Position numbers and translations under genes: made by a program
The notes under the pieces: model-generated
Databases searched by the model: none
Told to the model about the DNA's origin: nothing
What the model saw: the letters and a program-made list of their open reading frames with translations, nothing else
Virus record (IMG/VR): IMGVR_UViG_3300000385_000012
Span: 1-36,814 of that record
Reading direction: 5' to 3' (one strand)
DNA from: a virus
DNA length: 36,814 nucleotides
Shown: positions 1-36,814 of the stretch, in pieces
Position numbering within the stretch: the first letter of the stretch is position 1
How the letters are laid out: every line of letters begins with the position of its first letter

Positions 1-2
1 GA

Positions 3-545
3 AACCAGCAGGATGTTGGCTCCTATGAGATTGTGTTTGTTGCGTCTGGCTCAACAACGTGGATCGGGTTTGGGGCGGATCATGGACCTATAGCAGATGG
101 CGCAGGTTATGTTGAGTTCGACAACATCAGCGTCAAAGAAATCAACCCCCTAGCCGTGTCTATCCAGATGGATGGGCGGCAAACGGGTGACAGCAGCACT
201 ATGACTCGCTGGTATCTGGACGCAAACAATTACATCACGCAGGAAAGCGGCGCTTCAGATTACACGTTTGAGCAGGCTAACGCAGGTACAGTTGATAACG
301 TTACAGGCGGCAGCTTTACGAGTGGTATTTTGCAACCATTTAATTTTGCGTCAACTCATGCGTCAACGTTTGTTGCTGCGGCTGTGAATGGTACGTCGCT
401 AATCGATAACACTACGCCAACCGCATTACCTGATCTGTCTTCTACCGACATTAACCTAGCTTACGATTTTAACGGAACAATAAAACTGGCTAGGATTTGG
501 GACAAAGACATAACCGAGGCCGGACGCGAGGAAGCAAGCTCATGA
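3..545 (+). CDS. Tail spike or fibre protein, C-terminal part (5' end outside window)
   Basis: The reading frame is open from base 3, so the gene enters from the left edge and only its last 180 residues are visible. They are rich in Ser, Thr, Asn and Gly with alternating hydrophobic residues, as in beta-sandwich (concanavalin/LamG-like) carbohydrate-binding ends of tail proteins. The end, around IKLARIWDKDITEAG, resembles the last strand and helix of LamG-like domains (usually L-x-I-W-D-R-x-L-T-D-A-E), so I infer a natural C terminus rather than a truncation. Its stop codon overlaps the ATG of the HNH gene (ATGA). The gene beginning at 36662 may be the N-terminal part of the same protein if the genome is circularly permuted, but the two edges are not in frame. 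Host-receptor binding is inferred. Confidence 0.7.
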   Translation, partial: NQQDVGSYEIVFVASGSTTWIGFGADHGPIADGAGYVEFDNISVKEINPLAVSIQMDGRQTGDSSTMTRWYLDANNYITQESGASDYTFEQANAGTVDNVTGGSFTSGILQPFNFASTHASTFVAAAVNGTSLIDNTTPTALPDLSSTDINLAYDFNGTIKLARIWDKDITEAGREEASS

Positions 546-1093
546 ACAGCCTAACGCAAGATTTGTTAAACGAAATCTTTTCTTATGATGCCGAAACCGG
601 CGTTTTGTATCACAAGGAACGTCCGCGCTGGATGTTTACAAAAGGCTACAATGGCGGCGAAACGTCTTGGAAAACGTGGAATACGCAAAATGCCAAACAA
701 CCTGTTCGAAATTTAAATAAAGAAAAATACTTGCGAGTAAATATAAACGGCAAACGATATTTGGCGCATCGTTTGATTTGGATGATGGTTCATGGGGAAT
801 GGCCAGAAGAAATTGACCATATCAACGGCAATAGGTCTGATAACCGGCTATCCAACCTAAGAGCCGTAAACCGTCAAGAAAACCTGCGCAATCTTGCAAG
901 ACGCTCAGACAATACGAGTGGGTATACCGGCGTGAGTTACTCAAAGCGCGATAATGTTTTTATTGCATACATAACGGTGGACGGACACACCAAGGTCATC
1001 GGGCGCTATGCTACGGCAGAGCAAGCAGCAGAAGCTAGAGCCAAAGCCCAAGAGGAATCTGGTTTCCACCAGAATCATGGGAGAGCCGCATGA
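542..1093 (+). CDS. HNH homing endonuclease with AP2-type DNA-binding domain
   Basis: This 183-residue protein is a free-standing homing endonuclease. The N-terminal third is a variable substrate-contact region. Residues about 75-115 carry an HNH core, with HRLIWMM, the EIDHINGNRSDNRLSNLR segment (Asp-His followed by the conserved N-x3-N pattern) and RQENLRN. The last 55 residues (SGYTGVSYSKRDN...RYATAEQAAEAR) match the AP2-like DNA-binding fold often attached to phage HNH enzymes. I chose the start at 542 because it overlaps the upstream stop (ATGA) and gives the usual N terminus; the frame stays open upstream but only as a shadow of the tail gene. Its stop overlaps the next ATG by four bases, so it is tightly embedded between two virion-region genes. 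It probably nicks or cuts related phage genomes to spread itself. Confidence 0.88.
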   Translation: MNSLTQDLLNEIFSYDAETGVLYHKERPRWMFTKGYNGGETSWKTWNTQNAKQPVRNLNKEKYLRVNINGKRYLAHRLIWMMVHGEWPEEIDHINGNRSDNRLSNLRAVNRQENLRNLARRSDNTSGYTGVSYSKRDNVFIAYITVDGHTKVIGRYATAEQAAEARAKAQEESGFHQNHGRAA

Positions 1094-1608
1094 CCGTAGA
1101 CGACTTCAACCGCCCCATCATAGGCGACGAGCCTGTGTACGCTAGGCTCTCTGGTGGTGTCCTACACTGCATGGTGAGGGCTACAGACGAAGACACGTTT
1201 AACTCTGTGGCGCAGATGGTGGGCCTGTTAGTCCACCAGAACGCCGGTACTGACGCTGTGGTCGATGAGGAGGGTAATGTCATTACACCTGCCGTGCCTC
1301 CCTCTGGGCCGCTTGTGCCTACTCAGGGGAATACGGTGACGCGCATAGGGCCGCAGGTTTTAACACCGGGCACCTACGATGACGAGGGTAACGAGCTAAC
1401 GCCGCCTGTGATGGACAATCGCTATCACTGCAATTTTTGGCTTGGGCCAGAGACAACTGCGCGTGGCGAGTGGATTAACTGGATTGAGCAGTGGATGGCT
1501 AACGGCACTCTGGCTGAACAGAATAAAAGCGAGGTAGCCCTGAAGTACGAGGGCATCGAGTTGATCGACCCATCGACTATTGGGACGCCGAGTAATGTCC
1601 TTCTTTGA
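1090..1608 (+). CDS. Unknown protein, tail-region accessory
   Basis: I cannot assign this 172-residue acidic protein. It starts with an ATGA overlap on the HNH stop and has GGGAGAG at a good distance upstream. Two similar stretches, DEEGNVITPAV and DDEGNELTPPV, lie in the middle, separated by about 40 residues, and look like repeated beta-hairpins. The C-terminal half has a Trp-rich helix (WINWIEQWM). It follows the tail spike and the inserted HNH gene, so it may be a spike-associated or chaperone-like protein. That is inference from position only. No membrane segment or signal peptide is seen. Confidence 0.75.
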   Translation: MTVDDFNRPIIGDEPVYARLSGGVLHCMVRATDEDTFNSVAQMVGLLVHQNAGTDAVVDEEGNVITPAVPPSGPLVPTQGNTVTRIGPQVLTPGTYDDEGNELTPPVMDNRYHCNFWLGPETTARGEWINWIEQWMANGTLAEQNKSEVALKYEGIELIDPSTIGTPSNVLL

Positions 1609-1617
1609 GGAATAAAA

Positions 1618-1890
1618 ATGACAGTTGCTATATTAGCATTACAGTTTTTAGATATTGCAACAACGTACTACTTAGTTAAACTAAAAGGGTACACTGAAGG
1701 TAATAAACTGATGAAAATGGCTATGGACAAAGTAGGTTTTTGGCCTGCTTTGCTAGGCATTAAAGGTTTGTTTATTGCTTTGCTTGTATTGTTTCCCACT
1801 GTTTTAATTGTACAGCAGCTTATTCTTATGTTGTACTTGTGGGTGTTGGGTAACAATATGTATTTAATTTTAAACAAGGAGCGACACTAA
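1618..1890 (+). CDS. Small integral membrane protein, DUF5658-like
   Basis: This 90-residue hydrophobic protein has about three membrane segments (residues roughly 3-20, 42-61 and 64-84). The opening FLDIATTYYLVKLKGYTEGNKLM resembles the F-L-D-x2-T-T-x3-L...E-x-N-P-x-M pattern of DUF5658-type membrane proteins. GAGGAAT lies a few bases before the ATG. The gene is more A/T-rich than its neighbours. A holin role is possible because of size and membrane content, but the family similarity argues against calling it one. The short gap to the tail-region gene before it and the direct abutment of the next gene suggest one transcript. Confidence 0.72.
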   Translation: MTVAILALQFLDIATTYYLVKLKGYTEGNKLMKMAMDKVGFWPALLGIKGLFIALLVLFPTVLIVQQLILMLYLWVLGNNMYLILNKERH

Positions 1891-1992
1891 ATGCCAATGG
1901 TTAACGGAAAGAAATACCCTTACACCAAGGAAGGAAAAAAGAAAGCAGCTAAGGCTAAAGCAAAGCGTGGAGCTGTAAAGCGTGGCAAGTAA
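1891..1992 (+). CDS. Very small Lys/Ala-rich basic protein
   Basis: This 33-residue protein starts MPMVNGKKYPYTKEGKK and continues as alternating Lys and Ala, so it is strongly cationic. It starts directly after the stop of the membrane protein, with AAGGAGCG in the preceding gene's last codons as ribosome-binding site. Short proteins of the form M-P-x-V-x-G-K-K-Y/F-P-Y-T-K are common in aquatic phage genomes, but none has a known function that I can name. Binding to phage DNA or to the virion interior is a guess from charge. It is the first of four overlapping basic genes. Confidence 0.7.
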   Translation: MPMVNGKKYPYTKEGKKKAAKAKAKRGAVKRGK

Positions 1993-2140
1993 AAAGAAAA
2001 GCAGCCCCACTCCCACTAACAAAGTTTTGTACAATAAAGTGAAGGCCGAAGCTAAACGTAAGTTTGACGTATGGCCGTCTGCTTACGCCTCTGGTTGGCT
2101 TACCAAAGAGTACAAGAAGCGTGGAGGCAAGTATGCCTAA
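1982..2140 (+). CDS. Small basic protein, DUF5872-like
   Basis: The start is GTG, overlapping the end of the preceding gene. The 52-residue product reads N-K-V-L-Y-N-K-V-K-A-E-A-K and then K-F-D-V-W-P-S-A-Y-A-S-G-W, ending in EYKKRGGKYA. This is close to the short domain I know as DUF5872 (L-Y-x2-V-K-x-E-A-K-x-K-F-x-V-W/Y-P-S-A-Y-A), found in phages and giant viruses. GGAGCTGTAAAGC upstream is a weak Shine-Dalgarno site, so translational coupling to the previous gene is likely. The function is unknown. Confidence 0.72.
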   Translation: MASKKKSSPTPTNKVLYNKVKAEAKRKFDVWPSAYASGWLTKEYKKRGGKYA

Positions 2141-2402
2141 CAAGCCTAAAGGCGGCTTGACCAAGTGGTTTAAGGAGGATTGGCGCGACCTCAAGACAGG
2201 TAAAAAGTGTGGGCGGTCTGGGAAAGAAAAGTCTTCTCGACCGTATCCCTCCTGCCGCCCTAAGAAGGTTGCGGACAAAATGACGGCTGCTGAAAAGAAG
2301 TCGTCTACCTCCCGTAAAACCAGCAGCAAGCCAATTAAACATGCCGTAACGGCATCGGGCAAAAGGAGGAAGACAAGTGCCAAGAAAAAGCGGACCAGCT
2401 AA
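2133..2402 (+). CDS. Basic protein with Cys-Gly-Arg-Ser motif, relative of DUF5872-neighbour family
   Basis: This is an 89-residue protein. The ATG at 2133 is preceded by GTGGAGGCAAGT, a good ribosome-binding site inside the previous gene. The N-terminal half, GGLTKWFKEDWRDLKTGKKCGRS...YPSCRP, follows a pattern seen in small phage and giant-virus proteins, where W-F-x-E-x-W-x-D is followed by C-G-R-S and Y-P-x-C-x-P. The two Cys residues may hold a metal or a disulphide. The C-terminal half is Lys/Ser/Thr-rich and probably disordered, ending in KRRKTSAKKKRTS. The whole protein is very basic. Virion or nucleic-acid association is inferred from charge and from the tandem arrangement. Confidence 0.75.
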   Translation: MPNKPKGGLTKWFKEDWRDLKTGKKCGRSGKEKSSRPYPSCRPKKVADKMTAAEKKSSTSRKTSSKPIKHAVTASGKRRKTSAKKKRTS

Positions 2403-2637
2403 AGGCAAAGCCAAGGTGAAGGTGACGGCTAGCGGTAAGAAAGTTAGCTATGGGCAGGCAGGTAAAGCCAAAGACGGAGGCCCACGGGTACGCCCCGGCA
2501 CTAGCAAAGGCGACTCCTATTGCGCTCGTTCGGCTGGGCAGATGAAATCCCACCCTAAAGCAGCCAAAGACCCCAACAGCCCGTTGCGCCTTAGCAGAAA
2601 GCGTTGGAAATGTAAAGGCAGCAAAAGTACCAAATAG
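2377..2637 (+). CDS. Basic protein with SYCARSAGQMK motif (possibly DUF6321-like)
   Basis: The GTG start at 2377 has an excellent AAAGGAGGA seven bases upstream, within the end of the preceding gene. The 86-residue product begins with a Lys/Gly-rich tail. It then carries KGDSYCARSAGQMKSHPKAA, and near the end NSPLRLSRKRWKC. In related aquatic phages this C-terminal domain (S-x-C-A-R-S...D-P-N-S-P-L-R-L-S-R-K-R-W-x-C) occurs alone or fused to the C-G-R-S domain of the preceding gene, so the pair probably work together. I recall the family as DUF6321 but am not certain of the number. The function is unknown; DNA or capsid binding is a guess. Confidence 0.75.
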   Translation: MPRKSGPAKGKAKVKVTASGKKVSYGQAGKAKDGGPRVRPGTSKGDSYCARSAGQMKSHPKAAKDPNSPLRLSRKRWKCKGSKSTK

Positions 2638-2638
2638 A

Positions 2639-2667
2639 TTGACTTATTACCAAAACTATGCTAAAAT
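2639..2667 (+). promoter_or_regulatory. Sigma-70 type promoter with extended -10
   Basis: TTGACT (2639-2644), a 17-base spacer ending in TGC, and TAAAAT (2662-2667) form a strong extended -10 promoter in the gap between the basic genes and 2709. The start point should lie near 2674. The bases from TGC through AAACTGTAAGTAC are repeated almost exactly at the promoter inside the tail tube gene (8833-8861). It would drive the genes leading into scaffold and capsid. Confidence 0.75.
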
Positions 2668-2708
2668 AAAAACTGTAAGTACCCAATGGCCCGAAAGGAA
2701 AACCAACT

Positions 2709-2879
2709 ATGTATGCAACAGTTCAAGACGTTGACAAAGCCTTAACGCAAGTCAACAGCGTCTTCTCCCTTCTTAATCAACATATCGCTAAGCTAGAAAA
2801 GCGTATAGACGAGTTGGAAGCTGCAAAGCCAACCCAACGCCGTTCAACCACTAAGAAGGAGACTGAAAATGACGCCTGA
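2709..2879 (+). CDS. Short coiled-coil protein
   Basis: This is a 56-residue protein with a clear ribosome-binding site (GAAAGGAAAACCAACT before the ATG). It is the first gene after the promoter at 2639. Residues about 5-42 form a heptad-like helix (VDKALTQVNSVFSLLNQHIAKLEKRIDELEA), followed by a polar Thr/Lys-rich tail. It overlaps the next gene by eleven bases, suggesting coupled translation. A small oligomeric helper of head assembly is possible from position; I do not recognise the family. Confidence 0.65.
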   Translation: MYATVQDVDKALTQVNSVFSLLNQHIAKLEKRIDELEAAKPTQRRSTTKKETENDA

Positions 2880-3105
2880 AGACCAGAAGTTTTTTGAGAA
2901 CGCACGAGAGATGTTTCTCACTGAAGGCTGGAAAGCTTTCATGGCTGACATAAAACGTAATATTGAGCACACTCGTGTAGAAAACTTAGAAGACGAAAAG
3001 GCTTTTTGGATGGCTAAAGGACAGCTGTCTGTCTTACGCCAACTTGCTGGCTATGAAGACTACCTGCATCACGCAGAGCAAAATGCGGAGCAGGACGATG
3101 AGTAG
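2869..3105 (+). CDS. Small helical protein, unknown
   Basis: This is a 78-residue acidic, helix-rich protein (MTPEDQKFFENAREMFLTEGWKAFMADIKRNIEH...). AAGGAGACTGAAA precedes the ATG. Short proteins with a DQKFFxxxxEMFxTEGWKxF start are common upstream of the scaffold or capsid genes of podovirus-type phages, but I know no assigned function. It overlaps the zinc-ribbon gene that follows. No membrane segment is present. Confidence 0.75.
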   Translation: MTPEDQKFFENAREMFLTEGWKAFMADIKRNIEHTRVENLEDEKAFWMAKGQLSVLRQLAGYEDYLHHAEQNAEQDDE

Positions 3106-3310
3106 GCAGTTATTTGACGCACGCTGTACGAAGTGCGATAAAGTGTTTGAGGTGTTTGACTATCTGGACGCAGCAGTCGGGTGTAGCTGCGGAGCAGAAG
3201 CCAAGCGCATTATTTCTCCTGTTCGCTGTCAACTTGACGGCACCTCTGGGGACTTTCCCGGTGCTGCCTTCAAATGGCAACGTGAGCATGAGAGAGCCGC
3301 GAGGGGATAA
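3098..3310 (+). CDS. FmdB-like zinc-ribbon protein
   Basis: This 70-residue protein has a treble-cysteine pattern, C-T-K-C near residue 9 and C-S-C-G near residue 33, with the spacing of FmdB/CxxC-type regulatory zinc ribbons (R-C-x2-C-x-K-x-F-E...C-x-C-G). The last half lacks further Cys pairs and carries DGTSGDFPGAAFKWQREHERAA, a tail seen in many phage zinc-ribbon proteins next to capsid genes. I placed the start at 3098 rather than at the upstream ATG at 3044, because the longer frame only shadows the previous gene. The role is unknown; zinc binding is inferred from motif only. Confidence 0.78.
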   Translation: MSRQLFDARCTKCDKVFEVFDYLDAAVGCSCGAEAKRIISPVRCQLDGTSGDFPGAAFKWQREHERAARG

Positions 3311-3375
3311 CGGCTAGCCAAGCTGCCCCTTAATTAAACCAACCGATAACCCCTTAGTGGACCGGAGATGAATGT

Positions 3376-4188
3376 ATGGCAACTTTAGTAGACCCCATCA
3401 ACGAGGAAGACAACCGCGACGACCTTCCTGAAGAAGCTGGTACGGAAACTGTTGAAGAAGAAGTAGAGGCGGTAGAAGCACCAGAAGAACCAGAAAGTTC
3501 AGACGACCTTCCTGATAAGTACAGGGGTAAGTCCGTAGCTGAGTTAGCAGAAATGCACTCAAACCTTGAACGTCTTATGGGCAAGCAATCACAGGAAGTG
3601 GGCGAGCTTCGTAAAGCGTTTGACAACATGGTGCAGCAGTCTCTGTCAGCAAAGCAAACGGAAGCATCACCCGAAACTGAAGTCGATGACGTTGATTTTT
3701 ACGCAGACCCAAAGGCCGCATTTGAAAAAATGATGGCTAACCACCCTACGATTAAAACGGCTCAAGAAGTTGCAATTCAAATGCGTAAGCAGGAAGCGCT
3801 GGCTGCATTGCAGGCTGCTCATCCTGATATGAAAGAAGTTGTAACTGACGAGAAGTTTCAAGAGTGGGTGGGTAAGAGCAAAATTCGTACGCAACTGTTT
3901 GAAGACGCAGACAAAAACTACAACTACGAAGCTGCTAACGAACTGCTTGACCTTTGGAAAGATCGTCAGTCAGTTGTTCGCAAAACCGCAGAAGTAGAAA
4001 AAGTGGCGCAAAAGCAGGAGCTTAAGAAGGCTGCTACAGGCTCGTCTAGGAGTAATCCTGACGGCCAATCGTCTCGTAAGATTTACCGCCGTCGGGACAT
4101 CATTGATCTTATGAACAAAGACCCCAAGCGTTACGAAGCCTTACAACCTGAGATTATGAAAGCATACTCAGAAGGCCGAGTACGTTAA
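3376..4188 (+). CDS. Capsid scaffolding protein
   Basis: This 270-residue protein is very acidic at the N terminus (runs of Glu and Asp around residues 8-45). It then has LPDKYRGKSVAELAEMHSNLERLMGKQSQEVGELRK, a pattern seen in podovirus scaffolds, with long helical segments following. The C terminus is basic (KIYRRRDIIDLMNKDPKRYEALQPEIMKAY), as expected for the part that grips the capsid protein. It lies directly ahead of the major capsid gene, the standard place. CCGGAGATGAATGT supplies the ribosome-binding site. It should assemble with capsid subunits to form the prohead and then leave. Confidence 0.88.
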   Translation: MATLVDPINEEDNRDDLPEEAGTETVEEEVEAVEAPEEPESSDDLPDKYRGKSVAELAEMHSNLERLMGKQSQEVGELRKAFDNMVQQSLSAKQTEASPETEVDDVDFYADPKAAFEKMMANHPTIKTAQEVAIQMRKQEALAALQAAHPDMKEVVTDEKFQEWVGKSKIRTQLFEDADKNYNYEAANELLDLWKDRQSVVRKTAEVEKVAQKQELKKAATGSSRSNPDGQSSRKIYRRRDIIDLMNKDPKRYEALQPEIMKAYSEGRVR

Positions 4189-4210
4189 CTAGCCACTAAG
4201 GAGATACACC

Positions 4211-5113
4211 ATGGCATTAGGAACTAATCACGTAACTGGCTCAGGCGCGCAGACAGGCGCGAATGTAGGAACCGCCGATACATTTATCCCTGAGATTTGG
4301 TCAGACGAAATCATTGCTTCGTATGAAAAGTCGCTTGTTGTCAAGCCGCTTGTACGCGCTATGAGCATGACTGGTAAAAAGGGTGACACCATCCACATCC
4401 CCAAGCCTGACCGTGGTGATGCGTCTGTTAAGACCGCTGAAACACAGGTTAGCTTGATTGCAGGCACCACCGATGAGTTGGTCATCAGCATTGACCAGCA
4501 CTACGAGTACAGCCGTCTAATTGAAGACATTACCGACGTACAGGCTCTAGCCTCTCTGCGTCAGTTCTACACTCAAGATGCTGGCTACGCTCTGGCTACC
4601 CGTGTCGATACTGCTCTGATTGCAGAAGCAGCTAACTTCACGTCACAGCTTGAGTTTGTGGCTGCTGGTGGTACGCAAACTGCTGCTGGCACTGCTGACG
4701 CAGCTTTTAACGACCAAGGCTTCCGTGAAGCTATTCAGGTGCTGGATGACAACAACGTACCTATGGACAACCGCGTATGGGTGATTCCGCCTGCGATGAA
4801 GAAAGAGCTGCTTGGCGTACCTAACTACATCAGCTCTGACTTTGTAACCGGCAAGCCCGTTGAGACCGGCAAGATTGGCTCTCTATACGGCGTAGACATC
4901 TACGTGTCCACCAACATCCCCACCGAGAACACTGCCGAGAAAGGTTCGCTGTTGTTCCATAAGGATGCGCTAGTGTTCGTTGAGCAAGTTGGCGTACGTG
5001 TGCAGACTCAGTACAAGCAGGAATGGCTTGCTGACCTGATGACTGCCGACACTCTGTACGGCGTAAAGACCTACCGACCTGAAGGCGGCGTACGTCTGTA
5101 CGGTACTGTCTGA
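4211..5113 (+). CDS. Major capsid protein
   Basis: This is a 300-residue HK97-fold capsid protein of the type found in T7-like aquatic phages. The N-terminal part is TFIPEIWSDEIIASYEKSLVVKPLV. The middle contains the spine-helix region with DITDVQALASLRQFYTQDAGYALATRVD. Near the end come FHKDALVFVEQVGVRVQ and the terminal TLYGVKTYRPEGGVRLYGTV. A strong AAGGAGATACACC precedes the ATG, fitting the most abundant product. A Rho-independent terminator follows within 15 bases. No delta-domain or protease gene is seen. Confidence 0.93.
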   Translation: MALGTNHVTGSGAQTGANVGTADTFIPEIWSDEIIASYEKSLVVKPLVRAMSMTGKKGDTIHIPKPDRGDASVKTAETQVSLIAGTTDELVISIDQHYEYSRLIEDITDVQALASLRQFYTQDAGYALATRVDTALIAEAANFTSQLEFVAAGGTQTAAGTADAAFNDQGFREAIQVLDDNNVPMDNRVWVIPPAMKKELLGVPNYISSDFVTGKPVETGKIGSLYGVDIYVSTNIPTENTAEKGSLLFHKDALVFVEQVGVRVQTQYKQEWLADLMTADTLYGVKTYRPEGGVRLYGTV

Positions 5114-5126
5114 TCGCTAAACCCCT

Positions 5127-5150
5127 AAGCCCCTTCGGGGGCTTTTCTTT
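5127..5150 (+). terminator. Rho-independent terminator after the capsid gene
   Basis: AAGCCCC-TTCG-GGGGCTT forms a 7-bp stem with a stable tetraloop, followed by a T-rich run (TTTTCTTTCTT). It begins 13 bases after the capsid stop. It should limit readthrough into the fibre gene and raise capsid mRNA stability. Confidence 0.88.
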
Positions 5151-5210
5151 CTTCTGTCCTTTACTCCTTCCTAGAGGACATAACAAAGAAGCTAATTTGG
5201 AGAAAGCTCT

Positions 5211-6674
5211 ATGTCTATTACATACGACATCACTACAAACTTCTCGGAAAAGGACAACCTTGACGTAACAGACCCAGATAAGGTTATATATGGGACGCAG
5301 TTTACGACAGAGTTTGAGGCAATTAAAAACGCATTTGCTCAGTCGGCTCCAGCCTCAACTGCTCTTACTACCTCAACTACGTTTGGCGGCGATGTTTCAG
5401 GAACATTTGATAACATTGTGGTGGCAAACGACAGTCACACGCACGACACACGATACCCGTTAAAAGACGGCACGGATGCTACTGGAACTTGGGCAATAAA
5501 TATTTCTGGCAATGCTATAACAGCAACTGCCGCAGATGTAACAACAAACCTACAAGGCGGTATAGTACAAGCTACATCAGGCTCTTTTACCAACGACCTA
5601 GCCGTAGACACCGACACGTTGTTTGTTAATGCGTCTACTGATCGTGTTGGTATTGGTACTAGCAGTCCGACAGCTGTTCTCCACGTTAATCGTCCAAATA
5701 CAGAAGGTTTAGTTGCTAAGTTTGACAGCGCAAATAGCACTGCAAGATCGTTAGAAATATCTAGCTGGAACAACAGTGGGCCGGCAGGTACTGGATGGGA
5801 TTTTAATGCGTCGTCTCTTGGTGGTGCTTTATCTTTTAGCGTAAATGAAGAATATATAGTTAGAATAAACTCCAGCGGAATAGGTGTTGGGACAGTTGGC
5901 CCGAGTTGGATTGCGAGCGGAACGCAAACAAACCAAGGGGTGCTTTCTCTAGGCACACTAGATGAAACCATAGTAGAAAATGACGTTGTCGGAGCATTGT
6001 CATTTAAAACTAATGATATAACCTACCGTATAACCTACCCTGATGGCGTTACAGGTCAAATCCAATCTGTTTCAGAAGCGGCAGATGGAAGTGCTTATGG
6101 ATTGGGATTTATTACAGGTAACGCTAGCGGAAACCGTGACGAAAAGGTTCGCATAAACTCCAGCGGCAATGTTAATATTGCAGTAGGCAACGGCGACGGT
6201 TATGGAATTACCTTTAACAGCACGTCATACAACACATCCACTACGCTAGATTGGTACGAAGATGGTTTTGTTTTTCTTGAAGTTGCCGACGCAATAACAG
6301 GCGGTAATGTAGCAACAGCTGATGGAACTTCGTGTTTTTATACTAGAATAGGTAGAGTGGTTTATTGCAGTATTAACATTGTTAATATAGACACAACCGG
6401 GCTAACTGCTGGTAATTTTCTTTATTTAAGAAACCTACCATTTAGTGTGTTAAACGGCACAGGTACAACATATTCAGCAGCGGGGGCTATCCAAGGTATA
6501 AACTCTTCTGGAACAAATGAAAGATCAAGTTTTGGTTTGGCGTTTGTGCAAGGAGGAAGTTATTGTCAGCTTGTTGCTTCAGGGGAAGATTCAACTATTG
6601 ATTTAATAAACGTGTCAGATATTACATCAGGTTCTAATATTATCCGGGCCAATGTTTTTTATTTTGCCAATTAA
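5211..6674 (+). CDS. Tail fibre protein
   Basis: This 487-residue, Ser/Thr/Asn/Gly-rich protein has fibre repeats. Residues about 75-105 (SHTHDTRYPLKDGTDATGTW and then ISGNA) match the collagen-like or knitting-type repeats of lambda-family side tail fibres. VNASTDRVGIGTSSPTAVLHV is the common shaft repeat. The last 120 residues start with TSCFYTRIGRVVYCSINI, a pattern frequent in receptor-binding tips. There is no visible intramolecular chaperone or T7 gp17-like N-terminal anchor, so how it attaches is unclear. Gene position between capsid and tail tube genes is unusual for a fibre and suggests it may be swapped as a module. Confidence 0.78.
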   Translation: MSITYDITTNFSEKDNLDVTDPDKVIYGTQFTTEFEAIKNAFAQSAPASTALTTSTTFGGDVSGTFDNIVVANDSHTHDTRYPLKDGTDATGTWAINISGNAITATAADVTTNLQGGIVQATSGSFTNDLAVDTDTLFVNASTDRVGIGTSSPTAVLHVNRPNTEGLVAKFDSANSTARSLEISSWNNSGPAGTGWDFNASSLGGALSFSVNEEYIVRINSSGIGVGTVGPSWIASGTQTNQGVLSLGTLDETIVENDVVGALSFKTNDITYRITYPDGVTGQIQSVSEAADGSAYGLGFITGNASGNRDEKVRINSSGNVNIAVGNGDGYGITFNSTSYNTSTTLDWYEDGFVFLEVADAITGGNVATADGTSCFYTRIGRVVYCSINIVNIDTTGLTAGNFLYLRNLPFSVLNGTGTTYSAAGAIQGINSSGTNERSSFGLAFVQGGSYCQLVASGEDSTIDLINVSDITSGSNIIRANVFYFAN

Positions 6675-6685
6675 AGGGCTAACGT

Positions 6686-6988
6686 ATGCTTTTAAACGCA
6701 CAAAACATTGTTGATACAGTTGACAAAACGCGGTATGAGCGGGCACATAAGGTGGAGCTGCACAACCCTTTAGGACGTACGCCGCGCATTGTCTTCCGTA
6801 CAAGCTGGGTGGAGCGTGATAACATCACTGGCGAGGAAACCCAAAAGGAAATGTGCCGTACGCTAGAGGAGCTATATAACTCACAGGAGGTGTTTGACTT
6901 AGTAGGGAGTGACGGGTCAGCTACGTACGAGCAGGTGTTTGGCTTGCTGTATAGTTTATTCTTTCATGTAGCCAACAAGGCAGACTAA
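6686..6988 (+). CDS. Unknown virion-region protein
   Basis: This 100-residue protein shows no family that I recognise. It has a hydrophilic first half (ERAHKVELHNPLGRTPRIVFRTSWVERDNITGEE), which may be two beta-hairpins, and a helical C-terminal half. AAAGGGCTAACGT is its ribosome-binding site. It sits between the fibre gene and the large repeat-bearing gene, three bases before the latter. Confidence 0.72.
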   Translation: MLLNAQNIVDTVDKTRYERAHKVELHNPLGRTPRIVFRTSWVERDNITGEETQKEMCRTLEELYNSQEVFDLVGSDGSATYEQVFGLLYSLFFHVANKAD

Positions 6989-6991
6989 GCT

Positions 6992-8629
6992 ATGGCTGAG
7001 ACAATAGACTTATACCCAGAGCTAAGCGCAGAAAGCACATACGAAAGAGCAAAGCAAGTCTTTGGAGACTCCCTTGACGAGGAAACGTGGAATGCTTTTA
7101 TTGGCTCTTTTAATGAGTACAATCAAACCTTTGAAGACGTAGAGGGCGTTGCGTCTTCGGGCCTTGCATTAGCAGACCCAGCATCCAAAAGGGGAGCTGT
7201 AACCAAAGCAGGGATTGCACGTAGAAATCCGGGTGCCTCTGAAGAAGAAATAGAACAGATTTGGCGGGAAATGTATGCCACTGATCTAGGAAAGGGTGAG
7301 GCTTATACTCAAAGAAAAGAGCAAGTTGCTGATTTGTATGCTTCTTTAGGCATGGACAGAAGAGGCATCATTGACACAGGCCGCTTTGTTTACAAGTTTG
7401 ACCCGCTTACCGGAAACTTTGAAGAACTCAGGGATAGAAAAGACGCTGGAAACATAGCAGGTAACCTTATAAAAGCAGCCGCAGGGGCTGCCGTTGGTCT
7501 TGCTTTAGGGCCAGTAGGAGCGGGTGCTCTTGGGCTAGGTAGCGGAGTTGCAGGTGGCGTTACTAGCGGTATTCTCGGCTCTGCGATTTCGCAAGGTATT
7601 ACCACAGGCTCTTTAGACTCAAGCCAGCTAGCTATTGCAGGCATTACTGGTGGCTTAGGTGCTTTAGGCGACAGCATACGTGCTGGCGAGTTAGCCGGTA
7701 GCGAGCTAGACAGCGCCATATGGGAGATGTCAGATGTACTTGGCGTAGACTATGACACAACTGCCAACATTCTTGAGGGTGTAGCAACGGGTGCTGTAAA
7801 CGGTGGCGACCTTGAGGGCATAGCTGCTGGTGCTCTTGGTAGCTGGTCATCGGAAAAGCTACAGTCTTTTGTGTCTAACACGTACGGCGATGTTATTGAT
7901 GTTGATAACTTCTTTAGGGAAGGCGATACGTCTATAGATGCAGCCGCTCTTACGCCTCTTATTGAATCAGGAATTCAAGGCTTAGTAGAAGGCGGGCTGT
8001 CTGAGGAAGATGCGCTTACAACCACGCTTGACTACTTTGCAGAAGGCGGCTCGTTAGACTTTCTTCTTCCTGCTATTCCTGACATTGCAGGTAGTCTTGG
8101 ACTAGACCTTGCCGACATAGACATGTCGAAGTACGGCTTTGACTTTGACTTACCGAACGTTAACTTAAGCGATATTAACTTACCGGACTTACCAGACGTT
8201 AACCTTGATCTAACAGGTTTAGAAAATGCTTTAGACGGTGTTAACTTACCGGACTTACCTAACCTTCCTGAAGTTAATATACCCGTACCAGAGATTGACA
8301 TACCAATACCGGAAGTTGACTTACCGCCCGTTGACGTTGACGTGCCGGAACTTCCAGATGCTAACCTTGACGTTGACTTACCGGAAGCCCCTGAACTACC
8401 CGAAGGACCGGACATGCCCGAAGGACCGGACATGCCCGAAGGTCCTAACCTTGACGTAGACACCCCTGACATTGATCTACCTAGTCCGTCAGCAGGCGAA
8501 AGAAGCCCTTACGAGTCTACGCCGTTTAATGGCTTGTTTGACTATATGCTCATAACGCCGTACAAAGCAAAGCCGTTACCTACACCTGAGTTAAATAGAA
8601 TACGCCGTGGAAGAGGGATGCTTACATGA
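6992..8629 (+). CDS. Large virion-region protein with Gly-rich hydrophobic segment and Pro-Asp-Leu repeats
   Basis: This is a 545-residue protein in three parts. Residues about 1-150 are polar and helical. About 155-235 is a Gly/Ala-rich, membrane-seeking stretch (GAAVGLALGPVGAGALGLGSGVAGG). About 386-498 is a low-complexity run built on short units such as NLPDLP, VNIPVPEID and the triple PEGPDM/N unit. The tail end returns to normal composition and ends RIRRGRGMLT. The location directly before the tail tube protein suggests a virion structural role; insertion into a membrane during DNA entry is possible for the Gly-rich segment. Its stop overlaps the next ATG. I cannot name the family. Confidence 0.8.
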   Translation: MAETIDLYPELSAESTYERAKQVFGDSLDEETWNAFIGSFNEYNQTFEDVEGVASSGLALADPASKRGAVTKAGIARRNPGASEEEIEQIWREMYATDLGKGEAYTQRKEQVADLYASLGMDRRGIIDTGRFVYKFDPLTGNFEELRDRKDAGNIAGNLIKAAAGAAVGLALGPVGAGALGLGSGVAGGVTSGILGSAISQGITTGSLDSSQLAIAGITGGLGALGDSIRAGELAGSELDSAIWEMSDVLGVDYDTTANILEGVATGAVNGGDLEGIAAGALGSWSSEKLQSFVSNTYGDVIDVDNFFREGDTSIDAAALTPLIESGIQGLVEGGLSEEDALTTTLDYFAEGGSLDFLLPAIPDIAGSLGLDLADIDMSKYGFDFDLPNVNLSDINLPDLPDVNLDLTGLENALDGVNLPDLPNLPEVNIPVPEIDIPIPEVDLPPVDVDVPELPDANLDVDLPEAPELPEGPDMPEGPDMPEGPNLDVDTPDIDLPSPSAGERSPYESTPFNGLFDYMLITPYKAKPLPTPELNRIRRGRGMLT

Positions 8630-9267
8630 CATACCTAGAAATATGCAATAAAGTTCTTAGGCTTATGCGAGAGGATGAAGTTAGTACACTTCAAGGTCAA
8701 GACGATATTATTGTTCAGCTAGTCTCTGATTTTGTAAACGACGCTAAGCGGCTGGTGGAAGACTCGCATGACTGGAATGCCCTCCGTACTTCTTGGTCAG
8801 AAAGCACTGTAGCTGGTAACCAGTTTGTGTCATTGACAAATGCAGGAAAATCTGCTAAAATAGAAACTGTAAGTACGGACAAGTGGTTAAGGGAAAGCAC
8901 AAACGCAAACATCTCCAGCCTTAAACTTAAAGCCCCTCAAACAGCTTCTCCCATCTACTACGCTGTTAACGGAATTGACGCCAACGGCGACTTACGTTTA
9001 CGTCTTCATCCTACGCCTGACGCCGTAGAGACAATTAACGTAGAAGGCTACCGCAAGCAGGATGATCTGTCTGCGGATGACGACGTTCTCTTGGTCTCGG
9101 CTCAACCTGTCTTGTATTACGCTTTAGCTATGACAGCAAGGGAGCGTGGAGAGGTAGGCGGTCAAACAGCCGCTGAGTTGTTCGCGCTAGCTAGGCAGTT
9201 CCTTAGCGATGCTATTGCTTACGATGCAGCTCTTAATCAGCTAGAAACTGACTGGTACGTATACTAA
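8626..9267 (+). CDS. Tail tubular protein A (T7 gp11-like adaptor)
   Basis: This 213-residue protein has the usual opening of gp11-type adaptors (MTYLEICNKVLRLMREDEV), followed by the helical V-x-D-F-V-N-D-A-x-R-L-V-x-D-S-H-D-W segment and a Trp in the core. The C-terminal helix carries ARERGEVGGQTAAELFALARQFLSDAIAYDA. Its length is close to the T7 protein (about 196 residues). It forms the ring between portal and nozzle in short-tailed phages. The start overlaps the previous stop (ATGA). An excellent promoter lies inside the gene at 8833-8861. Confidence 0.9.
   Translation: MTYLEICNKVLRLMREDEVSTLQGQDDIIVQLVSDFVNDAKRLVEDSHDWNALRTSWSESTVAGNQFVSLTNAGKSAKIETVSTDKWLRESTNANISSLKLKAPQTASPIYYAVNGIDANGDLRLRLHPTPDAVETINVEGYRKQDDLSADDDVLLVSAQPVLYYALAMTARERGEVGGQTAAELFALARQFLSDAIAYDAALNQLETDWYVY
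8833..8861 (+). promoter_or_regulatory. Sigma-70 type promoter inside the tail tube gene
   Basis: TTGACA (8833-8838), a 17-base spacer ending in TGC, and TAAAAT (8856-8861) match the consensus closely. The segment from TGC on, including AAACTGTAAGTAC downstream, is nearly identical to that of the promoter at 2639-2667, although here it also encodes protein. The transcript would start near 8868 and feed the nozzle and ejection protein genes. Confidence 0.65.
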
Positions 9268-10970
9268 TGGCACAGCAGCAGCAAAACCTCACCTTTTCCT
9301 CTCCGGGTTACTTTGGCTTAAACACTGAAGAAAGCCCTCTAAACCTTGACCCTAGCTATGCGCTTGTAGCCGACAACGCTGTCGTGGACAGTAACGGGCG
9401 TATAGGTAGTCGAAAGGCTTTTGCTGAATACACTACAGCTTTTAATTTAACGTACAGCACAGACCCTTTGACGACCTCTGAGGACATACAATGTCACTCT
9501 ATTGGTGCGTATCCTGTTGGCGGTAATGTCGAAGTTTTAGTCACTGTGTCCGTCACTCAACAAAGCGCTGCTGGTGCTATTACACAGCAGGACTACTTTT
9601 TGTGTAAGGTTAACAACCCCTCCTCTGATGTGTTTGAGGTAGACGAGCTAACCATACCGTCTCTAACGGACGCCTCTAAGCTAACCAATGCTCAGATGGT
9701 TTTGTTTAATGATTTATTCTACGTCTTTAGCGAAGGCAACGACCCCCTTATCTACGACGGCTCTACTGTTGAGGCTATGTCCGCGTCTTCAGGGTACTTT
9801 GCTCCAGAAGACGACACAGGCGTACTGGCTGCTAAGGTTAATGGAGATGTAGCGTGTGCTGCTTATGGTAGGCTGTGGGTTACGGGCGTTGAAGGGGACT
9901 ATCAAAACATTTTCTACAGCGACCTGCTCATCGGCAATCGTTGGTTTGACGGTAAGGCTACGGTAACACCCGGTAACGAGACAAGCACGGCAGGCATCAT
10001 CGACGTTAGCGAATACTGGCCTAATGGTCAGGACCGCATTGTCGGTTTGGTGGCGCATAACAACTTCTTGCTGGTATTTGGCCGTAACTCTTTGCTTGTG
10101 TATACGGGCGTGTCGGAAGACCCTGCTGCCATAGGAGGCTTAACGCTATCCGACAGCATAAACAACATTGGCCTTGTAAGCAGAGACGCTGTAGCGCGTA
10201 TCGGCTCTGACGTAATCTTTATTGACGACTCAGGGCTGCGCTCTCTTGGTCGAACCATTCAGGAAAAGAGCGCACCTATTGGCAGCTTGTCGGTTAATAT
10301 ACATAAAGACTTCACTAGCATTATTGACGCAACGGAAAACAAGTCTACTATTAGTCTATCTTATTGGATTAGCGAAAACCTGGTGGTTGCTCAGTTTGCG
10401 GAAAAGTCTACAGCGTACGTTTTTGAGTCGCGCAATCCAGCACCTTCCGGCGGATTAAAAGTTACTCGATGGACTAACACAAACTTTAACAGGGCTTTGT
10501 TCTACGAATCAGGCGATAACGCACGTGTGTTGCTGACTGGCAGCAGAAATAATGCAGGCGTTTTAGAATACAAAGAGTTTTTAGAGTACACTAATGAGCC
10601 TTACATTTTTAAGTTTGAAACTGGTCAGCTATCGTTTGGGTCTCCAGCTAACAAAAAGTTTCTTAAAAAAATAGACTACACGCTAGCTTCAAGTTTTGTT
10701 GATGCTCAAGCAGTAGCTCAATGGGGTTATAATAGTAGGCTAGAATATTCTAAGCCGTTTACTGTTACATCAACTCCTCCTGCTTTATTTGGTCAGGCTT
10801 TGTTTGGCGTTTCTTTATTTGGAGGAGCACAGATTAACATAAGGCGATATAAAGCAAACACTAAAGGAAGCGGTGAAAACGTAGTGATAGGCTTTAGAGC
10901 TGACATAAAAGGAAACAGCTGCTCAATTCAAGAAATTAACGTGCAGACGTTGTTAGGGAGAATAAACTAA
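9267..10970 (+). CDS. Tail tubular protein B (nozzle, T7 gp12-like)
   Basis: This is a 567-residue beta-rich protein that follows gp11 as in T7. It opens with a flexible QQQQ segment and then FSSPGYFGLNTEESPLNLDPSYALVADNAVVDSNGRIGSRKAF, the standard start of nozzle proteins in aquatic podoviruses. Repeated G-x-L/V-L-V-F-G and D-x-G-L-R-S-L-G pieces fit a beta-propeller. The family's usual length (T7 gp12 about 790) is greater, so this is a short version. It abuts its neighbours by TAATGG overlaps and should form the distal tail through which DNA leaves. Confidence 0.86.
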   Translation: MAQQQQNLTFSSPGYFGLNTEESPLNLDPSYALVADNAVVDSNGRIGSRKAFAEYTTAFNLTYSTDPLTTSEDIQCHSIGAYPVGGNVEVLVTVSVTQQSAAGAITQQDYFLCKVNNPSSDVFEVDELTIPSLTDASKLTNAQMVLFNDLFYVFSEGNDPLIYDGSTVEAMSASSGYFAPEDDTGVLAAKVNGDVACAAYGRLWVTGVEGDYQNIFYSDLLIGNRWFDGKATVTPGNETSTAGIIDVSEYWPNGQDRIVGLVAHNNFLLVFGRNSLLVYTGVSEDPAAIGGLTLSDSINNIGLVSRDAVARIGSDVIFIDDSGLRSLGRTIQEKSAPIGSLSVNIHKDFTSIIDATENKSTISLSYWISENLVVAQFAEKSTAYVFESRNPAPSGGLKVTRWTNTNFNRALFYESGDNARVLLTGSRNNAGVLEYKEFLEYTNEPYIFKFETGQLSFGSPANKKFLKKIDYTLASSFVDAQAVAQWGYNSRLEYSKPFTVTSTPPALFGQALFGVSLFGGAQINIRRYKANTKGSGENVVIGFRADIKGNSCSIQEINVQTLLGRIN

Positions 10971-12058
10971 TGGGACTTTTAAGTACAATAGCAGGCGCAG
11001 GGTCAGCCGCTGCTGGTTATGACATAGCTAAAGACATTCGTAGATCAGGCGAGCGTGCTGCTCAAGACATGCGAGCGCTTGGTGATAGACTGCAAGGTGA
11101 CACTGCGTTCAAGGGCTACGGTGTAACCACAGGGCTAGGGTCATCACGCGTTGGGCCGGACGGCTCGTTTAATCTAGGTGTTGGGCAGGACGCTTCTTTA
11201 GCTAACAAGGCTAACGCTGGCTTTAGCAACGCTATGTCAGGCTTTGACATGTCAAACCAAATGGCTGTGCTTAATAGCGCTAACCCTGAAGCAGACGCTG
11301 CTCGGGGCGGCTTTATGTCAGGTATGTCTGGCCTTGGCGGTCAGCAGCAAAATGCTCTAGCGGCCTCTCAGCAAGCCATGCGGAATGCCATGCAAGGAAC
11401 TGCTGGCCGTGAGCAGGACATATACAACAGAGCTATGGCTATGCAGCAGCCCGGCCTAGACGCACAGCGTGCTGCCCTTGAGGCCCGTGAGTTTGCACAA
11501 GGTCGAGGAGGCGTACGGGGTAGTCAGTTTGGCGGGTCTGGCGAGGACGCGGCTATGGCACGCGCACAAGCCCAAGCGCAGAATCAAGCGTCCTTCCAAG
11601 CCATGAACCAAGCACAGCAAGAGATGATGAACCAAGGCAACTTGGCTTCTCAGTTTGGCCAGCTAGGCCAAAACGCAGCTGCTACGCAAGGCAACATCGC
11701 CTCTCAGCTCGGTCAGATGGGCAATCAGAACGCTATGCTTGGGCAAAATGCAGCCGGTTTGCTGAACCAAGCAGCGATAGGTCAAGGCAACTTAGCCAAT
11801 CAAGCATACACCAACTCGTTCTTGCCCATGGAAATGCAGATGCAAGCGGCCCAGCTAGGCCAAGGTACTGGAAGCATGGCACAGACAGGTCAACTTTCTG
11901 GTGCAAACTTAGCAGCGCAGTTAGGGCTAGGCGGTATTCAAACGCAGGTGAACGCAGACATGGCAGGCTCTCAGTTGTTTGCTGACTTGTTTGGCGCTGG
12001 CATGAACGCACTAGGCGGGGCAACAGAAGAAGGTTTGTTCGCGCAGCTGTTCGGTTAA
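10970..12058 (+). CDS. Internal virion protein, Gln/Ala/Met-rich (gp14-like position)
   Basis: This is a 362-residue protein with a small-residue-rich start (GLLSTIAGAGSAAAGYDIAKDI) that could insert in a membrane. A long Gln-, Ala-, Met- and Asn-rich helical part follows, with repeated units such as NLASQFGQLGQNAAATQGN and GNLANQAY. It is the first of three genes that follow the nozzle gene in the order of T7 internal proteins 14, 15 and 16. By position it should be ejected and help form the DNA channel across the outer membrane. T7 gp14 is about 196 residues, so this one is enlarged. The family assignment is by synteny and composition only. Confidence 0.72.
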   Translation: MGLLSTIAGAGSAAAGYDIAKDIRRSGERAAQDMRALGDRLQGDTAFKGYGVTTGLGSSRVGPDGSFNLGVGQDASLANKANAGFSNAMSGFDMSNQMAVLNSANPEADAARGGFMSGMSGLGGQQQNALAASQQAMRNAMQGTAGREQDIYNRAMAMQQPGLDAQRAALEAREFAQGRGGVRGSQFGGSGEDAAMARAQAQAQNQASFQAMNQAQQEMMNQGNLASQFGQLGQNAAATQGNIASQLGQMGNQNAMLGQNAAGLLNQAAIGQGNLANQAYTNSFLPMEMQMQAAQLGQGTGSMAQTGQLSGANLAAQLGLGGIQTQVNADMAGSQLFADLFGAGMNALGGATEEGLFAQLFG

Positions 12059-12070
12059 TTCGGAGGAATC

Positions 12071-13609
12071 ATGGCAGGTTCTAATCAAGCGGTAAACTTA
12101 GGCGGTATGCTTAGCCAAATAGGTGGCTCTATTGGCAGGGGCATTGACACAACTGGCTTGCAGAAGACGCTGCAAAACACTACACGCCCTGAAGTAAACA
12201 TGCAAGACCCACAGAGCATGGAGCGTTATGCTCGCTGGGCAGCTGCTACTGGCAATGAACGCGAGGCTTTGGCTATGCGTCAACGTGCCAGTGAGCTACA
12301 ACAGCAGCAAGCTGCTATGAAACGTCAAGCAGGCGTTATGGAGAATGCCATGCTGGGGCAGGCTTCTGCTCAGCAGGGGGACGTGCAGGGTGTTGAGACG
12401 CAGATAGCTAACCTACAGCAGCGCCTTAAAGCCCCCGGTATTCAACCACAAGAGCAGCGTATGATTATGCAGCAGATGCAGCAGCTTTCTTCACTGCGTC
12501 CTGCGGCTACTAAAATTGAAACGCAGAACAAGATTAAAGGCGCAACGCAACTAGAGACGCTGCTTGCAAACGGACAGCTAGATCAGCAGCAGGCTGTGAA
12601 AGTTCAGGACAGGTTGGACATGCTGATGCAAGACGCTGACGTTGCTTCTGGCGTCAACGACATCAAGGTTCAGCAGTTTAGGCAGCAAAAAGAACTGCAA
12701 GGTATGGCGGCTGATAAGTACATTGCAGACAATCAAGCTAGACTTGTAGCTGCTATGGATAGCGAAGACGCTGATGCTTTGTCTGATATTATAGCGGAAG
12801 CGCCACAAGGGGCAGCGGGTAAGGTGCAAGCCTTAGCCAACAGCTACATAAACCTACGGCAAATAGCGTCTAAATGGGAAGACGAGCAGCGTGATATGTC
12901 TACCCCCTTAGACGTCGAAGGTGCGAAAAAGGTGTATGCAGGTTTGCCAGAGCAGTTTAGCAAGCCTATCTTGGACGCGTACAAGTATGCCGGTGATTAC
13001 CAAAAAGAAAACTTTAAGAACGGTCAATGGATTAGCGAAGAAGCCCGCTCCCGTGCGTTAAAGCTACAAACAAGAGCAGACTCTATGGCTGCTGCGCTGA
13101 GCATACAGTACGCTCAGACGGAAGCAGGCAGGGTGACTAGGGAGCAAGCTGAGACGGACGCCCAAGTAGAGCGTTTACAGCTTGCACGTCTTGAGCCTAT
13201 CAGTGAACTTGAGGTTGCCCGCCGCGCTAAGCGAAACCAGAAGTATGATAAGAAAGGGGATGCTATCCCACTGACGCCAGCAGACTACCAGAATGCTGAG
13301 TCGCAGCTTAGGGCAGAGCGTGAAGAATCTATTTCTGAGCAGCTTAGGTTCCTTACTGGCGAAGAGGCACCAGAAGAAAACTCTTCTACTTTTGACCTAG
13401 AGTTTGCTAAACAGGCTGTTGCAGATGAAGTACCTCTTGATGTTATTGCCAAGCAGTACGGCCTAACGGTAGCGGAGTTAAAAAGTAGGCTGGGTATGGA
13501 GGAAAAAGAGATGAGCTTTATTGAGCGCGTCCGAAGTAAGCTGTCTCCGATGGGGACATACGGCGGTAAGGCACCTTCTCTTTCTGATCTTGCTAATGGA
13601 GACCGATAA
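12071..13609 (+). CDS. Internal virion protein, coiled-coil rich (gp15-like position)
   Basis: This 512-residue protein is dominated by charged helices, including long Gln/Glu/Arg/Lys heptads at residues about 65-200 and 330-430. No enzyme motif is seen. It follows the gp14-like gene after a short gap with CGGAGGAATC as ribosome-binding site and overlaps the next gene (TAATGG). Internal proteins of this type in T7 (gp15) line the periplasmic DNA conduit after ejection; the assignment here comes from position and helical character. The segment near residue 455 (VPLDVIAKQYGLTVAELKSRLG) looks like a helix-turn-helix or LysM-like piece and could bind nucleic acid or wall. Confidence 0.7.
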   Translation: MAGSNQAVNLGGMLSQIGGSIGRGIDTTGLQKTLQNTTRPEVNMQDPQSMERYARWAAATGNEREALAMRQRASELQQQQAAMKRQAGVMENAMLGQASAQQGDVQGVETQIANLQQRLKAPGIQPQEQRMIMQQMQQLSSLRPAATKIETQNKIKGATQLETLLANGQLDQQQAVKVQDRLDMLMQDADVASGVNDIKVQQFRQQKELQGMAADKYIADNQARLVAAMDSEDADALSDIIAEAPQGAAGKVQALANSYINLRQIASKWEDEQRDMSTPLDVEGAKKVYAGLPEQFSKPILDAYKYAGDYQKENFKNGQWISEEARSRALKLQTRADSMAAALSIQYAQTEAGRVTREQAETDAQVERLQLARLEPISELEVARRAKRNQKYDKKGDAIPLTPADYQNAESQLRAEREESISEQLRFLTGEEAPEENSSTFDLEFAKQAVADEVPLDVIAKQYGLTVAELKSRLGMEEKEMSFIERVRSKLSPMGTYGGKAPSLSDLANGDR

Positions 13610-16239
13610 TGGCAGACCCCTTTGCTGCGTATAGGAAGTCAAACGACCCTTTCGCTGCGTATAGGAAGTCAAACGACCCTTTCGCTGCATACAGGAAACC
13701 TAAAGACGAGGACGAAAACTATAGCGCCTTTAGGTCGGGCGCTGTAGACTTTCTTGAGTCTGCCGTAGGCGCTGGCGATGAGCTAGACGCCTTGCTTATG
13801 CGTGTTTCTGGCGACGCCGACTCGTGGGACGAGGCTATCGAACGGTCACGCGCCAACTTAGAGCGCTTTGAATCAGAGAACGAGACGCTAAGTAAAGCCC
13901 TCGATGTCACCGGCGTAGTGGCTGGCTTGCTTATCCCCGGCATGGGCGCTGCTAAGATTGCTTCAGCAGGCACCAAGGCCGCACAGATAGGCCGTGCAGC
14001 CGCGTTCGGGGCAGCCGAGGGGGCAGCCTATGGCTTCTTGTCAGGCGAGGGAGACGAGCGTCTGAGCAGCGCTGCGCTGGGTGCTGGTGTAGGTGGGGCT
14101 GCTGGCGGCTTGGCAGCTAAATACCTCATGAAGACGGACGACGAGATAGCTGAGGCTGCTCGTAAAGCGGCTGGTCAGCGTCGAGGGGCTGGGCATATTG
14201 CCGGTGAGGAAGGCTTTGTAAATGTAGGTAAAATAAAAGAGAGAGGCATCGCTGGGATTAAGAAGGATGACTCACTCAAAGACCAAGTAATCAAGCGCAT
14301 TGACGACGATGCCGTAGAGTTGCTAGAAAAGCCTGAAGGGCAGAGCGGTGTGTTCGGTAACATAGCCCTTGGCCTTAAGGAGTTTACGGAAAAGAACGTA
14401 GGCGTCCGTGCTGCGCGGCTAGCGGAAGACGCTGAGTCTATGGCGCGGCGCGGCAGGGTGCAGATTGACGAGGTGTTTGAAGCGCCAGAGTGGCAGCAGC
14501 TAGGTCAGCGGTTTGAAGCTAACAAGAAGCTAAAGAACATTGCCCTGCGCATCAACCCCCAAAGGGAAGATGCTGTTAAGTGGAGTGACATTCTAACTGA
14601 CAATAAGTTTAACCTAAGCTCCGCTGAGTTAGACGACTTCCGTCTACTTAAGCAGAAGTTTGATGACGTAGCGCAGCTAGACCCAGCCCGTGGCTTAGAC
14701 GACTACTTACCGACGCAGGCAAAAGGCGAGATAAACAAGGTTAGTAAGGACACCATGACGCCTGCTGCCACTACGGACGATTACATTAGTCCTGTCGATG
14801 CGTTACGGCAGTACGCCAACGACGTTAACGATGCTGCTATGCTGGCTAACCGCTTTGACATACCGCTAGACTCCATTAAGGTTAAGGGAGACAGCCGTAT
14901 GGAGAGTGTCATTAACGCCATACGCAAGAAGGCTAAAGCTGAAGGGGCGTCCGAAGAGGTAGCCGATAACTTGCGCAGTGTATTGCGTACACAGTTCGTA
15001 GCTAGCCGTCAGGGTGCCGCCTCTGTAGGCTCTATCGCCCGTAGGGCTACGTCCGTGGCTTTGCTGGGTAACTGGGGTAACGCATTGCTTAACACGGCAG
15101 AGGGCATTACAGCGCCTGTCATGCAGAACGGCATACGTGACTGGCTCTCCACCGTACCTGACGCCATCATCTCCACCATAGCCCCTAGTGTAGCAGGTAA
15201 GAGCGGGCGGTGGCTCACTGACGCAGCCTCTGGGCACAAGGGTCAGTACATGGGGGAGATTGTTAGCTCTGGTAGGGAGGCCATACGCGACTCAGCAGAG
15301 CAGCTTAACTGGATTAAGTGGGCAGGCAGCCGAGAGGCTAGGGAGAAGGTAGGCCGCGGGGTTGACGCAATAGGCGAAAAAGCCTTTAACCTAACAGGCG
15401 TAACAACCGTCAACCGTATGTCCCGTGAAATACTCACCAACTCCTCCATCCGTAGAGGCATGCGGCTGGCGAAGAAGGGTGACTTAGACAAGCTGCGTAA
15501 GCATGAAGGCATGCGCGGCCTTACGGACAGCGAGTTTATCAGCACGGTAGAGGCGCTGAAGCGCGGAGACCTGTCGGACGCTTGGGTTAGGAACTTTGCC
15601 GCCACAGCCTTGAACAAATGGCAACCTGTGTCTGCGTCTGCTATGCCGAAGGCGTTCCATGACAACCCTGACGCCCGTATGCTGTACAGTATGCTTTCGT
15701 ATATGAACCGTCAGATGAACAACATCCGTACAGGCGTAGGCTTGAACATGATGACGGCCAAGGATAAGGGCATTAACACCAAGGAGGGGCAGGAAGCCCT
15801 TCGTGATGCCTACAAGTATGCCGCTAAGTACACGGTGCTGTTCGGTGTTGTGAACGGCTTGTGGGACCAAGGCAGGCAGCTGACTGACCGCTCCAAAGAC
15901 ATGGACGTAGACACGCTGCTAGACCCAGAGAACATTACGGAGCGTACGATACAGCAGATAGTCTCTAACGTAACCTCTGGCCTTGTAAACACCAAAGCTA
16001 CTGACTATGGTAAGGGGGCGTTTGACTTCGTTCCTGCGCCTATTAGCGCTTTCTCAAGCGTAGGTGGTGGCTTGTTTGACGCAGCCACAGAGGGGTCGTT
16101 AGAGCCTATAGCGAAGGCTGCCCAGACGTATGTACCGGGAGTGGCTAACGTAGATAGAGCAGTGAGGAGCGTCACCGGAGAGCGCCTGCTAACCGGAGAC
16201 CCAATAGCAGAAGTACGTGATATGATAGAGGGGAGATAA
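13609..16239 (+). CDS. Large internal/ejection protein (gp16-like position)
   Basis: This 876-residue protein is the last and longest of the internal-protein cluster. The start is three copies of DPFAAYRK(SN). Then come a Gly/Ala-rich amphipathic or membrane-inserting region at about 100-175 (GVVAGLLIPGMGAAKIASAGTKAA...AALGAGVGGAAGGLAAKYLM), long helical segments, and a second hydrophobic patch at about 735-750. I see no lytic transglycosylase motif like that at the N terminus of T7 gp16, so peptidoglycan cutting may be done by another protein. The role, by position, is entry of phage DNA through the inner membrane. Confidence 0.74.
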   Translation: MADPFAAYRKSNDPFAAYRKSNDPFAAYRKPKDEDENYSAFRSGAVDFLESAVGAGDELDALLMRVSGDADSWDEAIERSRANLERFESENETLSKALDVTGVVAGLLIPGMGAAKIASAGTKAAQIGRAAAFGAAEGAAYGFLSGEGDERLSSAALGAGVGGAAGGLAAKYLMKTDDEIAEAARKAAGQRRGAGHIAGEEGFVNVGKIKERGIAGIKKDDSLKDQVIKRIDDDAVELLEKPEGQSGVFGNIALGLKEFTEKNVGVRAARLAEDAESMARRGRVQIDEVFEAPEWQQLGQRFEANKKLKNIALRINPQREDAVKWSDILTDNKFNLSSAELDDFRLLKQKFDDVAQLDPARGLDDYLPTQAKGEINKVSKDTMTPAATTDDYISPVDALRQYANDVNDAAMLANRFDIPLDSIKVKGDSRMESVINAIRKKAKAEGASEEVADNLRSVLRTQFVASRQGAASVGSIARRATSVALLGNWGNALLNTAEGITAPVMQNGIRDWLSTVPDAIISTIAPSVAGKSGRWLTDAASGHKGQYMGEIVSSGREAIRDSAEQLNWIKWAGSREAREKVGRGVDAIGEKAFNLTGVTTVNRMSREILTNSSIRRGMRLAKKGDLDKLRKHEGMRGLTDSEFISTVEALKRGDLSDAWVRNFAATALNKWQPVSASAMPKAFHDNPDARMLYSMLSYMNRQMNNIRTGVGLNMMTAKDKGINTKEGQEALRDAYKYAAKYTVLFGVVNGLWDQGRQLTDRSKDMDVDTLLDPENITERTIQQIVSNVTSGLVNTKATDYGKGAFDFVPAPISAFSSVGGGLFDAATEGSLEPIAKAAQTYVPGVANVDRAVRSVTGERLLTGDPIAEVRDMIEGR
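13615..13704 (+). repeat. Three 30-bp tandem repeats encoding DPFAAYRK(SN)
   Basis: Three in-frame 30-base units run from 13615 to 13704. The first two are identical but for two synonymous changes; the third differs mostly at its end. The protein gains a 10-residue motif three times. Length variation by replication slippage is expected between related phages. Confidence 0.9.
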
Positions 16240-16241
16240 GG

Positions 16242-16571
16242 ATGTCACCTGACGACCAGCTCAGTATTGAAAGAAGGATAGGCAACTTAGAGCAAACATT
16301 AGCTGCTCATTCTGCTCTTATGCAGAGAAATGCTGAAATACTTGACGACATCCGAGAGCATATAAACAAACCTGCACGTACTCCCGAGTGGATTGCTGCT
16401 ACCATTGGCGTACTATGCACGTGCGGTATGTTGCTTTACATGGCTTACATTAAGCCGATAGAAGAAAAGCTAGACGGAGTAGATAAAGAGACGGGCAGGA
16501 ACTATGAGTATATTAAGCGCGTTGATGAATACTCTAAAGATACTAGGCATATGCTTACTGCTCCTGAGTAG
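16242..16571 (+). CDS. Single-pass membrane protein, holin candidate
   Basis: This 109-residue protein has a soluble helical N terminus (ERRIGNLEQTLAAHSALMQRNAEILDDIREHI), one strong membrane segment at about residues 50-68 (WIAATIGVLCTCGMLLYMAYI) and a charged C-terminal helix. It lies between the ejection protein and a lipoprotein with spanin features, a common place for lysis genes. A holin, or a protein that controls one, is the best guess, but one membrane segment with long soluble ends is also compatible with an inner-membrane spanin subunit. Its 3' end overlaps the next gene by about 70 bases in another frame. Confidence 0.68.
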   Translation: MSPDDQLSIERRIGNLEQTLAAHSALMQRNAEILDDIREHINKPARTPEWIAATIGVLCTCGMLLYMAYIKPIEEKLDGVDKETGRNYEYIKRVDEYSKDTRHMLTAPE

Positions 16572-16899
16572 CGGATGCTCTGCTGTATCTAGCTTAGCTA
16601 AGGACGCTCTGTTAGATTCTAATAAAGGACTAAGCGTAGACGCTAACGTAGGGCAGGCTAAAACAGAGGGTGAGGAAAGCGTAGCTCAGCAGGCCAATAC
16701 GGCGGTCACGCTGCAAAGCAAGAAAGCCCAAACGTACGAAAGCCCCGTGTCAACCGTAGTCAACGAAGCGGGGCTTGAGTGGTGGGAGTTTATGATTGTA
16801 GTATTACTAGCGGGGTGGGCTATACCATCTCCTGCTGAGATGCTGAAAGGTCTAATCGAACCATTTCGGGTACTAAGACGCCCCTCAAATCACCCATAG
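16504..16899 (+). CDS. Lipoprotein with C-terminal membrane segment, u-spanin candidate
   Basis: This 131-residue protein starts with a lipoprotein signal (LKILGICLLLLSSGC, lipobox LSSGC with Cys at about 25). The middle is a Ser/Thr/Gln/Ala-rich periplasmic stretch. A hydrophobic segment (WWEFMIVVLLAGWAI) at about 92-106 is followed by a short basic tail. An outer-membrane lipid anchor together with a C-terminal inner-membrane segment is the plan of unimolecular spanins such as T1 gp11, which fuse the two membranes at the end of lysis. AGGA precedes ATG 16504 at a short distance; ATG 16525 is an alternative start. Its last 80 bases overlap a convergent minus-strand gene. Confidence 0.7.
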   Translation: MSILSALMNTLKILGICLLLLSSGCSAVSSLAKDALLDSNKGLSVDANVGQAKTEGEESVAQQANTAVTLQSKKAQTYESPVSTVVNEAGLEWWEFMIVVLLAGWAIPSPAEMLKGLIEPFRVLRRPSNHP

Positions 16900-17032
16900 C
16901 CCAGTTACGTAGCAGTATAGGGTTGCCCGTAATTGTCTCGACCCTAAGCCCCTGCTCGGTCTCAACCGCTGACACTATGTGGTCTGGGTTAAGGGCAGCT
17001 TCTGTGCCGTTGAATGTCTTGTAGAAGATCAT
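16820..17032 (-). CDS. Small FlbD-like protein, unknown
   Basis: This 70-residue protein reads MIFYKTFNGTEAALNPDHIVSAVET...VETITGNPILLRNW. This is similar in shape to the flagellar FlbD family (M-I-x-L-T-R-L-N-G-x2-F-x-L-N-x-D-x-I-x2-I-E-x-T-P-D-T-x-I-x-L-x-x-G), a small beta-protein. I infer similarity only. It is the last gene of the leftward block; its ATG overlaps the stop of the preceding gene. Its last 80 bases run opposite to the end of the spanin candidate, so each would produce antisense RNA to the other. No terminator is visible between the converging operons. Confidence 0.62.
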   Translation of the reverse strand: MIFYKTFNGTEAALNPDHIVSAVETEQGLRVETITGNPILLRNWAMGDLRGVLVPEMVRLDLSASQQEMV

Positions 17033-17295
17033 GCCCTGTCCTCCAAGTACACTCTAGCCCATATACGCTCGGTAATGTAGCTCTCGAAACAGTGGTCCTC
17101 TTCGATTGGAAGGAAGATTAGATCAATCGTTGCAGCTAACAGCAGCCACAGTGGATTGCTTGTCTTCTCTATCTTCACCATGCGACCGCACCGTGCGCTA
17201 AGGGTTTCGTTAGGGTGACCGTTGAAGAGTAGCACGTTTACAAACTGGCTTAGGCAGGCCAGTAAATTAACAAGCCACTCGCCTACAGCCTTCAT
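17029..17295 (-). CDS. Small membrane-associated phage protein, unknown
   Basis: This is an 88-residue protein. I chose the ATG at 17295 because it abuts the previous stop (TAATG), and the longer frame is a shadow of the DUF3310 gene. Two hydrophobic parts (WLVNLLACLSQFVNVLLF and LWLLLAATIDLIFL) flank NGHPNETLSARCGRM, and the end has DHCFESYITE. This arrangement (W-L-x-N-L-L-A-x-L-S-Q-F-x-N...S-L/T-S-A-R-x-G...D-H-C-x-x-S-Y) occurs in many phages of Gram-negative hosts without a known role. A membrane function is likely. Confidence 0.75.
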   Translation of the reverse strand: MKAVGEWLVNLLACLSQFVNVLLFNGHPNETLSARCGRMVKIEKTSNPLWLLLAATIDLIFLPIEEDHCFESYITERIWARVYLEDRA

Positions 17296-17738
17296 TAGCT
17301 TTCCAGCTGTGATATAAGACGATCTATGTACCACCTGCATTTCTTTAAGTCCTCCACTCCGTTCTTGAAAGGCCACCGCCATAGGTACTTGAAGGCATTG
17401 AGCCACAGGTAGCCTACGAATGGAGACACCTTGGCGTTCAGGGCCATAGACTCCATAGCCTCGATGCACTCTACGTCCCCGCTGCGGTAGTGCTTAGGTA
17501 GGTTTACTACGTCCTCTTGCGCTTCCGTCTTGATGCCTCTCTCCTCCATGTTAGTCTTGTCTGTCTCGCCGTAGTCTGCAATTAGCTTAGGTCTGCCGCC
17601 GTGGTTTTCTACTAAGCTCTCAGCTTGACATGCTTCAAAGTAGTTACGTCCTTCGTACATGACGCAGTACGTGTCTGTGTCGATGACTTTGTACAGGGGC
17701 CGATCAAGCGACCCCCTCTTCTCAGTGGTACTGCTCAT
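17295..17738 (-). CDS. DUF3310 protein (T7 gp1.7-like)
   Basis: This 147-residue protein has a polar N terminus and a DUF3310 domain at residues about 76-145. Motifs are VNLPKHYRSGDVECIEAMESM and NAFKYLWRWPFKNGVEDLKKCRWYIDRL, matching N-x-P-x-H-Y...N-A-x-K-Y-L-x-R-x2-K-x-G...D-L-x-K-A-x-W-Y-L-x-R-L. The family includes T7 gp1.7, reported as a thymidylate/dGMP-type nucleotide kinase, so a role in dNTP supply fits the neighbouring RNR. The N-terminal 70 residues are not part of the domain. The start overlaps the end of the preceding gene, suggesting coupling. Confidence 0.86.
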   Translation of the reverse strand: MSSTTEKRGSLDRPLYKVIDTDTYCVMYEGRNYFEACQAESLVENHGGRPKLIADYGETDKTNMEERGIKTEAQEDVVNLPKHYRSGDVECIEAMESMALNAKVSPFVGYLWLNAFKYLWRWPFKNGVEDLKKCRWYIDRLISQLES

Positions 17739-17967
17739 TGCCTCCTCCTACGCCCGCTAATAAGTTGTCACATATGATGCATAGGTCAAAGTGTGCCTCG
17801 GCTATGTTCTTGTAGTTGGACAGAACTGACAGGAAGCCCTGAGAGCTAACAACTACGCTAATCTGCGCCTCCTCGTCACCTGTTTCTTCAATGAACTTAG
17901 ACACTTCTTCCAGCATTTCCTTGGCCGATAGTGTTTGTTTTTTGAAACCGCCATCTACTACGTTCAT
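17722..17967 (-). CDS. Unknown small acidic protein
   Basis: This 81-residue protein has a helical N terminus and a hydrophobic beta centre (AQISVVVSSQGFLSVLSNY). It starts by an ATGA overlap with the preceding stop at 17964 and ends inside the start of the DUF3310 gene. No family is recognised. Its place in a chain of overlapping leftward genes supports that it is translated. Confidence 0.68.
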   Translation of the reverse strand: MNVVDGGFKKQTLSAKEMLEEVSKFIEETGDEEAQISVVVSSQGFLSVLSNYKNIAEAHFDLCIICDNLLAGVGGGNEQYH

Positions 17968-18122
17968 ACCTCAAACCTCTCTGCATTGTCAATTATGTAA
18001 GACCGCAAAACCTCTACCAATTCCTCAGACGTGAAGCACAGGATGTCAATGATTTCCTCTGGGTCGTATCGCTCCGCTACTTCCTCGCACAAGTAGTCGG
18101 CGTCGAGTTTGTCTAATGGCAT
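17964..18122 (-). CDS. Short acidic protein of a widespread phage type
   Basis: This 52-residue acidic, helical protein reads MPLDKLDADYLCEEVAERYDPEEIIDILCFTSEELVEVL. Similar short proteins with a D-x2-D-I-V/I-x2-L-x-x3-x-E-E-L-V-E pattern are common in phage early blocks, with no known role. The start at 18122 is set by CGGAGG seven bases upstream; the much longer open frame to 18449 is a shadow of the phosphoesterase. It begins one base after the phosphoesterase stop. Confidence 0.75.
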   Translation of the reverse strand: MPLDKLDADYLCEEVAERYDPEEIIDILCFTSEELVEVLRSYIIDNAERFEV

Positions 18123-18123
18123 G

Positions 18124-18810
18124 TCATAACCTCCGCAGCTTGCTTCCCAAGTCCATTGGTTCAGGGTAGGGTGTCCCGTCGATAACCACTCCACAGCCGA
18201 TGATAGGCTTGAACTTGAAATGCTTTCCGTAAGCAAAGGCAAGATGTTGATGATTGACGCCGCATCCAACAGCCATTCCCCAAACCAACTCGCTATCACT
18301 AGCCGAGTATGAGACTCCGAAGTTGCTGTGATTGTGGCCTGACACGGTACACTGCATCCGTTGCTTGGCGTCATTGCGAAATCCGTTAACGCCGTTGGCG
18401 GTTTCACCGTGATGGTACAACACTCCGTCAATCTCGAGTTGCTCTTCAATGTGCCACCCCTCTGGCATGCCTAACAACTCTTCCATAGGCCTCATGTAGA
18501 TTGTTGGTTCCATGCCTAGCTTACGGAGTTGTCGCGCTGGGATGCGGTCATGATTGCCTAGAATTAAAGTTAGCTCAGGAAACGCCTTATACCAAGCCTG
18601 AGCGCGATCAGCGGCAGAGACGTACTCACCATGAACATTATGTAGAAGAGGCTCGCTATCGTGAAAACTGAGGCTGTGGTTATCCACAAAATCCCCAATA
18701 TGAACGACAGTATCAACGCCCCAAGCGTCGAAAGTTTCTTGGCAGAACTCAAGATACCCCTCCAGTTCGTACGGTAAGTGTGTGTCTCCGATTATACCCA
18801 CTCGTGCCAT
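18124..18810 (-). CDS. Calcineurin-like metallophosphoesterase
   Basis: This is a 228-residue two-metal phosphoesterase. All five signature blocks are visible: GDTH (Asp9, His11), GDFVDNH (Asp40), GNHD (Asn86, His87), HHGET (His at about 133-134) and GHNH (His159, His161). The substrate cannot be read from sequence; phage relatives are thought to act on RNA or DNA ends, nucleotides or phosphoproteins. I placed the start at ATG 18810 because AAGGACGTATGAC precedes it and GDTH then lies at the usual distance from the N terminus. It overlaps the upstream gene's stop and lies within the replication operon. Confidence 0.9.
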   Translation of the reverse strand: MARVGIIGDTHLPYELEGYLEFCQETFDAWGVDTVVHIGDFVDNHSLSFHDSEPLLHNVHGEYVSAADRAQAWYKAFPELTLILGNHDRIPARQLRKLGMEPTIYMRPMEELLGMPEGWHIEEQLEIDGVLYHHGETANGVNGFRNDAKQRMQCTVSGHNHSNFGVSYSASDSELVWGMAVGCGVNHQHLAFAYGKHFKFKPIIGCGVVIDGTPYPEPMDLGSKLRRL

Positions 18811-18811
18811 G

Positions 18812-19144
18812 TCATACGTCCTTAACTTGTCGTGTGCAGGCAACGTATACGCCGCCTAGTATATCTGTGATGGTGGCTCCTCTAATCCACGCTCTCGTTG
18901 CTGCTCCTGTGGCAGGTATGACATGACGCGCTAAGGCTGGCTCTGTCTCCTTCAGGTCGGACAGGTAGCGTACACGTTTCTGCCCGCGTAACTCCATAGC
19001 TTCCTCTACCCCAGCCGCCACACGTAGGCAGAACTTTTCCTTTGGCGTTTTTCCCACCGCCTGCTCAGCGCCTATCATTAGGATGAAGAACACTACCGCC
19101 GCCACTACCGCCACTACCGCCGCTTCCCAATCAAATTTATTCAC
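18812..19144 (-). CDS. Membrane-anchored small protein, unknown
   Basis: This is about 110 residues from a GTG at 19144 (a TTG at 19150 is also possible). GGGG lies a suitable distance before the GTG, which overlaps the upstream stop. Residues about 8-26 (AAVVAVVAAVVFFILMIGA) form one membrane segment. The rest is soluble, with CLRVAAGVEEAMELRGQKRVRYLSDLKETEPALARHVI. The repetitive GCC-GTA codons behind the VVAVVAAV run make a short sequence repeat. No family is recognised. Confidence 0.7.
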   Translation of the reverse strand: MNKFDWEAAVVAVVAAVVFFILMIGAEQAVGKTPKEKFCLRVAAGVEEAMELRGQKRVRYLSDLKETEPALARHVIPATGAATRAWIRGATITDILGGVYVACTRQVKDV

Positions 19145-19331
19145 GGTCAATCCCCACGTAGAAGTTAAGTTGCTGGTCAGGTGATGAGTAGTAGTTATAC
19201 ACGATAGCCATAGCCATAGCTATCTGCGGGTCTAGGGGGTACCCTTCAACCTCCATGTCTAAGTGTCTAAGCAGGTCTTCGCGTATCAGGTCGTCGAGCG
19301 CGTCGTCGTCGATCTGTAGGTAGCGTTTCAT
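19137..19331 (-). CDS. Unknown small acidic protein
   Basis: This is a 64-residue protein, MKRYLQIDDDALDDLIREDLLRHL..., with an acidic helical N terminus and a Tyr-rich C terminus (AIVYNYYSSPDQQLNFYVGI). The start overlaps the HNH stop (ATGA), and AAGGAGAAAAAA gives a strong ribosome-binding site. Small proteins that begin M-K-R-Y-L-Q-I-D-D-D-A-L-D-D-L are seen in phage early regions; the role is unknown. Confidence 0.74.
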   Translation of the reverse strand: MKRYLQIDDDALDDLIREDLLRHLDMEVEGYPLDPQIAMAMAIVYNYYSSPDQQLNFYVGIDRE

Positions 19332-19684
19332 TTTTTTCTCCTTGCCGCTTTCTCGGCGTTAGTCTTTGCTTGATGGCATTCTTTGCATAGTATCTGGAAG
19401 CCGTCAGCCTCGCAGAACATCCTCTCCACAAAGCCGGGCAGGTCATCGTACTTTCTAAGAGACCCTGCCGGTACTATGTGGTCTACCTCTACTTCCTTTG
19501 TGCTAAACCATCCGTCGCATTGGGCGCACACATAGGTGTTGTACGCTACTTTGGCAGCTGCTTTGGCCTCGTGCTTCGGTTGCCAGCGTGTGAAGGCCGA
19601 CCGTAAGGCGGAGCGGATGAAGCCGAAGTATCGCGCCTCTGTCCACTTGCCACCGTTACGGGTACGTTCAACTCGTCGGGGCAT
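19328..19684 (-). CDS. HNH endonuclease (phage recombination or packaging type)
   Basis: This is a 118-residue protein with the order basic helix, zinc-binding CAQC (about residue 53), VEVDHIVPAGSL and then LCKECHQAKTNAEK. Two Cys pairs frame the His-containing beta-beta-alpha-metal fold. I chose ATG 19684 since GGGGAG lies eight bases upstream and the open frame beyond it only mirrors the exonuclease. Small Cys4-HNH enzymes like this sit in podovirus replication blocks, perhaps replacing T7 endonuclease I; that is inference. It overlaps the exonuclease by 17 bases. Confidence 0.84.
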   Translation of the reverse strand: MPRRVERTRNGGKWTEARYFGFIRSALRSAFTRWQPKHEAKAAAKVAYNTYVCAQCDGWFSTKEVEVDHIVPAGSLRKYDDLPGFVERMFCEADGFQILCKECHQAKTNAEKAARRKK

Positions 19685-20396
19685 TCCAAGTCTCCCCTTC
19701 GCTGCGCTGCATCCAGAGCTGTCTCCCTTGACGTAAGAGCCAGTCATTCAAAACGGCTGTCTTATCGTCTGGGCAGATGCCTACTGAGTCGTACGCATCG
19801 CTGTACACTTTGTAGACATACTCGTACATTTCTGAAGGGTCTGTCATCCAGTCAAGCGGTTCCAATACCTTCTTGGTAACCTTCTTGCCTAGTCGCTTGA
19901 ACAGGCCGGGGATGTTATCCGCCGAGTCACCGCTCAGTAGCTGTGTGTAGAACGCTCTGTCTGCTGCTTCAGGGGACACGCAACTAAACTCCTTCTTGTT
20001 CCAGTTGTAGTGCCAGCCGGGTACACCCCATAGGTCTTTGTCGATGGTGGCTATGCCATGTCCTAGCTGACACGCTGCCGTAGCCAAGGCATCGTCTGCC
20101 TCCTTGCCTGACACCTCGATGCACTCAAGGTTCTCTATCATAAACTCCCGCAGCTCATAGAAGTGTGGGGGCTTGTCCTTCTTTCTCGTGCCTTTGTATG
20201 GGAACTGTTCGCAGCCCAACTCCACCCTGTAGTTACCCTCGCCTGTAAGGTATACGTCCAGTCCGTCAGCCTTAAGGTCTAGCATCAGGTTCTCTAGGAA
20301 CACTCGGGCAGAGCGGGCAGCGAACGGGAATGGGTCGTCCTTAGCAGCGAAGCATACGCTGTATAGGATGACGTCCCCGTCCACTGCCCAGCGCAT
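19668..20396 (-). CDS. 5'-3' exonuclease (T7 gp6-like, PIN/FLAP family)
   Basis: This is a 242-residue nuclease. The acidic metal-binding residues stand in DGDVILY (near residue 6), SGKEADDALATAA, TIDKDL and GDSADNIPGLFKRLGKK, the last being the helix-hairpin-helix entrance of the FLAP/5'-nuclease family. Length is a little below T7 gp6 (about 300). It should remove RNA primers and degrade host DNA or make recombination ends. The start touches the SSB stop (TAATG), so the two are coupled. Confidence 0.9.
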   Translation of the reverse strand: MRWAVDGDVILYSVCFAAKDDPFPFAARSARVFLENLMLDLKADGLDVYLTGEGNYRVELGCEQFPYKGTRKKDKPPHFYELREFMIENLECIEVSGKEADDALATAACQLGHGIATIDKDLWGVPGWHYNWNKKEFSCVSPEAADRAFYTQLLSGDSADNIPGLFKRLGKKVTKKVLEPLDWMTDPSEMYEYVYKVYSDAYDSVGICPDDKTAVLNDWLLRQGRQLWMQRSEGETWNAPTS

Positions 20397-20842
20397 TAGA
20401 GCACTTCCTCTTCTTCGTCTACGAAGTCAGCCGATGCTACAGCCTGAGCCAGCTCCTCGACTACCAGCTTGAGGACACGCACACCGTTGCCGTACTGCTT
20501 GGACATGCGGTGCTCGTAGACGGTTAGGGTGGCACGTACCACAGAGCCGGGACCGATAAGGTCTGAGTCTACTGGATTGTTCTCCGTATCGACTACGACG
20601 GTCTTGCCGTTGTGTACAATCGGGAACTTAGACTTAGCCTGCACGAAGCGGCCACGTCCGTAGTCGTCGTCCTTAGACTTGACCTTGACGCCCAGCTCCT
20701 CCAGCTTCTCGACCGCTGCGTCTGACAGGTTTGCCAGCTGGACGGTGTAGTGTGTACCCTCGCCGCCGCCGAAGGGAGTCTCGGGCTTGGTCAGGTTGGG
20801 GAATGCGACAGTTGCGCGTACTGTTGCTGTCATGTTTTCCAT
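20396..20842 (-). CDS. Single-stranded DNA-binding protein (T7 gp2.5-like)
   Basis: This is a 148-residue OB-fold candidate with an acidic C-terminal tail (DFVDEEEEVL), the region by which SSBs of the gp2.5 type contact polymerase and helicase. The body starts ATVRATVAFPNLTKPETPFGG and contains PGSVVRATLTVYEHRMSKQYGNGVRVLKLVV, typical of a phage gp2.5/DUF2815-like group. It lies between polymerase and exonuclease and has its own promoter. AGGAAAGC precedes ATG 20842; a second Met at residue 4 is possible. Confidence 0.86.
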   Translation of the reverse strand: MENMTATVRATVAFPNLTKPETPFGGGEGTHYTVQLANLSDAAVEKLEELGVKVKSKDDDYGRGRFVQAKSKFPIVHNGKTVVVDTENNPVDSDLIGPGSVVRATLTVYEHRMSKQYGNGVRVLKLVVEELAQAVASADFVDEEEEVL

Positions 20843-20893
20843 AATGCTTTCCTTTTGTGTCGTGGAAGTTTAGACTTTGCAGTCTTATAGTAC

Positions 20894-20922
20894 ATAGTAC
20901 ATGCTGCGGTGTAGGTTGTCAA
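20894..20922 (-). promoter_or_regulatory. Promoter for the SSB-exonuclease operon
   Basis: On the minus strand TTGACA (20917-20922) overlaps the TGA stop of the polymerase, followed by a 17-base spacer and TACTAT (20894-20899). The -10 region lies in a duplicated GTACTAT-GTACTAT stretch. The spacer ends in AGCATG, and AGCATGTAC recurs in the two repeats ahead of the RNR gene. Confidence 0.72.
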
Positions 20923-22571
20923 TGGGTTTCTGCCCATGAATCACCTATATTATACTCACCGTCCATTGGACAGCGAAGGTTGAGGTCACGTCCGGCCTGC
21001 CGGATGGCATTGCGGAAGATAACCCCTACGCGCTCGGCGTATTCTTCAGGGACTTCGACTTGGAACTCGTCGTGTACCTGAGCCACTAGCTTATACGGGA
21101 GACCGTAGCTGTCTAGCTTTTGGGATGCTATCACTAGCGCCTTCTTCATGAGAATGGCACCAGCGGATTGCAGCAGGGTGTTGAGGGCTGCATGCTGTGA
21201 CCGCACCCACACACGCCGACCGTCGAGGCCGGGCAGTGAGCCTTTGTCAGACAGTCTCGTCACCTTGTCCAGCAGGCGCTCTAACGCAGGCAGAGAGCGA
21301 AGGAACTTGCGCTTAAGGGTAGCCCCTTGCTTCGCGCCGCCGCCTACGATAGCGCCTATCTTGGCGTCACCTGCACCATACAAGAAAGCGTAGATGAACG
21401 TCTTCGCCTGTGGTCGTGTGGCTAAACCAGCAGCCGATTGGTTGTGGCTGTGAATGTCGCCGTTGAGGATTAGGTCTGTGTACTCTGGGTCTTGCATGTA
21501 GTGCGCCAGCATACGCAGCTCTAGTCCCGACGCGTCCACGCCCACTAGCTTGTGCCCCTCCGGTACGGTGAAGCACTCGCGGTACAGAGCGTCAGAAGGT
21601 ATCTGAGCCATGTTAGGATTGCTGTGGGTCATACGGCCAGTGACAGCGCCGCAGGTGTTGACACGCCCATGTATGCGTCCGTCCTCCTGAACGTTGTCGA
21701 GCCATGACTTGAGCATGCCTAGCCTCTTGGATAGGGTGAGGTACTCAAGTACGAGAGCAGCTTCCGGTATGTGTTTATTGGCCGCAAGAGTGGTCTCGTC
21801 AACCTTCGGCTTGCCGGTCTCGGTGCGTTCCGTCCATGTAGCGCCCTTAGCTTCAAGTCGTTCTGCAACCTGTTGCCTTGACCCCGGATTGAATACAGTG
21901 ACCTTATCTTTGAGGCGCTTGCCAGTCTTCTCCGAGTAACGCTCCTCGACAATGGGCGGGAATACGGATTGTAACTCCTTCTCAATCTCATCCATCCTCT
22001 CCTTGTGTTGGTTGTACAGGGCGAAGGCACGTGTCTGATCGAAGGCGAAGCCGTTGCGCTCCTGCTGCACAGTGAGGCGCTTGACTTCATGCTCCAACTC
22101 GATGCTGTCTTGGGAGAACTTGTGGTTCTTCGCGTACTCTAACAGGAACAAGTACACGTCCCAGTTTGCACGACAGTCCTGTAGGCAATACTCGACCATC
22201 TCATCCGTGAGACCAAGGTCAAAGTTGGCGGGGTCGAAGTCGTCCTTTAGCTCGCCGTCTGAACGCTTTGCCCATGCTCGAAGGCTATGGCCTCCGTCGA
22301 TGCTGGGATTGAGCAAGCGTCCGAGGACAAGAGTATCAACGACATGCCCAGCCCAATCAAAAAGCCAGACGTCACGAAGGACAGGCAGATCGAAGCCCAA
22401 AAGATTGTGTCCGATGATGGTGTGCGTATCATGCAGCTGCTCCTGTAAGTCTTCTTTGTTCGTCACGTACGTACTCGTCCCAGTATCGGGAAAGTACAGC
22501 CCAACCATCCAAATTGTTCTGTGGTCTAGGGATGTCTCTATATCTAAGACTGCGGTATTGCGCTGATACAT
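20919..22571 (-). CDS. Family A DNA polymerase with 3'-5' exonuclease (T7-like)
   Basis: This is 550 residues, shorter than T7 gp5 (704). The exonuclease motifs are LDIET (Asp10, Glu12), GHNLLGFDLPVL and YCLQDCRANWDVY. The polymerase motifs are A, VGVDASGLELRMLAHY (Asp346); B, R386-x3-K390-x3-Y394 followed by AFLYG; and C, VAQVHDEFQVEV (HDE at 500-502). Tyr394 stands at the place of E. coli Phe762 and T7 Tyr526, the state linked by earlier work to fast lytic replication. ACAGGAGCGCCC gives the ribosome-binding site. It follows the small HTH gene in the operon controlled from 23022. Confidence 0.95.
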   Translation of the reverse strand: MYQRNTAVLDIETSLDHRTIWMVGLYFPDTGTSTYVTNKEDLQEQLHDTHTIIGHNLLGFDLPVLRDVWLFDWAGHVVDTLVLGRLLNPSIDGGHSLRAWAKRSDGELKDDFDPANFDLGLTDEMVEYCLQDCRANWDVYLFLLEYAKNHKFSQDSIELEHEVKRLTVQQERNGFAFDQTRAFALYNQHKERMDEIEKELQSVFPPIVEERYSEKTGKRLKDKVTVFNPGSRQQVAERLEAKGATWTERTETGKPKVDETTLAANKHIPEAALVLEYLTLSKRLGMLKSWLDNVQEDGRIHGRVNTCGAVTGRMTHSNPNMAQIPSDALYRECFTVPEGHKLVGVDASGLELRMLAHYMQDPEYTDLILNGDIHSHNQSAAGLATRPQAKTFIYAFLYGAGDAKIGAIVGGGAKQGATLKRKFLRSLPALERLLDKVTRLSDKGSLPGLDGRRVWVRSQHAALNTLLQSAGAILMKKALVIASQKLDSYGLPYKLVAQVHDEFQVEVPEEYAERVGVIFRNAIRQAGRDLNLRCPMDGEYNIGDSWAETH

Positions 22572-22650
22572 GGGCGCTCCTGTCCTCTGCCTCTGCTTCT
22601 AGTTGTGGTTCGGTTACGTTAGAGTAGTACCATCTGCTCATCTTGCTCAT
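22429..22650 (-). CDS. Possible overlapping small gene before the polymerase
   Basis: This is a 73-residue open frame whose last two-thirds overlap the polymerase start in a different frame. It begins inside the 3' end of the HTH gene (MSKMSRWYYSNVTEPQLEAEAEDRSAHV). The first 25 codons fill the 47-base gap between the two genes, so translation there could couple HTH and polymerase synthesis. Composition past the polymerase start looks like a shadow. I list it with low confidence. Confidence 0.3.
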   Translation of the reverse strand: MSKMSRWYYSNVTEPQLEAEAEDRSAHVSAQYRSLRYRDIPRPQNNLDGWAVLSRYWDEYVRDEQRRLTGAAA

Positions 22651-22849
22651 CGGGTTTACCTCCCAGTGTGTATGATGCGTACTTCTTGCCGTTGTGCTTC
22701 TTCATTGTAGCACTAATGGGGAAGCCGCTGCTCTTCAGCTCTGACACACGAGCCGCTAGACGCATGATGCCGTAGCGGGTGAGTGCTTCAAGCGGGGTGA
22801 TGCTGTCGTAAGTTTCCAAGTGATCTAAGATTAGTTGCCGTTGGTTCAT
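22619..22849 (-). CDS. Small winged-helix/HTH protein
   Basis: This is a 76-residue protein. The pattern ILDHLETYDSITPLEALTRYGIMRLAARVSELKSSGFPIS, followed by GKKYASYTL, matches the small phage helix-turn-helix domain (HTH_55-like) in which a short H1-H2-recognition helix is followed by a wing. It could regulate the operon or act with the polymerase; many phages have one near replication genes. ACAGGAGACGGTC is the ribosome-binding site. The six-copy palindrome's most divergent copy lies 24 bases upstream, inviting the idea that this protein binds it. Confidence 0.84.
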   Translation of the reverse strand: MNQRQLILDHLETYDSITPLEALTRYGIMRLAARVSELKSSGFPISATMKKHNGKKYASYTLGGKPDEQDEQMVLL

Positions 22850-22872
22850 GACCGTCTCCTGTTATCTTCAGT

Positions 22873-22896
22873 CTATGGCGTTGAGAACTATTCTCG
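22873..22896 (-). promoter_or_regulatory. Six-copy palindromic element, copy A (divergent)
   Basis: On the transcribed strand CGAGAATAGTTCTCA is followed by ACGCCATAG. Three bases differ from the other copies inside the palindrome. It lies in the leader between the promoter at 23022 and the HTH gene. See copies at 28863, 29194, 29442, 30234 and 30469. Confidence 0.8.
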
Positions 22897-22930
22897 TTTG
22901 CCTAAAGGTTCCTTAAGGGTACATAAAAGT

Positions 22931-22998
22931 AAGGAGAAGAGGAAGAGCCTTAAGGCAGCTTTAAGGTAGCCTTAAGGTACATCTCCCTTCTTCTCCTT
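22931..22998 (-). repeat. Large stem-loop with internal CCTTAAGG palindromes
   Basis: Ten-base arms AAGGAGAAGA (22931-22940) and TCTTCTCCTT (22989-22998) are perfectly complementary and enclose three copies of an (A/C)CTTAAGG-type palindrome at 22947, 22959 and 22969. Further CCTAAAGG and CCTTAAGG copies lie at 22901 and 22911. The structure falls in the leader RNA of the HTH-polymerase operon. It could be an attenuator, an RNase III site or an origin. Confidence 0.7.
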
Positions 22999-23021
22999 TG
23001 CCTTAATGCCTTATGGTTTTT

Positions 23022-23050
23022 ATTGTACAACCGCAGGCATTAGCTGTCAA
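23022..23050 (-). promoter_or_regulatory. Strong promoter for the HTH-DNA polymerase operon
   Basis: On the minus strand TTGACA (23045-23050), 17 bases, TACAAT (23022-23027). It begins four bases after the RNR stop. A leader of about 165 bases, containing the large stem-loop and element copy A, separates it from the HTH gene. Confidence 0.82.
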
Positions 23051-23053
23051 GTA

Positions 23054-24928
23054 TTATATTTCGCAGCTACCTCCACTACAGGCTAGCGTCTTGGCACCTT
23101 CCGTGTTGTCCTCCTTCTCATAATCAGCCAGCTTAGACCAGTCGATGACAGGCATGCTTTCAAGCATAGTCTCGTAAGTATGCGAGTCGATCTTCTGGTA
23201 TGGCGCTTGCTTATATGTCCCGCCGTCATGCGGCAGGAACGACATACCAATCATGTGGTCCCAGTTGTTGTATGCCCAAGAGCATAGGTCGAACCATGAA
23301 CTGTCTGTGTAGTATGCGGTTAGCGACACGGTGTGCTCTGCCCAGTAGGTGCCGTACTGCTTGGCTAGCTCTAGCTGGTCGATGGTGCCTACGTCATCCA
23401 CCGTAAGCGCACAGTCAGGGGACTTCATCGGGAAGCTGAACACCGTAGTGGAGTCTGGCTTCATGACGCATGGCTCATGCGGTACACCCTGATCTATAAG
23501 GAACTGCGTCAGCGGGTCTTTGTTGTCCTGCCGTACAGTGCGGATATAGAACGGTGAGTACCGAGGGTGAATACCAGAGGCGCTGTCCACTAGCTGTGAC
23601 ACAGTACCGGAGGGCTTCACGGTGGTGATGGCAGCCGATGGGTTGATGCCCAGTTTATCTGCCCACGCCGCATTCACCTCGACCGCATGCTGACGTAGCT
23701 CTGAGAGCCACTGAGCGGCTTCCTCAGACACGGTAGACATAACCGGGTGGTCACATATACCTGTGAAGCTAACGCCCAGCAGACGCTCTTCCTCGCAGTT
23801 ACGCTTCCACTTGCTGCGTAGGTAGCGGAAGTCTGTCAGCGTAGCCTGCAATGTACCCATGACCGTGGCGTACCCGACCTTCTGCTTCAGGTCCTCCAAG
23901 GTATCGTGCGGACGTATCACTACCTCTGTCAGGTTACACATTTGTCCTGACCGCAGAAGTATCTCAGCGCAGGGGTTAACACCCATGATACCCTCGGGGT
24001 CACGCTTGCCGTACTTAGCTGCCTTCTTCTTGGCTGCTTCGCGATTGAAGATACCACGCTCACCGGAGAAGCTGTCGTACAGGGAGCGCATCTCATCCTG
24101 AAACACTTGGAAGTCAGGCCGCTCGGTGTAGGCCGCTGAGTTATTAGCCAGCGCCCGCTGCCCGTGGTCTGTCCACCACTGCCCAGACTTAGCCTTGCGC
24201 ATTCGGTCATCCGATACGTTGGACAGGCTAATCATAGCCGACCGGCGCACGCCGCCGACCACAACAATCTCGCCCACCTTGCACATAATGTCGTGGCATT
24301 CGATGCTGTTCAGTTTACGTCCAGCCGCATTGGTAAACGTACGGGTTACAAACTCGAACAAGTCCACAAGAGGCTGAGGCCCAGAGGCACGACCGCCAAA
24401 CGTCTTTAGGCGAGCACCAGCAGGTCGGATGTTTGAGTAGTCTACCTTGGGAATCTCACCGGCATACAGCATGGCAATCAGCTGCCGGAATGCCTTGGCC
24501 CACCCAATCTTACTGTCGGCTACGACGATGGTGGTGTCTGTCTCGAAGAAGTCTTCGGCCACCTCGGGTAGCTTACTAATTTCCTGCCGCTCGACACTGA
24601 AGCCCAAGCCTGTGCCGCAACACAGCACGTAAAGCGCCTCATCGAACGCACGGGGGTGATCGACAGACAGGAAGGCACAGTTGTACCCCGCCACGTTGTC
24701 GCGGTCCAGCGCCTCGCCAGCGGTCCACAGGGCACGCATGCTAGGCATCACGTCCATATTCTCAATAGCCTGCTGTAATTCTCGCGCTAAGTCTGCGTTA
24801 ATCAGGCCCTTGTCTGCCCAGTAGTACACGTAACGTGCTACTGTCTCGTCCCAGAACTCTCGCCGCTGGTCTACTTCACGCCAGCGAGCGTAGCGGGACA
24901 GGGCAATTAGGTTGTTGTAGTCTTTCAT
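23054..24928 (-). CDS. nrdJ: Class II (adenosylcobalamin-dependent) ribonucleotide reductase, monomeric RTPR type
   Basis: This is 624 residues, shorter than the bacterial Lactobacillus enzyme (739). The radical-site segment is V-N-P-C-A-E with Cys320 and Glu322, and the redox pair is Cys84 (AGYNCAF) with Cys331 (GQMCNL). The 11-residue step from Cys320 to Cys331 equals that between C408 and C419 of the Lactobacillus protein. KPSGTVSQL binds phosphate. The end, ACSGGSCEI, carries the C-terminal Cys pair that is recharged by thioredoxin. It reduces ribonucleotides to deoxyribonucleotides and needs B12 from the host or its surroundings but no oxygen. TAAGGAGAGAAG precedes the ATG. Confidence 0.95.
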   Translation of the reverse strand: MKDYNNLIALSRYARWREVDQRREFWDETVARYVYYWADKGLINADLARELQQAIENMDVMPSMRALWTAGEALDRDNVAGYNCAFLSVDHPRAFDEALYVLCCGTGLGFSVERQEISKLPEVAEDFFETDTTIVVADSKIGWAKAFRQLIAMLYAGEIPKVDYSNIRPAGARLKTFGGRASGPQPLVDLFEFVTRTFTNAAGRKLNSIECHDIMCKVGEIVVVGGVRRSAMISLSNVSDDRMRKAKSGQWWTDHGQRALANNSAAYTERPDFQVFQDEMRSLYDSFSGERGIFNREAAKKKAAKYGKRDPEGIMGVNPCAEILLRSGQMCNLTEVVIRPHDTLEDLKQKVGYATVMGTLQATLTDFRYLRSKWKRNCEEERLLGVSFTGICDHPVMSTVSEEAAQWLSELRQHAVEVNAAWADKLGINPSAAITTVKPSGTVSQLVDSASGIHPRYSPFYIRTVRQDNKDPLTQFLIDQGVPHEPCVMKPDSTTVFSFPMKSPDCALTVDDVGTIDQLELAKQYGTYWAEHTVSLTAYYTDSSWFDLCSWAYNNWDHMIGMSFLPHDGGTYKQAPYQKIDSHTYETMLESMPVIDWSKLADYEKEDNTEGAKTLACSGGSCEI

Positions 24929-24941
24929 CTTCTCTCCTTAA

Positions 24942-24988
24942 ATTATCTGTACATGCTATGGTGCGGTTTGATTATCTGTACATGCTAT
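24942..24988 (-). repeat. Two 18-bp direct repeats ahead of the RNR gene
   Basis: On the minus strand ATAGCATGTACAGATAAT occurs twice (24971-24988 and 24942-24959), 29 bases apart, between the DUF1289 gene and the RNR start. Each ends in a TAAT resembling a -10 box, but no good -35 is seen. AGCATGTAC is shared with the SSB promoter. This may be an operator or a pair of weak promoters. Confidence 0.75.
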
Positions 24989-24998
24989 AGCCTAGCAG

Positions 24999-25175
24999 TC
25001 ATAGGAAGGGGTAGTTGCGTACCCTCTTCCGCTCTTCGCACAGCTCTAACACTTTGCGTCTGTCCGAATCGTTCATATGCATCCACTGCTTTATCTCTGC
25101 CACCGAGCGGTAGCAGCTACGACAGAAGCCGTCATCTGCTCGGCACCGTTGGGTGCATGGGCTTGGTACACTCAT
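24999..25175 (-). CDS. DUF1289 family small Cys-rich protein
   Basis: This is 58 residues: SVPSPCTQRCRADDGFCRSCYRSVAEIKQWMHMNDSDRRKVLELC. This fits DUF1289 (S-P-C-x3-C-x2-D...C-x-G/S-C-x-R-x2-x-E-I-x2-W-x2-M-x2-x-E-R-x2-V), a small zinc- or iron-sulphur-like fold of unknown role that is common in proteobacteria and so probably taken from a host. GGAGGAAGCGCT precedes the ATG at 25175, inside the previous gene. The longer reading frame to 25214 is a shadow. Confidence 0.85.
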   Translation of the reverse strand: MSVPSPCTQRCRADDGFCRSCYRSVAEIKQWMHMNDSDRRKVLELCEERKRVRNYPFL

Positions 25176-25399
25176 AGCGCTTCCTCCATAGCTGCATCGA
25201 CAGCGGCTTGCCAATTCAGTTTCTCAGGGTATGCCTTGGTGAAGTCAATATCGAACACCCGATACCCCGTCTTAGTCTCGCGGAGAGTAAGGTTATTATC
25301 GGACAGCCACGTAAGACGCGCCCTGTCTGTGTTAATGCCTTGAATCACAGCCCCGCAAACACGGGCCTCACATTGTCCACGGCATGGACATATCTTCAT
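25172..25399 (-). CDS. Small protein with N-terminal Cys motif, unknown
   Basis: This is a 75-residue protein. MKICPCRGQCEARVCG provides four Cys that may bind zinc. The remainder (LTWLSDNNLTLRETKTGYRVFDIDFTKAYPEKLNWQAAVDAA) looks like a compact alpha-beta fold. It begins by overlap with the primase stop and ends in EEAL, whose codons hold the ribosome-binding site of the next gene. No family is recognised. Confidence 0.75.
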   Translation of the reverse strand: MKICPCRGQCEARVCGAVIQGINTDRARLTWLSDNNLTLRETKTGYRVFDIDFTKAYPEKLNWQAAVDAAMEEAL

Positions 25400-27054
25400 A
25401 GCGCTTCCTCCTCTGCTACCACCGGCTCGAACTCGCTGAGCCTGCCGGTGTCGTTGTCGTAAAGTAGATGACCCGCTGGGCCAGTGATACCGCTGAACCT
25501 GTTCTTGAGTACACGCACACTGGTGGTGTTGCGTACAACGGGGTCGTCTGCTTGGCCGTTACGCTCAAGGCCAATCACAAAGTCGGACAGCTGGGCGATG
25601 GCCGCGCTGCCCCGCAGCTGTGACAGGCTAGTGGCTGCGCCCTCTTCGTGGCCCTTACCTTCAGGCCGCTTGAGGTGCGACACGGCGAACAGTACAATCC
25701 CTGTGTCCTGTGTGAGCGTACGTAGCTTGGTCATTATCTCGTCGAGGGCACGGCGCTCATCGCCATGCTGACCAGCCGACACTAGAATACTAATGTGATC
25801 TAAGACAATCACCTTGCAGTCCAGCGCCTTAGCCATGAAGCGGACACGTGCCACCACTTGGTCAACGGTAGCGCCTGTGTCGAATGACGCATCCATAATC
25901 ATCAGCTGACCGTCACCGAAGACACGCTCGAACGACTCCCTGTAAGCGTCGTCACCGCGTTTTATAGCACTGGTAGGTAGATGCACAGGGGTGGACAGAT
26001 CGACGCCCATGAAGCCTTCAGCGGTGCGTTCGACCGACTCCTCCATGAACAGACAGCCTACCTTGTGCGGTGTAGTCTTGCGGATATGCATGACCAGCTC
26101 CCGCAGTATGGAAGACTTCCCTAACCCTGACCCCGCCGTAATGGTTACCAGCTCAGTTGGGCGGAAGCCGAAGGTCAGGTCGTTAAGCTTAGGCCACGGC
26201 CAATCACCGATAGCCGCTGGTTTATCCGCGTTTAGACGCTGCCACAACTCGTCGACAGACAGCACACCCTTGGGGGTATACTGTGAGGCAGACCAGTAGG
26301 CGTCGGTGAATTCCTTGGTCAGGCCAGCCTTCAGGTAGTCGTTAGCATCCTTGCCCTGCTTGGCGTCTAGCTTCATGACCCGAAGCTTACCGGCGAAGAC
26401 GTCAGCAGCCTTCTCGACAGCTGCCTTGCCTGCCTCGTCGGCATCAAAGCACAGGATGATTTCCTCGAAGCCATCAAGGAACTCGTAGCTGGCTTTGAAG
26501 TCACGACCTGCGCCGGCAGCACCGCTACGCAAGGACACAACAGGCACCTTGCCTTGCAGTATCTGCCATGCAGACAGGGCATCCAGCTCACCCTCTGTCA
26601 CGACAATGCGATTACGTTGATGGTTGCCGTACTTGTGTTGGCCGAACAGACCGCCGTCCTTGGTGTCGCCGATAGCGCGGAAGGCCTTGTCCTGACCCCG
26701 CACCTTGAAGCCTACAGGCTCGGAGGAGTCGTCGGTGAAGTAGGGGTATAGGTGCGTGCCGTCTGCCTGCACCACTACGCCGTAGTGCTTGACGGCGGCA
26801 GCACTAATGCAGCGGTCAGGGATGGCGGCAGGGTTTGCCTTGTGCCATTGCTCGACCGCTCGGGTGTGTTGAATTGAAGTGCTAATGGGTTTGTCCTCCA
26901 TGTACTTGGTGTAGAATGGTTCGCTCGAAGCGCTGTCAATTTTCTTGCGGGTGTCACAGCTGAAGCATGTACTCCAGCCGTCGCTATTCTCTGCCCTTGC
27001 GTCGCTGCTTCCGCAGTCATCACAGGGTAGCTTTGTACGTACAAATTGACCCAT
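25396..27054 (-). CDS. Primase-helicase (T7 gp4-like)
   Basis: This is a 552-residue bifunctional replication protein. A zinc-binding domain has Cys11, Cys14, Cys30 and Cys33. The TOPRIM primase core has VVTEGELDALSAWQ (about 151-164) and LCFDADEAGK (about 201-210). The RecA-like helicase has Walker A TAGSGLGKSS (306-315), the E of MEESVE, Walker B VIVLDHISIL, and a final block SHLKRPEGKGHEEGAATSLSQLRGSAAI, as in T7 gp4. The acidic end, EPVVAEEEAL, may contact the polymerase. GGTTCCTCCGC on the plus strand is its GGAGG site; it is driven from 27078. Confidence 0.95.
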   Translation of the reverse strand: MGQFVRTKLPCDDCGSSDARAENSDGWSTCFSCDTRKKIDSASSEPFYTKYMEDKPISTSIQHTRAVEQWHKANPAAIPDRCISAAAVKHYGVVVQADGTHLYPYFTDDSSEPVGFKVRGQDKAFRAIGDTKDGGLFGQHKYGNHQRNRIVVTEGELDALSAWQILQGKVPVVSLRSGAAGAGRDFKASYEFLDGFEEIILCFDADEAGKAAVEKAADVFAGKLRVMKLDAKQGKDANDYLKAGLTKEFTDAYWSASQYTPKGVLSVDELWQRLNADKPAAIGDWPWPKLNDLTFGFRPTELVTITAGSGLGKSSILRELVMHIRKTTPHKVGCLFMEESVERTAEGFMGVDLSTPVHLPTSAIKRGDDAYRESFERVFGDGQLMIMDASFDTGATVDQVVARVRFMAKALDCKVIVLDHISILVSAGQHGDERRALDEIMTKLRTLTQDTGIVLFAVSHLKRPEGKGHEEGAATSLSQLRGSAAIAQLSDFVIGLERNGQADDPVVRNTTSVRVLKNRFSGITGPAGHLLYDNDTGRLSEFEPVVAEEEAL

Positions 27055-27077
27055 AGGTTCCTCCGCTTGGGCAGTAT

Positions 27078-27106
27078 ATTGTATCAGAAATACTCGTCGC
27101 TGTCTA
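27078..27106 (-). promoter_or_regulatory. Promoter for the primase-helicase
   Basis: On the minus strand TAGACA (27101-27106), 17 bases ending in TGA, and TACAAT (27078-27083). The spacer end TTTCTGA includes the TGA stop of the upstream gene. The sequence TTTCTGATACAATATA is identical at the portal promoter (34381-34409), which also overlaps a TTC-TGA stop. Confidence 0.75.
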
Positions 27107-27455
27107 GGTAGTCGCCCGTGTCTTGGTAGTATTCCCGAAATGCCTCAGCAGCATCCCGCTCCGCTACTGTCAGAGGCACCCCTGCCCCCTCCATGTCACA
27201 CTCTACCCGAACCTCACTGCCCCACTGGTAGCCGTATTCGCGGTACTCGTCGGGCAGTAGGTCCAGCTCCTGATAGTCCTCCTCGATTTCAATGTAGCTA
27301 CCCATCGGCACGCCACGGCCTACACGTGCAGCCTTCTCGGCACGATCGTCATACTCTAGTGTCTCGATCTTGCCGCCATTTGCTAGGAATATGCGGGTAT
27401 CGTCGGCTAACTTAGCCCGAACCTGCTCCTTGGTTAAACCTGATAGTGCGCCCAT
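27084..27455 (-). CDS. Unknown early protein
   Basis: This is a 123-residue acidic protein. The N-terminal part SGLTKEQVRAKLADDTRIFLANGGKIETL resembles short phage proteins that begin with a helix and a G-G-K-I-x-x-L strand; the rest is Asp/Glu/Tyr-rich (YIEIEEDYQELDLLPDEYREYGYQWG). AAAGGAGTGAGCC precedes the ATG. The end, EYF-stop, forms part of the promoter of the next gene. No function is assigned. Confidence 0.75.
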   Translation of the reverse strand: MGALSGLTKEQVRAKLADDTRIFLANGGKIETLEYDDRAEKAARVGRGVPMGSYIEIEEDYQELDLLPDEYREYGYQWGSEVRVECDMEGAGVPLTVAERDAAEAFREYYQDTGDYLDSDEYF

Positions 27456-27531
27456 GGCTCACTCCTTTATGTTTGAAAGTAATACGAAAAAGACAAATAC
27501 CAAAAAGATAAACTCTATGAAGCCGCCCACC

Positions 27532-27744
27532 CTACACCTCCTTGAACACAGGAATGTCAGACTTGCGCTTCCAAAGGTAGGCGCTGCGGTAGCAATTCGC
27601 GGAAAGTTTAAAGTAAATGGCCTGCATATAACCATCTGCTTTTAAAGCCTTGCTGTTATATTCCCTAGCCTTCTTAAACTCACCGGCAGCATAGCAGCGT
27701 CGTCGTCTGCGTGCCTCTGCGTTGTGCATCTGTAATTCATTCAC
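27532..27744 (-). CDS. Small basic protein, unknown
   Basis: This is 70 residues with an Arg run (EARRRRRCYAAGEFKKAREYNSKA) and a helix-rich body. Its ATG overlaps the stop of the preceding gene, so coupling is likely; there is no strong Shine-Dalgarno site of its own. A TPR-like helix pair is possible (YAAGEFKKAREYNSKAL) but one repeat does not make a domain. The 76 bases between it and the next gene are A/T-rich with no clear promoter. Confidence 0.66.
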   Translation of the reverse strand: MNELQMHNAEARRRRRCYAAGEFKKAREYNSKALKADGYMQAIYFKLSANCYRSAYLWKRKSDIPVFKEV

Positions 27745-28006
27745 GGAATGCGTCCTCCATTTCTACCATATTGTAGTATTGATACATGCTTTCGATTGCC
27801 TCTACACTAAGGCGTTGCGAATCGTTCTCATCTAAATCGTTCAGCGCTTGCAGTAGCATACCAGCCGCCGCTGCCATGCCCGAGCTAATGCCCGCCATGA
27901 AGCGTGCTTGCAGGGGTAGGCGGCGTGACTCTTTGGTGAGTACCTCCGCGCCTGCTTCCAATTCATCGACCACGGCCATCAGCCGTTCTAATTCGTTCTG
28001 TTTCAT
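27737..28006 (-). CDS. Small helical protein, unknown
   Basis: This is an 89-residue, mostly helical acidic protein with an Ala/Met/Gly-rich centre (FMAGISSGMAAAAGMLLQAL) that is amphipathic rather than a clear membrane segment. Its ATG overlaps the previous stop (ATGA) and its end overlaps the next gene. No family is recognised. Confidence 0.7.
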   Translation of the reverse strand: MKQNELERLMAVVDELEAGAEVLTKESRRLPLQARFMAGISSGMAAAAGMLLQALNDLDENDSQRLSVEAIESMYQYYNMVEMEDAFRE

Positions 28007-28329
28007 TGCTCGTCCCTCTCAAGTGCATCGTCAATTTGCTGGCATAGGTAGTCGACGTTGTCGGAAACGTCGGTGCTGTCTATCATGTACGTACCTATAT
28101 GCCGTGACAGTGTCAGGGCTGCCAGTCGCACCTCTTCCACGTACAGCAGCCCGTCTTCGCCTGCTTGCCCGTCATCGAATTCGCGGTCCAGCCACCAATA
28201 CTCTTCGGGGTGGATATGGAAAAATTCACTCTGCTTGTCCCGATCAAAGTAAAAGTAATACATACCACCGTAATTTTCAACATAACCGCCGACCGTAAAG
28301 GCCGGACGGCTTACAAACACTTCGCGCAT
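28003..28329 (-). CDS. Unknown early protein
   Basis: This is a 108-residue protein. The first half is Tyr/Phe-rich and beta-like (GGYVENYGGMYYFYFDRDKQSEFFHIHPEEYWWLDREFDD), while the end is an acidic helix. GGAGGACTGATT lies before the ATG. It overlaps the next gene by four bases. No family is recognised. Confidence 0.72.
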   Translation of the reverse strand: MREVFVSRPAFTVGGYVENYGGMYYFYFDRDKQSEFFHIHPEEYWWLDREFDDGQAGEDGLLYVEEVRLAALTLSRHIGTYMIDSTDVSDNVDYLCQQIDDALERDEQ

Positions 28330-28331
28330 AA

Positions 28332-28610
28332 TCAGTCCTCCAATAGTGCGTATCGCTCTTCCAGCTCAGCGTTTAGATGCTTAGCTAGCGTGTCCCAATC
28401 CACCTCAGCGAAACAACCTGAAATGAAGTCTGCCAGTAGGCCGACAGACAGTTGACTCATGGCCTCGCCCTCGTTAGCAATGTACTCGATGGTATCCCGC
28501 AACTCGCTTGGGTCTACGTACCATTGCTCGCTGTCTGCGTAGTAGTCCGGCATTTCATCCATGTACCACAAATTAACTAGCCATGTCTCTCTGTTTTTCC
28601 ATCCGTTCAT
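28332..28610 (-). CDS. DUF7249-like phage protein
   Basis: This is a 92-residue protein that starts MNGWKNRETWLVNLWYMDE, the hallmark N-R-E-T-W-L-V-N-L-W opening of a small acidic phage family that I recall as DUF7249. The rest is acidic and helical (SQLSVGLLADFISGCFAEVDWDTLAKHLNAELEE). I chose 28610 because GGAGGTAC precedes it; the frame opens slightly earlier at 28622 without a site. The family is frequent in early regions of phages of proteobacteria; the role is unknown. Confidence 0.82.
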   Translation of the reverse strand: MNGWKNRETWLVNLWYMDEMPDYYADSEQWYVDPSELRDTIEYIANEGEAMSQLSVGLLADFISGCFAEVDWDTLAKHLNAELEERYALLED

Positions 28611-28822
28611 TGTACCTCCCATCGCAAGTCGATTACGTCCAAGCTATCCTCTTCGCCCAGCATGACTTCTTGGGCCTGCGCTGCTGCCATTGCGTCGCTG
28701 TCAGTGTAGAGCGTTTCGGCAGAGGCGATGCTGTCGCCATTGCTTAGCTCAGCGTGAGCCGTGACGCTGTACTCTGTGCCTGAGTAAACTTTCACCACGT
28801 AGTGGATTGATTCAATGTGCAT
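28607..28822 (-). CDS. Unknown small protein after element B
   Basis: This is a 71-residue protein (MHIESIHYVVKVYSGTEYSVTAHAELSNGDSIASAETL...) that reads as a beta-rich acidic fold. AAGGAGAAGGTATC places the start at 28822. The open frame extends further upstream through the palindromic element, but that part is the translated repeat. Its stop overlaps the next start. No family is recognised. Confidence 0.74.
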   Translation of the reverse strand: MHIESIHYVVKVYSGTEYSVTAHAELSNGDSIASAETLYTDSDAMAAAQAQEVMLGEEDSLDVIDLRWEVQ

Positions 28823-28862
28823 GATACCTTCTCCTTGATAGTTTGCCGTAGGGCCGTACACC

Positions 28863-28886
28863 CTACGGCGTTGAGAACCGTTCTCA
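28863..28886 (-). promoter_or_regulatory. Six-copy palindromic element, copy B
   Basis: TGAGAACGGTTCTCA (palindrome at 28872-28886) is followed by ACGCCGTAG. The first TGA is the stop codon of the upstream gene. The last nine bases of the element form the arm of a perfect 9-bp hairpin, GCCGTAGGG-N7-CCCTACGGC (28845-28869), ahead of the next ribosome-binding site. Confidence 0.85.
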
Positions 28887-29150
28887 TTTTTCTGGTACTT
28901 CACAAAAGGCGTACATTTGCTCGACAGCCCGTGAGTAGTCATTGTCGCGGATTTTCACGACGCCGAAAAGCCGTCCATTTATGTACTTTACAACCTTGAT
29001 GGCCCCGTCGTGCAGCTGCTCGATTACGTGAGCCTCAAGACGTATGTCGCCGTCATAGCTAAGATCAGCATGGCGGATAATGTACTCGTACCCCGCGCTG
29101 GTAGTACGTACAGTGTGTCCGTCGTGGGTAATTCCGATGATACCAGTCAT
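28884..29150 (-). CDS. Unknown small protein after element C
   Basis: This is 88 residues from ATG 29150 (AAGGAGAAATAC upstream): MTGIIGITHDGHTVRTTSAGYEYIIRHADLSYDGDIRLEAHVIEQLHDGAIKVVKYING. It looks like a beta-barrel or SH3-like small fold. The longer frame to 29252 translates the repeat element and is rejected. The stop TGA is part of element B. No family is recognised. Confidence 0.74.
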   Translation of the reverse strand: MTGIIGITHDGHTVRTTSAGYEYIIRHADLSYDGDIRLEAHVIEQLHDGAIKVVKYINGRLFGVVKIRDNDYSRAVEQMYAFCEVPEK

Positions 29151-29193
29151 TGTATTTCTCCTTGTATTGTGGTGTGCCATAAGGCCTCTCACC

Positions 29194-29217
29194 CTATGGC
29201 GTTGAGAACCGTTCTCA
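29194..29217 (-). promoter_or_regulatory. Six-copy palindromic element, copy C
   Basis: The palindrome TGAGAACGGTTCTCA (29203-29217) plus ACGCCATAG, with the TGA again serving as the upstream stop codon. GCCATAGGG pairs with CCTTATGGC downstream with one mismatch, giving a hairpin like that of copy B. Confidence 0.85.
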
Positions 29218-29391
29218 TTTGATGTTTTCTTCCCTACGTCGGCGTAGCTCAAAGATTATGTCTAACCACAATTCGTGCATAGAGTTCGCTGCGTCTCCTT
29301 TCTCTAGCCTACAGTAGTACCCTTCAGCTGCCCAAGCGATGCGGCGCAGTTGCTCGATCTCTTTGGTTGTCATTGCTTCTAAGTTAAACAT
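29215..29391 (-). CDS. Unknown short helical protein
   Basis: This is 58 residues, MFNLEAMTTKEIEQLRRIAWAAEGYYCRLEKGDAANSMHELWLDIIFELRRRREENIK, two helices with a basic C terminus. AAGGAGATTTACA sets the start at 29391, closely following a GGGCC-TTTC-GGCCC hairpin that may shape access to the site. The stop codon lies inside element C. No family is recognised. Confidence 0.72.
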   Translation of the reverse strand: MFNLEAMTTKEIEQLRRIAWAAEGYYCRLEKGDAANSMHELWLDIIFELRRRREENIK

Positions 29392-29441
29392 TGTAAATCT
29401 CCTTGGGCCTTTCGGCCCGTTGTGTTCCATTGTCTCTCACA

Positions 29442-29465
29442 CTATGGCGTTGAGAACCGTTCTCA
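29442..29465 (-). promoter_or_regulatory. Six-copy palindromic element, copy D
   Basis: The full palindrome TGAGAACGGTTCTCA (29451-29465) and ACGCCATAG follow the DUF7227-like gene's stop by one base. A GGGCC-TTTC-GGCCC hairpin (29405-29418) lies between it and the next ribosome-binding site. Confidence 0.85.
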
Positions 29466-29466
29466 T

Positions 29467-30192
29467 TTAGACGGCCACCGCTATCAAGTCGGGGTTGTAG
29501 CTAGACGCCTTCGCGCCGTGCGCCTGAATGAATATGCTCTTACCCTTGCCACGACCACTGCCGTCGCATAATCCGCACTCTTCGCACGACATACCCGCGC
29601 TGTCGGATAGGCATTCCACTTCCCCACGAATACGGTCGGAAACGTCACGCACCACACGAAAGTACCGTATACCCTTCGCCTGATACCGCTCCGCCTGCTC
29701 TCGTGTGTCAGCGGACGCCATGCAGACATCTAGCAGGGCCGCGTCAAAGCCGCTGTGGGCCATTTGGTGGGTGTACCCTGTATGACCGGCCGCCTTGCGC
29801 GCTATCGTCGCCCACAAGGCCGTTGGGGCAGCCGCAGGGTCACCATATGCACCCATGCGAACCTTTCGACCCTTGATGGCGCGGTGAAATGCTGCCACGT
29901 CTGTGCTGTACGCGCCACGTTGATATGCTTTCCAGATGGCGAGCGGGGCTTGGAATACTGTCACGTAACATGAACCCTGATTGACCGGACGGTGGACACA
30001 GTCGCCACAAACACTACTGTCATCGCCCGTCTTGAGCGCGTCGTGTGGTGCTATGTCAGACCGCATCACCCACGTCTGCACCATGTTCCCCGTCTTGGCG
30101 TTGCGGGTGGACATTGTGGCAATCACCACGATGGGCGCGCCATCTAGCAGTGACGGGCCTTCGTACAATACGTAGCCTTTTTCGTTTTTCAT
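29467..30192 (-). CDS. DUF7227-like phage protein with Cys clusters
   Basis: This is 241 residues from ATG 30192 (GGGAGGTAAGC upstream). The region KTGNMVQTWVMRSDIAPHDALKTGDDSSVCGDCVHR...GSCYVTVFQAPLAIWKAYQRGAY is the signature of a phage and plasmid family that I recall as DUF7227. It has C-G-D-C with a later Cys, and a second Cys-rich site (CEECGLCDGSGRGKGKSIFIQAHG) close to the C terminus, so metal binding is likely. It acts in the early block; its role is unknown. The longer frame to 30258 runs through the repeat and is rejected. Confidence 0.86.
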   Translation of the reverse strand: MKNEKGYVLYEGPSLLDGAPIVVIATMSTRNAKTGNMVQTWVMRSDIAPHDALKTGDDSSVCGDCVHRPVNQGSCYVTVFQAPLAIWKAYQRGAYSTDVAAFHRAIKGRKVRMGAYGDPAAAPTALWATIARKAAGHTGYTHQMAHSGFDAALLDVCMASADTREQAERYQAKGIRYFRVVRDVSDRIRGEVECLSDSAGMSCEECGLCDGSGRGKGKSIFIQAHGAKASSYNPDLIAVAV

Positions 30193-30233
30193 GCTTACCT
30201 CCCGTTGAAAGCTAGGCCTTAAGGCCTTACACA

Positions 30234-30257
30234 CTATGGCGTTGAGAACCGTTCTCA
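30234..30257 (-). promoter_or_regulatory. Six-copy palindromic element, copy E
   Basis: The palindrome TGAGAACGGTTCTCA (30243-30257) and ACGCCATAG start two bases after the stop of the 59-residue gene. A GGCCTTAAGGCC palindrome follows downstream, close to the DUF7227-like gene's ribosome-binding site. Confidence 0.85.
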
Positions 30258-30258
30258 C

Positions 30259-30438
30259 TTAGCCACGTAGGTCGAATGTCACTTTGGGGTCGTTAAAGCT
30301 GTACTGTGCTTCAACTGCCAATGCTTTATCAATGGCCGCACCCTTGCTCTTGCGTCGGTATTGGAATTGGAATTGACCGCGAGATTCGATGACCACCCTC
30401 CAGAACCCATCAGCTGATTTGTGCACTTTGATTTCCAT
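30259..30438 (-). CDS. Small basic protein, unknown
   Basis: This 59-residue protein is below the size limit of most ORF lists. It reads MEIKVHKSADGFWRVVIES and then GQFQFQYRRKSKGAAIDKALAVEAQ, resembling a small beta-alpha DNA- or RNA-binding fold (beta hairpin and a basic helix). GGAGGGCAATCC precedes the ATG. It is flanked by elements E and F. A regulator that acts on those elements is possible but not shown. Confidence 0.7.
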   Translation of the reverse strand: MEIKVHKSADGFWRVVIESRGQFQFQYRRKSKGAAIDKALAVEAQYSFNDPKVTFDLRG

Positions 30439-30468
30439 GGATTGCCCTCCGGTTGAATGTCTTACAAT

Positions 30469-30492
30469 CTATGGCGTTGAGAACCGTTCTCA
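30469..30492 (-). promoter_or_regulatory. Six-copy palindromic element, copy F
   Basis: The palindrome TGAGAACGGTTCTCA (30478-30492) and ACGCCATAG stand 20 bases after a Rho-independent terminator. If the terminator works, a new start of transcription is needed here, which is the best argument that the element is or contains a promoter. Confidence 0.85.
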
Positions 30493-30511
30493 TTCAGTAT
30501 ATGGCAGACAC

Positions 30512-30534
30512 AAAAAAGCCGCCCGTAGGCGGCC
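30512..30534 (-). terminator. Rho-independent terminator after the first early gene
   Basis: On the minus strand GCCGCC-TACG-GGCGGC is followed by TTTTTTG. It ends transcription of the 255-residue early gene. Confidence 0.87.
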
Positions 30535-30554
30535 AGTGTGTAGCACGTGGCGTA

Positions 30555-31322
30555 TTACATTTTTGACGCTAGGCGTCGGGCCAGTTTGCTCTGTCGCTTG
30601 GCTGCGCGTTGGGCCTTAGACTGTGCGTCGGCGTATTGCGCCGCACGGCTAACTTTAGCGGCTTGTGTTTTGGTACCCACGATGTCATCAATACCGAAGT
30701 ACCGGCGCGCTTTGGCTGTGGCCGCGTGATGCTTTGCTAGCGCGTTGGTTTGCTTCTCAGTCCAGCGCTTGGGGGCCATGTATGTTTCAGCTGACAGGCC
30801 GGACGGCGCGCCCGCTGGGGTCATGACATCAAACCCCTCGATGGCAATGTGGTCTGTGCGTGGCGTGTAATGCGGGTTTAGGCTGTCTGCTTCTTTGGTG
30901 TCGCAGGCCGTCTCCACTAGCTGCGCGTTGGGCTTGTGGGCTGTCATGTTCTCAACGTTGTAGATACCGTGGTACTCGATAGCACTAACCGAGTCAATGT
31001 CATCGTCGGCCACGTCGAAGTCAATGACGCCATCGTCTGACTGTGCGAAGTATTCCGCTCCGTACACCATGACGCGTTCATCCCTGTCTTGTTTCTCGTA
31101 TAGGTCGGCGGCGTGTTCGGCCATGAAAGCTTCGGCTTCGGCTTGCTGTGCTGCCTTGTGGGCAAGGTAGGCGCGGCGCTTGCGCTCTGCAATCACCTCA
31201 TCGGCCAATGCATCTGATACGTCTGCGCCGTAGGCATTCAATGTCAGACGACCCTGCAATACTTTGAAGTCTGCATCTGAGTAGTCTTTGAGGTTGCTGC
31301 GGATTTCGTTAATGATGTCCAT
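30555..31322 (-). CDS. First leftward early protein, unknown
   Basis: This is a 255-residue protein with a helical N terminus (MDIINEIRSNLKDYSDADFKVLQGRLTLNAYG), a Glu/Ala/His-rich coil at about 60-85, a middle acidic part (DFDVADDDIDSVSAIEYHGIYNVENM), and a Lys/Arg/Ala/Gln-rich basic tail (about 205-255). This could bind nucleic acid. GACTGGAGATACACA precedes the ATG. It is the first gene read from the leftward promoter and has its own terminator, as expected for an immediate-early takeover factor. I do not recognise the family. Confidence 0.8.
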   Translation of the reverse strand: MDIINEIRSNLKDYSDADFKVLQGRLTLNAYGADVSDALADEVIAERKRRAYLAHKAAQQAEAEAFMAEHAADLYEKQDRDERVMVYGAEYFAQSDDGVIDFDVADDDIDSVSAIEYHGIYNVENMTAHKPNAQLVETACDTKEADSLNPHYTPRTDHIAIEGFDVMTPAGAPSGLSAETYMAPKRWTEKQTNALAKHHAATAKARRYFGIDDIVGTKTQAAKVSRAAQYADAQSKAQRAAKRQSKLARRLASKM

Positions 31323-31370
31323 TGTGTATCTCCAGTCTAGTTAAGGGCACCCCTGTGGTGCCGATGGCGT

Positions 31371-31401
31371 ATTATAATCACAAACCGAATTGGCCCTTCA
31401 A
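31371..31401 (-). promoter_or_regulatory. Candidate leftward early promoter with hairpin leader
   Basis: TATAAT (31371-31376 on the minus strand) is a perfect -10 sequence, with TTGAAG 19 bases upstream as a poor -35. ACGCCAT follows directly, as in the six-copy element. The leader then forms a GGCACC-N5-GGTGCC hairpin (31346-31363). Confidence 0.55.
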
Positions 31402-31444
31402 CCCCTAAATTTATTTTTTTCACGACCGCCGGAATGGCTGCTAT

Positions 31445-31580
31445 ATGGCTGTGCCTATAGGGCGGACTGAATGGCTGTGCCTATAGGCCGGACGGCCGGA
31501 CGGTACCTGTGTGGTGCTGTTGCTGTGTGGTGCTGTGTGGTGCGTGGCGGGTGCTGTGTGGTGGTACCTATAGGCCGGAT
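31445..31580 (+). repeat. Direct repeats and G/T-rich tract
   Basis: ATGGCTGTGCCTATAGG followed by (G/C)CGGAC occurs at 31445 and 31471 (26 bases apart), and ACCTATAGGCCGGA recurs at 31566. Between them GTGTGGTGCTG units repeat about four times, bounded by two GGTACC sites at 31502 and 31563. The strand is strongly biased to G and T. Confidence 0.8.
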
Positions 31581-31637
31581 AGTGCGTGGCGGCTGCCGCC
31601 CCTCCCTTTCACCCCTCCGAAATGTGCCGCTGGGACC

Positions 31638-31730
31638 TGTGGATACCTTGTGGGTAGCCTGTGGGTAAGCCTGTGGGTAGCCCTGTGGATAACCTGTGGG
31701 CAACCTGTGGACAACTGAAATGTACCCACA
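31638..31730 (+). repeat. Phased DnaA-box-like iterons, origin candidate
   Basis: Seven copies of TGTGG-R-Y-A-N stand at 31638, 31649, 31660, 31672, 31684, 31695 and 31706, that is every 11-12 bases, on one helical face. The copy at 31684 (TGTGGATAA) is the exact complement of the DnaA box TTATCCACA, and 31706 gives the close variant TTGTCCACA. An eighth copy is inverted at 31723-31730. Confidence 0.82.
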
Positions 31731-31901
31731 GCTTATCCCCCGGGGGGCCTGTGTGGCATGCCCGTGCGCGGTGGGTAGAGCTTCCACTTGCAAAAAGGAC
31801 ATTTCGGTGTCCAATGGGCACTGCATAGTCCATAAACAGGCAAAATGGACACTATATAGACCATTTAGTTATACCCCTAAAGCCCCTAAAGGCCGTATAA
31901 A

Positions 31902-31921
31902 CACTGTATATCCGTACAGTA
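31902..31921. promoter_or_regulatory. LexA-box-like palindrome
   Basis: ACTGTA-TATCCG-TACAGT holds the core CTGT-N8-ACAG (31904-31919) and agrees with the E. coli SOS-box consensus at 16 of 20 positions. It lies about 100 bases upstream of the rightward promoter. Confidence 0.5.
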
Positions 31922-32019
31922 CCAGGAAGTAGCCTAAAAGGCAGGTGAGCGACTGCCCGGCCCTAAGGGTATCATGGCACTAAAAGAGAGGAAATGTACC
32001 AATAAGCAGCGTGTGGGCA

Positions 32020-32048
32020 TTGACATAGCGCCCTAAACGTGCTACAAT
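32020..32048 (+). promoter_or_regulatory. Rightward promoter for packaging genes
   Basis: TTGACA (32020-32025), 17 bases ending in TGC, and TACAAT (32043-32048) form a near-consensus extended -10 promoter. The start point should be near 32055, at the centre of an 8-bp palindrome. Confidence 0.82.
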
Positions 32049-32064
32049 ACTACCTATAGTATTG
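32045..32064. promoter_or_regulatory. Palindrome over the rightward start point, operator candidate
   Basis: CAATACTA-CCTA-TAGTATTG is a perfect 8-bp inverted repeat overlapping the -10 box and centred on the likely transcription start. Confidence 0.6.
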
Positions 32065-32066
32065 CT

Positions 32067-32196
32067 TCTCGGCACAATCAACAGCCACTTCCGACAGCTT
32101 CCTCTTCATCTTCTTCTGAAGTGCCTTGATTGCACCGAGACGTACCTCTTCAACATCCTCTCCTCCATTCCTAAAGCCTTCCTGAATGCACCGAGA
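32067..32196 (+). promoter_or_regulatory. Structured leader with alternative pairings
   Basis: TCTCGG-CAC-AATCAA (32067-32081) is complementary to TTGATT-GCA-CCGAGA (32126-32140) apart from the middle three bases, and its TCTCGG also fits a second TGCACCGAGA at 32187-32196, which lies eight bases before the AAGGAG site of the next gene. The two pairings exclude each other. Confidence 0.45.
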
Positions 32197-32216
32197 GGCC
32201 CTTAAGGAGACAGTTC

Positions 32217-32582
32217 GTGTCTAATAATGTCGTGAAGAGGGGACGACCCTCTAAGAAAGACTTAGCTAGTACAAAAGAGTTGAGTAGACGGGAGCAGTCA
32301 GCAGCTTTAAAGGAGTTTAGGTCACGACTCCTACTTAATCCTAAGTCGCCTAAGCTAATAGAGAAGCTGTTCGAGACGGCTTTTGACGATGAACATAAGA
32401 ATCAGAGTGTCGCGATGAAACTGCTTGCCGACCGTCTCCTACCTGTAGCAGGATTTACGCATGATGGGAAGCAGCAAGCAGCTGTTCAAGTTAATATCAC
32501 GGGTATTGGTGCTGAGTCTTCTGGCGTCACGATCAACGGCAGCACTGGAGACCTTGAAGGGGACGATTACGATGATGAATAA
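32217..32582 (+). CDS. Small terminase subunit candidate
   Basis: This is a 121-residue protein from a GTG start with TTAAGGAGACAGTTC upstream. The N terminus is basic (RGRPSKKDLASTKEL), the middle helical (ALKEFRSRLLLNPKSPKLIEKLFETAFDDEHKNQSVAMKLLADRLLP), and the tail beta-like then very acidic (GDLEGDDYDDE). The size, basic DNA-binding-like start, acidic end and place in the same operon as the large terminase suggest the subunit that recognises phage DNA. Similarity to a named family is not clear, so the call rests mostly on position. Confidence 0.68.
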   Translation: MSNNVVKRGRPSKKDLASTKELSRREQSAALKEFRSRLLLNPKSPKLIEKLFETAFDDEHKNQSVAMKLLADRLLPVAGFTHDGKQQAAVQVNITGIGAESSGVTINGSTGDLEGDDYDDE

Positions 32583-33147
32583 GCCAGAAGCTACAGGAAT
32601 GCTTGCACCTAAAGAACCTGTAAAAGCAAAAGAAGAAGAAAAAGCCGTAAAAGAAGAACCCAAAAGGTATTATGGCGCTGATGCCGTACAACAAGCTACT
32701 AAGTATTATGGCTTCAAAGGCCCAATTTCCGAAACAGCCCGCACAATTATTGAAGAAGAGGGGTTTGTTCCCGGCGTATACGCTGACTCTAAGGGCATTG
32801 AGACAGAAGGTGTAGGCCAAACTAAGGATATGATAGGTAAGAACTTCTTTACGGAAGTGCTTCCTGAGTATGAGAGGACAGCGTCCCGCAACACCAAAAA
32901 CTTTTCCAGCCTTCCTGAGAAAGTGCAAGCTGCTATTGTCTCTATGGCCTACAGAGGAGACTGGGGGCCTAACACAAAAGCAAACCTTAAGGCTGGTAAG
33001 TGGCGAGAAGCAGCTGCTCAATACTTAGATCATGATGAATTCCGCAAAGGCAGACGTAAGGGCGCTACAGACGCACAGGTTGCCATTGCGGACCGTATGG
33101 AACGTAACGCCCGTACGCTGTTTGAACACGCGGATAGTACAGACTAA
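32572..33147 (+). CDS. Lysozyme (T4-type muramidase, endolysin)
   Basis: This is 191 residues from ATG 32572. After a charged Lys/Glu-rich linker, the catalytic core has EEEGFVPGVYADSKGIETEGVGQT. Glu63, Asp72 and Thr78 fit the E-D-T triad of phage lysozymes (E-G-x5-Y-x-D-x2-G-x2-T-x-G). AIVSMAYRGDWGPNT and GRRKGATDAQVAIADRMERNARTL resemble the later helices. It cuts the peptidoglycan glycan chain. From the short start there is no export signal, so a holin is needed. An in-frame ATG at 32461 with AGGA upstream would add a signal-peptide-like leader. It overlaps the large terminase (TAATGG). Confidence 0.86.
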   Translation: MMNKPEATGMLAPKEPVKAKEEEKAVKEEPKRYYGADAVQQATKYYGFKGPISETARTIIEEEGFVPGVYADSKGIETEGVGQTKDMIGKNFFTEVLPEYERTASRNTKNFSSLPEKVQAAIVSMAYRGDWGPNTKANLKAGKWREAAAQYLDHDEFRKGRRKGATDAQVAIADRMERNARTLFEHADSTD

Positions 33148-34403
33148 TGGCTAACGTCAACCTCTCTCTAACACCGTGGCAGCAGAAGGTCTTTGAAGAC
33201 CCGTCACGCTTTAAGGTGGTAGCTGCTGGCCGTCGTACGGGTAAGTCCCACCTAGCTGCCGTAGCGTTGATTGTGAACGCCCTGAACGGCAAGGACGGAA
33301 AGGTTTTCTACGTAGCGCCTACGCAAGGCATGGCCCGTGACATCTTGTGGGAAAAGCTGTTTGAGTTAGCTGGGGACATTGTAGTTAACAGCAACGTCAA
33401 CAATCTAACGATTGAGCTGGCTGGCGGCAACACCATTTACCTCAAGGGAGCGGATAGGCCGGACACCTTGCGAGGGGTTAGTCTAAAGTACCTTGTCTTG
33501 GACGAATACGCGTTTATGAAGAAGGACGTATGGGAAGCCATCCTGCGTCCTGCTTTGTCGGACAAGAAAGGGCATGCGCTGTTCATTGGAACGCCCGAAG
33601 GCCGCAACCACTTCTACGATATGTACGTTGGCTGTATGGGGTGGAAGGACTGGGCCTCTTGGACCTTTTCTTCCTACGACAACCCGTTCGTAGACAAAGA
33701 AGAGATTGAGCACGCCAAGGCCACTCTCCCACGCTGGGCCTTCCAGCAGGAGTACATGGCCTCGTTCGATGCGCAAGGTAGCGAATACTTTGACGTAGAG
33801 GAGTTTGACTACTATGAAGAACGTCCTCATACGGAGCTTGGTGATTATTACATTGCTTGTGATCTTGCTGGCTTTGAGTCAGACAGAGGTAATAAGACAA
33901 AGCGTAGAGACAATTCGGCAATGGCCGTGGTTTTCGTTAGCCACTCAGGCACTTGGTACGTTGAAGACATTAAGTATGGGCGGTGGACACTAGACGAAAC
34001 GGCTCAAGTCATCTTCGACGCTGTGCGGGACTACAAGCCAATAAGCGTAGGGATAGAAAAAGGTATTGCTCAGCAGGCAGTCATGGGACCGTTGAGTGAT
34101 ATTATGCGCCGCACGCATCGTGTTTTCCGTATTGAGCAGCTGTCTCACGGTAACCAGAAGAAACAAGACCGCATCCTCTGGGCCTTGCAGGGGCGCTTTG
34201 AGCACGGTAAGATTAAGCTGAAGCGTAACTCCAACTGGAACGCTACGTTTGCTGACGAAGCCGCTGCGTTTCCCTCACAGCTTGTGCATGACGATTTACT
34301 AGATGCTTTGTCTTACATCGATCAGCTAGCCGTCGTGCCTTACGATAGCGGCATGGACTTAGAAGATGAGTGGGAGCCTCTTGACAAAATAGCTGGTTTC
34401 TGA
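33147..34403 (+). CDS. terL: Terminase large subunit
   Basis: This is a 418-residue packaging motor. The ATPase has an adenine-binding Q (TPWQQKVF), Walker A AAGRRTGKSH (27-36), Walker B YLVLDEYAF with Asp119 and Glu120, and coupling motif IGTPEGRNHFYDMY. The RNase H-like nuclease has ACDLAGFESDR (first Asp), VGIEKG and the final DDLLDALSY. It lies between lysozyme and portal. Its last bases hold the portal promoter and its TGA stop is in the extended -10. At 418 residues it is shorter than the T7 terminase (586). Confidence 0.94.
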   Translation: MANVNLSLTPWQQKVFEDPSRFKVVAAGRRTGKSHLAAVALIVNALNGKDGKVFYVAPTQGMARDILWEKLFELAGDIVVNSNVNNLTIELAGGNTIYLKGADRPDTLRGVSLKYLVLDEYAFMKKDVWEAILRPALSDKKGHALFIGTPEGRNHFYDMYVGCMGWKDWASWTFSSYDNPFVDKEEIEHAKATLPRWAFQQEYMASFDAQGSEYFDVEEFDYYEERPHTELGDYYIACDLAGFESDRGNKTKRRDNSAMAVVFVSHSGTWYVEDIKYGRWTLDETAQVIFDAVRDYKPISVGIEKGIAQQAVMGPLSDIMRRTHRVFRIEQLSHGNQKKQDRILWALQGRFEHGKIKLKRNSNWNATFADEAAAFPSQLVHDDLLDALSYIDQLAVVPYDSGMDLEDEWEPLDKIAGF

Positions 34404-34409
34404 TACAAT
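34381..34409 (+). promoter_or_regulatory. Portal promoter overlapping the terminase stop
   Basis: TTGACA (34381-34386), 17 bases ending in TGA, TACAAT (34404-34409). The sequence TTTCTGATACAATATA is shared with the primase promoter. A TATAGG-TGGA-CCTATA hairpin (34420-34435) lies just before the portal ATG. Confidence 0.8.
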
Positions 34410-34438
34410 ATAGGGTATATATAGGTGGACCTATAAGA

Positions 34439-36364
34439 ATGGACTACGAAATCTTTAAAGACGAAGAAGAGTATGGCTACGACGGCGAACTAGCCAACTG
34501 GATTATGGGTAAGGTGGAAAGCTATCGTGAGCACTACGATTCCAATTACGCCCAGCAGCACGATGAGTATATGCGCCTGTATCGCAGTCAGTGGACCACA
34601 GAAGACAAGGAGCGAATGTCTGAGCGGTCTAAGCTAATCGCCCCTGCGCTATCGCAGGCTGTTGAGTCTAACGTAGCGGAAGTAGAAGAAGCCACATTCG
34701 GTCGCGGTAAAATCTTTGACATCCGTGACGACGCAGGCGATCAAGAAAAAGCAGACATGGTGATGCTACGTAACAAGCTGCACGATGACTTTGCAACAGC
34801 CCGCATACGCTCTTCTGTAGCTGAAGTGCTCATCAATGCTGCTGTCTTTGGCACAGGGTGTGCCGAGATTGTAATGGAAGAGTACAAAACAAGAACGCCT
34901 ACCTCTCGCCCCACTATGGAAGGAGATATGGACGAGTATGGTGTACAGGTTTCGTATCGCCCTCTTGTTAAGCTAAACCCCGTAATGCCTAAAAACTTCC
35001 TCATCGACCCAGTCGCCACTTGCGTAGAGGATGCGATGGGTGTTGCCATTGACGAGTTTGTGTCTCGCCATATTGTAGAGGAACTGCAAGAGCAAGGCGT
35101 GTACAGAAACGACGAGTACATTGGCGATGCAGCTAGCGATGAAGAAATTGAGCCAGACCCAGAGCTAGCAAACCTAGCTAAAGATAAGATACGCCTCACC
35201 AAGTGGTACGGCAAGGTGCCTCGTGCTATGCTTGTTGCTGAAGGCGTAGACGAAGACGACATTGAAGAAGACGGCCATTACGTAGAGGCTATTGTGGTGC
35301 TGGCTAACGAGGGAGTCGTTCTTAAAGCCATCCCTAATCCCTACATGATGCAAGACCGCCCCATTGTAGCCTTCCAGTGGGATATTGTACCTTCGCGATT
35401 CTGGGGGAGGGGCGTATGCGAGAAGGGCTACATGAGCCAAAAAGCGTTGGACGCCGAGCTGCGAGCACGCATAGACGCCCTCGCCCTTACTACGCACCCA
35501 ATGCTAGCGGTAGATGCTACCCGTATGCCACGCGACCGCAAGCTAGAAGTACGTCCGGGAAGGATGCTGCTAACTAACGGAGCGCCTAGCGAAACGATTA
35601 TGCCGTTTAAGTTTGGCGGTGTAGATCAGATTACGTTTGCTCAAGGTGCGCAGCTTCAACAGATGGTCAGTCAGGCTACAGGGGCTGCTGACGGCTCTAT
35701 GTCGCAGGTGCAGAATGACGTAACGGCTGCCGGTATGTCTATGAGCCAAGGTGGTATTGTTAAGCGTCAAAAGCGTACGCTGCTAAACTTCCAAGAAAAC
35801 TTCCTTATTCCATTTGTGTATAAAGCAGCTATGCGTTATATGCAGTACAACCCGGAAGAATACCCTATACGTGATTATCGGTTTATTCCGTTTAGTTCTT
35901 TGGGTGCTATGGCCCGTGAGTATGAAGTGGCTCAGCTGTCGCAAATCCTACAGGTGGTGCCGCCAGAAAGCCCAGCACACGGTGCCATTATTAAAGGTAT
36001 TCTCGACCACCTTAACGTGTCTAACCGCGAAGAGTTGGTGTCAGCTATTGAGCAAGGTTCACAGCCAGACCCACAGGCGCAGCAGATGGCACAGCAACAG
36101 CAGCAAATGCAGATGGCTGTTACGCAAGGTCAGATACAGCTGCTGCAAGCACAGGCGGCTGAGTCGCAGGCGCGTGGTCAAAAGTACGCCGTTGAGGCGC
36201 AGCTATCTCCACAAGAGCTGGCGCTTAAGTATAGCGACATGGACAAGGACGGAGTAGCAGACGATGACTTCGATAAGCGCGTTAAGCTAGCCGAGCTAAT
36301 GATTAAAGAGCAAGAATTAAAGCAGCGAACAAACACTGCTACCTTAACACCTCAAGGAGTGTAA
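34439..36364 (+). CDS. Portal protein
   Basis: This is a 641-residue head-tail connector. The opening has AQQHDEYMRLYRSQWTTEDKERMSERSKLIAPALSQAVESNVAEVEEATFGRGKIFDI, the mark of podovirus portals of the P22/T7-like aquatic group. The middle is the stem and wing fold with FWGRGVCEKGYMSQKALDAELRARIDALALTTHPML. The C-terminal 110 residues are Gln-rich and helical, probably the barrel. DMDKDGVADDDFDKR near residue 600 resembles a calcium-binding loop. No strong Shine-Dalgarno site is free; AGGTGG is inside the leader hairpin. It forms the dodecameric ring for DNA passage. Confidence 0.92.
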   Translation: MDYEIFKDEEEYGYDGELANWIMGKVESYREHYDSNYAQQHDEYMRLYRSQWTTEDKERMSERSKLIAPALSQAVESNVAEVEEATFGRGKIFDIRDDAGDQEKADMVMLRNKLHDDFATARIRSSVAEVLINAAVFGTGCAEIVMEEYKTRTPTSRPTMEGDMDEYGVQVSYRPLVKLNPVMPKNFLIDPVATCVEDAMGVAIDEFVSRHIVEELQEQGVYRNDEYIGDAASDEEIEPDPELANLAKDKIRLTKWYGKVPRAMLVAEGVDEDDIEEDGHYVEAIVVLANEGVVLKAIPNPYMMQDRPIVAFQWDIVPSRFWGRGVCEKGYMSQKALDAELRARIDALALTTHPMLAVDATRMPRDRKLEVRPGRMLLTNGAPSETIMPFKFGGVDQITFAQGAQLQQMVSQATGAADGSMSQVQNDVTAAGMSMSQGGIVKRQKRTLLNFQENFLIPFVYKAAMRYMQYNPEEYPIRDYRFIPFSSLGAMAREYEVAQLSQILQVVPPESPAHGAIIKGILDHLNVSNREELVSAIEQGSQPDPQAQQMAQQQQQMQMAVTQGQIQLLQAQAAESQARGQKYAVEAQLSPQELALKYSDMDKDGVADDDFDKRVKLAELMIKEQELKQRTNTATLTPQGV

Positions 36365-36365
36365 A

Positions 36366-36662
36366 ATGCCCTTACTAGCCTCAGACGCAAACTCTAACAG
36401 CATTCAAGTTTTAAAGCATGGCACCACTCAAACTGTTAGCTTTTCTGGTAACACTGCTTCAGCTACCACTTCTTTAAATAAAGGAGTGTACCGTATTGTT
36501 TCTAGCGCAGATTGTCATTTTAGTCTGACAGGAACAGCTACTACTTCAGATGCACTGCTTCCTCAAAGCGCTATTGAGTTTGTACGTGTAGCACAAGAAG
36601 ACACTATTAGTTTTATTCATGACTCTAACTCAGGCACCGTTTATGTGACGGAGATGGTGTAA
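36366..36662 (+). CDS. Small beta-rich virion-region protein, unknown
   Basis: This is a 98-residue, Ser/Thr-rich protein predicted to be all-beta (SIQVLKHGTTQTVSFSGNTASATTSLNKGVYRIVSSADCHFSLTG, ending SGTVYVTEMV). It lies right after the portal and overlaps the spike gene's ATG (TAATG). The pattern resembles short head-decoration or fibre-attachment proteins, but I cannot name a family. CAAGGAGTGTAAA is its ribosome-binding site. Confidence 0.75.
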   Translation: MPLLASDANSNSIQVLKHGTTQTVSFSGNTASATTSLNKGVYRIVSSADCHFSLTGTATTSDALLPQSAIEFVRVAQEDTISFIHDSNSGTVYVTEMV

Positions 36663-36814
36663 TGCTTATTGGCGCATTAAACCGCCTCGGAGTTATCACC
36701 AGGGCAGTTAGGCAGGCCATAGCCGACCTGTACGCCATAGGCGGCCAATCCCCCAAGCTCGTCGCTGATTTCGATGATGACTACTACCGAACGGGTGGTG
36801 CTACATCGACGTTC
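36662..36814 (+). CDS. Tail protein, N-terminal part (3' end outside window)
   Basis: The last 153 bases encode 51 residues, MLIGALNRLGVITRAVRQAIADLYAIGG and then ADFDDDYYRTGGATSTF, with no stop before the edge. The F-D-x2-D-Y-Y-R-x-G-G-x-x-S-T-F segment is a common start of phage spike or fibre proteins with later LamG-like domains. It may belong to the same gene as bases 3-545; joining base 36814 to base 1 breaks the frame, so some sequence would lie between. Confidence 0.7.
   Translation, partial: MLIGALNRLGVITRAVRQAIADLYAIGGQSPKLVADFDDDYYRTGGATSTF

Follow-up and report, generated by a model that had tools for sequence, protein, structure and literature searches.

The array of DnaA-box-like sequences described here lies in the window, the whole 36,814-nucleotide stretch of viral DNA that was analysed, and occupies a 0.9 kb gap with leftward early genes on one side and a rightward TerS/TerL operon on the other. 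The genes and the promoter that set this context are:

25396 to 27054, minus strand: T7-type primase-helicase, with Toprim and DnaB_C domains
30555 to 31322, minus strand: first leftward early gene, without a family match
32020 to 32048, plus strand: sigma-70-type promoter TTGACA-17-TACAAT, ahead of the late operon
32217 to 32582, plus strand: small gene before TerL, a putative TerS by position alone, without a family match and conserved in the group
33147 to 34403, plus strand: terminase large subunit (TerL), the anchor for finding relatives

The leftward genes include the primase-helicase, a family A polymerase, a Gp2.5-like single-strand-binding protein (SSB), an exonuclease and ribonucleotide reductase, and the rightward operon contains the putative TerS, a lysozyme-like gene, TerL and the portal. 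This portal is SU10/P22-like, and only the replication module of the phage is therefore T7-like. The earlier note had remarked that a phage RNA polymerase was missing, and indeed a search for the single-subunit enzyme (PF00940) that was positive in phages P483 and phiEap-1 gave nothing in the window and nothing in five near-complete relatives. In this the window differs from T7-like phages (Autographiviridae), which have the enzyme. An early gene (27084-27455, minus strand) carries a SutA RNA-polymerase-binding domain scoring above Pfam's cut-off and probably encodes a modulator of host RNA polymerase; together with the sigma-70 promoter, it fits the use of the host enzyme. The promoter pattern was matched once, against 0.9 matches expected in shuffles, and relatives show similar TTGACW/TATAAT pairs at the corresponding place. 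No replication-initiator family was matched among the scanned proteins of the window and its group, which include small early genes without a family.

The array and its neighboring non-coding elements are:

31509 to 31563, plus strand: second, different short repeat block of GTGTGGTGCT units; similar variable tandem blocks are common in relatives
31638 to 31716, plus strand: seven direct copies of TGTGGRYAN (reverse complement of NTRYCCACA), established from the letters, shuffles and the same place in relatives
31722 to 31730, minus strand: inverted box, GTACCCACA, read from the window letters; its counterpart in the close relative L005 is a perfect TTATCCACA
31737 to 31751, plus strand: G-run element CCCCCGGGGGGCCTG, which follows the array region in unchanged polarity in most of the phage group
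31780 to 31806, plus strand: another conserved block, GCTTCCACTTGCAAAAAGGACATTT, at a distance of 43-46 bp from the G-run and followed by AT-rich DNA in the group

The TGTGG-R-Y-A copies start at plus-strand positions 31638, 31649, 31660, 31672, 31684, 31695 and 31706, with start-to-start steps of 11, 11, 12, 12, 11 and 11 bp, and as 8-mers they span 76 bases (31638-31713). One of them (31684-31692, TGTGGATAA) matches the complement of the DnaA box TTATCCACA exactly and is the only perfect box of the array; the inverted copy, which ends at 31730, reads TACCCACA. The window letters thus bear out the earlier description of seven direct copies at steps of 11-12 bases followed by one inverted copy, as well as that of a single perfect DnaA-box complement, at 31684. 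There are nine plus-strand matches to TGTGGRYA in the 36.8 kb window, seven of them within these 76 bases. The densest cluster held seven copies within 70 bp. When the intergenic region was shuffled 1000 times with dinucleotides preserved, no cluster exceeded two copies, and 200 shuffles of the full window gave a maximum of one. These comparisons confirm that the array is real and beyond chance. The TGTGG..A bases are invariant in all 13 copies of the window and L005, whereas variation is seen at R, Y and N and in the linkers, which is the pattern expected under selection on the box core. Only four boxes of the cluster are within one mismatch of the Escherichia coli consensus TTWTNCACA, and since the commonest variant, YTACCCACA, departs from it at the fourth base, the array must be described as DnaA-box-like and not as a set of perfect boxes. 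Two features of oriC-type origins, clustering of boxes beyond chance and helical phasing (here at 11-12 bp), are thus present in the window.

Arrays of this kind are not confined to phages. The triple TGTGGRTAACN pattern was found in 44 stretches of a species-level set of bacterial and archaeal genomes, and because dnaA lies 12-654 bp away in 23 of these, this is the array type found at cellular origins. Two small plasmids carry the array at distances of ~120 and ~370 bp from their replication initiator genes, and in a microvirus (bajarodmic virus 162, L180) five DnaA boxes (1480-1535) follow the replication initiator gene by 25 bp. Given the match to cellular origins, host DnaA is the likely binder of the window array. 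The earlier assignment of the boxes to the DnaA type is supported by the occurrence of the same tandem array at dnaA/oriC loci and near plasmid initiators; the window boxes themselves are degenerate. Triple-box arrays at genomic loci (L188-L231) also occur in other settings; about half are not beside dnaA, and some are flanked by nusA/infB.

Relatives were gathered in two ways, by a TerL scan that yielded 68 loci chosen without regard to the array and by a gene-blind scan with three tandem TGTGGRTAACN boxes that yielded 96 viral stretches. Window-type TerS/TerL genes are present in 18 of the 96, and a window-type primase in some others. A DnaA-like array is found at the same place in L005 (87% TerL identity), L007 (82%) and L056 (56%), and weakly in L058, and perfect TTATCCACA arrays occur 250-660 bp (in one case 1.1 kb) upstream of TerS in relatives at 45-58% TerL identity, these last having been found from the array alone. 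Among TerL-scan relatives with the region covered, only ~4 of 30 carry DnaA boxes; most lack them and often have other tandem repeats there, with frequent lags of 11, 12 or 22-24 bp. The search of the same divergent locus in relatives that the earlier note had proposed was thus successful for L005, L007, L056 and others down to ~45% TerL identity, but not for most TerL-scan relatives. In L006 (390-545), L026, L018, L037 and L034, tandem repeats of 11 or 22 bp (e.g., GGGAGCATAGC) stand where relatives have DnaA boxes. The repeat unit of the region appears to be exchanged rapidly between lineages. On the TerL tree the array requires five gains or losses, and the window clusters with L005, L006 and L007, of which L006 is without DnaA boxes; the share of array-bearing rows on this tree is biased, since it holds rows picked up through the array itself. 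L052 lacks the array, though it and array-bearing L056 have very similar TerL proteins; the group as a whole therefore cannot depend on the array as its sole origin. Three lineages (L117/L127/L134, L111 and L092/L168) carry the box array in inverted orientation. A separate case is L082, a high-GC virus that recurs with 32 near-identical contigs in many metagenomes and has a conserved four-box DnaA array.

The presence of other repeats of 11-12 or 22-24 bp in lineages without DnaA boxes, and of early genes without an assigned family adjoining the array, would fit sites with no more than a resemblance to DnaA boxes, either iterons of a phage-encoded initiator or the operators of a phage repressor. 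We consider this very unlikely. The exact TTATCCACA sequence recurs in chromosomes and in phages whose genes are unrelated, the scanned proteins gave no match to an initiator family, and the phrog_2554 early gene family, which was considered and set aside as a source of an array-binding protein, does not track the array strictly. The suggestion of an iteron protein made in the earlier note likewise found no positive support, with no initiator gene recognised and near-perfect TTATCCACA boxes in phages with unrelated genes.

A second element adjoins the array region. In nearly all members it begins directly there with a G-run (GGGGGCGGGGG or CCCCCGGGGGGCC), continues with ~40 variable bases and a block ending in CAAAA, and is followed by AT-rich DNA. 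This G-run-to-CAAAA element is deeply conserved upstream of TerS, with equivalents from L005 to L169, and its polarity is constant across the group even where the box array is inverted. In the window (31738-31806) it is a candidate for a terminase site. This brings in the main rival explanation, a possible but rather unlikely one, in which the array belongs to a genome-end or packaging region and terminase cuts at the G-run or close to it; the phased repeats would be bound during concatemer cutting by the small terminase, or by host DnaA acting as an architectural protein, these variants sharing the same limited probability. IHF serves as such a protein at lambda cos, and short repeats flank the T7 terminal repeat. 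The explanation owes its rank to the T7-like arrays that lie inside terminal repeats and to the array and G-run by the genome end of Arthrobacter phage Seahorse. In tailed phages the triple-box array is often at genome ends. In phiEap-1 (5 boxes) and Klebsiella phage Kp7 (7 boxes) the whole array is inside the direct terminal repeat, at both record ends, and PhageTerm-predicted terminal repeats contain the boxes of Stenotrophomonas phage Siara and Serratia phage Slocum. When the ends of Seahorse are joined, the order is array, G-run GGGTGGGGGGAGG, genome end, TerS and TerL, as in the window. Packaging is also favored by the location of the array directly upstream of the terminase genes, by the polar and conserved G-run element, and by the replacement of repeat units between lineages, which fits a site co-evolving with a phage protein. 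Terminase genes were also seen near arrays in unrelated contigs, an observation that was set aside as evidence. The terminal repeats of Kp7 (L184, 1-238) and phiEap-1 (L185, 1-195) consist for the most part of perfect DnaA boxes, mostly about two helical turns apart.

Several observations count against packaging. Contig ends in the group fix no terminus at the array, and the genomes G003 and G005 close into circles cut away from it. Array orientation is inverted in the three lineages named above, perfect DnaA boxes would be unexpected for a phage-encoded small terminase, and chromosomes, plasmids and microviruses with such arrays have no terminase, bajarodmic virus 162 being a case in point. 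Contigs found by the array pattern end near the array above chance (56 whole contigs, KS p ~6e-5), and near-complete relatives are cut 1.0, 1.5 and 2.4 kb from the array or elsewhere. Contig ends were dropped as proof of a terminus because the contigs are not independent, G-runs and repeats can break assemblies, and the cuts of near-complete genomes are scattered. L112, which had seemed a full-length contig ending at the array, was ruled out; the locus ended there and not the contig.

We tentatively regard a DnaA-assisted replication origin as the single most likely function of the array, with a confidence that falls a little short of even. Its support lies in the array itself and its phasing, in the finding that diverged relatives have it at the same place, and in its match to the array type of cellular origins. 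An array that flips while G-run polarity stays fixed is more in keeping with a site for loading DnaA than with a polar site for terminase. Lack of both a phage RNA polymerase and a recognised initiator in the group also appears to count for a DnaA origin. The further step taken in the earlier note, from the missing polymerase to a DnaA-dependent start, is not supported, because arrays and the polymerase coexist in T7-like phages and both are absent in G004 and G005. In six near-complete genomes the cumulative GC skew reaches its minimum no more than ~2 kb from the array region, and in G001 inside the array; this seems compatible with an origin in all six, with the support confounded because gene strand switches at the same place. 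Against a DnaA origin stand the presence of boxes in only ~4 of 30 relatives chosen independently of the array, the degeneracy of the window boxes, and the location of several tailed-phage arrays at genome ends, which would fit another role. No typical unwinding element or DnaA-trio was identified near the array, trios having been sought by eye, which may likewise tell against an origin. GC content in the group drops from 0.76/0.60 to ~0.35-0.40 beginning 50 bp past the G-run. T7-type primase sites (GGGTC, TGGTC, GTGTC) 3' of the array were considered and rejected, with 3 found against ~1.1 expected and as many present in 10% of windows.

Under a DnaA origin, several host DnaA molecules would form a head-to-tail row on boxes spaced by one helical turn, as at oriC, and would help open the intergenic DNA, probably in the AT-rich stretch past the G-run. 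The T7-type primase-helicase, the polymerase and the single-strand-binding protein of the phage would then load at the opened DNA, and copying would proceed outward, to the left into the early genes and to the right into the late genes. Each of these steps (DnaA binding, DNA opening, helicase loading and replication start at the array) is inferred.

Yet another role, which we judge decidedly improbable, is that the array titrates host DnaA and so stops initiation on the chromosome, or acts as a roadblock that holds the DNA while it enters. The injection stop signal of phage T5, proposed to hold the DNA at entry, contains repeats, palindromes and DnaA boxes (2026 paper, PMC13250531). T5-like phages have runs of DnaA boxes in the left terminal repeat, and an array that is dispensable (L052 versus L056) fits an accessory role. 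However, seven to eight weak sites are a small number for titration at an early stage of infection, and the proteins scanned showed no two-step entry genes (A1/A2).

DnaA boxes and phased arrays are already known. The place of the array before the terminase operon with its G-run, and within T7-like terminal repeats, appears not to be described in searchable papers; nor did the searchable literature yield a direct description of DnaA boxes in phage terminal repeats or of DnaA-dependent lytic phages. For phages that have T7-type replication genes and lack an RNA polymerase, the array offers a concrete candidate site and a candidate host factor for how copying starts. The general pattern of DnaA arrays in terminal repeats, or next to the ends, of unrelated phages was not found described in the papers searched, and its recurrence would point to shared use of the host initiator. 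The recurrence suggests that viruses borrow host DnaA, for replication or another purpose. It is conceivable, though we hold it to be unlikely, that DnaA arrays at the genome ends or terminase sites of diverse tailed phages join replication start and genome maturation in one hub, which in this phage group would consist of the array, the G-run and the terminase operon.

Among known systems, the right end of Seahorse shares with the window the order of array, G-run and TerS/TerL, but the Seahorse end is ~35-40 bp past the G-run whereas TerS of the window starts ~465 bp past it. Berlinvirus P483 and A7, Eapunavirus phiEap-1 and Klebsiella phage Kp7 resemble the window in having repeated TGTGGATAAC at helical spacings of ~11 or 21-22 bp, located close to terminase genes or to genome ends; they differ in encoding their own RNA polymerase, and the window carries an SU10/P22-like portal. 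The T5 injection stop signal is similar in that it has non-coding repeats that include DnaA boxes close to a genome end (PMC13250531), but T5-like phages enter in two steps, a feature not seen among the scanned proteins of the window. Finally, unlike bacterial oriC, the window array resides in a phage, without a dnaA gene, with degenerate boxes, an adjoining G-run and no identified unwinding element; like the oriC arrays beside dnaA, it is intergenic and its boxes run head to tail, one helical turn apart.
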